From Prorocentrum cordatum (lineage: Eukaryota > Sar > Dinophyceae > Prorocentrales > Prorocentraceae): a stretch of DNA of 64,000 nt. Position numbers and translations under genes: made by a program. Numbering within the stretch: the first letter of the stretch is position 1; each line of letters starts with the position of its first letter. The notes beneath the pieces were generated by a model, which saw only the letters and a list, made by a program, of their open reading frames with translations, searched no databases and had not been told where the DNA came from. Positions 1 to 64,000 of the stretch are shown in pieces. The DNA is taken from positions 1 through 64,000 of the forward strand of contig CAUYUJ010004540.1 in the NCBI GenBank assembly GCA_963575745.1, given 5' to 3'.

Positions 1-19
1 GTAGCCGTTTTGGGTCAAG
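1..19 (+). other. relict dinoflagellate spliced leader (DinoSL) at the 5' end of LINE-1
   Basis: Bases 1-19 read GTAGCCGTTTTGGGTCAAG. The conserved DinoSL ends in GTAGCCATTTTGGCTCAAG, so 17 of 19 positions agree. The first bases of the leader would lie left of the window. The leader is normally added to mRNA by trans-splicing, so its presence in DNA directly before a LINE 5' region indicates that a trans-spliced transcript was reverse transcribed and inserted. Confidence 0.8.
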
Positions 20-137
20 GGGCCTGCTCCTGAACTTCCCAACCTCTCTCAAGGGCGGCCACAGAGGGCCAGGTTGGGCGCGCAGCCCCCTCCAGCACGA
101 CCCCAGCCGAGGGGTCCCCACTGGCTGTCCCTGTGCG

Positions 138-275
138 ATGGCTGGACAGTGGCGCTGGAACTCCAACACGTACAAGTGGGAGAAGAAGCAGCAGAAGCAG
201 CAGAATCGGGAGTATGTCGTCTGCGATGCGTGTGGCCGCTGGAAGTGGGCAGACAGACTCAAGAAGGACCCGTTG
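138..275 (+). pseudogene. LINE-1 N-terminal Cys-finger region
   Basis: An ATG at 138 opens a Trp/Lys-rich start followed by VVCDACGRWKWADRLKKDPL and a further Cys. This spacing (C-x2-C, then W-x-W) resembles the RanBP2-like finger that begins many dinoflagellate LINE proteins, and it matches in style the finger of LINE-2 at 59395. The start lies 119 bases after the relict leader, a plausible 5' UTR. The frame is lost within about 50 codons, where coding resumes in the frame opening at 74. A nucleic-acid binding role is inferred from family position only. Confidence 0.6.
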
Positions 276-325
276 TGTGTGTGTGTGGCCATATGCTTGG
301 CCCAGATCTTGCTGCTGCTCCTGAT

Positions 326-900
326 ATATCACAACAGAAGTTCACTCAGGAGAACTTCATCAAGATGCTCAACCGGGGCGACCTCGGAGTGCCAATGGTC
401 AACCGCATCAAGGAGACCGCCACGGTGCATTCCCCCGGGGGTCCGACACCCAAGTCCCTCAGCGATGCCTTTCAGCGACGACAGCAAGCAGTTGAACGGG
501 CACCCAGACACAAAGATGCAGCAGATGAACGCGTTCTACATCTCCAAGAGCAGCTTGAGGATGCGATCCAACCTCAGTCGACGGCAGCCTTGGCCCTGGC
601 GCAGGCCAACGAGGCCGCAGCAGCGGCGGGCCGCGCTCACGCAGCCAGCGTGGGCAACCAGGGCCCAGCAGCCGCAGATGATGACATGTCCATGGCGGGC
701 AGCGACGCATCCAACATCAGCGACTTTGCCGACCTCGGCGAGGACGACTACGAGATCGTGCGCAAGGTTGCCCAGGCGAAGCCGAAGCTCCAACGGCTCC
801 TCGCCAGGGTGGAGGGGACCGTGCCAAGAAGCAGGCCCGCCGCGCGGCGGCGGCCGCCGCCGCCAAGCCCGCCGCCGCCGCGCCCGCCGCTGGGGCAGCA
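326..900 (+). pseudogene. LINE-1 ORF1-like linker (helical, acidic, then Pro/Arg-rich)
   Basis: In the frame opening at 74, coding-like sequence starts near 326 with FTQENFIKMLNRGDLGVPMV. It passes through Ala/Gln-rich helical stretches and a DDDMSMAGSDASNISDF acidic patch, then becomes low-complexity Pro/Arg near 840. This is the usual linker between the finger and the endonuclease in these elements. No catalytic motif is present. It is a decayed structural or RNA-binding segment. Confidence 0.5.
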
Positions 901-1249
901 GGCCAGCCAGGGGCCGCCAGCGCGGCCGCGGCCTTCTCCCTCGCGGCCAACGGCGGCATGCAGTGGCAGCCCATCGCCCCGGAGGTGGCTGCCCAGGCGC
1001 GGGCCGCCGCGGCCCAGGCGGAGAGCGCCCGCAGCGGCGTCGCCGCCCGGGCAGGTCCAGGGCGAGGGTCACCTCACAAGATATCTTGCCGACAGCACTG
1101 CGTGGGGCGAGAAGGCCGACAGATTTTGTTTGCCCAGAAGCTTCCATATGACTTTCTGGCTTTGACTGGGGTTCATAAGTCAGCAGGGGACTCGAGGCCA
1201 CTCAGAAAAAAAAAGTGTCGGAAGCAATCCTGGTCAACGCACGTATGTC

Positions 1250-2205
1250 CAGCCTCGCCTACCACGAAAGGGGGTGCACATGGAGGCGTCCCCATCGGGG
1301 CTTACCTCTGGGACCCCATAGGGTACAAGGCCGCCAACAGGGATATCATGTGGGAGATTATAACCTTTGTGCGTGTCATGAGGACGCCCTATATTCTAGG
1401 AGGTGGTTTCAACATGGGCCCGTCCTCCGTAGAGGGGGCCAGCATCTTATCGCACATGAATGACACCATCGTCGTGCCAGACATTCCCTACACCAACGCG
1501 GTGACCAAAACCATGGTAGATTTCTTCATTGTAGATGAGCGTTTGGCTACGAGCATCAAGGTCAAGGGGCACTTGGACGGCCCCTGGAGCCCACACTACG
1601 GACTCATCTTGGACATGCCGTGTGAGGTCTTCACCAAGCAGATATGGTCCATTGAGAGACATGCACCAATACCTCGGGCCCTGGGACCTGCTCGTCCGTG
1701 GGCCGAGTACTTCGGGAAGGCGCTTCATCAGGTCCAGGGAACATATCCGAAGTGTTTTGGTCACCACGATGATCAGCTTACCCAAACATTCGCAGTTCTC
1801 TGTAGGGCAGTGGAGCTCCAGCAGAGGGACATAGAAGTACCTGACATCGAGTGCCAAGCAGGGCTAGTGCCGCGCTTCGCTTGGAAGGCGCCCCTGCCGC
1901 CCGCGCCCAAGGAGGGGCGTGCCAAGTCGACCGCCACCCAGTGGGCTACCCTAGGCATCCGCGCGCAGGAGCGGGACCACGCCAAGGCAGATCACCAGCA
2001 CTTTGAAAGGTTGCAGAAGTTTGTCACGAACTTTGCAAGCACGATCCCGTGCCCAGATATGACCCCAGAGGATTCTTGGGTTCTTGAATATTATCTTGGG
2101 GGATACTCCGACAAGGACACACAGGCCAATGGGGTTGGAGATCATAGATGGGTTCCAGCACCAGTTCTTCCTTTCGGAGCTCCAGGAGTGCAGGGAAATA
2201 TTTAA
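1250..2205 (+). pseudogene. LINE-1 APE-like endonuclease, C-terminal half, and EN-RT linker
   Basis: In the frame opening at 958 the exonuclease-endonuclease-phosphatase signatures are visible but eroded. YILGGGFNMGP stands where the family has GGDFN-x-x-P, MVDFFIVDERLA corresponds to the substrate-contacting strand, and SPHYGLIL stands where the catalytic S-D-H is expected. Asp in GDFN and Asp in SDH are both replaced, so target cleavage is probably lost. The segment continues as an EN-RT linker (RPWAEYFGKALHQVQGTYPK) until the stop at 2203-2205, overlapping the next frame from 2084. Confidence 0.75.
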
Positions 2206-3430
2206 AGAGTTGGTCTTGAACTCTCTCAAGAGAGGAGGAGGGGCCGCCCACGCCATCAACAAGGCCAACAATGGAGCCCAACCTGAGCCTCTCGAGGACT
2301 TCCAAGGGCCCGATGGCGAGATCATCACCGGCCCCTACCTCGTCATGAACAGAAACTTCGAATATTGGATGAGCCAGTGGGACCCCCAGACCAAACACCA
2401 CCCAGCCCCGTTTGAGCCTCAATGGGTCCGAAAGGTTCGAGGTCAGGCCATGGAAGAATGGGGCTTAGACTACCACGACTGGGAGGCCAGCGACGTCTTT
2501 AACGTTGTCGCGCTGCACAAGCCCTCGGCCGCGCCAGGAGGTGACGGATGGTCAGTCCGAGACTTCCTTCTGTTGCAGGACGAGGGCCGCAAAGGTTTCA
2601 CGGATCTGATTAACCAACTATGCCGTCGGCAACAGCTTCCCCCCCAGGTCCTCCTCAACCTCATCATTCTCCAGCCGAAAAACGCGGAGTGTGACAGACC
2701 CTTGACATTGACGGCGGGGCTCTATCGGGTCGTATCCAAGTTGTTCAGGAGCGAGCTATCCTCTTGGGACCAGGACTCTGCGAGTTTCTGGGATCAGGCG
2801 CTCAAGGGGAACGACGCTCTCAGGGCTGCGGTGTTGTCAGAAATTGCAGCTGCAATCGTAGCGGCTGGGGGCACTTCCATGATGGAGGCCCTCCTCGACA
2901 TCGAGAAGTTTTTCTGATTCAGTTGAACTCGAGTGGATGGTCCATTCTGCCCTACGTTTGAACTACCCTGCCCTCCACTTGCGCTTGCACGCATGGTTCA
3001 TCGGTGCACGAGGGTGCTCACGTCGACCATTGGATGCTCAGACTTTGCAGTACCAGATAAGTCGATGCTCCAAGGCTGCGGGCAAAGCTGCTCGCTGGCG
3101 CGTGCGTTGTTGTATCATGTGTTGGACAAGTTCCACAGAGAGTTCATGCCACTCAGCTTTCGCACATGGGTTGATGACCTTCGAGTGCGCAATGCGGGCA
3201 TCATCAGAGCATATGGTACACCTCTCCCCTGCTGCCGTAGTCTCCCTGAGCGGGGACCTCGCGCGGCAAGGATGCAAGCTGTCTTCCAAGAGTTGCTTGA
3301 TGGCGTCCAGTTCCTCTCTGGCAGCAGGTGTGGCTCAGGCGCTGGAGGCCCAAGGAGTGCCCATCACAGTTCAACGACAAGGGAGAGATCTTGGGGTCGA
3401 CGCTACATTAGGACGACAACGTAGATTAAG
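2084..3430 (+). pseudogene. LINE-1 reverse transcriptase core (fingers and palm)
   Basis: Fingers: GGDGWSVRDFLLL, then LIILQPKNAECDRPLTL, the PK-x-RP segment of LINE RTs. Motif A appears as LLDIEKFF before an in-frame stop at 2915; one extra T there shifts the frame, and the next frame continues with DSVELEWM. The Q-G segment GCGQSCSLARALLYHV precedes motif C, which reads FRTWVDDLRV at about 3158-3187 with both catalytic Asp residues kept (3173-3178). So the catalytic centre survives while the reading frame does not. Confidence 0.85.
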
Positions 3431-5330
3431 AGTTCGCAAAGCCAGACAAACGGGTGGATGTTCCCGACTTATCAAAATCCGGAAGCTCTCGAAGAATATC
3501 AAAGGTGCCCGAAGTCTCGTTAGCACTGAGGCTAAACCTCAATTGGTCTGGGGCTTCCAAGGGCACGGAATAGCCCCCACTGCCCTCAAGCTCCTCAGGG
3601 GGCGACTGGCTACTGCTATGGGGCTCATCAGTAAATCGGCTTGCACTACTGACGCCTACGCCCTCTCCCCGAAGGGCAGCTTGGTTACCGATCCAGGATA
3701 TTATGTTCCCTTGGGATGTCTGGAGCTCTGGTTTTCCATATTGAACCAGGAGGAGCACCTACACATTGGGATGAGAAAAACATGGCCCAGGACCCTTGCC
3801 CGACTCCAAGGACCAGGTAGATGGAACAAGGTATGCAGCCTCATGTCGTCCGTCCTCGCCTACCTTTTGGACTTCCGCTGGGAGGTCACAGATCCATAGA
3901 GGTGGATCAGCCCGTTCGGACAGCAGTATCTCGTCAAGCCAGGTGTCGAGGATGATCAGTCCTCAGTGTTCACCGCCTTCTCTGCCTGCGTCACCCATAA
4001 GTACTGGGGGCAGGCGGCCGAGTTCTATTGTGGAGGAGGGGGGGAAGGAGGAGTTGACATCCATCAGTTTCGACACCATGTGGGAGGATGGAGGAAGAAA
4101 TCCAAACATCTAGTTGCTGCTACGTATTCTGTCGCCAATGGGTGCATCCGGCATGGAGCTAGGATATTCAAAGTTGGAATGAAGGGCTCCCCCGAGTGCT
4201 GGCGATGCGGAGCCCCAGTGGAGGACGCTTTTCATGCATATTGGAATTGCCCAGCCCTCATATCTCTTGCATTAGAGCATGACGAGACTCGGGGCTCCCA
4301 ACACCTCCTCCCGAGGGCCAGGGCTGAACGAAATACATTTCCCATCAAGTGGTTTCGAAGGCTACAGCCGCAGGACCAGGCCGTAGGCTTCCTCAGTTCC
4401 AGACCCGTCAACTCTCAGGTATACGGTACGGGATGCCTCTACACGGGGCGTTTCACTTTCACCGAGACGCGGCTTGTCGGCACGGACGGCTCGGGAGGAC
4501 AACATTCCGCCGATCCTCGCCTTCGAAGAGTAGGATGGGGCCTCGTCTTGATGGGCAGGGACCAATGGGCTCAAGGGACTTTATATGGACTTACCCCAGG
4601 AGCCCAGACAATTAATCGAGGGGGGTTCACTGCAGCTATTTACGCGTTGGCCCTAGATGGGCCCATCGTCGTCGTCAGCGATAGCGACTACATCATGAAA
4701 GGGGTCCGAAGGGGTGAGAACTGGAAACATAGAACAAATTCTGATGTGTGGTCCCTCTTGTGGCAGGTGTACCATCAAAGGACCAGCCACACCGTCTTTT
4801 TAAGAAGACCAAGGCCCATGCCACGCCGTCAGACATCGCCGACGGGACCGTGCGGGCAGACTTCTACATTGCCAATGCCGCCACCGACGCCGTTGCGCGC
4901 AGGGCGGCAGAGTTTTTTGCATTTACGGAGGAGGAGGTCAGGGAGGTCAAGGCCAAGGATGAGGAGATGCAGCTGATCAGATCCCGTCTTGCATGCGTCC
5001 AACATCTTAATTGGAAATATGGTCCGAACCTGAAGCAGCAGAAAATACCCAAAAGTACACGAACACGTCGTCTCCGAGAGTCTGAAATGAGCCCGCAAAG
5101 CATTGTGAGGGATCCAGTAGACGAGTCAGTTAGATGCACGCGTTGCGCTGCTTTCTCTGGCAAGCCGTCTCCAGGGTGGGTTTCACAAGTTTGCCTGCCC
5201 AGGAAGTATATGTTTGATGTCCACCCCTCCCACCACCCCAATATGTGCATGGTCAAAAGGGGTGATGTTTTGTGCCAAGTGCGGAGGGTGGGCCGCCTCG
5301 AAGGTTTCAAAGCTAGCCAGTCCTTGTGAA
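3431..5330 (+). pseudogene. LINE-1 post-RT region: thumb, Cys/His finger, RNase H and terminal Cys finger
   Basis: DLGVDATLGRQRRLRVRKAR near 3390-3450 is the conserved post-palm motif of these LINEs. A CWRCGAPVEDAFHAYWNC finger lies at 4197-4254. RNase H follows: GTDGSGG (Asp 4485-4487), a degenerate second motif RGGFTAAIYALA lacking the usual Glu, then VVVSDSDYIMKG. A one-base shift at a run of five T near 4797-4801 moves the C-terminal part (KTKAHATPSDIADG, NAATDAVA) to another frame. A final finger, FCAKCGGW plus KLASPC, lies at 5268-5327 after one more frame change. Confidence 0.8.
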
Positions 5331-5545
5331 AAGCCGACAAGCACGGGGATCAAAGCGTCTCGTAGGTTGTTGCAGGGACTGAAACTCAAAAGGTTAATTG
5401 AATGGCCGACGGGACAACTTGCTCATCTAAGAACGCCGGTTGCCACCCGATGCGGTCTCCCACGAGATAAGATTGTCTCGTGAGGCTTTCAGGAAGGGCC
5501 CTGGCGTGCAGGGACCCACCTTCTAGTGCAGGTCAATAGGTCAAT

Positions 5546-5795
5546 AGGAGGAGGAGGAGGAGGAGGAGGAGGAGGAGGAGGAGGAGGGAGGAGGAGGAGG
5601 AGGAGGGACGAGGAGGAGGAGGAGGGGGAGGAGGAGAGGAGGAGGAGGAGGAGGAGGAGGAGGAGGAGGAGAGAGGAGGGGCGGAGGAGGAGGGGAGGAG
5701 GAGGAGGAGGAGGAGGAGGAGAGGAGGAGGAGGACGAGGAGGAGGAGGAGGAGGAGGAGGAGGAGGAGGCGGAGGAGAGAGGAGGAGGAGGAGGA
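5546..5795. repeat. (GGA)n microsatellite
   Basis: About 250 bases of nearly pure GGA/GAG repeats follow the 3' end of LINE-1. The Gly/Glu/Arg and Leu/Pro/Ser open frames here are artefacts of the repeat. Confidence 0.95.
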
Positions 5796-5975
5796 CGGGT
5801 CGCCTAAGCCCCTCGGAGAAACCCTCCAGCCAGCCCCTGGCCTCCGTGTCCAGAGGTCCCCTCTATGTGCCCACGGAGGCCAGGCGCCGTCCGAGTCATG
5901 CCTGGCCCACCTGGGCCGCTTCACGCGGCCAGCACCAGGTCGACACACCTCTGCACAGGGGATGGACCTCAAGCT

Positions 5976-6101
5976 GGCCATCGCTCGGACGTCCATTCCC
6001 GGTGCTTTTTCCAGTTTCGTGCGTGGCTTTTTCGCCAAATTATCAAGGATGCTCCTCGATGGTCCTCGCCGAAGGAAAAATGCAGACGTCCGAGCGATGC
6101 C
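5976..6101. repeat. foldback element, family H, copy 1
   Basis: CATCGCTCGGACGTC at 5979-5993 is repeated in exact inverted form at 6085-6099. The loop of about 90 bases contains GATGCTCCTCGATGGTCC. A second diverged copy lies at 6340-6462. No coding capacity is seen. It is interpreted as a MITE-like element. Confidence 0.55.
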
Positions 6102-6339
6102 AAGCAAGGTGAGCGTTTTTTTTATTCGGCGTCTCGACAGTGGGCGGAAGGGGGGGAGGGGGGGGGTCTGGCTCCAGACCTCTGCTCTGTGCGGCTGCTT
6201 GCAAGAGTGCTGCCTCTGGGGGAGACGCTCCACCCGCTTGAAACGGGTGCCCAAAAACAGGCAAGATCTACTTCACGGGGGGGGGATGGGGGGGTGCGAG
6301 GGCCCGCACCGATCGGCAAAAGAATGAATGAAAAACGCT

Positions 6340-6462
6340 CACAAGTCCATTCCCCGTGCAATTTGTTCTGTTTCGTGCGTGAATGTTTTTGCCCGATGAT
6401 CCCAGATGCTCCTCGATGGTCCTTGCCGAGGAGAAGTTCACACGTCCGAAGGATGCCAGACT
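6340..6462. repeat. foldback element, family H, copy 2 (diverged)
   Basis: It shares with the first copy the start (GTCCATTCCC), the central GATGCTCCTCGATGGTCC, the GCCGA..GA..A run and an end resembling ACGTCCGA.GATGCCA. Its left arm is eroded, so the inverted repeat is weak. Between the copies, 6110-6340 holds G-rich runs and no recognisable gene. Confidence 0.5.
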
Positions 6463-6513
6463 GGTGAAGGATAGAGGATCAAACAGAGGAGGAATAAAGC
6501 GCTTGACCCACGA

Positions 6514-7278
6514 CCCTCGGTGAGGGCACTTTGCTCCCAAACCCTCGGTGAGGGCATCTCTTCGCAGAGCAGCTTCCGCACTAGTGACGCACTTGCACCA
6601 TCCATTTCCTGATCGGTCTCCTCCCCTCGCTTCCTTTCACCTCCCCCCCTTGTGGGAAGGGTACGTGTGTGTGTGTGGTGCGTGTGCGCGTGGTTTAAAA
6701 GGATGGGAGCGATCAGCAGTTCGATCCGCTGCTGCTGGGATGGCGCACTGGCGTCGATACAATGACGAGGAGGAGGACAGGGTGGGAGGAGCGGAGGTGT
6801 GCTGGAGGATGTGCATCGCATTTGTCAGAACATGTTCTCTCCCACGCATGCGGCAAAACATCATAAGCCGCAGGCGCGCCGCTATCTAGTTTATCAGCAG
6901 CCGGAGCCAGAATGTCGCTCTTAGAACTGTGTAAAACATCGCTCGAAGAGTGAGACTCCGACAGGCTCGATGCTGTTCTGGAGGAGGTAGGGCAAGCAGC
7001 TGGCGCGCCGCACTTGGAAGCTACCTTGTTGTTGCCACGGTTCTCCTACCGCATGGCCCTCGGTGAGGGCGTAGTATGCACTGTGTAGGTAGGGGCTGTG
7101 GTTGTGGATTTGAGTTGGAGGATGACGTTGGGGGGGGAGGAGCTCGCACTCGCCACGCCACTTCAGGGCTGGTGCACCCCTGCCTGTCCTCGGCGAGGGC
7201 ATGCATCGCCAACATATTCAGGTATACACTCCCTCGGCGACGGCACTTTGAGCATCTGCCGTGCCCCTCGGTGAGGGC
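6514..7278. repeat. cluster of hairpin motif CCCTCGGTGAGGGC
   Basis: The 14-base near-palindrome occurs at 6514-6527, 6542-6555, 7057-7070 and 7265-7278, with variants at 7187-7200 and 7231-7244. The sequence between copies is unrelated. No gene is recognised between 6460 and 7560. Confidence 0.7.
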
Positions 7279-7779
7279 CTTGACCCGGGAAGGGGTTGGG
7301 GTATGGTACGGGGTGGGAGGGGGATACCTTCGCCGACGCCTGCAGATCTATTACTCTGCGCCCTCGCGGGCTTCTCCAATGCTCTTTGTCTCTTCGCACC
7401 TCCTGCGCTGCTCAGTCTGCACTTAAGGCGGCTTCTACTGACAAGAGGCACGCGTGCCAAGGATCATACAATCACTCACGGATGTGGGACACGCTGGGGG
7501 GATGGAGGTGGCGCCAACCTGTGGTAGTTTCGGGGAAGCGCGCGAGTGCTGCGACGCGCTGAGCTATGGCGTGAAGAACTCGTTATGTCACTGTGAGCTA
7601 GTGGCGTCTCTGTGACTCTTCGGGGCCATGGTGCGATCGGGCGTCTCTGGGGCTTCTTGGGGGTTTTGTGCGGGCCCATCTGGGGCTCTTTGGGGCCGTC
7701 TTGGAGCAAGCTTGAGCTGTCCTGAGGCCCTCTTGGCACATCATGGGGGCTCGGGGGATCCAGGGGCACGGCCGGAGCG

Positions 7780-8405
7780 GGGGGGGGGCACGGTCGGTCG
7801 GAATAAGCAGGCGGGGGGGCCACGGGGCGGAAGGGGCGAGACAAGGGGGTGGCCGGGGAGAGGGGAGAGGGGGCACGGTCAGTCGGCGGGGGCCACGGGG
7901 CGGAGGGGGGGAGGCACGGTCGGTCGGTCGGCCGGACTTGCCAGACGGGGGCCACGGGGCGGAGGGGAGGGACACGGTCGGTCGGTCGGTCGGAACAAGC
8001 AGGCGGGGGACACGGGGCGGAGGGGCTCAGGAGAGGGCACGGTCGGTCGGTCGGGGTGCTGTTTCCCACGGGGCGGAGGGGGGGGGCACGGTCGGTCGGT
8101 CGGTCGGTCGGGGGCCACGGGGCGGAAAGGGGGGGCACGGTCGGTCGGTCGGTCGGTCGGGGGCCACGGGGCGGAACGGGGGGGGAGCGGTCGGTCGGCC
8201 GGTCGGACTTAGCAGACGGGGGCCACGGGGCGGAGGAGGGGGGCATGCGGTCGGTCGGTCGGTCGGAATAAGCAGGCGGGGGCCACGGGGCGGAGGGTCG
8301 CGGGGGGAGCAGGGGGACGGGAGGACACGGTCGGGGAGGGGGGGGCACGGTCGGTCGGTCGGTCGGTCGGTCGGAATGAACAGACGGGGGCCACGGGGCG
8401 GAAGG
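7780..8405. repeat. GC-rich minisatellite with nested TCGG tetranucleotide runs
   Basis: Roughly a dozen units alternate GGGGGCCACGGGGCGGA with CACGGTCGGTCGG followed by two to five TCGG and then AATAAGCAGGC or a variant. Units are 40 to 60 bases and of unequal length. The 452-codon frame running through it (from 7743) has no stop because the unit lacks stops, not because it is a gene. Confidence 0.9.
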
Positions 8406-8439
8406 TTGCGGGGGAGCAGGCAAAGCACACGGAGGCGGC

Positions 8440-8595
8440 ACGCACCCAGGCCGCACCCTAGCACGTACCCCAGCACACGAAGCCAGCACACATCCCAGCA
8501 CACGGAGGCATCACACAGCCTTGCACACGTCCCAGCACACGAAGGCAGCACACGTCCCAGCACACATCCCAGTCCAGCGCACATCCCAGGCACGG
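8440..8595. repeat. short tandem repeat of CCCAGCACAC type
   Basis: Blocks of GCACACATCCCAGCACAC and variants repeat for about 150 bases and end in another CACGGTCGGTCG unit, linking this block to the preceding minisatellite. Confidence 0.7.
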
Positions 8596-8705
8596 TCGGT
8601 CGTTCGGTCGACATGATGCAGAACGAGATCATACCGGTAGGTATGATAATTACGGGCCTGCACCCCCTGCTTGTCGTGCAAAGAAGAACCTGCTTTCCGA
8701 ACGTA

Positions 8706-9085
8706 AAGGAGCAGGAGCAGGAGGAGGACGAAGGGTTGAGGAGGAGGGGACGGACGAGGCAGAACATGAAAAAACACATGAGGATCGAGAGGACCGGCAG
8801 GAGCGGCAGGAGCAGCAAGAGCAGCAGGAACAGGAGCAGCAGGAGAGACGACGAGGAGAAGTGGGAGGGAGGAAAAGGGAGGGAGAGCAGGGAGGGAGAG
8901 GGGAGGGAGGGAGGAGGGATGGAGGAGGGAGGGAGGGAGGACAATGAGAAGCTACAGGAGGAAAGGGAGGAGCAGCAGGGAGGATGGAAAGACAGGGGAT
9001 GGTGCGAGAGGCAAGGGGATGGGGGTCGGGGAGGGAAGTGGAGGAGGGTCGGTAGTGGAGGGAGGGGGCCAGGGGGTGTCAGGAA
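8706..9085. repeat. purine-rich AGG/GGGA low-complexity tract
   Basis: Nearly continuous A/G sequence built from GGAGCAG and GGGAGGGA motifs. Arg/Glu/Gly frames here are repeat artefacts. From 9086 to 9465 I recognise no gene or repeat. Confidence 0.85.
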
Positions 9086-9465
9086 AACCCAGGGTTGGTG
9101 AGAAAGTCGCGAGCGGGAACAACCCTCTTCGAATCGGGGAGGAGGGGGGGGGGCGCGACTTGCTCGGCGAGGACGCGCAAGGAAGCCTTGACCGTCGCAG
9201 ACGGGCTTGCCGACCCACGAACCTGCCGAGTCCCATCCAGACAGCCAGGGCCGATAAGCTGTGACAGCGCCTTGGTCTACAACGTGCACCTGCTACCCCT
9301 GCCCTCTTCTGCGCGTGGCCGGAAAGGGTGCAACCAAGCGGGCAATTCGGCACGACTCCCGTCTGTTTTCCCATCTCGTGCTGTCGGCGTGCGGTGCTGC
9401 GTACAAGCCCCACATGGAGGACGAGGCCACGCCCAGGGAGAGGAAGAAGCCAGAGATACATGTGT

Positions 9466-9530
9466 ATGTGTATATATATATATATATACTAGAACCATCG
9501 CGCGCTTCGCGCGCGCTCAGGTTCTAGCAG
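9466..9530. repeat. TA dinucleotide run followed by a GC-rich hairpin
   Basis: A TATATA run (9470-9488) is followed by CTAGAACC, a CGCGCGCTTCGCGCGCG hairpin and GGTTCTAG, giving a perfect outer stem and an inner stem. A second, related TA-plus-hairpin lies at 11390-11486, so the two bracket the 390-bp tandem array. Confidence 0.75.
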
Positions 9531-9718
9531 GCCCCAGGCCTTGACGAATTCACTGCTCCACTGAAGTAGTGGACCACAGTCCACGCATGCCAATCTGCAT
9601 TCAGAAAGGCCTTCGAGGAAAATGGTTGTGTAGGGGGGCGGAGGCCGTATGAATCGGGTTCCCAGAAGGCCTTCTGGGAGCATGGGTTTGGGGCGTCTTG
9701 GGGAGCCTGTTGGGGCGT

Positions 9719-9719
9719 G

Positions 9720-9795
<76 letters not shown>

Positions 9796-9796
9796 G
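9719..9796. repeat. (CGT)n microsatellite
   Basis: About 26 uninterrupted CGT units. Confidence 0.97.
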
Positions 9797-9954
9797 TTGC
9801 TACGACCCATTCCCGAACCTGACCTGGGGGTGGCCTAACCTGGCACCCCGATTGGCAACAGATCCGACACGCTCCGTCCAAACTGAACGCCAGGTTCGCA
9901 CTCGCCCAACACGAAGGGACGGCAGATGCGGTCGCCAGATGTCTCGCGCCGAGT

Positions 9955-11285
9955 CCGTACGTTTTACTACAGGGACGGGCTGATTTTTGCCTCTTGAAGG
10001 CCCTCTTGGGGCCCTCTCCGGCCATCTTGAAACCATCTCGGGCCCTCTTGGGCCTCGCTGAGGCTGTCCTGGGGCCCTCTAGGGCGTCCTCGGAACCCAG
10101 AAGCCATGTTCCCGGAGAGGCTTCCGGGAACAAGATTTCGAACGGGGCCTCCCTGAGGCCGTCTTGGGGGCCTCCTGGGCCGGCTTCGGGGCCTCTTGGG
10201 CCGTCTCCAGGGGGTTCGGTGAGCCCCGCTGGCCGACCCTTTTGGGCCGTCAGGGGCCCTCTTGGGTCTCTCTTGGGCTGTCTTGGGGCTCCGCGGGGGC
10301 GTCTGGGGCACTGCGAAGACGAAGCCAACGAGTATACTGAAAATGTACGTTTTACAAAATAAATCAGCCGACTTGTACCTCTTGAAAGCCCTCTTGGGGC
10401 CCTCTTCGGCCATTTTGAAGCCATCTCGGGCCCTCCGGGGCTTCGCTGAGGCTGTCCTGGGGCCCAGTAGGGAGCGCTGGGAGCCCAGAAGCAATGTTCC
10501 CGGAAAGGCTTCCGGGAACAAAATTTCGAACGGGGCCCTGTGGGGCCTCCCTGAGGCCGTCTTGGGGGCCTCCTGGGCCGGCTTCGGGGCCTCTTGGGCC
10601 GTCTCAAGGGGGTTCGGTGAGCCCCACAGGCCGACCCTTTTGGGCCGTCAGGGGCCCTCTTGGGACTCTCTTGGGCTGTGTTGGGGCTCCTCGGGGGCGT
10701 TTGGGGCACTGCGAAGACGAAGCCAACAAGTATGTTGAAAATGCACGTTTTACGCAAGAAACGGGCCGATGTTGGCCTCTTGAAAGCCCTCTTGGGGCCC
10801 TCTTCGGCCATCTTCAAGCCATCTCGGGCCCTCTGGGGCCTCGCTGAGGCTGTCTTGAAGGCCTCTTGGGAATCCTCGGAGCCCATGTCCCCGGAGAGGC
10901 TTCCGGGAACAATATTTCGAACGGGGCCCTCTTGGGCCTCCCTGAAGCCGTCTTGGGGGCCTCCTGGGCCGGCTTCGGGGCCTCTTGGGCCGTCTCGGGG
11001 GGTTCGGTGAGCCCCGCAGGCTGACCCTTTTGGGCCGTCAGGGGCCCTCTTGGGTCTCTTTTGGGCTGTCTTGGGGCTCCGCGGGGGCGTCTGGGGCACT
11101 GCGAAGACGAAGCCAGCGAGTATGCTGAAAACGCACGTTTTACGAAGGAAATGTGCAGATGTGTGCCTCTTGAAGGCCCTCTTGGGGCCCTCAGGGGCCC
11201 TCTTGGGGCGCTCTTGGGGCCCTCAGGGGACCACTTGGGGCCTCTTGTGGCCTCTTCGGAGGCCTCGTGAGACTGAGGGCTCGAA
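9955..11285. repeat. tandem array, unit about 390 bp, 3.4 copies
   Basis: The landmark ACGTTTTAC begins at 9959, 10347, 10745 and 11135, giving periods of 388, 398 and 390. Each unit also carries CCCGGAGAGGCTTCCGGGAA or a variant and GAAGACGAAGCCAACGAGTA or a variant. Much of the unit is itself made of a CCTCTTGGGG-type submotif. No gene is recognised; the long antisense Pro/Arg/Gly frame (536 codons) follows the repeat. Confidence 0.9.
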
Positions 11286-11389
11286 TTATCGGCGAGGGGC
11301 CACGATCCTCGAGAGGCAATGGCCCGGGGGGGGGCGCCATGGCGACCAGAGGCAGCCGCCGCCGCCCCCCCGCCCCCCCCAGCCTACTC

Positions 11390-11391
11390 CG

Positions 11392-11440
<49 letters not shown>

Positions 11441-11486
11441 GCGAGAGAAACATCGCGCGCGCTTCGCGCGCGCCTTGGTTCTAGCC
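11390..11486. repeat. (TA)n run plus GC-rich hairpin, second copy
   Basis: About 50 bases of TA are followed by ACATCGCGCGCGCTTCGCGC and then GCGCCTTGGTTCTAG. This matches the hairpin at 9489-9526, so the interval between them may be one repeat or an inserted block. Confidence 0.75.
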
Positions 11487-11589
11487 GGCGTCAAAAACAA
11501 ATCGAGTCAAACTTCGTCGAAACGCGTCCGAAATTATCCTGGCGAAAGACCCAACCATAAGCAATTGTTGGTAACGCGTTGTGGGTGCC

Positions 11590-13327
11590 GCTTTCGGTGG
11601 GGCTCCATATGGGGCCACGAAGCGCTGCCTTGGATGGGGGAACCGCATGCGGACTGCGCCACCGGGGCGGGCCTTCGGTGGAGCTCCCTATGGGGCTACG
11701 AAACGCTGCCCTGGGTGGGGGAACCGCATGCGAACTGCGCCACTGGGGCCTTCGGTGGAGCTCCCTATGGTGCCACGAAACGCTGCCCTGGGTGGGGGAA
11801 GCGCATGCGAACTGCGCCACGGGGGCTTTCGGTGGAGCTCCCCATGGGGCCACGAAGCGCTGCCCTGGGTGGGGGAACCGCATGCGAGAGCACCCCCACT
11901 GGGGCCTTCGGTGGAGCTCCCTATGGGGCCACGAAACGCTGCCCTGGGTGGGGGAACCGCATGCGAACACCCCCACTGGGGCCTTCGGTGGAGCTCCCTA
12001 TGGGGCTACGAAACGCTGCCCTGGGTGGGGGAACCGCATGCGAACACCCCCACTGGGGCCTTCGGTGGAGCTCCCTATGGGGCCACGAAACGCTGCCCTG
12101 GGTGGGGGAACCGCATGCGAACACCCCCACTGGGGCCTTCGGTGGAGCTCCCTATGGGGCTACGAAACGCTGCCCTGGGTGGGGGAACCGCATGCGAACA
12201 CCCCCACTGGGGCCTTCGGTGGAGCTCCCTATGGGGCCACGAAACGCTGCCCTGGGTGGGGGAACCGCATGCGAACACCCCCACTGGGGCCTTCGGTGGA
12301 GCTCCCTATGGGGCAACGAAACGCTGCCCTGGGTGGGGGAACCGCATGCGAACACCCCCACTGGGGCCTTCGGTGGAGCTCCCTATGGGGCCACGAAACG
12401 CTGCCCTGGGTGGGGGAACCGCATGCGAACACCCCCACTGGGGCCTTCGGTGGAGCTCCCTATGGGGCCACGAAACGCTGCCCTGGGTGGGGGAACCGCA
12501 TGTGGACACCCCCACTGGGGCCTTCGGTGGAGCTCCCTATGGGGCCACGAAACGCTGCCCTGGGTGGGGGAACCGCATGTGGACACCCCCACTGGGGCCT
12601 TCGGTGGAGCTCCCTATGGGGCCACGAAACGCTGCCCTGGGTGGGGGAACCGCATGTGGACACCCCCACTGGGGCCTTCGGTGGAGCTCCCTATGGGGCC
12701 ACGAAACGCTGCCCTGGGTGGGGGAACCGCATGTGGACACCCCCACTGGGGCCTTCGGTGGAGCTCCCTATGGGGCTACGAAACGCTGCCCTGGGTGGGG
12801 GAACCGCATGTGGACACCCCCACTGGGGCCTTCGGTGGAGCTCCCTATGGGGCCACGAAACGCTGCCCTGGGTGGGGGAACCGCATGTGGACACCCCCAC
12901 TGGGGCCTTCGGTGGAGCTCCCTATGGGGCTACGAAACGCTGCCCTGGGTGGGGGAACCGCATGGAACACCCCCACTGGGGCCTTCGGTGGAGCTCCCTA
13001 TGGGGCCACGAAACGCTGCCCTGGGTGGGGGAACCGCATGCGGACACCCCCACTGGGGCCTTCGGTGGAGCTCCCTATGGGGCTACGAAACGCTGCCCTG
13101 GGTGGGGGAACCGCATGTGGACACCCCCACTGGGGCCTTCGGTGGAGCTCCCTATGGGGCCACGAAACGCTGCCCTGGGTGGGGGAACCGCATCACCTGG
13201 GGCGGTGGAGCTCCGGGGCCACGAACGCTGGGGGAACCGCATGTGGACACCCCCACTGGGTTCGGTGGAGCTCCCTATGGGGCCACGAAACGCTGCCCTG
13301 GGTGGGGGAACCGCATGTGGACACCCC
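11590..13327. repeat. 77-bp minisatellite, about 22 copies
   Basis: The unit contains TTCGGTGGAGCTCCCTATGG, GCCACGAAACGCTGCCCTGG and GTGGGGGAACCGCATG. Homogeneity is highest in the middle; the last copies (13190-13260) carry deletions. Because 77 is not a multiple of three and the unit has no stop in any plus frame, three overlapping frames of 630 to 670 codons result. They are not genes. The core is shared with three other arrays in the window (18.5, 24.6 and 32.9 kb). Confidence 0.95.
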
Positions 13328-13329
13328 CA

Positions 13330-13425
13330 GGAGGAGGGAGGAGGAGAGGAGGAGAGGAGAGGACGCGGGCACCGTCTCTTCAAAACGAGGACCCAACACC
13401 ACAGGATGGTTGGGAAAAAAGGTCG
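13330..13425. repeat. conserved tail of minisatellite element, copy 1
   Basis: A GGAGG-rich stretch is followed by CTTCAAAACGAGGACCCAAC and CACAGGATGGTTGGGAA. The same tail ends the arrays at 18.8, 25.4 and 33.7 kb, after which similarity stops. Confidence 0.8.
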
Positions 13426-13504
13426 ACGGAAGACCCGAACAAACATAACAAAGCTCGTCCTTCGCGCTCGCGCTGCTTAGCGTCCTAAGCGTTCGCGCTG
13501 CTCT

Positions 13505-14650
13505 CTGGGTTTGGCCTATTGGGGGGATCTCTTGGGCGCCTCTTGGAGCCTCCTCGGGGCCTCCAGGAGCCTCTTGGGACCTTTTTGGGGCGGAAGGGTA
13601 GGATTTTCGGTTCGGGCTCCCAGTCTTGGGCTCCTCTTGGAGCCGTCTTGGAGCTCTCCTAGGTCGTACTGGGGACCTCTTGGGGTGTCTTGGCCCCCTC
13701 TCGGGTTGTCTTTGAAGCCTCTTGGGCCGTTTTGGGGCTCTCTTGGGGGCATCTTGTACCATCGTCACCGCTATGAAGACCAACAGGTCGTAGATGCTAA
13801 ACAATATACGTTTTCCCATGCAAAATCAATGAATGTGGCCTCTTGAGACCCTCTTGGAAAGCCTCTTGGGGGCCTCTTGGGGCGTTTTCGCGGACTCTTG
13901 GGCACTGTGAGAGCCGTCTTGGGCGTCCAAGGGCTAGCTTTGAGCGCTCCGGGGCCGCCATGGAACGCTTGGGGAGCCTCATGGGGCCCTCTGGGCACGC
14001 ATTGGCCGCCCTTCGGGCTGTCTTGGGCCGTGTTGGTAGCCTCTTCGGGCCGTCTTTGGGGCCTCTTGTGCCGTCGTGCACGCCGTGAAGACCGAAAAGA
14101 CGTAGATGCTAAACATGCACGTTTTCCTTTGCAAAATCAATGATTTGGGCCGCTTGGGGCTCCCTTGGGAAGTCTCTTTGGGCGTCGTAGCGGCCTCTTG
14201 GGCTCTATGGGAGCCATCTTGGGTGTCCAGGGGCGATCTTTGAGAGCCCTGGGGTCGTCTTGGACCGATTTGGGAGCCTCTTGGGGCTCCGTGGACACGT
14301 CTCGGCCGCCTCTTGAGCACGCCTTGGCCGCCTCTGGGGTTGTCTTGGGCTCCTCTTGGGCCGTGTTGGGGGCCTCATGGGCCGTCTTGGGGCTGTCGTT
14401 GGGGCCTCTTGTACCCTCGTGCACGCCGTGAAGACAGAAAAGACGTAGATGCTGAAAATGCACGCTTTCCTCTGCAAAATCAATGATTTTGGCCGCTTGG
14501 GGCTCTGTCGGAAAGCAACTTGGGGCGTTGTAGCGGCTTCTTGGGCTCAATGGGAGCCATCTTGAACGTCCAGGGGCGATCTTTGAGCGCCCCAGGGCCA
14601 TCTAGGACCGGTTTGGGGGCCACTTGCGCCTCCCTGGGCAAGTCTTGGCC
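13505..14650. repeat. tandem array of CCTCTTGGGG type, unit about 313-342 bp
   Basis: The landmark ACG(T/C)TTTCC..TGCAAAATCAATGA occurs near 13806, 14118 and 14460, each preceded by GAAGAC..AAAGACGTAGATGCT. The array is related in style to the 390-bp array at 9.95-11.3 kb but is clearly a separate subfamily. No gene is recognised. Confidence 0.8.
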
Positions 14651-15440
14651 GCCTCTTGGCCCGGAAAGGAGCGCTCCCGGAGCCCCGGGTCGGCCATGGG
14701 GGACGCAGGTACCGCCTGGGTTCCCCGACGCATCCCACCCCTGATTCCGCGGCCACTCCCCGCTTGCTTGGCTCGCCCGTCAACTGGGGGGGGGGCCAGC
14801 GGCGGGGAACCTTTCCTTCCACGCTGGCATGAAGAAGCCAGGTGGCCACGGGCACTCGGCTGCGGGCTCCTCCTCGCCCACCCGCCATCTGCTCGACATC
14901 CTTCTCCTTCTCCTCCTCGTCCTCCTCTTCTGCTGGGAGTGGACCGACAGCAGGACAGTCAAGAGGACGGAGGTGGAGGAACCAGGGAAGCAAAGGAGCG
15001 ATGCTTGAGCGGGCACTCTCGCTGCTGAACTCTGCGCGCACGATGTGGGCTGACGCTGCTGTCCACCTCGGCAGGCGATGGGGATGTGGAGTCGGCGGCG
15101 ACGATAGGGGCGGATAGCCCAGGGGCGGACATTACACGTATTCGCCCGGAAGCCTCTTTGAAGACATAGATCATCGGCGCACCTGAATACATGTATTGCT
15201 CTCCTCTGAGCTATTCGCCCCTGCCGTCGCCTCTGATGGAGGGCGAAGGCCAAGAGCAAGTGGTCGCCTTGGCCATGGGTCCGGCGAGCTGGCGCCCCCC
15301 TTTGCGGCAGCCAAGGTACGCCCGCCGTCCGGGTGCTCGAGCACAGAACATGCACGGATGAAAAGCGTGGACAGCGAAGACAAAGCAGAAAAAGGAAGAG
15401 TGGGGTGCGAATCAAGCGAGAGAGAGAGAGAGAAAACAAC
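14651..15440. other. no gene recognised; weak coding-like pieces
   Basis: One plus frame near 14826-14990 contains a hydrophobic run (HLLDILLLLLLVLLF) flanked by polar sequence. Another, near 15050-15170, lacks low-complexity bias (SAATIGADSPGADITRIRPE). Neither has a credible start, length or family motif. A short GA run lies at 15418-15434. Confidence 0.3.
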
Positions 15441-15485
15441 AAATGGAGGGAGAGTTGGCCGCAGGTCGTGCCCATCACGCTGCGA

Positions 15486-15701
15486 TCAGTAACCTGAATG
15501 AGTTGATCGGCCGGATCTTCCTGCGCAAGTTCCAGAAGGCTTTCGACAAGGATTTCGCCCGAGAGCAAGCACATCAGCCGTGCTGTTGTCACGTGCCGGG
15601 CCGCCACGGACGGTGCGCAGGAGGGGCCGAAAACCAGCGGGTCCCTGGTCCGCGAGATGCAGACGAAAGTTGGCAGGCAGATGGATACCAGCGATCAGTA
15701 G
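15486..15701 (+). CDS. hypothetical coding fragment
   Basis: Two overlapping plus frames look protein-like. The first contains NELIGRIFLRKFQKAFDKDF. The second, reaching a TAG at 15699-15701, contains ESKHISRAVVTCRAATDGAQ and ends MQTKVGRQMDTSDQ. It may be the 3' end of a degraded retroelement or host exon. I do not recognise the family, and no start codon can be chosen. Confidence 0.3.
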
Positions 15702-15988
15702 GCTTCTGAATCGATTTTGCCTCTTGTTCCGAGATTGATGGTGCCGACCGGACTTGTAACGGCGCCGCTGTTGGCCACGCCGGTAATTCCAGTGGCCGTC
15801 AAGGGCGCCGCTGTTTCTGGCAGTTGGACGTGGAAGCTGCTGAATCTGCCAGCATGTCGTGACGGCGCCGCTGCTGGTCGTTGCCTTCCCTCCCCTCTCT
15901 TCTTCGTCCTCCTCTTCCCCGTCCCTGCCCTGTCCCTCCTGGCATTGGCCACTGGCCTGCGAGCTTCTAGACTTACAGTTCGCTCTAA

Positions 15989-16190
15989 GGCGAACGAACA
16001 ATGACATAAACATAAGAACTCGGAGGTCCGTGCGGATTTCTCGGATCGGCGCTGGAAACCCCCATCCCTGGCGCGCGCGGCGCGCCAGGGGCGGCGCCGG
16101 AGGCGCCGCCAGGGGGGCCCCAGCGCCGATCCGAGAAATCCGCGCGGAACTCCGAGCTTTTGTGCTTACATGTCATTCTTCGCCCCCCTA
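15989..16190. mobile_element. foldback MITE-like element, family A, copy 1
   Basis: The left arm starts GGCGAACGAACAATGACATA and contains TCGGATCGGCGCTGG. The right arm is its inverted partner (CCAGCGCCGATCCGA, then ACATGTCATTCTTCGCC). Arms are about 55-60 bases. The centre is a GGCGCC-rich palindrome. Flanking TA on both sides is compatible with a TA target duplication. It is non-coding. Confidence 0.8.
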
Positions 16191-16194
16191 TGGG

Positions 16195-16440
16195 GAGGCG
16201 GTGAGCAAGGAGGAAGCAAACGTGGCGTGAGCATAGACTCTCGGAGCCCCCGCGCGGATATCGTGGGCCGGCTTCCCCCCTCCCGGGCGCGAGGAGCGCG
16301 CGCCGGTGGGCGGCGCTGGCGGCGCCACCCAGGGGGTCCAGCGCCGGTGCAAGAGATCAGCGCGGAGCTCCGACGGCTTCTGGTTGCGCAACTTTGCGTT
16401 AGGTCGGGCATGTCACGATACAGGCGGATTTGGGGAGGAA
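16195..16440. mobile_element. foldback MITE-like element, family A, diverged copy 2
   Basis: Directly abutting copy 1, the motifs GAGCATAGACTCTCGGAGCC, GCGCGGATATCGTGGGCCGG and CAGCGCCGGTGCAAGAGATC follow the family A order, but the arms are only partly complementary. Confidence 0.5.
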
Positions 16441-16878
16441 CATAAATCATAGTTCAACAATGCTCAAGCATTGTCAACCGTAGTCCAAAGATCGTCCCCT
16501 GACCATTGTTTGACTACGTTTGAGAGTTTTCCTCGTGCCGAGGGACGTGTCCGACACAAGCTTATGCTTGCGCGACTTGGCTTCGAGTCTTCACTGTGGC
16601 GGTAGCTGCGTGTCCGCGCGTGGGCGTTCTGTGGCCGGCGGGCGTGGAGGCCTGTGAACAAGCGCGTCCCCCTACTCGCAAAGCTACTGCTCGCAAATGG
16701 CCTCGATCCGCCGCTGGGGATTCAGGATACGTGATATAGACGAGGGCATGCTTGTCTCGAACGTCTGCGAGTAGGCACTCTGCGAGTAGTGGAACGCGCT
16801 CGGTGATTTAAGAGCCAGAGCAGACGCCGCTGCTGTCGTGGTCTGCCGCCTGTTCGCCCGTGGCGTCAGGCTTCAGGC
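16441..16878. other. no gene recognised
   Basis: A short hairpin CAATGCTCAAGCATTG lies at 16457-16472. GAGGGACGTGTCCGAC near 16543 resembles one terminus of foldback family C, but no partner arm is seen. Confidence 0.4.
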
Positions 16879-17125
16879 TTAGAGAGTGCCGGCTCCAGGA
16901 AGCAGCGCCACGCGGCAACACGCTACGGTGCCAGTGTCCGCAGGATCAGAGAAATCACTGTGCCTTACCCTGAGAACGAGAAAGCTCCTCAAGATGTGTC
17001 CGCCAGGCTGCTTTGCTGCGAGCTGTGGCATGCCAGTCGCCATGCCGGGGTGTCCCCATCTCCAGACGCGGACCTTGCGGCCATGCATCTGGTTGCTCGC
17101 CGTTCGGCGCGGCCCTCTGCTGGAT

Positions 17126-17356
17126 TCATGTGTTGTTTCTGTGCGGCAGAATCCTGTGCATGACCTGTTCGCGATCGTAGTCGACCAAGCGTGCGATATA
17201 ACCAGCCCACGCGACCACGTGTTCCAAATAGGTTTCGCCCCACTCTTGGAAGGCGTACTGTTCTTCCGTTCGCTTGGTGTTCTGTCCAAGGCACTTCATG
17301 AAAGCTTCGGCCGTCTCCGCCAGACGCTTCCGTGACGCCATCATCATTCTTAGCAT
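17126..17356 (-). CDS. hypothetical protein fragment
   Basis: The minus frame ATG at 17356 opens 76 codons of balanced composition, including KRLAETAEAFMKCLGQNTKR and AFQEWGETYLEHVVAWAGYI, predicted helical. A second minus frame upstream (17336-17460) is also protein-like (DEDDTVLGWSILLESADAKN), suggesting a frameshifted or spliced gene. No family is recognised. It ends at a stop after ILPHRNNT. Confidence 0.35.
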   Translation of the reverse strand: MLRMMMASRKRLAETAEAFMKCLGQNTKRTEEQYAFQEWGETYLEHVVAWAGYIARLVDYDREQVMHRILPHRNNT

Positions 17357-17611
17357 CGGCTGACTCTAGCAAGATTGACCATCCGAGAACGGTATCATCT
17401 TCATCATCGTTCCGAGCATCGCCATCCGGAGCATCATCATTTGAGGCCTGCTTGGCAGTCAGACTCCAGCTCCCGCTGCACCGAAAAAGGAAAGTGGATA
17501 CGAGCGAACGGAGGAGCTGCAGGCCCGCCCGCATCGGCGCGCCCGTGGAGGCTGGTCCGCGGTGGCGCCAGGAAGGAGGGAAGAAGGCGCTCTTTATCAA
17601 GGGAGTCGTCG

Positions 17612-17700
17612 TCCTCCTCCTCCTCCTCCTCCTCCTCCTCCTGCCTCTCCTCCTCCTCCTCCTTCCTGCTCCCTCCTCCTCCCTAATCCTCCCTGCTCCC
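17612..17700. repeat. (CTC)n microsatellite
   Basis: CTC/TCC repeats with few interruptions. Related purine tracts occur at 17896-17935, 18020-18090 and 18335-18415 on the plus strand. Confidence 0.9.
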
Positions 17701-18124
17701 TCCCTTCTCTATCCTCTTCCTGCCCTCCACCAGCGCCACCACGGGCACGCTGCCTGGAGGTGCGCCTGGGGGGCAGCACGCTCGCGGCGGAGGTCGGCAC
17801 AGAGGTGTCCGTCGCGAGAGCTTCTGAGATGGCCCTGCGGGCGGATTGGCCGGGCTGGCGTGGGAGACTTGCTGCGAACGGCTCTGGGAGTATGACGAGG
17901 AGGAGGAGGAAGAGGAGGAGGAGGAGGAGGAGGACAAAAAGAAAGAACGCACGACAAGGACGAATGACACGGAAGAGCGGGAACGGGAGGATATGATGGC
18001 GGAGGCCAGGAGAAGAGGAGAGAAGAGGGGGTGAGGAGTAGGAGGAGGGTGAGGAACCGAAGGAGGAGGAGGAGGAGGAAGAGGAGAAGCGCTGGCAACG
18101 AGACTTGTTCAGGGACGTCCGCGT

Positions 18125-18217
18125 TCAGTCGTCCCCGGTCAGCCGGCCGTAGCCCCTCGCGCACGCCTCGCGGCAATCGGCGCTCAGCAGAGGATCTTCG
18201 GCAGACTGGCTCAGCAC
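18125..18217 (-). CDS. ARM-like gene, last exon with stop
   Basis: The acceptor GACAG|GTG is in phase with the previous exon. It encodes VLSQSAEDPLLSADCREACA and RGYGRLTGDD, then TGA at 18127-18125. The acidic end without repeat features suits a C-terminus. Confidence 0.7.
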   Translation of the reverse strand: MLSQSAEDPLLSADCREACARGYGRLTGDD

Positions 18218-18489
18218 CTGTCGGGCCAGCCAATACCGTAACCTCCCCCTCGGTGTCCATCTTTGGGGGGGGCGGGGCCTTCTCTGGGCTTCTGGCAAAG
18301 CCCTGTGGGCACCTGGAGACGGTACGGCTTCGGGCGGAGGAGGAGGAGAGGAGGAGGAGAAGGAGGAGGAGGAGGGGGAGGAGGAGGAGGAGGAGGAGGA
18401 GGAAGAGGATGAGGAGGAGGGAGCCCCCAGGAAGCCCCCAGGTGGTCCCAGCTGGACTCGACAGCCCCCCAGCGGTAGTCCCAGCTGGC

Positions 18490-18730
18490 CCCAACAGGCA
18501 CCGAACGTGTCCACTGGGGACTTTTGTGGAGCTCCCCATGGGGCCACGAAACGTGTGAACGGTGAGCCGAAACGGCTTGACGTCCACATGCGAACGTGTC
18601 CTCTGGGGACTTTTGTGGAGCTCCCTATGGGGTCACGAAAAGTGCGAAGGGTGTGCCGAAACAGGCGTGACGCCCACGTGCGAGCGTCGCCACTGGGGCC
18701 TTCGGCGCAGCTCCCGCTGGTGCCACCATC
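18490..18730. repeat. minisatellite element, array 2 (short), inside an intron
   Basis: Two to three units of about 100 bp with TGGAGCTCCCTATGGGGTCA, GTGTGCCGAAACAGGCGTGA and CGCCCACGTGCGAGCGTCGC. The core GGTGGAGCTCC..ATGGGGCCACGA is the same as in the 77-bp array. Confidence 0.85.
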
Positions 18731-18737
18731 CTCGTGA

Positions 18738-18830
18738 GGGAGGTGGGGGCAGGGCAGCGAGAAGGAGGACGCGCGGCGCTGTCCCTTAAAAACGAGGACC
18801 CAACAACACAGGATGGCTGGGAAACACTTC
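18738..18830. repeat. conserved tail of minisatellite element, copy 2
   Basis: It carries AAAACGAGGACCCAACAACA followed by CAGGATGGCTGGGAAAC. It lies in the last intron of the ARM-like gene. Confidence 0.8.
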
Positions 18831-18919
18831 GTCACCTGGGGAGGGGGGGCCCGCGGAGAGAACTCGGCGCAGCCGCAGGCGCCTGCGCTTTCGGAAGCTG
18901 CCCCTGGGGCCTGGTGCAC

Positions 18920-18972
18920 GCCGTTCTTGACGAGCTCCGCGTGGCAGTCCCGGTTCTCGCACAGGACCGCGA
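18920..18972 (-). CDS. ARM-like gene exon
   Basis: A short exon encoding CENRDCHAELVKNG and ending at donor GGC|GTGCAC. The 702-base intron after it contains the second minisatellite element and its tail. Confidence 0.7.
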
Positions 18973-19088
18973 GGACGGGTTAGGAGCGAGGATCGAGGAG
19001 GATTCAGGATCGAGATTCGAGGATAGAGATTCGAGGAGGAGGAGGATCGAGATTCGAGGAGGAGGAGGAGGATCGAGGAGGACCGCGA

Positions 19089-19195
19089 AGACGGCGAGCG
19101 CGGACTCGCGCACCTCCGCCGCCTCCTCCCCGCCCACGCTGGCGAGGAGGGCCTTGCTGAGGGGCGCGTCCTCGCAGACCTCCTCCTGCAGGGGC
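19089..19195 (-). CDS. ARM-like gene exon
   Basis: Contains EEVCEDAPLSKALLASVGGE and AAEVRESALAVFAVL. The following intron is only 116 bases, a GAGGATCGAGATTCGAGGA-type repeat, and is bounded by a 10-base direct repeat (TCGCGGTCCT on the minus strand). Excision between the repeat copies gives ALAVFAVLCENRDCHAEL. A canonical GT-AG alternative removes four residues (VLCE). Confidence 0.75.
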
Positions 19196-19324
19196 CTGCA
19201 CCTTCATGGGGGGCAGGGGGGGACCATTTCTGGTACGTGTAGATGTTTTGGACTGCTCTTATCTGTTGTTCTACGTTTCTATCAGGTTTTGCAGGGGAGA
19301 TCATCGAAGAAGAAAAACACACGG

Positions 19325-19515
19325 CACAGGCACAGGCCGTCGAGGGCCCCCACGGAGGTGCTTGGATCGGGGATGGCGCGCGCAGCGCCGGGGGCCGCGC
19401 AGGAAGCGGCGCCGCCAGGGGATCCAGCACAGATGCACGAAATGTGCGCAGGCCTTCGAACGTTTGTGCTTATTACGCCTTTTTGTCCGTCTCTTCGAAA
19501 TGGGGCAGGAGGGAA
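19325..19515. mobile_element. foldback element, family A, strongly diverged copy 3
   Basis: GATCGGGGATGGCGCGCGCA, GCGGCGCCGCCAGGGGATCC and the right end ACGTTTGTGCTTATTACGCC follow the family A order. The arms are eroded. It lies in an intron of the ARM-like gene. Confidence 0.45.
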
Positions 19516-19681
19516 AAACGGGGGGAGGATGAGATGAGGAGGTTAGGAGATGAGGGGATGTTTTTTCGTTTCTTCGATATGCCTTCACTTCTTCGAGATG
19601 AGTTGAGGGGGTGGAACGAGGTCTTGCGTCTGGCTTGGAGGGGTCTACGGGCTTCTGGGGAGTCCAGGGGCTCTGGGGCAC

Positions 19682-19762
19682 ATGGCGATGTCCCTGATCA
19701 TGCTGAACGCGAGGGCGCGCGTCTGCGGCGGCTCGATGTCCGCAACACCCTCCATCAGGGCT
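19682..19762 (-). CDS. ARM-like gene exon
   Basis: It has 81 bases and contains ALMEGVADIEPPQTRALAFS and MIRDIA. Donor AT|GTGCCC. The alternative acceptor would extend it by 11 bases to 19773. It joins in phase with the next exon at CAG|GCCCCTG, giving DIAMPLQEEV. The next intron contains a diverged family A foldback (about 19325-19515). Confidence 0.75.
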
Positions 19763-19780
19763 CTGCGTCCAACCTGCTGA

Positions 19781-19985
19781 GAGAGAGAGAGAGAGAGAGA
19801 GCTCTGGAGGACGATGAGTAGGAGGAGGAGGAGGAGGAGGAGGAGGAGGAGGAGGGAGGAGGAGGAGGAGGAGGAGGGAGGAGGAGGAGGGAGGAGGAGG
19901 AGGAGGAGGAGGAGGAGGGAGGAGGAGGAGGAGGAGGAGAGGGAGGAGGAGGAGGAGGAGGAGGAGGAGGAGGAGGAGGATGAGG
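19781..19985. repeat. GA run and (GGA)n microsatellite
   Basis: A (GA) run at 19781-19801 and GGA repeats at 19819-19985, forming a polypyrimidine tract on the gene strand just upstream of the exon at 19762. Confidence 0.9.
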
Positions 19986-20001
19986 AGGACGCGGTGGAGA
20001 C

Positions 20002-20168
20002 TTGGGAGCTGAGAGGAGGAGCGCGCCGCGCCCCGCCTTGTCGTGCCACAGCTGCTCCCGCCCGGCGTCGTCCGCCGCCTGCCCCTGGAAGTGCCCCAGC
20101 GCCCCGGCGACGACGCGCACGTGGCTGTCCATGCACGAGCCCCGGAAGCCGGCCTCCAGGGAGAGGTC
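20002..20168 (-). CDS. ARM-like gene exon
   Basis: It has 167 bases, acceptor GCAG|GACCTC. Contains DSHVRVVAGALGHFQGQAAD and REQLWHDKAGRGALLLS. The donor is either CCCAA|GTCTCC, which joins in phase to the next exon at AG|AGCC, or TCA|GCTCCC (GC type), which joins at CAG|GTTGGA. Both keep the frame and differ by a few residues. Confidence 0.8.
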
Positions 20169-20368
20169 CTGCGAGGCCTCGAGGAAGGTGCAGTGCACCT
20201 CAGAGCGTGAATTGCCTCCCCCGCTTTCGCTTCCAGGCAAAGCCGAGCCATACCACGCGCCTCCTCGTCCAGCGGCCCGACCAGTACAGGCCGCAATTTG
20301 GCATCGTTTGGTATCTCTTGGAAGCGAGGGTGGTCAAAAGCGAGGTAGGTTTGTTTTCCCCCGAGCAC

Positions 20369-20545
20369 CCCGGCGACGAAGAGGTCCGCCGCGTTCAGGG
20401 CCTCGCGGGACAGCGACGCGAGCGCCTCCACGGCCGCGTTGCGCACCTCCGCGGGCTGCTTCACGTCGGCGTTCGCCAGCAGGCTCGCCGCCAGCCGCTC
20501 CTCCGCCAGCATCCAGCGGCGGTTGCCGGGCGCTCTGGCCAGATC
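20369..20545 (-). CDS. ARM-like gene exon
   Basis: It has 59 codons, phase 0, acceptor TGAG|GATCTG, donor GGG|GTGCTC. Contains RRWMLAEERLAASLLANADV and PAEVRNAAVEALASLSREAL, a textbook repeat. Confidence 0.85.
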
Positions 20546-21173
20546 CTCAGAGATCCGATGTGCCAACTTTTCCACGCGCGGCCCACGGACGTCTCGACGA
20601 TTTCCCAACGGCCGGCTTGGCACTCTGAGCTGTTTCTGGCGACCCCAGGGTCCGCCGAGGGCCCACGGAATTGGCGAAAAACACCCGCATCGAATTTCCA
20701 ATGTGTTGGAGGTCTGGGGAAGCAGCCTGGTCTTCCGGGTCATAACTCGGCTCCCGGGCGGCCGTTCGGAGCGATCGGGGCACCCTTGGTACGCCCTCGA
20801 CGAGGCGAAGATGATGGAAGGCATCCCGAGGCTGGAAAATCTCCAAGCACCGACGACGACATCTGAAATCCCCTGGCTCAGATCTGTATACCACGTTGGA
20901 GGTCGGTCGTGGCTCGTGCCCCCGGGGGTCCAGACGCACCAGTTTTCCAAGTTGCGTCCAGCCGTGGCGACTGGGGGGCCCCTCAAAGGCCACCTACCGT
21001 TGTGTCAACTCGCCTTCCTCTGCCGGCTACACGCAAAAGTGGCCCTAGGCAAAGGGGGCGCAAGGTGGCCAACTCCAAGCGCGCAAGCAGCCCCCCTCGC
21101 ATCGCGCTCAGCGATCGGGGGGACCCCCATGAGCCCGCACCAAAAGGTAACTCTGGCATAGGGTGACTCTTAC

Positions 21174-21320
21174 GTGTCGTCGACTCTGGTCCTCGAGCAG
21201 CCGCACGGCCGGCGCCCGCACCCGCGCCGGCTCCACCTGTGCGGCGCACAGCAGCACGATGTCGCGCCGCGCCTCGTCGCGCCAGAACTCCTCGCGCGAG
21301 GCGTCGTTCGACACCCTGGC
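21174..21320 (-). CDS. ARM-like gene exon
   Basis: It has 49 codons, phase 0, acceptor AAAG|GCC, donor CAC|GTAAGA (the most canonical of the gene). Contains REEFWRDEARRDIVLLCAAQ and ARVRAPAVRLLEDQSRRH, a repeat with FW-x-D in place of LW-x-D. The preceding 4801-base intron holds the TGTA satellite and the third minisatellite element. Confidence 0.85.
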
Positions 21321-21334
21321 CTTTCGTGCATGTG

Positions 21335-21346
21335 TGTATGTATGTA

Positions 21347-21389
<43 letters not shown>

Positions 21390-22740
21390 ATGCATGTATG
21401 TATGTATGTATGTATGTATGTATGTATGTATGTATGTATGTATGTATATAACTCGGTATGTATGTATATGTTTATGTGCGTACTTGTATGGGTGTGTATG
21501 TTTGTATGTGTGCATGCGAGTTATGTATATATTATGTACATGTGTAGGTAGGTACGTCGGTCGGTACGTAGGTGTGTAGGAAGATACGTACGTACGTACG
21601 TAAGTGTGCATGCATTCATGTATGCGTGTATGTATGTATTTACATGGTATGCATGCACGCAAATATGTATGTACATGTGCATGCATGTATGTGTGTTCGC
21701 ATACAGGTGTTATTACATGTATGTGTGTATGCATGCATGGATGGTTGTATGCATGTATATGTGTGTGCGTATGTGTATGTGTGTATATCTGTAGGTTTGC
21801 ATGTACGATATGTGTAGTGCGTCTGTGTGGTGGTAGGTAGGTCGGTCGGTAGGTAGGAAGGTACGTACGCACTTACGTACGTGTGCATGCATGCATGCAT
21901 GCATGCCTGTGTGTATGGATATATGTAAGTCTGTATGTACCGACATGTGTGTACGAATGTACGTATGTACGTGCGTATGGATGTTTGTATGCATTCATGT
22001 ATGTACGTGTGGGTGTATGCATGTACGTATCGACGTGTATCGATGTACGTATGTATGTTTGTAGGTATGTATGGTGTTTACTTGTATGTGTGTATGCACG
22101 CATCCATGTATGAATGTATGGATGCATGCATGCAAACATGTACGTATATATATGTATGTGTGAAAGTGTGCATGTGTATATGTGTGATGTGTGAAGGCGT
22201 GTCTATGTAGGTAGGTAGGTCGGCAGGAAGGAAAGTACGTGCATACGTACGTACGCATGCATGATTGCATGTATGTATGCATATATGCATGTACGTACGT
22301 ATGTATGTGTGCATGCATGTATGTATGCATGCACGCATGCATGCATGCATGCATGCATGCATGTACATGTATATGTATGTATATCGGTGTATATATGTAT
22401 GTATGCACGTACGTACGTACGTGGAGATGTCTGAACGTTTGTATGCATGCATGTATGGTAGGGTGTGTGCATATTTGTATGTGTGTATGCTTGGATGTGT
22501 GTATGTAAAGTGTAAGTGGAATAGGTGTATATGTATATGTAGTCAGCTGGGTATGTATACAGGAAGGTGCGTGCGTACGTATGCATGTAGGCAGGCACGC
22601 ATGCATGCATGTATGCCTGTACGTACATCTGTACGTATGTACGGGCGTACGGATGAGCGTGTGCACGCATGCAGTATGTACGTATGAATGAATCGATGTG
22701 TGCCTTCATGTATGTATGTGTGCATGTATCCATGCATGTG
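21335..22740. repeat. TGTA/TCTG tetranucleotide satellite
   Basis: It begins with (TCTG)n and (TATG)n, then 1.3 kb of diverged TGTATGTG, GTACGTAC and GCATGCAT motifs. All Cys/Val/Tyr and His/Thr/Ile frames here are artefacts. Confidence 0.95.
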
Positions 22741-22770
22741 TGGAGGAAGGGCGCCCGTGGTAGACTCCCA

Positions 22771-23110
22771 AATTGGGGGGGGGGGGGGGGGGGCTTAGCT
22801 GCCCCACCTCCTTGGACCTCCCCTGCCGGAAGCCCCCCTCCCTCCATTTTTGTTCCGCCCCTCGGAAGCTCCCCCCCCCCCCGCTTCGCGCTCCGGAAGC
22901 TCCCCCCCCCCCCCCTCCCTGTCCAAAGGGGGGGGAAGGGTTGCCCCCTTTCTTGAAGCTCCCTCTTCCTGCTTTTCCGCCCCTTCGCGCTCCGGAACTA
23001 CCCACTCGCTATCCAAAGGGGGGGGGTTTTGCCCCCCCCCCCCCCTTTGAACCTCCCTTTGCCAGAAGCCCCCCCTCCCCTTTGGGCTAGAGGAGGGGGG
23101 GGGACTTGGA
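22771..23110. repeat. poly-G/poly-C-rich repeat block
   Basis: It contains G and C homopolymers up to 19 bases with recurring CTCCGGAA and CTGTCCAAAGGGGGG phrases. Assembly through such runs may be unreliable. Confidence 0.85.
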
Positions 23111-23114
23111 AGCA

Positions 23115-24330
23115 CCCCCCTTTGATTGAAGGAAACGCCGAAGACCAAAAGGGTGCTGAAAACCAACAGAGCGCCGAAAACCAACGAGCCACCAAAAACC
23201 CTCAAAAAAATAAAAACCAGAGGCGCGCCGAATACCGAAGGAACGCCGAAAACCGAAAGGGCGCCGAAAGCCGAAGGTGCGCCGAAAACCACAAGGACAT
23301 CGAAAACCAAAGGAGCGCCGAAAACCAAAATGAGCGCCGAAAACCAAACGGGCGCCAAAAACCAAAGGACGCCGGAAACCAAAAGGGAGCCGAACACCAA
23401 AGGAGCGCCGAGAACCAAAAAAGCACCGAAAAGCAAAGGGCGCCGAAAACCAAAAGTCGCCGACAAACTAACGAACGCCGAAAACCAAGGAGGCGCCGAA
23501 AACCATAGACGGCTCAGAAAACCAGCCGGGCGCAGAAAACCAAAGAGGCGCCGAAAACCAAAAGGGGCGCCGAGAACCAGAGCAGCGCCGAAAACCAAAA
23601 CGGCGCCGAAAACCAAAGGAGCACCTAAACCCAAAAGGGCGCCAAAAACGCAAATTTCGCCGAATTTGAAAAGGACGCCAGAAACCAAAGGGGAGCCGAA
23701 AACCATCACGGCGCCGGCAGCCAAAGGGCCGCCAAACACCAAAGGGCACTTAAAACCAAAACGGTGCCGAAAACCAATGATGCGCCGAAATCCAAAGGGT
23801 GCGAAGAAAACCGAAACGGCGCTGAAAACCAATACGGCGCCGAAAATCAAAGTAGCGCCGAAAACCGAAAGGGGGCGCGCCGAAAACCAATACGGCGCCG
23901 AAAACAAAAGGAGCACCGAAAACCGAAAGGGAGCAGAAAACCAAAGGGCCTCCGAAAAATAGGGAGGCGCAAAAAAGCGAAAAGGCAATGACAACCAGAA
24001 AAGAGCCGAACACAAAAAAGACGCCGAATACCAAAGATGCGCCGGAAGCCAAAAGGGCGCCCAAGACAAGGGCCTCGAAAGCCAAGTGAGCGCCGAACAC
24101 CCAGGGGCGCCGAACACCCAAGGGGCGCCGAAAACCAAAAGGAGCGCCGCAAACCAAAGGGGCGCCGAAAATGAACGATGCACCGAAAACTGGAAGGGCG
24201 CCGACACACCACAGGAGCACCGATAGCCAAAAGGGCCAGGAAAACGACAAAGCTCCGAAGACGGACAGGGCGCCGAAAACCAAAGGAGTACCAAAAACCC
24301 AAGGGGGACAGGTGAGAACTCAAACAACTC
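23115..24330. repeat. minisatellite of GCGCCGAAAACCAAAGG, period about 21
   Basis: About 55 diverged copies. Because 21 is a multiple of three, one frame (23126-23962) stays open as a basic heptad-like (APKTKGA) repeat. There is no independent evidence that it is translated. Confidence 0.9.
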
Positions 24331-24359
24331 GCAAAAACCTTCAGGAAATTCAAATTGTT

Positions 24360-24620
24360 TGCATCCTCAGGGTCCTGTTGCAGTCCTGTTGGGCTCTCTC
24401 GGGGCCCTCTTGGGCCGTCCTGGGGCTCTCTTAGCTAGTCTTGACGCTTTCCTTCGGGGCTCTAAAGACCCTCTTGGGCGCCTCATGGGGCCCAATCGGG
24501 CCTCTAGGCGCCCTGTTGGGCCCTCGTGGGGCCCTCTAGGGCCGTCTGGGGGCCTTCTTCGGGCGCCTTGGGGCCCTCTTAGGGACCCCTCGGGCCATCT
24601 TGAGAAGATCTTGGGGGCCT
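24360..24620. repeat. CCCTCTTGGGG-type minisatellite
   Basis: The same submotif as in the 9.95-11.3 kb and 13.5-14.6 kb arrays, without their landmark segments. Confidence 0.7.
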
Positions 24621-24624
24621 CTTG

Positions 24625-25290
24625 AGTGAGGAGTGTTCCGAGATGTGTGACGTCCACGTGCGAAAGTCGCCGCTGGGGCCTTGGGTGGAGCTCCCAACGG
24701 GGTAACGAATCGTGTAAGGGGGTGAGCCGAAACAGGCGTGACGCCCACATGCGAAAGTCGCCGCTGGGCCCTTTGGTAGAGATCCCCATGGCGCCACGAA
24801 ACGTAGTGGTGTGCCGAAGCGGGCGTGGCGCCCACGAGCGAACGTCGCCACTGGGGTCTTGAGTGGAGCTCCCAACGGGGCCACGATCCTCGTGTAAGGT
24901 GTGCCGAAACGGGCGTGACGTCCACATGCGAACGTCGCCACATGTGCCTTACGTAGAGCTTCCTAAGGTGCCACAATTCGTGTGCGGGGTATGCGCGGTG
25001 TGCCGAAACGGGCGTGACGCCCACGTGCGAACGTCGCCGTTGGAACCTTGGGTGGAGCTCCCTATACCTATGGCGCCACGAAGCGTGTAAGGGGGGTGCC
25101 GAAACGGGCGTGACGCCCACATGCGAACGTCGCCACTGGAGCCTTGGGTGGACCTCTCAACGGGGCCGCGAACCGTGCGAGGGGTGTGCCGAAATGGGCG
25201 TGACGCCCACGTGCGAACGTCGCCGCTCGGGCCTTCAGCACAGCTCCGTAGGGGCCACGATCCTCGTGAACGGCGTGCCGAAGCAGACAC
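24625..25290. repeat. minisatellite element, array 3, unit about 105 bp
   Basis: About six units with GTGCCGAAACGGGCGTGACG, CCCACGTGCGAACGTCGCC and GGTGGAGCTCC. The array lies in an intron of the ARM-like gene. Confidence 0.9.
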
Positions 25291-25402
25291 GTGGAGGACA
25301 GAGGCAGGGATAGGGGGAGAGGGGGCAGCAGGGGGAGTGGAGCCCGGCGCTGCGGATTCAACACGAGGACCTGGCATCACAGGAGGATGGCTGGGAACCC
25401 CT
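25291..25402. repeat. conserved tail of minisatellite element, copy 3
   Basis: AGGCAGGGATAGGGGGAGAG, then AACACGAGGACCTGGCATCA and GGATGGCTGGGAA. Similarity to the other copies ends here. Confidence 0.75.
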
Positions 25403-25409
25403 CCTGTTC

Positions 25410-26040
25410 GAAATCTGAAAGATGGAAAGATCGATCGAAGCCGTTCGCTCGAAAGTCGTTCGATGCCCTGGCCTTGTTTGACCCATGTTGTTTTATGTTG
25501 TTTCGATCGGTCAATCCATCCATCAAAGACGTTCGATCAACAATCGTTCGATACGGTCATGTTTAAAATACTGCCAATTGTATGCGTCGGTCGGTACATC
25601 CATCGAGGTCATTCGGCCGAACGGCGTTCGATCTCCGGGCCTGTGTGCATGCTGTTATTTGCTTGCTCGGTCAATCGATCGATCCAGAACCACAAGTCGT
25701 TCGATACCCGATCCTGGTACATCTTGTTATCTGTGAGCCTGATCGATCGAAAGATCGAGGTCGTTCGATCGAGGCCTAAGACGAAGCCAGGACAATGACA
25801 AAATCGGATAAGGATCAATCGAAAATCTCTGAGGCCTGGCGGATCTGGAGGACATCTCGGGCGCCGCGGCCTTTTCGGAGCGTCCCAGAAAGCTCTGAGA
25901 GCTTTCCGCAACGCTCTGGAACGGATCTCATCCTCGTCCTAGCACGGCCCAGAAGGTCGTTCGATCCACAGTCGCTCCATCGACCCGTCGGAAAACGTTC
26001 GCATAATTCATCGAGGTCGTTCTACCGAGAGTCGCTCGAC
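25410..26040. repeat. degenerate GTTCGAT-containing tandem repeat
   Basis: GTCGTTCGAT or GTTCGAT recurs at 25456, 25549, 25626 and 25698 and again near 25968 and 26020, with GATCGATCGA between. The period is irregular (70-95 bases). Confidence 0.6.
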
Positions 26041-26121
26041 ATGAGGAGGAGGCGGAGGAGGAGGAGGAGGAGGGGGACGAGGAATGGAGGGGCAGAGTGC
26101 GCTGGCCTGGAGGGCGCCGAC

Positions 26122-26214
26122 CTTCCCTGCGAGGATGTTGTGGCGCCCCGCCGCGCAGGAGGCGCGGACCTGGTCGTACAGCGACCCGTCCTCCGAGAGG
26201 GCCCCGAGGATGTC
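26122..26214 (-). CDS. ARM-like gene exon
   Basis: It has 31 codons, phase 0, acceptor GAG|GACATCC (same as the exon at 35382), donor AAG|GTCGGC. Contains DILGALSEDGSLYDQVRASC and GRHNILAGK. Foldback element A (26251-26445) lies only 36 bases upstream in the preceding 7908-base intron. Confidence 0.75.
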
Positions 26215-26250
26215 CTCAGACGACGGGCGAGACTCAGAGGAGGAAGAGTA

Positions 26251-26445
26251 GGGGAGCGAACAATGGCATAAACATAAAACCTCGGAGGTCCGCGCGGATT
26301 CCTCGGATCGGAGCTGATGCCCCCTGGCGGTGCCACTGGTGCCGCCCCTGGCGCGCTCCGCGCGCCAAGGAGGAGGTCCAGCGCGGAACCGAGAAATCCG
26401 CGCGGACCTCCGAGCTTTGTATGTTTATGTCATTGTTCGTTCCCC
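26251..26445. mobile_element. foldback MITE-like element, family A, copy 4
   Basis: Left terminus GGGGAGCGAACAATGGCATA, right terminus TATGTCATTGTTCGTTCCCC. Inner arms CTCGGAGGTCCGCGCGGATT and AATCCGCGCGGACCTCCGAG are exact complements. TA flanks both sides. It lies 36 bases from an exon of the ARM-like gene. Confidence 0.9.
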
Positions 26446-26452
26446 TAAAAAG

Positions 26453-26643
26453 GTACCCATGCAGTAAAGGCCAATCCACAGGAAACCTTCCACAAGAAAC
26501 CCAACCCTGACATCCCAGGACGTCCATTGATTTTTGGCGTGGGCACGTCACGCCTTCCGTGGCAAAACCATCGAAACCCAAGAAACCTTGGGCACCCTGG
26601 AGGCGAGGAGGGTGTTTCTTGGCATAGGCCTCCACTGTACCCA
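26453..26643. mobile_element. foldback element, family B, copy 1
   Basis: The left end GTACCCATGCAGTAAAGGCC pairs with the right end GGCCTCCACTGTACCC, with further pairing of CAAGAAAC and GTTTCTTG. It lies 8 bases from family A copy 4. The same A-B pair recurs at 40876-41213. Confidence 0.8.
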
Positions 26644-26644
26644 T

Positions 26645-26956
26645 ATCGCTAACCCTTTCCCCGTTTCTCGGAGGAGGAGGAGGAGGTACCCATGCCGGGC
26701 CGGTACCCTTCCCCCAGTTTCCCTTTTGTTGGGCCTCCTGGGAGGCCTTCGTCGCCACCGCTGGATTCGCTTCGAAGTGCTGGTCAGAACGCACCCCGGG
26801 GAGAGGTCCAGGGATTAGCTGCATCGGTACTTCGCAAGTCCCCCAAACACCCAGGCATCCATCGGCGGCGACTCGGGGCGAAAGCGAGAAGGGGCGGACC
26901 TTCTCAGAAGGCTCCGAGGTCCCCCGGCCTTCTGAAAGGTTTCCTGAGCCTATCAC
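26645..26956 (-). pseudogene. conserved peptide fragment of an unidentified element
   Basis: The minus frame includes LPGVRSDQHFEANPAVATKA and GKGTGPAWVPPPPPPRNGER. A related peptide is encoded on the plus strand near 44400-44580. The conservation is at protein level over about 50 residues, so this is part of a dispersed coding repeat, not random sequence. I do not recognise its family. Confidence 0.5.
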
Positions 26957-27030
26957 GAAGACGCAGGGAACTTCTCAGAAGGCGCGAGGGCTTCTGAGAA
27001 GTCCCGCCGCCTTCTGAGAAGGCCTTGCCC
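26897..27030. repeat. cluster of CTTCTCAGAAGG palindromes
   Basis: Five copies or close variants: CTTCTCAGAAGG near 26899 and 26971, CCTTCTGAAAGG near 26930, CTTCTGAGAAG near 26992 and CCTTCTGAGAAGG near 27010. Each is an inverted repeat of 10 to 13 bases. Confidence 0.7.
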
Positions 27031-27164
27031 TGCGCACTTCCCCCCCTCGCTCGCCGCCGACAAAACGGCATACACACAGCCAAGCATCCAGAGGGACGCG
27101 CGTGCACAGTCGGTTTCAGCACTGGCACCTCCTGAACAAAAAGGGCTACGACATGAAAATGGAG

Positions 27165-27310
27165 GAAAAGGACGAGGACGAGGACGAGGCCGAGGACGAG
27201 GACGAGGCCGAGGACGACGACACCGAGTTCGATGACGACGATGACGACGACGACGACGACGACGACGACGTCGACGACGACGACAGCGACGACGACGACG
27301 ACGACGAGTT
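27165..27310. repeat. GAC/GAG trinucleotide tract
   Basis: It would encode an Asp/Glu run in one plus frame that starts 21 codons earlier. No flanking domain supports a gene. Confidence 0.85.
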
Positions 27311-27539
27311 CACGACGCGAACAGGCTGGGGGGGCAGGGGAGGCAAACGGCAGGGCCCCCCTATCAACGGGGGCATCGGTACACGAGTGCTTCGGCTTGT
27401 GCATCTGCCCCGGCTTACTGTGCCCCCGTCTGCGGAGCCCAGGGACCCCTGAACAAGTGGCATCGTCGAACGTGGAGATCGGCATTCCCCTTGCCACCGT
27501 TTGCTGTGAACCTGTCTCCCGCGCCCTGCAAACGGCACA

Positions 27540-27655
27540 AACAGAATAATAATGATAATAATAGTAATAATAACAATGATAATAAAATACTAATAATAAC
27601 GATAATAATAATGATAACAATAATAATAATACGAATAATAATGACAAAACAGGAG
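27540..27655. repeat. AT-rich (AATA)n-type tract
   Basis: Variants of ATAATAATGATAATA, the most AT-rich stretch of the window. Confidence 0.85.
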
Positions 27656-27744
27656 GGCTCGAGCTAAGCAGCGTCATCCACGTTCGCTTTGTTCCCCACC
27701 CGACACGTCGGGGTCGCTGGATTCTAAGAACAGACCTCTCCCCA

Positions 27745-27975
27745 CCCGTCCACCCTGCATACCGCGGCCGCCAGACCCCCAAGTCCGCCGCATCCCCGAG
27801 ACTCCCGCCCCTCCAGACCCGACTCGCCCACTCTGCATATTTGCGGCCGCCAGATCCCCAGATTCACCGAGAGCCCCCGACACTTTCGCCCTCCACACCC
27901 GACACGCCCACCCTGCACACCGCGGCCGCCAGATCCCCGGGTCAACCGAGAATCCCCGAGACTCCCGCCCCTGTG
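27745..27975. repeat. tandem repeat of about 79 bp, three copies
   Basis: CACCCTGCATACCGCGGCCG begins copies near 27750, 27829 and 27908. Each contains GGCCGCCAGA and GAGACTCCCGCCC or variants. Confidence 0.8.
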
Positions 27976-27989
27976 GGGATTACAGAGCA

Positions 27990-28260
27990 CAACGAACAGC
28001 ACACGCCACAACTGAAAATAACATGGCAGACCAGAACATAATGACTGAGGACAGAGCATAGCATACCAAAGCACAGCATCACATGGCACATCACAGCTCG
28101 GCGCAGCGAAACATAGCAGCGAATACCATTCCATAGCATGACATACTACAGCATCGTATGGCATAACATGCCATGACATAGCACATCGTCACAAACATAC
28201 CATACATTACCATGACAGCTCATGGCATGACAGAGCGTGACATCAGACATAACAAGAGTG
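27990..28260. repeat. low-complexity GCATA/ACATA region
   Basis: Irregular CATAACATAGCAC motifs without a fixed period. Similar DNA occurs at 28975-29060, 31230-31480 and 46860-46980. Confidence 0.6.
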
Positions 28261-28329
28261 AGGGGTCCGAACGGCCAGTCATTGTCCCTGGGTGCGTGGC
28301 TGAAGTGGAAGTCCATGGTGAGGATGGTG

Positions 28330-28462
28330 CTTGCTGCGTTGTTGTTGTTGGTGGTGTTGTCGTTGTCGTTGTCGTTATCGTTGTCGTTGTTGTTACTGTT
28401 GTTGTTGTTGTGGTTGTGGTTGTTGTTATTGTTGTTGTTGCTGTTGCTGTTGTTGTTGTGTG
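28330..28462. repeat. GTT/GTC trinucleotide and GTTGTC runs
   Basis: Simple repeats directly before the next minisatellite. Confidence 0.9.
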
Positions 28463-28466
28463 CTGT

Positions 28467-28812
28467 CGTCGTCCCCCCTGCGACCCACCCGCGACCCACC
28501 CCGCGACCCACCCCGCGACCCACCCCTCGACCAACCCGCGACCCACCCGCGACCCACCCGCGACCCACCCCGCGACTCACCCGCGACCCACCCCGCGACC
28601 CACCCGCGACCCACCCGCGACCCACCAGCGACCCAGTTGCGACCCACCCGCGACCCATCCCGCGACCCACCCGACGACCAACCCCGCGACCCACCGCGAC
28701 CCACCCCGCGACCCACCCGCGACCACCCCGCGACCCATCCGCGACCCACCCGCGACCCACCCGCGACCCACTTGCGACCCACCCGCGACCCATCCCGCGC
28801 CCCACCCGCGGC
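28467..28812. repeat. minisatellite GCGACCCACCC, 10-11 bp
   Basis: About 32 units such as CGCGACCCACC. The Asp-Pro-Pro-Ala-Thr-His-Pro frames in it are artefacts. Confidence 0.95.
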
Positions 28813-29104
28813 CGATCCACATTTGTTTGAAGAAGACATCGGCGCCTGCGGCAGGCTCGTTGTATAATGTGTGAAATGCTGGCGCCTGCGGCGGGCTTCT
28901 CCAGAGTCTCGCAGACTGCCGACGTCCCCACCGCTCTCTCACTCTTATCCGCATCTGCGGGGTGCTACGTAACATGGAATACCAGCATGACACATCATCG
29001 AGCACACAAGGCATAACACAGCATTGCATGTCAGAGCGGAACATAACTAAGTTTATCATGACAGGTCCTTGCATCACACACCAGAATTGTGGTACTACCT
29101 ATAC

Positions 29105-30155
29105 GACAACCCATCGGGTGATAGGGAAGGTCTAGGGGGAAGGAACCAACATGTCACTCCATCGAGCTCCTAATCGACCTCACTATCGATCCACCTATCG
29201 ATCTCACGATCGATCTCACAATCGGTCTCACCATTGATCCCACTACGACCTCGTACTCAGTACCACAATCGACCTCACTATCGACCTCACCATCGATCTC
29301 ACTACCGATCTGTCGATCTCGCGGTCGATCTCACAATCGATATAACAATCCCTCTCAACATCGATTTCACTGTTGGTCTCACTATCGATCTCACTAACGA
29401 TCGCACTGACGATCTCACTATCGATCCCACTATTGATCTCACTATCGATCTCACTATTGATCTCACGATTGATCTCAATATCGATCTGACTATTGATCTC
29501 AATATCAGTCTCACTATCGATCTCACTATCCCTGTCACGATCGATCTCACAACCGACCTCACTATCGATCTCGCTATCGATCTCACTATCGACCTCACTA
29601 TCGATTACACCATCGATCTCACTATCGATCTCACGACGATCGATCTCACAATCGGTCCCACGATTGATCTCACGATCGATCTCGCTATCGATCTCACTAT
29701 CGGTCTCACGATCGATCTCACGATCGATCTCACGAGACATCACGGAACACCGCGGGACACCATAGGTACACTAAGGCGGGACACCGTGGGACACCGCGGG
29801 ACACCAAGGGACACCGCGAGACACCATCACGGGACACCACGGGACACCAATCGGGACACCGCGGGACACCGCGGGACACCATCGGGGCACCACGGCGGGA
29901 CACCAACCGGCACCCGCCGGCCACGCGGCCCGGGGGTGGGGGCGGACTGTCCTCGCTGCGCCCTGGTCAAAGAGGAGGGTTCGCTCCTCTGCCCCCGCCC
30001 ACACGGCGTCGCCTCGCCCGCACGCACGGCACGAACCCGAAACCCAAACCGATTTCCTGGTGGGCTCGCAGTCCCGCTTCGATCTCACCCCCCGACCTCC
30101 GACTGCTACCACGACAGCAAGGAGTGTAGTCCAAAATCGTAGGCTGCTACATGCC
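29105..30155. repeat. composite satellite block, copy 1
   Basis: A head (GGTGATAGGGAAGG..GGAACCAAC) is followed by a 12-bp TATCGATCTCAC array (29170-29735), a 10-bp GGGACACCGC array (29738-29910) and a unique tail (29912-30120) with CGATTTCCTGGTGG. The whole order is repeated immediately downstream. Confidence 0.9.
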
Positions 30156-31235
30156 TCTACCATCACCCTTCGGGTGAAAAGGAGGTTCGGGAGGGGGAGG
30201 AACCACCGTCTCACTCAATCGATCTAACTATCGATCTCACTATCGGTCTCACGGTCAATTGAATCATCGATCTTACGATCGATCTCGCGATCGAATCCAC
30301 TATCCCTCTCGTAATCGATCTCGCGATCCCCCTCACTATCGATCTCACTATCCCATCTCACTACCGATCCCACAATGGACCTTAAAATCGACCTCGCTAT
30401 TGATCTCACGATCGATTACACATACTATCGATCTCACTATCGGTCTCACTGTCGATCTCACGATCGATCTCACGATCGATATCACTGCTGATGTTGCCAT
30501 CGATATTGCTAGCGGTCTCGGTCTAACGGCCGATCTCACAATCGATCCCACTATCGGTCTTACTATCGATTATAATATCAATCTTCCGATCGATCGCCCT
30601 ATCGATATTGCCCTGGATCTCACGATCGATCTCACAATCGATCTCACTGGTGACCTCACTGTCTATCTCACTATCGATCGCAATTGATCTCACGATCGAT
30701 CTCACGGGACACCGCGGGACACCGCGAGACACGGCGGGACACGGCGGGACACGGCGGGACACCACCGGGACACCACGGCGGGACACCACGGGACACCGCG
30801 GGACACCGTGGGACACCGCGAGACACCATCACGGGACACCATCACGGGACACCACGGGACACCGCAGGACACCGCGGGACACCGCGCGACACCACGGGAC
30901 ACCGCGGGACAGTACGGGACAGCATCGGGACAGCACGGCGGGACACAGCGGGACACTATCAACGCACCCTGAAGGCACACTCGGGACACCAATCGAGACA
31001 CCGCGGGACACCGCGGGACACCACAGGACACCATCGGGGCACCACGGCGGAACACCCCGGGCCCCCGCCAGCCACGCGGCCCCGGGGGGAGGGAGGGCGC
31101 GGACTTCTGCCCTCGCAGCTTCGCCTCGCAAGCACGCGCGACACGAACCCGAAACCGAAACCGATTTCCTGGTGGAGGGCTCTCGGCTCCAGTTCGATCT
31201 CAGCCCCTCACCTCCGATTGAAAGCAATGTCCTGA
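30156..31235. repeat. composite satellite block, copy 2
   Basis: The same head (GGGTGAAAAGGAGG..GGAACCACC), TATCGATCTCAC array (30215-30705), GGGACACCGC array (30706-31055) and tail (31058-31235) as copy 1, so about 1.05 kb was duplicated in tandem. The two arrays differ in copy number between the blocks. Confidence 0.9.
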
Positions 31236-31239
31236 CAGA

Positions 31240-32930
31240 ACATGGCATAGCATGATATAATGAATTGGGCACGCTGTAACCATAGTAACATAACATACTT
31301 GTTGCACGATTGCGAGCACTACGACAACGAAGTGGCATGGCATCATGGTCTGTCCAATATCTTATACAGCAGGCCATGATCTGAATATACGGTACCAGAG
31401 CATTAAAGTCTGTACTGCAACGTAGACGGTGAAGCATAGCACAGCATATCATGAGAGCCAAACATCATAGACAAGTTCATCTTATGACCGAACCAACCAT
31501 AACATACATACGATCATCTTAGATGTTAAAGTGAACCACCACGGAAGAGGGACCCAAAAACACAAACTACATCACCTTCTTATAATTCCTCGGAGCGGCC
31601 ACGCCGAGGTCAGGCTGGCCACGGGAGCTAACAGGCGCAGCAACGACCGATTGGACGACGTACCTAACGTGACAGGCGTGTGATTTGCGCCCTGCAGGGG
31701 CGCAGCATACACGCCGACGGAAGGCTGGCCACAGGACAACAGCAGGTGCAGCAATGGCCGATTAGACGACGTGTCAAACGTGACATGCGTCACGACGTCA
31801 CGGGGCCCCGTCGAGAGCAGAACAGAACAATCCATATGTGCATCGAACAGAACGGAACCGAACAGAACGTCACAGAGCATAATACAGCAGAGATCGAGTA
31901 CTGTCGTCGTATCATATGCGACATGCGCGCCGAGCCCACGCTAGCCACAGAAACGAACAATAGCAACAACTACCGGTTAGACGACATACAGTCATCGACC
32001 TGACCTAAGGAACGACGAATAAGGAACGAAGCCCCTGTCTTCCAAGGAAAAAATCACAAGAAACGATAAATAATATAAAAAACGCATAAGGAAGGATACG
32101 TAACGCATGCAAGCCTTAAGGAACGACCGAGCCCCTTTTGAAAAGTAAGTGTTCCTTACTCAAGCCGCTCACTGTATCGAACGTGCCAGTCGTCACGGCG
32201 TCACGCTTGCCCGTCCAGACCATAACATAACATAACATAATGTAAGTCACTACGCTGGGCCAGAATCCAAGCGAGCACATTACATCACCTTAATTTACCG
32301 CAACTACCAACCCACCGAGTCTCACCAAACGTACATCATAATTTAACCAACCGGACCGTAAGACAATTAAGCGCGACGTGCGCGCCGAGCTCAGGCTGGC
32401 CACAGGAACAGAAGTTTGACAGTGTATCTAACGTGACAGGCGTCACGACGTCACGCTGGCACGTCGAGAACATAACATGACATAATACAGTATAACAGAT
32501 TAGAAGTCCATGGGGCATAACATGTTTGAATGCTGGTGGGTACAGCAACGACCGATGAATGGGGCCCTGTCAAACGCAACATCCACGCTGACGAGAGGCT
32601 GGCCACGGGACAGACACAGGCACAGCAAGGCCCGATTAGTCACGCCGCTCCGTCGATAGCAGAACAGAACAATACATACGCATAGAACAGAGCATAATCA
32701 AACAAAGTGTGATGGAGTAGAATGCAGCAGCGACCGAGCGACCGAATATTTGCGTCTTATCAAACGCGACATACGCGCCGAGCTTAGGATGGCCACAGAA
32801 ACAAACAGTTCCAGACTCGGAACACACGCCGAAGGTTTCGGTGAAGATCGCTGGAACCATAACAATTGTCGTTTTCCCTTGCTCTGTCTTCGTTGCACAT
32901 CTGCTGCAGAACCGAACTATCCTGGCGAAC
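31240..32930. repeat. degenerate dispersed repeat region with CGTCACGACGTCACG palindromes
   Basis: The phrases CTGGCCACAGGA, AACGTGACAGGCGTCACGAC and GCAGAACAGAACAATCCATA recur at 31.6-31.9, 32.2-32.5 and 32.6-32.8 kb. No open frame resembles a gene. Confidence 0.6.
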
Positions 32931-32939
32931 AGTCGTTGT

Positions 32940-33645
32940 GAGTATCTTCGGTGGATCTCCTTCGGGGGCCACGAAGCGCAGGAAGGGTGTGCCGACATGG
33001 GAGAGGGCTGTCCATGCGGGCGCTGCCAGTGGGGCTCTATATACAGCCCCCTATGGGGCCACGAAGCGTGCGAGAGGTGTCCGGAAATGGAGCGCGTCAC
33101 CAGGCGGGCGCTCCCTAGTGGACCCCGAAACGTGTGAGGGGTGTGCCGAAGTGGGTGACCCAGCCTCATGTGGACATCGCCCCTGGGGCCTGCGGTGGGG
33201 CTCACTGTGGGGCCACAGAGCGCGTGAGAGGCGTGCCGACGTGGGCGGGGCGGCCGCCTGCGGACACCGCCACTGTGGCCTCCGTTGAATCTCCCTAGGG
33301 GGCCATTAGCCTGCGGTGGAGCTCCCTGTGGGGCCTCGGAACGCGTGAGAGTCGGGCCGACATGGATGGGGCGGTCGCTTGCGGACACCGCCTCTGGGGC
33401 GTGCGGTGGAGTTCCCTATGGGGACACGAAAAACGCGTGAGGGGTGTGGCGAAACGGGCGTGACGCCCACATGCGGACGTCGCCACCGGGGCCTGCAGTA
33501 GAACTCCCGATGGGGCCACGAAGCGCGTGATGGTGTGCCAAAACGGGCGTGACGCCCACATGCGAATGTCGCCGCTGGGTCCTCAGGTGGAGCTCCCTAT
33601 GGGATCACGGAACGTGTGAGGAGTGTTCCGAAACGGTTGACATGC
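32940..33645. repeat. minisatellite element, array 4, unit about 100 bp
   Basis: Six to seven diverged units containing GGTGGAGCTCCCTATGGGG and GTGTGCCGAA..GGGCGTGACG. It lies in the largest intron of the ARM-like gene. Confidence 0.85.
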
Positions 33646-33760
33646 GAGGGGCAGAGGCACGGATGGGAGGAGGGAGCAAGGGGGCAGCGAGAGAGAAGAA
33701 AGGAGACGCGGGGCGCTCTCTTCAAAACGAACACGCAACCCCACAGGATGGTTGGACATC
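33646..33760. repeat. conserved tail of minisatellite element, copy 4
   Basis: GCAGAGGCACGGATGGGAGG, then CTTCAAAACGAACACGCAAC and CACAGGATGGTTGGAC. Confidence 0.75.
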
Positions 33761-33794
33761 CAAGCGAACATGGCCCACGGGATCGCCAACGCGA

Positions 33795-33960
33795 GCACTG
33801 CAAAACGGCATAATCAAGCAGACATTGTCGGAGCCCCGCGCGGATTCCTCGGATCGGCGCTGGGCCCCCCTGGCGGCGCCTCCGGCGCCGCCAGGGAGGG
33901 GGGCCCAACGCCGATCCAAGACACCCGGGCGGGGCTCCGGAAGTTTATGCTTTAGCCCCC
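33795..33960. mobile_element. foldback element, family A, diverged copy 5
   Basis: CGGAGCCCCGCGCGGATTCC and CGGATCGGCGCTGGGCCCCC pair with GGGGCCCAACGCCGATCC and GGGCGGGGCTCCGG. The outer termini are eroded. It lies about 160 bases from the large exon. Confidence 0.65.
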
Positions 33961-34122
33961 AACTTCAGCCCCTGCGGCGATTCAGCACGGCCCAAACATG
34001 TGGCTAAGAAGAAGTAAACATCTGCTCGACTGTGCTGAAACCGCTTCCCCTCCTGGGGGCTATACCAGCCGCCATGGGGGGACGTTTCTGTTTATGTACT
34101 TGTTCTTCTTCGAATCCTGCAC

Positions 34123-34878
34123 GCAGTCGTCGTACATCGCGGGGAGTATCGGCTCGCAGGCAGTGAGGTGCAGCATCCACCGGATGGCGACGACGCGCAG
34201 CGCGAGCGGGTTGCCAGCAGCCACGGTGGACTTCATCAGCTCGACGGCATCCGAGTTGTTCCACATCGATTTCTGGTTGGCGAAGGCAATTGCCAGGTCA
34301 TCCAGCAAGCGCAGATATTGGAGGCGGATCTCGTCTGTCTGTCCAGGACTCGCCCCAGAAAGCATCATCTTTCGCTGGGCGGGATCGGTCCACATCTTCT
34401 TCCGAGAGTCATCGCCTAGGATCATCCACGAGAGGGACACAATCTTCCCAACCACGATACGCTCGTAGCCACTGTTGGCCATCCTCTGATCATGCGCCGA
34501 GAAGGTGGGATCTCGAGAGGCCGCCAGAAGCGTGTCGTGCAGGCGCTCCTCGTGCAGAGGCAGGTGGTTCTCTCCGCACATGGACAGTTGCAACACAACC
34601 TCCAGCGCGGCGGACCTGATGCTCGGCGCACTCTGCTCTGCCAGAGCGTCCTTGAGGTGACCAATAAGCACAGGGCTTCCGCACATCTCCGCCCTGTTGT
34701 CGTCCTCGCAGGCCAGGCTTCTGAGGGCCCCGAGGGCGTTGAGCCGAACGCTGCTGCAGTTGCCGGAGCCAGCACCGTCGACGAGGATGTCTCGGATATC
34801 TGGGTCGACCCACAGCTGGTGTCGCGAGGGCTCGTCCTTCGCCATTGCCCAGAGTGCGCCGATGACGTTCAAACGCAC
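34123..34878 (-). CDS. ARM-like gene, large exon with five to six repeats
   Basis: It has 252 codons, acceptor CTCCAG|GTG and donor TGC|GTGCAG, phase 0. Successive repeats read VRLNVIGALWAMAKDE, HQLWVDPDIRDILVDGA, VRLNALGALRSLACEDDNRA, APSIRSAALEVVLQLSM, KKMWTDPAQRKMMLSGA and LALRVVAIRWMLHLTACE. The LW-x-D/MW-x-D element recurs every 40-55 residues. Codon use is ordinary and no stop interrupts it, so this is the strongest host coding block of the window. The same frame runs on to a stop at 34060 if unspliced. Confidence 0.9.
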
Positions 34879-35025
34879 CTGGAGAGCATGTCTGCTTTCA
34901 CGGTAGCGGCTGTCACCGGCTCCGGCCGACCCGCCCCCCCCCCCCGTGGCGTCACGTCGCCGGTGCACAACGTGATGTTTTACCGACCCCCCCGCTGACG
35001 CCCGCTATCGCCCGGGAATAAAGAT

Positions 35026-35185
35026 GATGGGTGTGTGTTTCCACCACCACCACCATAGGTTGGAGGGGGAGGGGGTCCTCCTCCTCCTCCTGCTCCTCCT
35101 CCTCGTCTTCCTCCTCCTCCTCCTCCTCGTCCTCCTCCTCCCCCCCCTCTAACTTATGGTGGTGGTGGTGGAAAACATGCCCATC
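35026..35185. mobile_element. foldback element, family D, copy 1 (fills most of a 315-base intron)
   Basis: Left arm GATGGGTGTGTGTTTCCACC with CCACCACCATAGGTTGGAGG; right arm CCTCTAACTTATGGTGGTGG and GGAAAACATGCCCATC. The loop is a (TCC)n tract. It starts 8 bases inside the intron between the exons ending at 35194 and starting at 34878. Confidence 0.85.
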
Positions 35186-35193
35186 AAAAGAAC

Positions 35194-35382
35194 GCTCTCC
35201 TGTGGCGGCTGCTCACTGCGCCCGCTCTCGATGAGCACGTCGCGGAGGCCGTGCACGGGGCTCAGCAGCTCTCTCGCGCGAGCGCCGAGCGCCACGGAGC
35301 TCCAGAGAGCGGCGAAAACCGCCGCCCGGTTGTGAGCCGGCTCGTCCACGTGCGCCGCACTGGCCAGCGCCCTGTGGATGTC
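35194..35382 (-). CDS. ARM-like gene exon
   Basis: It has 63 codons, phase 0, acceptor GAG|GACATCC, donor AGC|GTTCTT. Contains DIHRALASAAHVDEPAHNRA and SPVHGLRDVLIESGRSEQPP. Its end aligns with the internal repeat boundary of the following exon, supporting the join. The 315-base intron that follows is mostly foldback element D (35026-35185), starting 8 bases from the donor. Confidence 0.85.
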
Positions 35383-35404
35383 CTCGGTGGAACCCGCCCT
35401 GTTC

Positions 35405-35515
35405 CTGCGCCTCCGCCTCCTCCTCCTCCTCCTCCTCCGCATCCTCCTCCTCCTCCTCATTATCCTCCTCCTCCTCCTCCTCCTCCTCCTCCTCCTCCTC
35501 CTTCTTCTCCTCCTT
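35405..35515. repeat. (TCC)n microsatellite
   Basis: TCC/TCCTCA repeats next to the exon at 35382, between it and LINE-3. Confidence 0.9.
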
Positions 35516-35622
35516 CACACAGCTGCCGCCTCGGCTGGGCAGCGCAGCAAACTAGGTCATGCAACCACATCCTATGGCCTTTTACCTCCTCCCACCAGGG
35601 CCAGGGGCCCTCGGCCAGCGCA

Positions 35623-36590
35623 ATGGGATCTCGGATTCTCTTGTCTATGGTGTACAATCCTCTCCATGCCTGTGGTGGTCGATTACGCGACCTCATATCA
35701 AAATTGAGTGCTCTCGATCTGGTCGGCCTCCCAGGCACCCAACCTCGAGAGTATGATCGGGAAGGGTATCGGGTACAGCGACTGCGGGAGCGGCTGGCTG
35801 TTCATGCTGGCTGGAGGGCAGGAGTGTTTGTGACGCGATCCGCAGGGTGCTCTCTTTTGCTTCCCGAGTCCTGGACCCAGCGCACCATCAGAGCAAACAT
35901 CGTGGCCCCCTGGACCTCTGAATGCCGTGGATTGGCGGTGGAAGTGTCTCGGGGAGATTTCTCTACATGGCGATTGTTCTCTACTTCCCGCCAAGGCCCT
36001 CCAGAGCTGACCAGGTCAAACAATGTATTGCGTGCTGTGGAAAACTTAGGCTGGGTCCGTGAGTGTCTGAATGGCCTGCCAGCTCGGGTCCATCCTATCA
36101 TCATGGGGGAATTCAGCGACGGGATGGGTATATCGACAGTCTCTGGAGATTGGGTTGAAGTTGATACTCCGAGTCTGGGGAACATTCGAGGGAAGGAGCG
36201 TCATCGAGGTGGGGCGGGGGAATGCTTCAGAGAGATACTGCACGAATTTGGTTCGTTTTCTCCGGCGTCAACCCGCACTTTTTGTCCAACGTTTTATGGC
36301 TCGACGGGGGGCACATCGATGATTGATCATCTAGCCCCACCACTCTTCTGGCCCGAACACGTTAATTACGTATGCAAGCCTGCTTCGCCGCCTGGGCTGA
36401 CGCCTCCGAGTAATAAATTGTGCCACGCCTGGTGATCACATACCTGGATCGGTCAAAGTGAAGGTACCACGTGTATCGATTGCACACCGACATCCTGTGG
36501 AGCTCACCCCACATGAACGACCCCTGGATCCTGTACGCTGGGACCGTGGCAAACTTATGAAGGCCATGAAGGGGGGCGGGGCATGAGGGA
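35623..36590 (+). pseudogene. LINE-3 APE-like endonuclease
   Basis: From the ATG at 35623: ISKLSALDLVGLPGTQPRE, then AGVFVTRSAGCSLLLPESW, IIMGEFSDGMG (family GDFNDG), TSMIDHLAPPLFW, and after a frameshift near 36430 GDHIPGSVKVKVPRVS, where the catalytic S-D-H became G-D-H. Most of the fold is present but the metal-binding Asp of GDFN is Glu. Confidence 0.75.
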
Positions 36591-37690
36591 GATGTGCGAG
36601 CAGCAACTCGAACAGGAGCGTCACTCTGTGGAACACGCGTGTCTTGATCCCAATACTGTTCTGAGCCTCCTTGAGCGGTATTTTTCGAACCGCGGGTGCT
36701 GAAGTTTTTCGGAAAGGGCTCCCTGCTGGGTCCGCGCGCTTCGCCCTTGCACAAAATAGAGCTGTCCCGCTTAAGGGGCAGCGTGATCTACGAGTTCATC
36801 TGGGTGATGGGATTTCGGATGCTGAATGTGCGAAATGAATAGAAGGCAGAACATCCACCCCGATAATAGCCACCCCGACAAGCGAAGCCGTTTAGTAAAC
36901 GCGCCCAAAGAAAGAATCGAACAGGGCAGGCATGTTTAGTATACGCCCAAGGCCGTTTAGTAAACGCCAATTGTCCGGTCCGTGCGGTTTTTCTCCCCTT
37001 GAATGTCGTGAGGAATTTACTGGCCTGACCAAGCAGTGCAAAGACTGGCACAGAGCAGAACAACGATTGAAATGAGAACAACTTGTGGAGGGAATACGGA
37101 ACTCCTGGCGATGGCGGGACCTGGCGAATGTGAACAGATTGTCTCTCCGCCTGACGGGGTGGCAGGTACGGCAAAGGCGGACGTGACTACAGTAGACTGG
37201 ACGGGATGCTCCCAACTGGCGAGGGAGTGGTTCGCGCACCTGTCGCAGCCTGGTGGAAGTGGAGGCCTCCAAGCATCGAGAGTGGTTGGGGTGACATGGA
37301 GGCCCTGCAACAACTATGGAGAAGATCTTCTCCTCCCCCTGACCAGCTATAAGAACGATTGCAGCAAGCTTGGGCCAAATCTTTTATTGAGATGGAACAG
37401 ATTGAGCAGTATTCCAAACGTGCACCCAAGAGGCGCAGTGTCCCTCCGTGGTCGTTGCCGTCAGAATTGTGGCTCTTCTCCATCCGCACCCAGCCTGACC
37501 GGAGTACGCAACCTCATGGAGACTCTCGGGCAGGGCTCGGTACCGATCGCACTGCGACCACTGGAGTTTATTGTCCGAAGCGGCTGCATAATTTATTTGG
37601 TGTGACGCGATCCCAGGCCTCTGGAATGTGAGTGAACGTTTCGCTTTGCCGAGGCTGCTGCGCCTGGACCGACAGGAAAAGAGTGATGCA
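36591..37690 (+). pseudogene. LINE-3 EN-RT linker, degraded
   Basis: Short helical pieces remain (SFIEMEQIEQYSKRAPKRRS near 37370). At 36889-36965 the phrase GTTTAGTA(A/T)AC occurs three times. No RT fingers motif is readable. Confidence 0.45.
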
Positions 37691-38430
37691 TTGTCTCGAT
37701 CATGTGGGGAAGGGGTTCTTCGACAGCCTCATGCGTGTCCGCGCGAAGTACGTTGACTAAGATTGCGATCACGGTGTGCTTCGGTCTCGTCGTCGTGAGG
37801 ATGCCATTGTTGCGAACAGGTGTTTCTCGTGGCGGTTGTCGGCCGCAGCGTATTATCGGGTGGACTCCCTTAAGGACCTTACCAGTGCTTTCGCGCCTTC
37901 GAAGTGGGAATCCCTCGACCAGGCCTATCGCACGATCGTTCAGCCCAGGGACCAGGACCTGTGTCGGCACTGGCAGCGCTGTATGAGGGCGGGGTGTGTA
38001 CTTCCCGCGGCCGATGGACCCCTCTTGTCTCCGACCTGGAGTTGGGTCTCTTCAGGGCGGTCCGTTTGCGGTCAGGTCGTTCGTGCGAGTTGTTCGCCAG
38101 CCAGCTAGCAGGTGGCTTGAGCGATGCCAGGCAGCGGATCCAGGCAGTGAGCCTCTGATGTGGCCACGGATCCCGAGCCCATGGTCCGGGGCTCCCCTCA
38201 GGTGGACCTGGGCCTCCAGAAGTTCGCAGATGGCCTCCAGAAGAAGCTGACTATGCCCCCCCCTTCACCGCAGATCGGTTCCTGAAGGCTCTTAGGGGCA
38301 ACGGCGAGTTTCTAGATGAGGAGCTGGACAGGATAGGTGTAAAGAGGAACAGGGGCAAACAGGAGGCGCTGTTAAGGGTTCCCCAGAGTTCCAAGCGAGG
38401 TGCTGCGGCTGCCCATGAGAAGCCAGGGGA
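37690..38430 (+). pseudogene. LINE-3 reverse transcriptase palm and thumb remnants
   Basis: FFDSLMRVRAKYVD near 37718 resembles motif A context. DLELGLFRAVRLRSG and LAGGLSDARQRIQAVSL lie before VDLGLQKFADGLQKKLTM, and RIGVKRNRGKQEALLRV near 38340 is the G-x-x-x-N-x-x-K-x-E segment that follows the palm. Motif C is not recognisable. Several frames are needed. Confidence 0.65.
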
Positions 38431-38449
38431 CTAAGGTGTCGGATGGGGG

Positions 38450-39430
38450 TTGGGTGCCTGGGGCCCTTCCCTGACCCCCACGCAGAGCTTCAGCGTCGAG
38501 CTCGTCAAACGCATCAAAGCTATGATAGCGGCCTTCTGTAGGATGGGGCAGGTCTAGCTCCAGAAGGGGGTCCCGCACCGATGGAAGAGGTGTGTTTTGC
38601 GGTGCCACGTATTCAGCACGGCGCTTGCTGGCGTCGAAGCTTTGGTGCCCGTCGCATCCCAGTTGCAGACCCTGGACCTCGCCGTCGGTGTCCTTGCGAG
38701 GAGAGCCATGCGAGGCGAGACGAGCTGGGAGGAGGATGGGATGCGTCGCTGTTTTTTTCCACGCGCGAGGTGTACCAATTACCAATGGTGGCGCCTCGCT
38801 CCTCTTGCCAGTGAACTTCAGGTTCGTCGTTCGCGGTGCCTCCAGGCAAGCGTGAGGAAGCCGAGTGCTCACAGGCGGTTGCTGGCGGCCGTCTTTGGGT
38901 CTTTCCCGTTTAAGTACCACGAGGCATTCACAGAGAATGGGTCCCTGGATGTGAATGCGAATCCTTGGGTTCTGCAGTCCGAAGGGGACCTTGAGGAGCT
39001 TGTGACATGGGGTGAAGAAGCGGACTCATGCTGGGCCCGTGCCGGTGGTTCTATCTAGGGGCCTTTCGATGTCGAGGACTCCCGGGACTTCGTCAAGATC
39101 GAGGTTCGCGTTCTTCGCGGTCGGCATTCCGATGTCAACGTGGCCTCCCCCCTGGGCTCCAACCTGAAGGTCCCGAGGCTCTTGAAGGAGGTGCTCTGAG
39201 TGGGCCGCTTGGCTTCAGTTGTCCCTGGGTCGGCCCTGGATGGCCTCTGCGGGGCTGCCCTTACCTCGAGGAGGGGCCCGGCCAACCATCTGCGCATGGC
39301 CCACAACACGTCGAGGCTGCATCGGGTCCCGACGGTGCCCAGTGTGCTTCCTGCCGTGGAGCTTCCCAGGAAAGGCAGGCAGTGCACAGAAGCATCTCCA
39401 TGGAGCCAGTCACGGCGGGCGCTGCCTGGC
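38450..39430 (+). pseudogene. LINE-3 post-RT region and terminal Cys/His finger
   Basis: FSTALAGVEALVPVASQLQT and WRLAPLASELQVRRSRCLQA are conserved post-RT phrases of these elements. A finger CPVCFLPWSFPGKAGSAQKH with the final Cys after HGASHGGR spans 39336-39425. Stops at 39056 and 39197 interrupt it. Confidence 0.7.
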
Positions 39431-39589
39431 CAACGAGGCCTCCATGCTGAGGCCGCTGGATGGAGCCAGAGTCCGTCATCATCTGTGGTGTGTGTGTGTG
39501 CGTGGCTCAAGCTGGTGCATATTGGAACTCTACGGCGAACGCGCCTGCACCCACCTGCCCTGCCAACCTCGTGTTCAACCTCTCCGCCA

Positions 39590-39756
39590 TGCCAGGAGGA
39601 GGAGGACGAGGAGGAGGAGGAGGAGGAGGAGGAGGGGGATGGGGGAGGAGGAGAAGGAGGAGGAGGAGGAGGAGGAAAAGGAGGAGGAGGAGGAGGAGGA
39701 TGCGGAGGATGCGGTGGAGGAGGAGGAGGAGGAGGAGGAGGAGGAGGAGACGGGGA
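39590..39756. repeat. (GGA)n microsatellite
   Basis: GGAGGA repeats with GATGCGG interruptions. Confidence 0.9.
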
Positions 39757-39810
39757 CATGGAGATGCTCGGAGAGGAGCAGCCCGCGTGGGCCGTGGTCG
39801 CGTGTGGGGG

Positions 39811-40275
39811 GCTCAGCGGCCGGGTCGCGCCGACGAGTCGAGCGAGGCCAAGAGATCCCGCGCCCCAGGGCTCCCGGGACGGCCCGAGCCGGAGTCGCGA
39901 GGAAAAGGCGCCAGGAAGCAGCAGGAGCTCCTGGAATGCGTGGCCCGCCTCGGTCTGAGCACGGCACGCGAGCAGGCTCTGCTGGAAGGCAGCATTCTCG
40001 GGAGCTGCCTCGTCCCAGAGGCGCCGATCGAGGCCAACGCTTTCTACACCAACGCCGTCGCCGACCCGAAGGAGAAGCAGAAAGCGGACGACAGCATAGA
40101 CCTCGGACAGATGCCACCCTTTGTCACGGTGTTCTTTATGGTGATGGCGGCGGCGCGGAAGATGGCCCAAGGTCCGGCCGTCGAGCCCACGAACAGCTTT
40201 TGGGAGCCCTACGCGCAGGGCAAGCCAGCGGAATGCGGCACGCAGTGCGTCACGCACTTCTCGGCCAAGGCTGAA
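39811..40275 (+). pseudogene. LINE ORF1-like fragment (LINE-4)
   Basis: One continuous plus frame: a basic start (SRGKGARKQQELLECVARLG), then LSTAREQALLEGSILGSCLV, MPPFVTVFFMVMAAARKMAQ and EPTNSFWEPYAQGKPAECGT. The layout resembles the ORF1-like product that precedes the endonuclease in some dinoflagellate LINEs (recalled resemblance, not searched). It is cut at its end by a family C foldback element. No endonuclease or RT follows. Confidence 0.5.
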
Positions 40276-40450
40276 GTCGGGCCTGTCCCCCCACAAGGGG
40301 ATTTTTAAGGAAAAACTAAGAATAGTCAAACATATTCGAAAATGGTCAAAAAATACTCCGAACATCGACCCTAGACTATTCTCTCTTTTCTTTCGGAAAA
40401 AACAAAAACTATTTCTAAACATATCCCTGCTGTAGAGGGACAGGCCCGGC
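40276..40450. mobile_element. foldback element, family C, copy 1
   Basis: Left end GTCGGGCCTGTCCCCCCACA, right end TGTAGAGGGACAGGCCCGGC. The AT-rich interior contains ACTAAGAATAGTCAAACATA. It interrupts the LINE-4 fragment. Confidence 0.8.
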
Positions 40451-40875
40451 TCAAGCCAAGGCTCCGTCCGCGGGGCGAGCACGCCAGCACCGAGACGAGA
40501 GGCAAACGTGGAGCTCCAGGTGCGCATCCGGCACACCAGGCCTGCGGGCGTCCAGCTCCGCTGGAGAGCCTCGATCGGGCTATCTCTCGCTGCGGCGGGG
40601 GCCCCGAGGCTTGTACAGGGCAGGTGTTTATATATATAATCATAGGATTTTTTAACATGTAGGATTTGTGATACATGATTAATGTATGAAAACATTATGC
40701 ATGAACTCATCGTTGTTTTTAATACATGATCAGCACGCGGAGCATGTGCTGAAAACAGCACTGTGCGCAGGCTCCGCTCCGCGAGGACCTCTCGCGCGCA
40801 ACATCTCCCACCTGCTCGGCAGGGTGGCGCACGGTGGAGGCCCGGCCACGAGAGACAGTTCACAACGGAAAGGTA
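40451..40875. other. no gene recognised
   Basis: A short AT-rich stretch lies at 40620-40730. The minus frame VLAERSLRTVLFSAHAPR near 40745-40810 vaguely resembles the ARM-like repeat but has no convincing exon borders. Confidence 0.3.
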
Positions 40876-41014
40876 GGGGAACGAACAATGACATGAACAG
40901 AAGACCTCGGAGGTCCGCGCGGACTCCTCGGATCGGCGCTGGGGCCCCCTGGCGCGGATCCGAGAAGTCCGCGCGGACCTCCGCGTTTTTTGCTTATGTC
41001 ATTCTTCGTTCCCC
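40876..41014. mobile_element. foldback MITE-like element, family A, copy 6 (short)
   Basis: Left end GGGGAACGAACAATGACATG, right end TATGTCATTCTTCGTTCCCC. The GC-rich centre is reduced, so this is the shortest copy. Confidence 0.9.
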
Positions 41015-41020
41015 CGAAAA

Positions 41021-41213
41021 GGGACCCATACAGTGAAGGCCAGCCCACAGGAAACCTTCGAAAAGAAACCCGATCCTGAGACCCCAGGGCGTCCATTGAT
41101 CTTTAGGTGTGGGAACGTCACGCTTTCCATGGCAAAAGCATCGAGACACAAGAAACCCAGGGCGCTCTAGAGTCAAGCAGGGTGTTTCTTGGCATGGGCC
41201 TCCACTGTAGGGA
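41021..41213. mobile_element. foldback element, family B, copy 2
   Basis: ACCCATACAGTGAAGGCC pairs with GGCCTCCACTGTAGGG. The interior matches copy 1 throughout (GGGTGTTTCTTGGCATGGGC versus GGGTGTTTCTTGGCATAGGC). Confidence 0.85.
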
Positions 41214-42180
41214 AGGAACGCGCTGTACATCGAGAGGCCAAACGAATTCGGAGTCCGAGTGCTGATGGTGATAATTTGCGCTCCCGGCAGACTGGCTGCC
41301 GATCGATGTCTGGGCCAACTTGTTCTTCAGCTGCGTGTTCGGCTGATGATCGAAGGTCTCAGGATGTGTGTGCACCCCAGTTTGCTCAGGAGGCCGAACG
41401 GATGAATGCAACTGCCAGGTTTCATTCTGATGCTGTGGGTGATCTCTCTGATGATACCTCTCAGCAGCGTGCGGACAGTGCAGTCATGCAAACCCAGAGG
41501 CAGCGACTCTCTCTCTCCCCGATGCTCTCCTCGAGAGCGAGCGGCAGTGCTGCTCCTCGCGGAAGCGCGGGCGTCCTGCAGGATGTCCGCGCCGCGGGGA
41601 GGGACTCTTTTTTGCGTGCGGGCGGGGGGCGGGGGTGTGAGGCCCCCGCCCCCGCCCGCACCCACCCAAGCACCCCCCGCAACGGCAACGTGCGGGAACT
41701 GGCCACGGGCGTGAACCTTTGCACCTTCGGCAGCAGTGTCAAGGGATTCCCTATGTGTAGGAGGAGGATGGAGAGGAGGAGGAGGAGGAGGAGGAAGGAG
41801 GAGGTGGAAGAGGAGGAGGAGGAGGAGGAGTAGCTGAGGAGGATGGAGGACGAGAGAGCGGGTGGCCGCCGAGACCGATCGTGCCGAGGGGGAGGGCCGC
41901 CTCGCCCGAAGTGGGGAGCAGAGGCGCCCCAGAGCGTCGGTCCGCGGTGCCGCGGAATCGAGAGTGCGCTGTGAGAGGCGGCCAGCGCCCGCAGGGCCAT
42001 CCCACGCGGCAATCCCGCGCGAGAGGGGTGTGCCTCTGGGGCCAGAGCGGGGGTCCCAACGAGGGTTTGGATTTGCTGGGCTGCGCCCCACGTAGGGACC
42101 GAGCTGTGCAGCTCTGGCCCAGGTTTGCCGTTTCTTTTGTTGCCTCTCAATCTGACTGACTTGAACTGGTCCTCGGCGTT
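41214..42180. other. no gene recognised; GC hairpin and microsatellite
   Basis: A G/C palindrome around 41615-41662 (GCGGGCGGGGGGCGGGGGT facing ACCC-type partner arms) and GGA repeats at 41759-41830. Confidence 0.5.
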
Positions 42181-42211
42181 TTCTTGGTCTTGGTCCTGGT
42201 ATTCCTACTCA

Positions 42212-42582
42212 TCGTTGTCAGGATCATCATCAGCAGCGTCAGCATCAGCGTCAGCGTCAGCGTCAGCATCATCCTCCTCCTCCTCCTACTCCTCCTCCTC
42301 ATCCTCCTCCTCATCATCATCATCGGTATCGTCATCATCATCCTCATCCTCATCATCATCCTCATCATCATCATCATTAGCATCATCACCATCACCACCA
42401 TCACCACCACCACCATCATCATTATCAGCAACATCAGCATCAGCATCAGCATCAGCATCAGCATCAGCATCAGCATCAGCATCAGCATCAGCATCAGCAT
42501 CGTCCTTCTCCTCCTCCTCCTCATGCTCATCCTCATGCTCATGCTCATGCTCATGCTCCTCCTCCTCCTCCTCCTCGCCCCC
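42212..42582. repeat. TCA/TCC/CAGCAT microsatellite block
   Basis: CATCAGCATCAG and TCATCATCC repeats; long Ser/Ile/Met frames are artefacts. It is a polypyrimidine-like block on the opposite strand near the exon at 42622. Confidence 0.95.
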
Positions 42583-42621
42583 TCCACACCATCCGCCTGG
42601 CCCTCCGCCCCGAGCGAGCAC

Positions 42622-42729
42622 GTCCTTGGTGGCCCCCGGAGGCTCCGCGCCCACCGCGGCCACGGCGAGGACGGCCAGGATGAGCCCCGCGGGCTGCCGG
42701 ACGGACGACGGCTCGCTCAGCCTGCAGGC
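42622..42729 (-). CDS. ARM-like gene exon
   Basis: It has 36 codons, phase 0, acceptor CCCAG|GCC, donor GAC|GTGCTC. Contains SEPSSVRQPAGLILAVLAVA, the VR-x-PA-x-x-I-x-AVLA helix of the repeat. The next intron is 7239 bases and carries LINE-3 in antisense orientation. Confidence 0.7.
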
Positions 42730-42841
42730 CTGGGCGAAGGGGAGAAAACTCGAGGCGAGAGGAGCACTCAGCACTAATAACATAAATTAGCAAAATTATC
42801 CCAGTGCGACCCTACCTAGGAGTTGGAGGATCCAGGAAAGC

Positions 42842-43018
42842 AACATCTATATCTAAACCGACAGCTACATCAACATCTACACCTGCATCTACATCCACAT
42901 CAACAGCGAGACTCACATCTACATCTACATCTACACCTACATCTACACCTACATCTACATCAACGTCTACACCTACACCTACATCTACATCTACATCTAC
43001 ATCTACATCTACACTGTC
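42842..43018. repeat. CATCTA/ACATCT hexamer repeat
   Basis: About 28 units of ACATCT with ACACCT variants. Confidence 0.95.
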
Positions 43019-43074
43019 GCATTGGTTTTGCGGGGGCTCCGGTCCGGCCATCGAGGCTAGCTCGGCATCTGTCG

Positions 43075-43565
43075 CACATTGCTTTTGCTTTGCCTTTCCT
43101 TTGCTTTGCTTTTGCTTTTGATTTGCTTTGCTTTGCTTTGCGTTGCTTGTGCTTTGCTTTGCTGTCGCTGATGTTGCTTTGCCTTTGCTTTGCTGCTGTG
43201 CTATGCTATGCTCTGCTATGCTCTGCTATGCTATGCTGCGCGGTGCTATGCTGTGGTGTGCTGTGCTTCGCTATGCTATGCTATGCTATGCTATGATATG
43301 CTATGCTATGCTATGCTATGCTATGCTGCGCCATGCTATGCTATGCTATGCTATGCTATGCTATGCTATGATATGATGTGCTGCGCTATTATGTGCTACG
43401 CTCTGCTATGCTATGCTGTGTTGTGCTATGCTAAAGCTCGGCGAAACTAAGATGAAGGTAAGCTAAGCTAAGATAAACCTGAGCTAAGATGAAACTAAGC
43501 TAAGCTAAGATGAAATAAGCTAAGCTAAGATGAGATAAGCAACGCTAAGCTAAGGGGACGTCACT
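43075..43565. repeat. pentamer satellites: TTGCT, then CTATG, then CTAAG
   Basis: TTTGCTTTGC at 43075-43195, (CTATG)n at 43196-43430 and GCTAAGATGAAACTAAGC at 43436-43560. All keep a GCT core, suggesting successive variants of one pentamer. Confidence 0.9.
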
Positions 43566-44380
43566 GGGGGAACCACGGGGCGGATGCCGTGGGAACCGGC
43601 CCTTTAAGAGAACAGGGGAAGAACCCTTCTAGGCAGAGCCTAGGTAGGGAATTATCCAGAACATTATGATTAAGAAAATAGCAATCGAAATCAGCATTAG
43701 TAAACGTACCGCGGCGGAATTAGCATTCAGCATCAGTCAAAAATATGATTCAGAAAAATCATCAGTTGAGAAAGCTGGGCCAGCTTTTCAGAAGGTTCTT
43801 AGGGAACGGCTGGGCCAGCTTTTGGGGCCAGGATCACGTACACTATTCGTTTCTGGGGTCCAACCAGCTTTCAGCAAGTTGGTTAATAAACGCTGGTCCA
43901 GCTTTTCGGGGGGAGGTGACTTCATCATAAGCGGGACCGTACAGCAAACGCGTACAATAAGGATGCACGATGGAGTCAAACCGCACAAGAAGGATGCGCG
44001 ATGAGGATGCAGGGGCCTTGGAGGGCCATGTTCACGCTTTCCGAACGAGGCTGGCCAAGGAAAGTCGCTAAGAATGGGCCCCAGGGGAAGGATGCAGGGG
44101 TAGCCTTGGAGAGTTGCTCGTCCTTACTGTGCGGGCTGACTGTAAGAATGCAGGGGCCTTGGAAGGCCACGTCGGCACCTTGCGATCGGGGCGCGGTCGG
44201 CGGAAGTGGCCAAGGATGGGCCGAAGGGGAAGGACGCAAAGGCGCATCGCCTCTGTTTGATAGGCCCCAGACCGAATCGTTCTGCGGCCCTTTTCGAGCC
44301 GGATCGATCTGTGATGGCGGGCCCGACGACGAGCGAAAGTGCGGGGTACAAAAAATGAAGCGTCCGGATCTCAGGGTAGA
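43566..44380. repeat. short tandem duplications; no gene recognised
   Basis: GCTGGGCCAGCTTTT recurs around 43771, 43807 and 43881 (variant GCTGGTCCAGCTTTT). GATGCAGGGGCCTTGGA near 44005 is repeated as AATGCAGGGGCCTTGGA near 44147 with shared flanks. A 112-codon frame at 43666 spans the first repeat and has no recognisable domain. Confidence 0.6.
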
Positions 44381-44575
44381 GCGACAACGAGGACGACACC
44401 ACTACGCCCCAGACCTCTCCCGGGGTGCATTCTGACCAGAACTTCGAGGCCAATCCAGCCGTGATGAAGAGGGCCTCCCATCACCAAGAAAGGGAACATC
44501 GAGGCACGGGTAGCGGTGTTGGTACCTCTTGCTCCTCTGAAAGGCTGAACGACGACGGTGAGGAGGACGATCGTT
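44381..44575 (+). pseudogene. conserved peptide fragment, second copy
   Basis: The plus frame contains TSPGVHSDQNFEANPAVMKR and GTGSGVGTSCSSERLNDDGE and then a TGA. It matches the minus-strand peptide at 26.65-26.96 kb in the SDQ-x-FEANPAV core and in the spacing of the Ser/Gly-rich part. The family is unknown. Confidence 0.5.
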
Positions 44576-44810
44576 GAGCAAGAACCGAACGTCCCGGCAT
44601 TCCTGTATGCCTACCACGGCATGTTCTTAGAACAAGCCATGCTTCAATAACAACGACAATGCCGTTGGAACGAGAAGCTGACGTATGAACACAAGACGGC
44701 CTCAGCCAACGATGTCCTAAAAACACGTGGTGCAAACCACGAAAGGTTCTTAGAGCTGTCTTCGGTGGGCCTATAGTTAAGTCAGGGCACCTCCTAACTG
44801 CTTGAGTAGA

Positions 44811-45047
44811 GCCCTCCTAGATGGGGTCGGAGCATATGGGGTCGGATGATCGCACCGCATCGCCGATACATCGGCGATGCATCGGCGATGTATCGGCGAT
44901 GCACCGGCGATGCAATGCCGACATCTGCGATGCATCGGCGACGTCGACATGAAGCAAATCGGCATCCACACCAAGCCGCATCGGCGACGCATCGGCGATG
45001 CGGCGCGATCCTCCGACCCCACCTACTCCGACCCCATCTAGGAGGCC
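44811..45047. mobile_element. foldback element, family E, copy 1
   Basis: Ends CTCCTAGATGGGGTCGGAG and CTCCGACCCCATCTAGGAGG are complementary. The interior is made of ATCGGCGATGC palindromes. A family C element begins 10 bases downstream. Confidence 0.9.
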
Positions 45048-45056
45048 TGGATTGAG

Positions 45057-45210
45057 ATCGGGCGTGTCCCCCTACAGGGGGATGTTGGGCGAAAAATGAT
45101 CAAAAGTCGAAACAGAATCCACAAATAATCAAAAATAAATTTGAAGAAGGGTTCCCAGACTATTCTTGCACTATTTTCGAATCTCCCTCCTGTAGAGGGA
45201 CGTGCCCGAC
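45057..45210. mobile_element. foldback element, family C, copy 2
   Basis: ATCGGGCGTGTCCCCCTACA pairs with TGTAGAGGGACGTGCCCGAC. The AT-rich interior resembles copy 1 in composition. It lies just inside an intron of the ARM-like gene. Confidence 0.85.
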
Positions 45211-45238
45211 TTAATGCTTGAGATCGGGCGGCCTGCAC

Positions 45239-45355
45239 CATCGCGTTCCGCGACTTGCTGCTCTTCAGCACGCTCAGCTGGTTCGCCACGGAGGCGGCGG
45301 CGCTCTTCACCACACAGAGCGCGGCGGCGCGCACGGCCTCCGACTGCTCGTCGTC
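45239..45355 (-). CDS. ARM-like gene exon
   Basis: It has 39 codons, phase 0, acceptor AG|GACGAC, donor ATG|GTGCAG. Contains DDEQSEAVRAAALCVVKSAA and NQLSVLKSSKSRNAM. A foldback element of family C lies 28 bases inside the following intron (45057-45210). Confidence 0.75.
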
Positions 45356-45419
45356 CTCTGTGACTTGTTTGACCTTTGCCCAAACAGGGCCTGGCTTTAG
45401 GGGTTCTGACTTGTGTGAT

Positions 45420-45835
45420 ATACTATATATTTTTGTTTGAGCCCCAGGAGCCCCCAGGGGTCAGAGGGCCTCGGACACAGCAAGAACGCAACAACTCACT
45501 ATAGACAGTCCAATGGCAACCTCACCGTGGCCGTGAGGTGGACCCCGAGGCCATGCCTCGCTGGGAAGGGCAGCGCCCGGTGGCAGACATTAATGTACAC
45601 CAAAGCCCGACAGGCGGCACTTCGCCGGCAGCCACACGACAGAGATCAGCGGCCTTCTTATTCGTGTTCCAATCTTAAGGTCCAGTCGGGCTGCTGAAAT
45701 CAGGTACGATACATGGTCGAGGGTTTGGCCCCCCCCCCCCCCCCAATGCCAATGCCATCGGCCCCCCCCCCCGCGCGATGGTCCCCCCCCCCCGTGGGCG
45801 TGGGCGTGGCATGGTGGCCCCCACCCCCTGTGTGA
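45420..45835. other. no gene recognised; poly-C tracts
   Basis: C homopolymers at 45729-45744, 45762-45772 and 45783-45793. Confidence 0.6.
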
Positions 45836-46079
45836 GTGGTGTGGGGTCGGCGTCTTCGCCATCGTCGTCGCCCTCAGCCTTTGCCTCCGGAGAGCGGCGG
45901 CTACGTGGGGAGAGGAAGCGGGAGGGGGGAGCAAGGTAGGGAAGAGAGGGCCAAGAACGAGGAGAGAGGGATGGAGAGGCGGATGGGGGGAGGAGGAAAA
46001 GGAACATCGTCGTCGACGGTGTCTTCACCGTCGTCGCCTCCTTCTGGGTGTGGCGTTATGTTCCAGTGCTTCAGGGAGC

Positions 46080-46275
46080 CGGAGCGGACGGTGTTTTCGT
46101 CGTCTTCGTCGTCGTCGCCGTCGTCGTCGTCGTCCTCCTCCTCCTCTTCTTCTTCTTCTTCTTCTTCTCCCTCCTCCTCCTCCTCCTCCTCCCTCCTCCT
46201 CCTCCTCCTCCTCTCCTCCTCCTCTTCCTCCTCCTCCTCCTCCTCCTCCTCCTCCTCCTCCTCCTCCTCCTCCTC
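46080..46275. repeat. CGTCGT, TTC and TCC microsatellites
   Basis: GTCGTC at 46095-46133, TTC at 46148-46168 and TCC to 46275. Confidence 0.95.
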
Positions 46276-46506
46276 CCCCTCCCATCCCACCTGGGGGGGG
46301 CGGGGAGGGGGCTCGAGGATCCTGGGACCCATCCCATCTGGGGGGGGGGGGCCCGTGGGCCCGGAGCCCGCGATCATACATGATGAGCGAAGCCCACGAT
46401 TTTCCAAGTCGAGCCGTGAAATCTGCAGCAGCGGCACGCGTGCAGAGCTAAGGGACCACCGGGCCACTTCCGACCTCGAGCTGGACCTTGTTTCAGCGAG
46501 CTGACT

Positions 46507-46694
46507 GCAATCTTTAACGGGCGAAGAACGGTACAAAATAAACTTTTTCGCTGTCGGGGGCGCCTGTCCCTGGGCGGCTGGATACCCTTACGGTGGCACC
46601 GTAGGGGTATAAACTTTCCAGCCGCCCAGGGACAGGCGCCCCGGACAGCGAAAAGTTTATCTTATACCGTTCTTCGCTCGCTGCAATCTGTAAC
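46507..46694. mobile_element. foldback element, family G, with 12-base target duplication
   Basis: GCGAAGAACGGTACAAAATA and CTGTCCCTGGGCGGCTGG on the left pair with CCAGCCGCCCAGGGACAG and ACCGTTCTTCGC on the right, about 60 bases per arm with few mismatches. The centre has a second palindrome around GGTGGCACC. GCAATCTTTAAC (46507-46518) and GCAATCTGTAAC (46683-46694) flank it. Low divergence suggests recent insertion. Confidence 0.9.
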
Positions 46695-47380
46695 TGGGCC
46701 ACAGTGCCGGTCCGGCAGGCTCGGAGCCGCCCGTCGACGCCCGTCTCCGCCGTCCGTCGCGGCCGCTATGGTCTGGCCGGCTCGTCGCCGCTCGTCGCCG
46801 CCCATCCGTTGCCGCCACTTGCACTCGTCCGCTCGCAGTCGTCCACTCGCACTCGTCCGATTGCGAAGCACAGCATAGCACATCTCACGGCAGCATAGCA
46901 CAGCGCAACACAGCTTGAATTGGATCAGCACAACACAGCTGAGCTGAGCACCGCATAACACAAAAGGGCATACCATCGCACAGTATGCGATAGAATGGTG
47001 AAACCAAGGTGGGGTGACTCAATTTTTCCCCACGCATAGATTGCATTGTGGATGCTGCCGCGCTTAAATTGGAACTGCAAGTCGTGCACCGCATAGATTG
47101 CACTGCGTAGGCTGCATCGCGCATATCACATCGCAGAGTCTAGTAGACTAGAACGGCCCACGCTGCCAAGCCTTGCTCAGCCGATGAAAAATCAAACAGA
47201 AACATAGCCAGCAAACGGACAAACAATCATGCCGCTCTGTCTTGACGGCAACGCTGGCGGCCGCAAGCGCGTCTGCAGAGCCCACGGGCCGCGCCAGGCG
47301 CTGGGCACCCCGAGACAAGCGGGCGATTTCGGAAACCCTGAACCCAAATTTGTCTTCACCTCTTGGGAACAAATCGTTTA
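46695..47380. other. no gene recognised
   Basis: Low-complexity CGTCCGCTCGCAGTCGTCC and AGCACAGC phrases at 46730-46980. A plus frame at 47229 is uninterrupted for a while but runs into family E repeats. Confidence 0.4.
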
Positions 47381-47383
47381 CAG

Positions 47384-47617
47384 AGGCCTCCTAGATGGGC
47401 TCCGAGTACATGGGGTCGAAGGATTGCGCCGCATCGTCCATGCCTCGCCGACACATCGGCGACGCATCGGCGATGCATCGGCAATGCATCGGCGACGTCG
47501 GCGTGGGGGAACACGGTCCCTACATCGAGCCGCACCGTCGATGCATCGTCGATGCATCGGCGATGTGTCGGCGCGATCCTCCGAGACCCCACCTACTCGG
47601 ACCCCATCTGGGAGGCC
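47384..47617. mobile_element. foldback element, family E, copy 2
   Basis: AGGCCTCCTAGATGGGCTCC and ACCCCATCTGGGAGGCCT are the ends. The interior is ATCGGCGATG palindromes. Confidence 0.9.
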
Positions 47618-47799
47618 TGGAGCTGACTTCCGCCGCCTCCCGCCGAGCTCCCGCCGGGCTCCGCCGGCGGAGGCGGCCTCGTGCTGCCTCCGCCGGCCTG
47701 CCGCCGCGGCCACTCCGCCGCCGATCCTCGAGGGCACGGCCCGTTCTGGAACGCCCCGCACGGAGAAGAGGAGGGCGGCCGCGGAGGCAGCGGAGGGCA

Positions 47800-47938
47800 G
47801 GGCTGGGCCAAGATGCTGTCTCTCGTGCCGTGTTCGTTGTGTGCTCTGTGTCGCTCTGCTTCTTTTCCTGCACCTCCCCCCCAGGAGGAAGAGCAGAACA
47901 CGGCCGAAGCCCAGCAAGACAGCGTTTAGGTCCAGCCC
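47800..47938. mobile_element. foldback element, family F, copy 1
   Basis: GGGCTGGGCCAAGATGCTGT pairs with ACAGCGTTTAGGTCCAGCCC. Read on the minus strand it matches the copy at 61365-61505 in full (CTTCGGCCGTGT, GGGAGGTG). The GC-rich flanks (47640-47799 and 47940-48110) have Ala-rich minus frames that could be further ARM-like exons but are not convincing. Confidence 0.75.
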
Positions 47939-48182
47939 CGGTGGATGGGGAACAGGCCCGACCTGCCGAGAGTCCGCCGAGCGGGCGCGCGCAGGGCGGC
48001 CTCATGCATCGGGAGCCCAGGTGTACTGCCAGGGTGGTGCGGTCGGCCCAGGCTGCCGAGGGGCGGGCAGCGACGACTCCGATCGCGAGGCGCGCAGACA
48101 CGCAGAAGCGCAACCACACTCAAACAAGCAACAACAACAAACACCGAACAAACAAACAGGCAAAGAACACGTGCAGTCCTAG

Positions 48183-48411
48183 AGGCCTCCTACATGGGGT
48201 CGGAGTAGATGGGGTCGGAGGATCTCGCCGCATCGCCGACACATCGGCGATGCATCGGCGATGCATCGGCCATGCACTGGCGACGCCGTCGATACATCGG
48301 CGACATCGGCGTGGAGAAATTTGGGGCCCCACATCGAGCCGCATCGCTGACGCATCGCCGATGCGGCGCGAGCCTTCGGCCCCATCTGCTCCGACCACAT
48401 CTAGGAGACCT
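48183..48411. mobile_element. foldback element, family E, copy 3
   Basis: AGGCCTCCTACATGGGGTCG and CCGACCACATCTAGGAGACC are the ends. It abuts a family D element. Confidence 0.9.
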
Positions 48412-48418
48412 AGAAGTT

Positions 48419-48602
48419 GATGGGCCTGTTTTCCACCACCACCACCACCACCACCACCACCATAAGTTGGATGGGGAAGGAGGAGGACGAGGATGAGGAG
48501 GAGGAGGACGACGACGAAGAGGAGGAGGAGGAGGAGGAGGAGGAGGAGGAGGACCCCCTCCCCCTCCAGCTTATGGTGGTGGTGGTGGTGGACGACAGGC
48601 CC
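48419..48602. mobile_element. foldback element, family D, copy 2
   Basis: GATGGGCCTGTTTTCCACCA, CCACCATAAGTTGG..GGGGAAGG, a GGA-rich loop, then CCCTCCAGCTTATGGTGGTG and GACAGGCCCCTC. It begins within 11 bases of the exon boundary at 48614. Confidence 0.85.
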
Positions 48603-48613
48603 CTCAGAAAGTC

Positions 48614-48781
48614 CTCGATGGCGGTCAGCAGCTCCCGGCGGAGCTCCTCGTCGGCCCACAGCTCCTCGCGGTGCCCCGCGAGCGCGAGCGCGCGGAGGCC
48701 CGCCAGGCCGCGCAGCCGCGCCTCGGCGTCGGCGCCCGGGCCGATGCTCCGCAGCGCCTCGGCCCGCTGCGCCTCGCCGTC
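48614..48781 (-). CDS. ARM-like gene exon (LWAD repeat)
   Basis: It has 56 codons in phase 0 at both ends, after acceptor GGCAG|GAC. Core: ADAEARLRGLAGLRALALAG and REELWADEELRRELLTAIE, the clearest LW-x-D repeat. The donor appears to be GA (GAG|GACTTT), a class reported for dinoflagellates. The acceptor of the next exon is also GAG|GAC, so the intron has GAGGAC at both ends. The intron of 3258 bases begins with foldback elements D and E. Confidence 0.75.
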
Positions 48782-48839
48782 CTGCCACATGCGGGCATGC
48801 GCGGCGGGGGGGCGACGGGGGGGGGGGGGGAGGGGGGAT

Positions 48840-49262
48840 GGAGGGCCCGGGGAGGAGGAGGAGGAGGCGGAGGAGGAGGAGGAGGAGGAGGAGGAGGAGG
48901 ACGGGGCGGAGGAGGAGGAGGAGGAGGAGGAGGAGGAGGAGGAGGAGGAGGAGGAGGAGGAGCAGCAGGAGGAGGAGGAGGAGGAGGAGGAGGAGGAGGA
49001 GAAGGGGGGAGGGGACGAGGAGAGCAAGAGAGAGAAGAAGGAAGAGGAGGAGGACGACGACAACGAGGTGAAGGCACAGCGTCGGAATACGAGGAGGAGG
49101 AGGAGGAGGAGGAGGAGGAGGAGGAGGAGAAGGAGGAGGAGGAGGAGGAGGAGGAGGAGGGGAAGGGGGAGGTGGGGGGAGGAAAGCGGGAGGAGACGGA
49201 GGGGGCGGAGGACGGACAATGGGAGGAGGAGGAGGAGGAGGAGGAGGAGGAGGAGGAGGAGG
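48840..49262. repeat. (GGA)n microsatellite block
   Basis: Over 400 bases of GGA-type repeats with short interruptions. Confidence 0.95.
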
Positions 49263-52030
49263 ACCAGTGCAAACCCAAAGCGCATCAACGATGTTGTATT
49301 CAATCCTACCTCCAGGTTCTCTCTTCATAGGTCCCTATAAGACATGCTTGTCGTTGTGGGGAATGCCAGATTGGAAGACAACCGTCTGAGACTCCTCAAA
49401 CGTGTCAGGAAACCATTCTAGGGATTTCAGCGCAACAACAAAAAGCGGCTGGTTCCTGACAGTGCGGAGTCGCGCCAAAACGCCATTCGCGTCTAAACGT
49501 GAATGTTGCGTCCTGACATTCCCACGCGTGCCAGAACGCACAAATGTAGGCGGCGCCAGGGCGAGAGCCAAATCTCGAAAACCACCCGCCCTCCATCCAT
49601 GACGAAGTTGCAATCTTCAAGCCTCAAAATCACAAATGGCGAGGGCGTATCACTCAAAACGCCAAGCCCGTCCTACGGCACGTCTGGGGATGCGACAGGG
49701 AGGATTTATGTATATGGGGAACGGATGGAGGAGGAGGAGGAGGAGGAGGAGGAGGAGGAGGAGGAGGAGAGGAACAGAAGAGGAGACGGAGGAGGGAGCA
49801 TGGGAGAAGGGAAACGGGAGAAAAAAAAGGAGACGGAGGGGGAGGAGGCGGAGAAGGAGGAGTAGGAGAGTAGGATGAGAAGGAGGACGGATAATGAAAA
49901 GAGGAGGAGGAAGCCACGCAGGAAAAGGAGGACCAGTGTTCACCCAAAGCCCGTCAACGATGTTGCAATAAGCCCTCCCTCCATAGTCTCTCTTCATGGG
50001 CCCCTGCAGTAATTAATTGTCATTACGGGCAATACCCCGTTGGTAGACAAACGTCTGAGAATCTTCAACCGTGCCAGGAAACCCTTCTTGGGAATTCAAC
50101 GCCTCAAATCAACATGACCCTTGCGTCCTGACACTGACACTCCTGAATCGTGCAAAAATGCCATGTCTGGACTTTGCCACCGCGAGTCATCGTGACCGTT
50201 GCGTCCTGACAAACGTAGACCGTACCAGAGCACCGTCCCTGGGGCTTTAACCAGACGTACCCTTTAACATGCTGCACACGTTTAGTGCGAGCGCGCGCGG
50301 CGTTGAAGCGAGAACCACATCTTGAAAACCATCCACCCTCCATCCTTGAAAAAGCGATTCGTTTCAAGCTCCAGGTTTATGAATGGTGAGAAAGTCTCAG
50401 ACACCCGACATGGAATTGCGACAGGGAGGATGTTATTTATATGGAAAACGGATGGAAGAGAAGGAGGAGGGGGAGGGGAAGGACGAGGAGGGATAGTAGG
50501 AGGAGGGATACTGGGAAAAACGGAGGAGACCGAGGAGGAGAAGAGAGGAGGAGGAGGACCAGCGTAAAACCAATAACCATCAACGATGTCGGGGAAACCC
50601 GCCCTTCAAGTTCCCTCTTCACGAACCCATGCAACGGTTCATTTCCACTAAGGGAACTGCGCCGTCGGACAACGACCGCTCGCAAACCCTGAAACATGGC
50701 AAAATATTGCTACCGGGAGTCAAACACCACGGACAAACCTGACTGTTGCGTGTTGGCGATCCTGAATCGTGCCAAACGCCTTTTTCTTGGGACTTCGACA
50801 CCGCAAATCAACCGAACTGCTGCACCATCATCATCCGGAGTCTTTCCACAACAAAATTACTGGTGCTTTGATCATGGGAATCCGTGGATCTCTTGCAAAT
50901 GTTTAAGACGAATGTGCGCGGCGCTGAAGCGGGAGCTACATATTGAAAAAACGAACCGCCCTCAATCCGTAAAGGTCTTGCACATGTTTAAAACGAATGT
51001 GCGCGGCGCTATGGCGAGAACAACATTTTGAGAACGGGTTCCCCGCAATCCGTGAAACTCTTACACCTGTTTTATAATAAAAAGGAATGTGCGCGGCGCT
51101 AAGGCGAGAGCCACATTTTGAAAACGTCCCGCCCTCAATCCGTGAAGCTCTTGCTAACTTTGAACAACGAATATGCGCGGCTCTAAGGCGAGAGCCACAT
51201 TTCGAAAACGGCCCGCCCTGACGCTGTTAAATTCTTGCAAATGATTACGAATGTGCGCGGCGTCAAAGCGAGAGCCCCATTTTGAAAACGGCCCGCCCTC
51301 AATGTGCGAAACCGTTGCCAATGTTGAACCTTCGGGGTCATAAATGGTGAGGACGTCTCAAGCGAAACGCCCGGTCCGCCATGAAAACGTGTTTCGGGCC
51401 GTTTGAAGACCCTGAAGCATGCCAAAGCATTGTTCTCGGGATTCCAACGCCGCGGATCAACATGACTGTTGCGTCTCAGACGATCCTGAGCCGTGCCAGA
51501 ACGTTATGCGCCGTGGACGATCCTGCGCCGTGCCAGAACGCCATTCCTGGGACTTCAACACCGCGAATCAACGTAACTGTTGCGCCCCATAACCCTGAGC
51601 GCTTCCAAAACATCACTTCTGGTACGCTGATAATGGGAGCCCGTGGAACTCTTGCAGAGTTTAAAGCACGGATGTGCGCGGCGCTAAGGCGAGGGCCACA
51701 TGTTGAAGACGACCCGCCTTCAATCCGTAAAACTACTGCAGTGTTTAACGAAAACACGCAGCGATAGTCACATGTTGAAAACGGCCCGCCCTGAATCCGT
51801 GAAACTCAGCCGCATTTTGAAAACGGCCCGCCCTCAATCCGTGAAGCCTCTGCAAAAAACTTAAAACGAATGTGCGCGGTTTCAAAGCGAGAGCCACATT
51901 TTGAAAACGGCCCGCATCTGTGAAGCTGTTGTCAATTTTCAAATTTCAGGGTCATAAGTGTGAGGATGTCTCAGGCGAAACGCCCGGCCCGCCTTAAAAC
52001 TTTGCCTCGGGGTGTGGCAAGGAGAAATTA
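49262..52030. repeat. higher-order repeat, unit about 0.65 kb, with embedded GGA tract and 80-90 bp subrepeats
   Basis: GACCAGTG..AACCCAAAGC and GTCAACGATGTTG occur near 49262, 49931 and 50560; GGGGAACGGATGGAGGAGG-type starts occur near 49716, 50440 and (diverged) 52025. From 50890 to 51920 the phrase GTGCGCGGCGCTAAGGCGAG, with ACATTTTGAAAACG, repeats every 80-90 bases. No gene is recognised. Confidence 0.75.
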
Positions 52031-52074
52031 TGCGTAAGGAAAAATGGAAGAGGAGGGAGAGGGGGAGGGGGAGG

Positions 52075-52222
52075 AGGATGAGGAGGACGACAGGAGGAGG
52101 AGGAGGAGGAGGAGGAGGAGGAGGAGGAGGACGACGACGACGACGACAACGCCGACGACGACGACGACGACGACGACAACTACGACGACGACAACGACGA
52201 CGACGACGACGACGAGGGGGAG
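52075..52222. repeat. GGA then CGA trinucleotide repeats
   Basis: GGAGGA to 52130, then ACGACGACG to 52215. Confidence 0.95.
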
Positions 52223-52509
52223 GGTAGTTACGGGGAAAGAAGGAGGGCGGGGGGGAGGAATGGGAAGAAGAGAGGGATCAGGAGGAGGGCGGCCGAGGGG
52301 AGGACAGGGGGAGAGACGGGGGGGAAGTGGGAATTGGTAGGCAGTGTTGTTAGGGGGGAGGAGGGATGGGGGGGAGGATCTGGGAGGGGGGAGGAGGGAT
52401 ATGGGGGGGGGCAAGCGGGGAGCGAGAGCGGGGAGGAAGGCGGCCCCGGGCGCGAGGCGAGGCGCCCCCCCGCCCCCCCCGCACGCTGGAGCGGAGGAGC
52501 CAAAACGGC

Positions 52510-52623
52510 CCCGTGCGCCAGGAGCGCTGGTGGCCTCCGCCTGCGCAGGGCCTGCAGGAGACGCCTCCGCACCCGGCCGCAGGGTTCCACGGATGAGGCT
52601 CGAGCGGATGGCGCTTTACCCTC
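52510..52623 (-). CDS. ARM-like gene, probable upstream exon
   Basis: It comprises 38 codons after an AG|GAG acceptor, ending before a GC donor (GGG|GCCGTT). It contains SSVEPCGRVRRRLLQALRRR and then PPALLAHG, which fits one repeat (V-R ... LL-x-AL). It joins in phase to the exon at 48781. The match is weaker than for the later exons because Arg-rich GC DNA can mimic it. Confidence 0.45.
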
Positions 52624-52639
52624 CTCAGCGTCAACATGA

Positions 52640-52759
52640 TCATCGTCGCCATCGTCGTCAGCATCACCAGCATCAGCAGCATCACAATCAGCACCAGCAT
52701 CCTCCCCCTCCTCCTCCTCCTCCTCCTCCTCCTCCTCCTCCTCGTTATCATCATCCTCG

Positions 52760-52844
<85 letters not shown>

Positions 52845-52914
52845 TATCAGCATCAGCATCAGCATCATCATCATCATCATCATCGTCACCATCATCATCA
52901 TCATCATCAACATC

Positions 52915-52945
<31 letters not shown>

Positions 52946-53085
52946 CCATCATCATCAGCATCAGCATCATCATCATCATCAACACCGAAATCAGCATCAT
53001 CCTCATCATTAGCAACTGCATCACCACCAGCACCGTCACCACCATCACCATCAGCATCATCATCACCTTCATCACCATCATCAAT

Positions 53086-53117
<32 letters not shown>

Positions 53118-54475
53118 CATCATCAGCAGCATCATCATCATACGCATCATCCTCATCAACCTCGTCCTCATACTCATCCTCATCCGTGTCCTCATCCTCA
53201 TCCTCATCCTCGTCCTCATCCTCGTCCAGATCCAGTTCCTCATCCTCATCCTCGTCCTCCTCATCGTCATTATCATCATCAGCCGCATCGTCATCATCAT
53301 CATCATTCTCATCATCATCATCATCATGATCGTAATCGTCGTCATCATCATCATCATTACCATCAACATCAACATCAACATCAACATCAACATCATCATC
53401 ATAACCATCATCATCCACATCCTCATCCTCATCCTCATCCTCATCCTGATGACCATCATCAGCAGCAGCCGCACAATCAGCATCAATCACAACACCACCA
53501 GCATCCGAATCAGCATCATCATCAGCAGCAGCATCACAATCAGCATCAGAATTATCAGCATCAGCAGCGGCATCATAATCAACACCCCCACCCCCACAAC
53601 CACCATCATCAGCATCGTCGCCGTCGTCGTCAGCAGCTGCAGCAGCTGCATAATCACCCCTTCCACCATCCGCATCCCTACCACCATCAGCAGCAGCATC
53701 GCCAGCAACATCACCAGCATCGTCAACAGCAGCAACACAGTTATGATTGCCATTATCAGCATTATCCTCATGAGCATCAGCAGGAGCAGCAGCATGCGCG
53801 TGATCCTCCGCCATATCCTTCTCCCCCTCCTCCTCACCAGCATCAGCATCATCAACGTCGTCGTCGCCATCGTCGTCGTCAACATCACCAACATCATCAC
53901 CATCCTCATCAACAACGTCATTAACCTCACCGTCAGTCTCCTAATCACCGCAATCCTCGTCATCACTACCTTCATCATCGTCATCCTCGTCATAAGCGTC
54001 GTCCCCATTACCACCACCACCATGACCAATATGATCAGCATCATCATGCTCGCCATCATCCTCACCATGCGCATGATCAACATCAACAGCACCATCATCA
54101 TAATCAGCAACATCGTCATCATGACCATCAACATCAATATCAACTTCGTCATCATCTGTGCCATAGACATCACCATCATCACCAACAACATCAGCATCAC
54201 CATCACTACCACCACATCAGCACCATCACCATCATCAACAACACCACAACCATCACCTACCATCATGGATACCACATCCATCTGCTCCATCATCACCTTC
54301 GCCAACACCATCATCATCACCATCATGAGCATCAGCATCATCACAATCATCACCAGCAGCAACAACATCATCATCATCATCAACCCTCATCAGCATGATC
54401 ACCACCAGCACCATCAGCATCGTCATCGTCATCATCATCATCGTCATCGTCGTCGTCGTCGACGTCCATCGCGCG
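52640..54475. repeat. 1.8-kb ATC/TCA trinucleotide satellite
   Basis: Mostly CATCATCAT with CAG, CTC and CAA variants. The longest frames of the window (680 and 528 codons, Ile/Ser and Asp/Glu) lie here and are repeat artefacts. Confidence 0.97.
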
Positions 54476-54479
54476 CGAC

Positions 54480-55285
54480 GATGGGGGGGGCACGGCGGGG
54501 GCCCGCGCGACACGCCCGCTCCGCCGCCGCCGCCGCGCGGCACCCCGTGTGCTGTCCGACGGGGCCGCCCGAGACACGGGAGCGGAGCCTGAAGCTGCGG
54601 GGCGGCGCGGTAGGCAGACATCCGCACGCGGCGGAGGCGCCTGGAGAGGCGCACCCAGGGCGCAGGAGGAAAGGGTAACGCGGGCCCGCTCCCTCGCTCG
54701 GGGCTCCCCGTCGTGCAAGGGGGCGGCCGAGGTCTCAGGCGCTGCGATTTGCTCACACCAGGCGTTGCTCCGCCCATCTTCGGGCCCTAAAGCGATGACA
54801 CATCGATGGGAACTGCCACAAGAAAGTGGGGGTCAAGGGCTCCGGCCGTGACTTGTCACGTCGTTCTAAAACATTGTTCGCGAGGTCGGGTCTCGGGGGA
54901 GGGGGGAGATAGGCAAGCAGGGCGCGCTCGCGCCACATCTGACAAACTACCCTTCCCACCTATCCTTCCCGCTGGCGCTGTTTTTTTCCTGTCTGTGTCA
55001 CGACGGACCAGGAACGCCCAAAAGGCAGGAGAGCCCAGAATCGAATCGACAAGTCGGATCGGCGATCGGGATGAATCGAATCGGCGGAAATCGGCTGCCG
55101 AGTCGGGAGAAGTTGAATTGGCGGCGATCGGCAGGCTAGTAGGCCGCAATTGAGAAATCGGGACCCACATCGGAATCCGTGAATCCGTCGAATCGAATCG
55201 GAATCGGAAGCCGTCGAAATCGAATCGAATCGAATCGGGAAAATGGAAACGAGCCCCAAAGAGGACACCATCGTGGCATGAACGC
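54480..55285. other. no gene recognised; GAATC repeat
   Basis: GC-rich unique DNA to about 54860, then GAATCGAATCGG-type repeats at 55031-55250. Confidence 0.5.
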
Positions 55286-55735
55286 CCAGGAGAGGGAGGA
55301 GGAGAGGGAGGAGGAGGGGGAGGAGGAGGAGGAGGAGGAGGAGGAGGAGGAGGAGGAGGAGGAGGAGGAGGAGGACGGGGGGCGCCCAGGAGAGGGGCGC
55401 CGCGCGGGCGCACGCGCGCGGCGACGTCGGCACGGGGAGCGTTGCGCGACAGGGAGGGCAGGGGCGCCTGGGAGGAGCGACCGGCTCCGCGGAGGAGAAG
55501 GGGCTAGGAGGAGGAGGACGAGGAGGAGGAAGAGGAGGAGGAGGAGGAGAAGGAGGAGGAGGAGGAGGCGGAGGAGGAGGAGGAGGGGGAGGAGGAGGAG
55601 ATGGAGGACGAGGAGGCGGAGGAGGAGGAGGAAGAGGAGGAGGAGGAGGAGGACGAGGAGGACGAGGAGGAGGAGGAGGAGGAAGAGGAGGAGGAGGAGG
55701 AGAAAGAGGAGGACGATGAGGAGGAGGAGGGCCGC
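55286..55735. repeat. (GGA)n microsatellites
   Basis: GGA repeats at 55290-55375 and 55505-55735, separated by GC-rich DNA. Confidence 0.95.
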
Positions 55736-55876
55736 GAGCCTGGGGGCGCGAGACGAGCCACGCGGCCCCCGGTCGCCCGCGCGCCGCGCGCGCGCGGCCC
55801 CAGGCAGACCAGCCTCGGACGGACCAGCAACTGGCTGCCAGGGGCGTGAGCGCGCGCGAGCGCCCGCGCGGGCGCG

Positions 55877-55962
55877 GGGGCCCTGCGCCTCCAGCGGCGA
55901 GCTCAGGACCCCCGACCGCGGGGGCCCTGCGCCTCCAGCGGCGGGACCAGGGCCCCCGACCG
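55877..55962. repeat. tandem duplication of about 43 bases
   Basis: GGGGGCCCTGCGCCTCCAGC occurs at 55877 and again at 55919, each followed by GGCG and a CCCCGACCG end. Confidence 0.85.
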
Positions 55963-57082
55963 TGAGGTCGAACGCGACCTGCTCGCCGTCGCCGTCGGGT
56001 CTCCACCGCCGCCCACGCGGTGGATCTTCGGGCCGTCCAAGCAAGTAGTAGGACTGCTGCAACCTCTGCGGCTCGAAAAAGTTGCTCCTGAGGAAGAGGT
56101 CCAAGCGCGCGGCCTCGATGTGCTGGACGACCTCCGCCATATCCACACCATCCAGAACGCCATGTTGAAGACCTTCTCAGCCTCCGACACCTCCGCCCCC
56201 ACCGTCTCGGAATCGCCCGACTCCGAGTGCGACCCCTCCTTGTCGAAGTTCTCCACGCCGACGCAGACCGACGCAGAGCATCTGCGCCCTCCTCTGCACG
56301 AACGGCTACGCCGCCCGCCCGAGCCGAGCGCCAGGGAGGTCGAGAGAGGACTCGGCCCGCAGCTGGACTCCGCCGCCACGCAATTGTCGAACACCTGCTT
56401 CCGCAGCGGCGCCACCTTCGCCGACCCATCGTCGTGGCAGCGCTCTGCGACGACCTCCGGCTCCTCCTCCACCTTCTCCGTCAACGCGTGCTTCTGGGAG
56501 TCAGCCTTGCACCCGTCCGCCTGCACGCGGTCACCCCCGCCCAGCTGCTCCAGCAGGACGTCGACCGTGCCGCGGCTGGCGGGCTCGAAAGGCGCGGCCT
56601 CGCCCCGCAGTGGGAAAGCCTGCGCCGGCCTCGAGGTCGCTGGCCTTGACGCCGACCGCCCGCGGCAGGGCCCCGCCAGCCGCCCCTGGCGGCGGCGCGT
56701 GCCTCGCATGGCTGCCCAGCGACAGCGCCTCCTCCGCCTGCTTCATCACCGCGCCTGGGCAGCCCAGGAGACGGGCGGCCGCCAGCCCTTCGTCGAAGGA
56801 AGGGAACTGACAGCCGAGCATGCCTCCGATGCGCCAGTGCGCGCCCAGCGCCACGCGGAGCGCCTGCGCCCGCCGCGCCAGGGCTCCGGCGCGAGAGGAG
56901 CCCATCTCCTCGCGGCGCTCCCTGCGGAGGCGCCTGGCGAGGGACCGCGTGCTCGCGGCCGCGCAAGCCTGGCCGCCGCCGCTGCCGCCGCCCGACATGG
57001 CCACTTGCGCGCCCGAGCGCGCCCGGGCGCGCAGCGCGAGGGCCTCCCGAAAGCCAGCTCGCTTGAGCCAAAATGGCTACGG
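55960..57082 (-). pseudogene. processed retrocopy of an unknown gene, headed by a perfect spliced leader
   Basis: Minus-strand order: spliced leader (57082-57062), 63 bases of 5' UTR, ATG at 56998, then an Arg/Ala-rich helical N-terminus (SLARRLRRERREEMGSSRAG), GMLGCQFPSFDEGLAAARLL and VMKQAEEALSLG. Frame changes near 56620 (continuing PASRGTVDVLLEQLGGGDRV, KVEEEPEVVAERCHDDGSAK) and near 56150 (DMAEVVQHIEAARLDLFLRS) have no plausible introns between them, as expected of a spliced retrocopy that decayed. No family is recognised. It is unclear whether any product is made. Confidence 0.65.
57062..57082 (-). other. relict dinoflagellate spliced leader, perfect copy
   Basis: Reverse complement of 57062-57082 ends GTAGCCATTTTGGCTCAAG and is preceded by CC; all 21 fixed bases of DinoSL agree, and the base before fits the variable first position. 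It lies directly upstream of a start codon on the same strand, so it marks the 5' end of a reverse-transcribed trans-spliced mRNA. Confidence 0.95.
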
Positions 57083-57178
57083 AGGAGGAGGAGGAGGAGG
57101 AAAAAGGGAGGAGGAGGAGGAGGAGGAGAAGGAGGAGGAGGAGGAGGAGGAGGAGGGGCGAGGAGGAGGAGGAATAAT
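57083..57178. repeat. (GGA)n microsatellite abutting the spliced leader
   Basis: GGA repeats start at the base next to the leader, so the insertion point may be a microsatellite. Confidence 0.9.
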
Positions 57179-57215
57179 GGCGAGGAACAGCAGCAGAAAC
57201 ATGACCAGGAGTGGG

Positions 57216-57438
57216 AGGAGCGGATGCATCAGCGATGCATCGGCGATGCGGCTCGAAGTGGAGCCCGACTTTCTCCACGGCGCCGTCGTCGATGCATCGC
57301 AAACGTCGCCGATACGTCGCCGATGCATCGGCGATGTATCGGCCATGCATCGGCGATGTATCGCCGATGTGTCGGCGATGCATCGGCGATGCGACGCGAT
57401 CCTTCGACCCCATCTACTCGCACCCCATCTGGGAGGCC
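57216..57438. mobile_element. foldback element, family E, copy 4 (left end eroded)
   Basis: ATCGGCGATGC palindromes and a right end CGACCCCATCTACTCGCACC with CCATCTGGGAGGCC. The expected left partner is missing. Confidence 0.8.
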
Positions 57439-57439
57439 C

Positions 57440-57958
57440 AGAGAAGAAAACCCGCGCTTGTGCGAGAGTTCCATGCTGAACGACCAGAGCAAAGCGCCGA
57501 TCCGAAATTGAGGCCGACGTTGCAGCGCAGCGGGAGTACCGAAGCACTGGAAAAATCAAAATCCAATGTCGAAAGCAGCAAACATCTAGCATAGTTTCCG
57601 AACTCCTGTGTAGGAACAAAAATGAACGGACAAGGCGCAATGCCGACGGGACGTCGTCGGAAGAGAGACGAGAGTACTGCCCATATTAGGCAAATTCAAT
57701 GGGGGGAAACGGCGGGAGGCTGGAGGGGGGGCAGGGGGGAAAGGAAGGGAGGGGAGGCAAGGGAGTGGAGGCGGGAAGATGAGAGGATATTGAGTGAGGA
57801 CGGACGAGGACGGACTCGAGAGGCGGAGGGACTGGGGAGGGATGCGAGCGAGAGGAGGCGAAGATGATCGGGGACGCACTGGCCCAGGTCAATGCAAACC
57901 CGGGTCAGTCATGCCAAGATCCTGCAAGATCCTGCAGGATCCTGCGCGCTAGCCTTGG
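57440..57958. other. no gene recognised
   Basis: G/A-rich stretch at 57700-57860. GATCCTGCA repeats at 57918-57945. Confidence 0.5.
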
Positions 57959-58321
57959 TCAGTGCAACCCTGGCTCTGCGTGATCCTGCGAGGTCTGGCG
58001 CTCTGGCTGACCCCCGTTTGCATTGCCCCTCGTCTCGAGGTTCCCGACATTAGACGAGGAAGACGAATGGATGAGGGAGCCGGCCCGAGTTCGACAGTCC
58101 AAACGTCCGAGCTGATCCTGTGCCTCCTCCCCATCCGTGTCGTCGTCGCCGTCCTCCTCCCTCACAGTCCTGCCATCCTTCTCATTTTCTACATTCGCTT
58201 GTACGGCTGCCGATCGCCTAAAGTGTCCGTACATGCTACTTTCCGCTCGTAGACTCCGCCACTCTGCCAGCGTGTTCGTCATCAGGGCATACACATCATG
58301 CGAGAAACAACAAATGTGCAC
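57959..58321 (-). CDS. hypothetical protein fragment
   Basis: A minus frame of 120 codons without repeat bias: HDVYALMTNTLAEWRSLRAE, then SMYGHFRRSAAVQANVENEK and an acidic stretch EEDGDDDTDGEEAQDQLGRL. No recognisable family. The start codon is not supported by a leader or context, so it may be an exon or a remnant. Confidence 0.3.
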   Translation of the reverse strand: MHICCFSHDVYALMTNTLAEWRSLRAESSMYGHFRRSAAVQANVENEKDGRTVREEDGDDDTDGEEAQDQLGRLDCRTRAGSLIHSSSSSNVGNLETRGNANGGQPERQTSQDHAEPGLH

Positions 58322-58439
58322 AAATACAATTAGCGTAACAATCCTTCTGCGAAGTGGAAGACCAGATTACCAGATCCATCAGAGATATTATAAGCCTCAG
58401 GTACGTGTGAGGCTCGTCATGAACGGGACAGTGATTGGG

Positions 58440-59280
58440 CTAGTCAACCAAGTCTAGGATTTGAAAAGCCTCGCCGTGAATCCTAACATTCATTCCAAAT
58501 CAATGCTTCTTCTGCGCTTAAACTTGCGATGATGTGGTCCGTGCTGCATTACAAGTCAGTGTTACCGACCAAGGCACGCAAGTTCTGGTCGCGTCTGAAG
58601 ACCCACTGCGTTTGAAGGAGGTGCCGTCGTTTCCGAGCACTCATTTGGGGGCTGGTGATCTCCTCCGCCAGCGCTCGGCCTCATGTGCAAACCCGTGGGT
58701 TATGTTTGGTATTCTTGACAACTCTCGACCCCTGGGACAACACCAGCACTTCGGGTGCCCTCCTGCAGCCGCCTGCGCCGACAGTAGGTAGACATGTATG
58801 TAAACATATATATATATACACATATACATATAACAGGCACACACACGCGCACACATGTGCGTGCGCGCAGTCCTGGTGCGCATGCCTGCGTACACGCAAA
58901 CGAGGCTTACGGGGGAACACCGGACACACTTGGGATGCAGAGATGCAAGCACGCAGACAGCGGGGAGCTTGGACGACAAGGTACCAGACTGGAGGATGAT
59001 GCGATTATGCTGACCTGTCTCTTCGCTTTAGCAGAGCCTTTGCCCACATATCCTAGACTGAATGCCATGCCGACAAGATCGCTGGCTGCATCCTATCAGG
59101 CGAATGATTTGCACTGTCAGCGAGCACCGCGCAGCAAGTGTCCCCGCTCCCCATATCTGCACCTGGCACCGCCACGGGCATGCCCCTTGCGTTTCTTCTT
59201 CATTCTGAGTGTGGTGTCATGCCGTCTCCCAACACTATCCTTGCTCCGTGCTTTCCACTGCTGCTGCGGCTGCTGTTCCT
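58440..59280. other. no gene recognised; TA/CA microsatellite
   Basis: TATATATA and ACACACGCGCACACATGTGC runs at 58803-58865. Confidence 0.6.
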
Positions 59281-59394
59281 CTTCCTCCTCCAAACCATTT
59301 CGGCTCCAGCTGGCGATTGGAGCCTGTCGCCTTTTTCTTCGAAATTGGGAGCAGCACAGTATTCGAAGTGGCACTGCTCTCCCGAGCCAGAGAG

Positions 59395-60042
59395 ATGTCA
59401 AGCCATGGCACCTGGGACTGCGCCGCCTGCGGCGCGAAGGGGTGCTGGGCCAAGCACAAGCGATGCTGGAAATGCTGGGAGTGGCGGCCTGGCAAGGGCG
59501 GCAGCAACACCCGCCGGGAAGGCAATCAGAAGGAGGATGACGATCAGCATCAACCGGCACTGGACACGGACGCCCGCGAGGAGGCGAACAAGAAGCTGGC
59601 GACTCTTCGGAGTCGCGTGCGCGACCTGCGCGCGCAAGCCGCCGAAGACGGTATGTCTTTCCTCGGCGAGGCAACAGACAACGTGCAGGAGGAGGTCCGC
59701 CGCCTGGAGGCCCAGAACGAACAGACCATCCCGAGATGCTTCGCGCAGGCACATGTGGAGAGAGACCGCCGCAAGGCAGAGCAGGCGAGGGACCGCATCA
59801 AGAATAATATCAAGTCCCTCAACGAGAAGGCCGCCGACATCCAGAAGGAGCTGGCGGAAGAGCAGACCAGACTGGAGCGCAAGGAGAAGTGCAGCCAGGA
59901 GCTGGAGGCGAAGGGCACGAAGCTAGAGCAGGCCACACCGCCTGACGCGGAAGGGGGCAGTGGAGTAAGGCAGCCCACCGCCTGGAGCAGGCGGCGACGA
60001 TGCTGCAGTCCATGGACCCCGCGGACGAGGAGGTCAAGTTAA
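59395..60042 (+). CDS. LINE-2 ORF1-like protein: Cys finger plus long coiled coil
   Basis: From ATG 59395: GTWDCAACGAKGCWAKHKRC followed by WKC, a C-x2-C..C-x2-C finger of RanBP2 style, then about 150 residues of charged heptad-like helix (RVRDLRAQAAEDGMSFLGEA, KSLNEKAADIQKELAEEQTR). This is the intact part of the element; a frameshift before 60000 makes the last 30 residues out of frame, and coding goes on at 60000-60358. RNA binding and multimerisation are inferred from family position. Confidence 0.75.
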   Translation: MSSHGTWDCAACGAKGCWAKHKRCWKCWEWRPGKGGSNTRREGNQKEDDDQHQPALDTDAREEANKKLATLRSRVRDLRAQAAEDGMSFLGEATDNVQEEVRRLEAQNEQTIPRCFAQAHVERDRRKAEQARDRIKNNIKSLNEKAADIQKELAEEQTRLERKEKCSQELEAKGTKLEQATPPDAEGGSGVRQPTAWSRRRRCCSPWTPRTRRSS

Positions 60043-60358
60043 GGCCAAGCAGGAGGCGGTCACGGACGCCCTCGCGGTGGTCAAGCGGTGCGAGCAGACG
60101 CAGGCTGAGGCCGCGGAGTCCCAGCAGCACCAGCTCTCCGCCTCTCGCAAGCGCGGCGCTGAAGCCGCCGCCGCCGCCGCGGGAGGCGACGGGAAAACGT
60201 GCATGGTCGCCATCCCCACCAAGGCCACCGCCGAGCAGGTCAAGCAGCTCCTCCTGCCGCACTGCAAGGCCGAGGAGACGGAAAAGCACGCAGCCGCCGT
60301 GGCTTCGGCTGACCTGCAACCTGGCTTCACTTTGGAGCTGCGCGTGCCGTCTCGTTGA
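60043..60358 (+). pseudogene. LINE-2 ORF1-like C-terminal part
   Basis: In the frame reaching the TGA at 60356-60358: VVKRCEQTQAEAAESQQHQL, TCMVAIPTKATAEQVKQLLL and SADLQPGFTLELRVPSR. It continues the helical product after the frameshift. Confidence 0.6.
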
Positions 60359-60359
60359 C

Positions 60360-61364
60360 GTCCTGCAGCTTCCGGGCAAACAACACATCCTGACGGCCAA
60401 TGCAAACACGGCCAGGTCCTTGGAGCGCGTGCTGGGGCTCGCGAGCACCAAGGCCGTAGTGCTGGGCCAAGGAGTTATCCATGTGCAGGGCCGACTCATG
60501 AGAGTGGTCGCAGCGCATGGCAAAGCAGGGGTGGAAGACAGCAGTGGTCCCCAGTGTGCGCACTGAGGACGGAGGTTGGAGTGCGGGCACGACCATGGCA
60601 GTGCCCAGGCACATCGCCATGAGCTGCGTGGGCGGCAGCCTGCGGGACTCCTGGGACGCGTCGCCGCCTGAGAGCCCAGGCCGCCTGGCGGCGGCATGGG
60701 TCGACGCCGGCGAGCCTGGCGGGATCCTCGTGGGCTCGCGCTGCCTGAGCCACTCGGAAGGCCCGACGACCAGGAACCTGGCGGTGCCGGCGACCTTCGG
60801 CGCGCCGGCGGGCGCGGCCGCCGCGGCAGTGCAGTGGGCCCTCGGGGGCGACCTCAACACGGACCCCGAGCGCCTGGAGGAGACCGGGCGATCGACAGGC
60901 TGAAGGGGGTCATCGTCCGACCGAGCGAGGGAGCGAGGGCGCGCGCCAGGTGCCCAAGAGGGAGGCCAGCACCCGCGGCTGCTTCATCGTCTCGCGGAGA
61001 CCGGCGCAGACGGAGCATGCGACGGCGGAGGAGGACCTGGCCATGCGCGCCAGATGCAGCCCCCCCTCCCCCGTCGCCTGCTGGCCGGGCGAGCGAGCTC
61101 CAGCCTACAGAGTGGTGCAGTCGGCGAAGGTCCCGCGCTGGCCGCTGGACATCCCGCAGGGCTGCGCAGCCTCCCCTGTCGAGCGGCCCAGCGGGCCCGA
61201 CCTCGCGGGCGACGCCGCGCAGGAGGAGGCCGGGGCGCGCACTGGAGGAGCGCCGCGAAGGCCTCCGAAAGCAACTCGGACCGCTGCCACGGCCTCGCAG
61301 GCGGCCACCCGGGGCGGAGGCACGGGCCACTTCCACAGACGGAGCAGTTCAGGGAGGTCACCAT
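60360..61364 (+). pseudogene. LINE-2 APE-like endonuclease
   Basis: AHGKQGW-like context (GKQGWKTA), then SAGTTMAVPRHIAMSCVGGS and WALGGDLNTDPERLEETG near 60835-60890 with the GGD-x-N catalytic motif kept. GCFIVSRRPAQ near 60980 corresponds to the family's IDYFIVS strand, but the Asp/Tyr pair is gone. The segment is split over three frames and ends at foldback element F. Confidence 0.7.
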
Positions 61365-61505
61365 GGGCTGGACCTAAGCGCCGTTCTGCTGGACTTCGGC
61401 CGTGTCTTGTCCTTCGTTCTGGGAGGGAGGTGTAGGACAACAGGCAGAGCAAAAAACGGACAACAAAACGGAAGCAAAACGAAACACAACGTTCAGCTCC
61501 AGCCC
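61365..61505. mobile_element. foldback element, family F, copy 2, inserted in LINE-2
   Basis: GGGCTGGACCTAAGCGCCGT pairs with ACGTTCAGCTCCAGCCC. GGAGGTCACC lies 4 bases before the left end and GGAGGTCGCC just after the right end, a possible target duplication. The insertion shows that this family is mobile. Confidence 0.8.
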
Positions 61506-61659
61506 TGGAGGTCGCCTTGGCGCCCGTGCGCCCGCCGCCCCAGAGGAGCTCCCACCGCACGGGCGGCCGCGCGACGGAGCTGGCGCGCCTGGCGCGCGCC
61601 AGCCCGGGGGCCGCGCCCCGCTCAGGAGGCGGCGCCGGGGGTCCCAGAAGCCTCGACCT

Positions 61660-61811
61660 GATGGGCCTGTTTTCCACCACCACCAGCATAAGTTGGAGGG
61701 GGAGGGGGTCCTCTTCCTCCTCCTCCTCCTCCTCCTCCTCCTCCTCCTCCTCCTCCTCCGCCTTCCCCCCTCCAACTTATGGTGGCGGTGGTGGTGGAAA
61801 ACAGGCCAATC
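61660..61811. mobile_element. foldback element, family D, copy 3, inserted in LINE-2
   Basis: GATGGGCCTGTTTTCCACCA and CATAAGTTGGAGGGGGAGGG on the left, a TCC loop, then CCCTCCAACTTATGGTGGCG and GGAAAACAGGCCAATC on the right. Confidence 0.9.
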
Positions 61812-61985
61812 ATCGACCGCCCTCCTGGACTCGGTACGCACTGGCCAGGGCGACTGCGAATGCACAAACATTGTCCCTGACAGAAGCCCCCCCCCTCAAG
61901 GGCCCTTAGGGGGGAAGTTCTCCAGAAGCATAGTTTCTCAAGGCTCCCGGGAGCATCAGGATGCGGCGCTGCTGCCGCGTGCCAG

Positions 61986-63473
61986 CCAAACACGTGGCAG
62001 CGGCAGCTCAGACTCAACAAGGCGTACCAGGAGGTAGTCAGCATGGACCTCGCGCCTTGGACAGCCGCGGAGGAGGGGACGGCGCGGGCTCGGCCTGGGG
62101 ACCCCTCTGCAGACGACTGGCAGACCATGCAATGGGTGGCCACCAACATCGGCGACGCCAACGCGACGCTGCAGGACGGCGCGCCGTACCTGCACAACTG
62201 GGCGCTCGCGGCGGGCGACCTTGCTGAGCAGGAGCGCAAAGCTGCCCGTGCCGGGGCGACAAAGGAGTGGCGGCAGTGGGCCTACGCACACAGCACAGGC
62301 GGCCCTCGACGCCGTGGGCGCCGCCGGCGCCTCCCCCGGCGACGCCGGCAGCGCCACGCTGTGGCGACCCCCAGCTGGCGGCGGACAAGGTCATGGAAAG
62401 CTGGGGGGTGGATGTGTGGCGCATGCCGGCAGGGCAGCATGCCCCGTGGCAGGAGCGCCCGCCGCCAGAAGAGCCGAAGCTGGCACCGCTGGTCCCCGCG
62501 GAGGTCCACCAGCACTGCATGGGCCTCAAGGAGCAGGCGGGCCTGGGCGTGGGGCAGTGGCACCCGCGGCTCTGAGCCACAGGAGGCGCCGAGGGCATCG
62601 AGCGCATCTTCAGCGTGTTCGACGCGGTGGAGGACGGGGAGCCCTGGCCATCAAGCCAGTCGGACATCCTCTTCTACCACACGCCGAAGGCGGAGGGTGG
62701 GGGTATGCGATGCCTTGGCATACTGCCCGAGGTGGTCAGGCGATGGGAGAAGTGCAGGCGCCCCATCATCGCGAAGTGGGAGGCCTGCCACAGGAGAGAC
62801 TACGACTGGTCGAGAGCTGGGCGTAGCAGCGAACGCAGCGCCCGGATGCAGCAGCTGTTCCGCGAGGCCGCCGTGGTCGACAATGAGAGCCGTGTGATCA
62901 CCCTGCTCGACCTCGTCACGTGCTTCGAGTACGTTGGCCACTGGAAGGTTTGGGAGCCGGGGCTACACTGGGGATTCCCCAAGCGCCTGCTGCGCGTCGT
63001 CCTCCGCATATATGCGATGACCAGGCGTGTGGTACTGGAAGGCGTTTCCACCAGAGTCACGCAGTGCTGGCAGGGCCTCGTTGCGGGGTGGGTCTCGCCC
63101 CCGCCTCGCTCGAGTGGGTGCTCGTGAAGGAGCTGGATACCATCCAATGGACAACCGCCTCGCTGAGATGTGCCTGTTCTTCGGCGACCTGTCGATAGCG
63201 CACATGAGTGAGCGGACCTGGGTGGCAGCGGGACATGCGAGGATGGTTCGCCTCGTTATCGACCGCCTGGAGAACGAACTCGAGATGCCAGCATCCCTGG
63301 GCGAGAAGGGCAAGACAGCGCTGCTGGCCTCATCCACGGCGCTGTCCAAGGATCTGGAACCCATGACCCGGAAGATCGGGATCAAGACTGTGAGCCAAGC
63401 CAAGCATCTCGATGTCACAGTCTATGCAGGCCGTCGCCGTCGCGTGTCCGCCGTGCAAAAAAGAATCTCGAAA
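61986..63473 (+). pseudogene. LINE-2 linker and reverse transcriptase, catalytically mutated
   Basis: Linker: QRQLRLNKAYQEVVSMDLAP and HQHCMGLKEQAGLGVGQWHP. RT: EGGGMRCLGILPEVVRRWEK, RRDYDWSRAGRSSERSARMQ, motif A TLLDLVTCFEYV (near 62905), GFPKRLLRVVLRIYAMTRRV, QGLVAGW, then after a frameshift LFFGDLSIAHMSERTW, where the family has Y-V-D-D. The first catalytic Asp is replaced by Gly. KIGIKTVSQAKHLDVTVYAG follows, the post-palm motif also seen in LINE-1. Confidence 0.85.
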
Positions 63474-63503
63474 TAGAAGAGCCGGGGGAAAAAGGTTGCG
63501 AGA

Positions 63504-63987
63504 GTGAAAAAGGCTGGAGGCCAGACGCATAAGCCAATGACAGCCGGTGCAGTGCCTTCTATGTTACACGGGTCGAGGGTGGTTGGAGCCCCCACGACCA
63601 CAGTGCAGCAGTTGCGCCAATCAGTGGCCAGCCCTTTCGGCGGCAGCGTACCAGGGCGATCAACGCCGCTTGTGCTGCTGGGCGAGGGCGTGGACCCCGC
63701 CCATGTCGCAAACTCTGGCCCCTTAGTCGAGTGGGCCAATGCAGGAAGGAAGCAGTGAGTGACCCCGCGCTCAACGACCGCCTCACGGTCGCCTGGAAGC
63801 GCTGGAGCATTCGCCTATCGCAGTCCCAGCGACCTCGGACGTCGGTTCGAGGTCCTGCGGGCGCGCTTTTGGTCACCACGCGTAGACTTGGCTGGCAGTC
63901 CCAGGCGCCCTTCTCGCTCACCATCGGCTCGGTCCGAGCCGACCTGCGCCTCGTCGATGCCTGGTGGCTGCACGCGCAGCGCAGGTA
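63504..63987 (+). pseudogene. LINE-2 post-RT region
   Basis: KPMTAGAVPSMLHGSRVVGA and PGRSTPLVLLGEGVDPAHVA in one frame; after a shift near 63750, VSDPALNDRLTVAWKRWSIR and GSVRADLRLVDAWWLHAQRR in the next. Both are post-RT phrases of this subfamily. Coding would continue towards RNase H outside the window. Confidence 0.65.
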
Positions 63988-64000
63988 GTGCAGGAATGCG

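Follow-up and report, generated by a model that had tools for sequence, protein, structure and literature searches.

The question raised by this locus is how a complete dinoflagellate spliced leader (DinoSL), the 22-base tag joined to the mRNAs of the cell by trans-splicing, came to lie in the genomic DNA of the bloom-forming Prorocentrum cordatum, a short distance before a start codon on the same strand. The window, by which we mean the whole 64-kb stretch of DNA that was analysed, had been described in a first-pass annotation as holding one recent processed copy of an intron-bearing parent gene, headed by all 21 fixed bases of the leader. The features that bear on this description all lie on the minus strand.

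57083..57173, minus strand: (TCC)n tract directly upstream of the leader, where sibling loci differ; read as target-site DNA.
57062..57082, minus strand: complete DinoSL, an exact match (22 of 22 with T57083).
56999..57061, minus strand: 63-nt 5' UTR common to close family members, from the comparison of copies.
55905..56998, minus strand: remains of a reading frame, broken, with an approximate end; related to the proteins P0001 and P0002, no Pfam family.
55873..55962, minus strand: tandem repeat of 44 bp, two copies, near the 3' end of the element (repeat scan).
55730..57082, minus strand: whole retroposon copy of 1353 bp, from the leader to the family 3' end, delimited by family alignment, 3'-end comparison and genome search.
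55506..55729, minus strand: (TCC)n tract directly downstream, adjoining the element end.

The 21 fixed DinoSL bases, CCGTAGCCATTTTGGCTCAAG, are matched without a mismatch at 57062-57082 (minus strand), and this is the sole place in the 64-kb window that fits them with three mismatches or fewer; 100 dinucleotide shuffles of the window gave no match. A T at 57083 precedes the 21-mer, with which all 22 positions of the consensus DCCGUAGCCAUUUUGGCUCAAG, as printed in the relevant part of PMC6050394, are fitted. By chance, such a leader is expected 2.3e-8 times per window and 1.5e-3 times in 4.15 Gb, the size stated for the published P. cordatum assembly in the excerpt used of PMC10666404. Between the leader and the ATG at 56998 there are 63 nt, which places the leader itself 64-85 nt from that codon. 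The ATG is the homologous start codon, since the P0002 protein starts at the equivalent position. The first-pass annotation was thus right that the full leader is present in genomic DNA and that an ATG follows 63 bases further on the same strand. The bases right after the leader are CGAGC, and therefore there is no GT or GC donor of the kind found after the leader in spliced-leader RNA genes (PMC6616646, in part). On the opposite strand, a frame of 553 aa is open at 55850-57511 (plus) and runs through the leader; it is taken as a by-product of the high G+C content.

In a protein search, the first frame of the element gave a single relative, the unnamed partial P. cordatum protein P0001, which as a query led to P0002, also an annotated P. 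cordatum protein. P0002 matches contig C20519 at 98-99%, and family matches lie on contigs C9966 and C20519. The genome searched was the window's own assembly (4.13 Gb), in which P0002 gave at least 152 matches at E ≤ 1e-5. Eighteen places were examined, made up of 30 protein-search loci among the matches listed together with L015. At 15 of them a leader with 0-3 mismatches stands before the same or a related 5' UTR and start. The other three showed none: on C9966 and C1333 the match begins downstream of the start codon (C1333 was left out of the leader scan), whereas on C16448 the leader is missing although the match begins near the start codon. Pfam scans of the frames, P0001 and P0002 revealed no family, with E < 1 for two chance-like hits only, and a protein search with the 3' frame of the element found nothing. 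Scans of the window for Rfam families and tRNAs were negative (0 matches), and there is no reverse transcriptase inside the window element.

When the element itself was used as a DNA query, at least 50 genome matches were obtained (40 of 192 candidates scored). The family is about 1.36 kb long, with eight other near-full-length copies at 86-89% identity among the matches listed. Seven of the eight end within 7 bases of the query's last base; the eighth, on C17486, ends where the assembly reads N. The copies end in GCGGCC-ATCC and then mostly in TCC, with no poly(A)-type tail. Their upstream flanks differ and homology starts at the leader, except that the copies on C11416 and C17486 have a common flank and may be one insertion. 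One leader is present in each aligned copy, as would be the case with splicing at the final AG of the leader or with a source gene that has none. Six of the matches that are without the 5' part were also read; all six keep the family 3' end, and no leader was seen in their upstream 270-510 bases, where the best fit has 8-9 mismatches. Three of the six (L078-L080) have common flanks and were counted as one event. Truncation thus occurred independently at four points, near positions 344, 826, 1139 and 1163 of the element. A leader on the copies that reach the 5' end and none on the truncated ones is what is expected of copying from the 3' end of an RNA.

A target-site duplication was sought as a further mark of this process. 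At the C20519 copy, inspection by eye found the two ends bordered by a 16-bp direct repeat in which one position mismatches. This is the one clear case; in TCC tracts no duplication can be read, and this applies to the window copy, with its TCC repeats at both ends. Common 5' and 3' ends, differing flanks, leaderless truncated relatives and one direct repeat together give good support to an origin of the window copy from a trans-spliced, reverse-transcribed RNA, as had been claimed. The annotation had also proposed a search for remnant poly(A), which gave nothing: there is no A-run of six or more on the copy's strand from 56100 to 54988, and the only one between 56100 and 54400 is an A7 at 54981-54987, beyond the element.

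The age of the copy was read from its siblings. From the ATG at 56998, 155 aa are open. An alignment with six siblings puts the window copy at 63 substitutions from their majority sequence over 1337 sites (4.7%). It also has seven indel events, of which six are not a multiple of three, about five of these six falling inside the reading frame. A frame "broken twice" is thus too low a count. At 4.7% divergence of the body, an unchanged 22-mer has P = 0.35; roughly one leader in three should still be intact. It is then not needed to read the undecayed leader as the sign of a recent event, and the apparent tension between a recent copy and a broken frame is gone. It was proposed by Song et al., as told in an excerpt of PMC6050394, that conservation is better, at any age, for leaders located 50-100 nt ahead of the start; for the window leader, at 64-85 nt, this idea is neither needed nor excluded. 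In the six siblings, 12, 55, 128, 159 and 336 aa (the last on C18452) are open from the family ATG, which the sixth has lost. Minority differences number 86, 117 and 97 at codon positions 1, 2 and 3, a spread that indicates no constraint.

Introns at the frame changes had been named as a finding that would speak against the earlier description; the alignment has small indels there instead. No intron-sized gap is present in the family copies aligned. The only gaps in the P0002 gene model are of 40 and 74 bp, and the first of these falls in a stretch that P0001 has as protein. An intron-bearing parent was not seen among the close copies found in the window's own genome.

Genome-wide, there are 14,218 exact leaders and 48,069 at three mismatches or fewer, compared with 0 and 121 for the reversed pattern; on average this is 0.22 and 0.75 leaders per 64-kb window. 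With 14,218 exact copies, a complete leader is not unusual in the P. cordatum genome. It was found that 1,466 of them directly follow TCCTCCTCCTCCT, about 42-fold more than the roughly 35 predicted from the frequency of this 13-mer in the window. A sample of 30 loci, the first exact-leader places listed and thus a non-random set from contigs C1-C3, was read by its surroundings. Fifteen follow a pyrimidine tract, seven a purine tract and eight neither, against backgrounds in the same loci of 2.5% (P = 1e-16) and 4.1% (P = 2e-4), respectively. In four, a second 15-nt piece of the leader stands directly after the first, a form known from transcripts (PMC12014239, in part), and in five, GT or GC follows the leader, about four being expected by chance. 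In the window family, 12 of the 15 leader-bearing places follow TCC- or CCCT-rich tracts. Of 13 places read at the 3' flank, eight are TCC-rich and one is partly CCCT-rich; one has the direct repeat and three are unreadable. The presence of TCC on either side suggests that copies were inserted into the tract.

About eight of the 30 loci carry, after the leader, zinc-ribbon or coiled-coil ORFs that look LINE ORF1-like by eye, and nine others (L008, L010, L012, L014, L018, L020, L026, L031 and L032) are alike at the protein level after the leader and form one repeat group. Two LINE ORF1-like loci, L064 and L065, were extended by 5 kb and no Pfam reverse transcriptase was detected in them, which counts against calling leader-headed loci LINEs in general.

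Viral contigs were searched with a 17-base piece of the leader. L001, the IMG/VR contig IMGVR_UViG_3300045993_001077, is virus-like and AT-rich (22% G+C), and holds at 1936-2766 (minus) an island of about 50% G+C with an exact DinoSL first and an A-run last. The ORF behind this leader has 254 aa, with its ATG 45 bases further on; another exact DinoSL is found at 2893-2913, 147 bp upstream. The island resembles a dinoflagellate mRNA that was copied into the DNA of another genome. In the two other matches of the search, L002 and L003, the rest of the leader is missing, and both were set aside as probably due to chance.

A second element, at the other end of the window, also begins with a leader.

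1..5540, plus strand: LINE-like element with leader, ORF from 138 with Cys motifs (by eye), zf-RVT and RNase_H; ends at a (GGA)n tract.
1..19, plus strand: decayed leader heading this element, 17 of 19 bases, its first bases lying outside the window.
4089..4256, plus strand: zf-RVT match, below the Pfam cut-off.
4482..4772, plus strand: RNase_H match, above the Pfam cut-off.
5545..5797, plus strand: (GGA)n tract at the 3' end of the element; two other copies also end in (GGA)n.

As a control for the leader at 1-19, 30 simulated windows contained no leader match with up to three mismatches. No Pfam reverse transcriptase (RVT) was found in the element at 1-5540, the motifs being seen by eye only. 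Its first 420 bases have at least 40 genome matches, itself included (40 of 394 candidates scored). Nine other copies were fetched; in eight, a perfect 19-base leader piece comes directly after GGA-rich DNA, which makes the leader the 5' end of this family. The exception is L075, which has no leader; in L069 the bases that follow the leader differ, and the flank seems to be common to L072 and L073. Homology among the nine extends over at least 1.7 kb. The far end, some 5.7 kb on, was read in two copies; each enters (GGA)n there, so that GGA lies at both ends of these two. This is thus a multicopy family with common ends, as compared in nine copies for the 5' part and in two for the far end. 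A tblastn search of the LINE-like ORFs against L004-L065 and the window (1e-3) returned the queries themselves only, and tblastx between the elements at the two ends of the window (1e-3) gave no match.

The remaining features of the window lie apart from these two elements.

59295..59309, plus strand: weak leader-like 15-mer (13 of 15) after a TCC-rich stretch and before an ORF, 0.3 such 15-mers being expected per window.

This 15-mer may be due to chance. Downstream of it, a weak RVT_1 match below the cut-off was noted at 62576-63124 (plus), which is perhaps part of a second LINE-like element starting near 59.3 kb. Tandem arrays of an 11-bp unit of the GCATCGGCGAT type occur at 48230-48311 and 57306-57392, and one of an 84-bp unit at 50908-51303.

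Taken together, the locus is read as a decayed full-length copy of a multicopy retroposon family, made when a LINE-type reverse transcriptase copied a trans-spliced RNA into (TCC)n; we put the probability of this at about 0.83. The RNA of the family would be trans-spliced to DinoSL and then copied, from its 3' end, into a (TCC)n microsatellite by the LINE-type enzyme. Copying that is complete to the 5' end would give a DNA copy starting with the leader, and copying halted early would give one without it. The proposal draws on the leader-exact 5' ends, the common 3' end, the leaderless truncated copies, the one direct repeat, the tract flanks and the leader-headed LINE-like family in the same window. 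The LINE as agent, its identity and target-primed reverse transcription are what we infer from these; the copies would presumably still be transcribed and gain a fresh leader in each cycle. The best reading of the wider pattern is that LINEs retropose trans-spliced RNAs, probably including their own, into TCC/GGA microsatellites. Several observations stand against this explanation: the window element has no reverse transcriptase; no Pfam reverse transcriptase was detected in the LINE-like element; there is no poly(A) remnant; and three of the 18 places are without a leader, among them C16448 with its match near the start codon. Moreover, TCC lies upstream of the window family and GGA upstream of the LINE-like family, and because of this opposite repeat orientation the latter is not obviously the helper of the former. 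A broader claim, that most DinoSL sequences in P. cordatum DNA are the 5' ends of retrotransposons (trans-spliced LINEs and the non-autonomous RNAs they mobilise) in (TCC)n or (GGA)n, is tentative and in our judgement falls only slightly short of an even chance.

The closest competitor differs from this reading in the nature of the sequence copied. The family may be an ordinary host gene that was retroposed many times by the same insertion mechanism and is not selfish, which is a variant of the preferred explanation and does not exclude it. P0001 and P0002 are annotated proteins, distant relatives are numerous (at least 152 matches) and often have long open frames, C18452 is open for 336 aa from the family ATG, and DinoSL-tagged retrogenes are well known. 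However, the five other copies checked are open for 159 aa at most or have lost the ATG, the codon-position differences indicate no constraint, and the close copies include no intron-bearing parent. We regard a host gene as a real possibility, though one we lean against. The original description, one recent processed copy of an intron-containing parent, has the perfect leader 63 bases before the ATG in its favour; a multicopy family with contiguous close copies, 4.7% divergence, seven indels and no intron-sized gap make it very improbable.

The tracts allow another interpretation, in which TCC before the leader reflects survival of, or selection for, a polypyrimidine tract at a splice acceptor and not a target preference. 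The tract and the leader's internal AG would form such an acceptor, a pyrimidine tract does precede half of the exact leaders sampled, and the second 15-nt piece in four of the 30 is what such splicing makes (PMC12014239, in part). Yet the purine tracts before seven of the 30 and the GGA before the LINE-like family cannot be polypyrimidine tracts, and TCC is found at the 3' end as well, as is GGA at the 3' end of LINE-like copies, which renders this interpretation unlikely. The least probable alternative, and to us barely credible, is that 57062-57082 belongs to a spliced-leader RNA gene or pseudogene, or that the leader was moved by DNA transposition or duplication. The exact 22-mer is found in such RNA genes too, and they presumably account for part of the exact leaders in the genome. 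Here, however, CGAGC takes the place of GT or GC and is followed by the family 5' UTR and frame, and the five donors after 30 exact leaders are near the chance number, while the truncated leaderless copies and the direct repeat argue for copying from RNA and not for movement of DNA.

If a retroposon family in microsatellites is indeed what the window copy belongs to, the leader tag marks mobile elements too, which is a warning for retrogene counts. Two leader-headed families located in TCC/GGA microsatellites, one LINE-like and one non-coding-bound, would offer a candidate machinery and a testable target rule; in the open-licence literature, no description was found of LINE families headed by the leader, nor of TCC/GGA as a target. 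Should most DinoSL sequences prove to be retrotransposon ends, DinoSL relicts would be greatly overcounted as host retrogenes, and each cycle of a mobile element would have its 5' end rebuilt by host splicing. Under such leader renewal, transcripts are predicted to consist of the leader and CGAGCTGG, or of the leader, CCATTTTGGCTCAAG and CGAGCTGG, without genomic upstream sequence.

Retrogenes with a leader tag are an established class in dinoflagellates (PMC6050394; PMC12014239, both in part). According to the relevant passages of PMC6050394, they are recognised by the leader tag and said to be 22-25% of genes, most are without a known parent, and the enzyme that retroposes the mRNAs is unknown. 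In Amphidinium, a leader-like genomic sequence before a start codon has been described (PMC2488372, in part). The window copy resembles these retrogenes in that a genomic leader shortly before the start codon is the mark of retroposition, and its position at 64-85 nt is within the 50-100 nt named in the excerpt of PMC6050394. It differs from them, as they are presented in those excerpts, in that it is one of a family whose members have the 3' end in common and are in part truncated and leaderless, that it lies inside a microsatellite and that its frame is dead. Insertion into simple repeats is a likeness to the microsatellite-inserting non-LTR retrotransposons (LINEs) of PMC4640811; here, unlike in the restriction-like-endonuclease elements treated in the part of that paper used, the 5' end is the host spliced leader. 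The endogenous viral elements of dinoRNAV (PMC10235124, in part) are similar in that relict leaders were taken as a sign of retroposition and LINEs were proposed as the machinery; in that account the LINEs are neighbours of the virus genes, whereas in P. cordatum the LINE-like family is itself headed by the leader. Transposon transcripts of Hydra also carry spliced leaders (PMC12220107, in part), which is a likeness to the trans-spliced transposon RNAs proposed here; in Hydra this was shown in RNA, whereas in P. cordatum the leader is fixed in the DNA copies.
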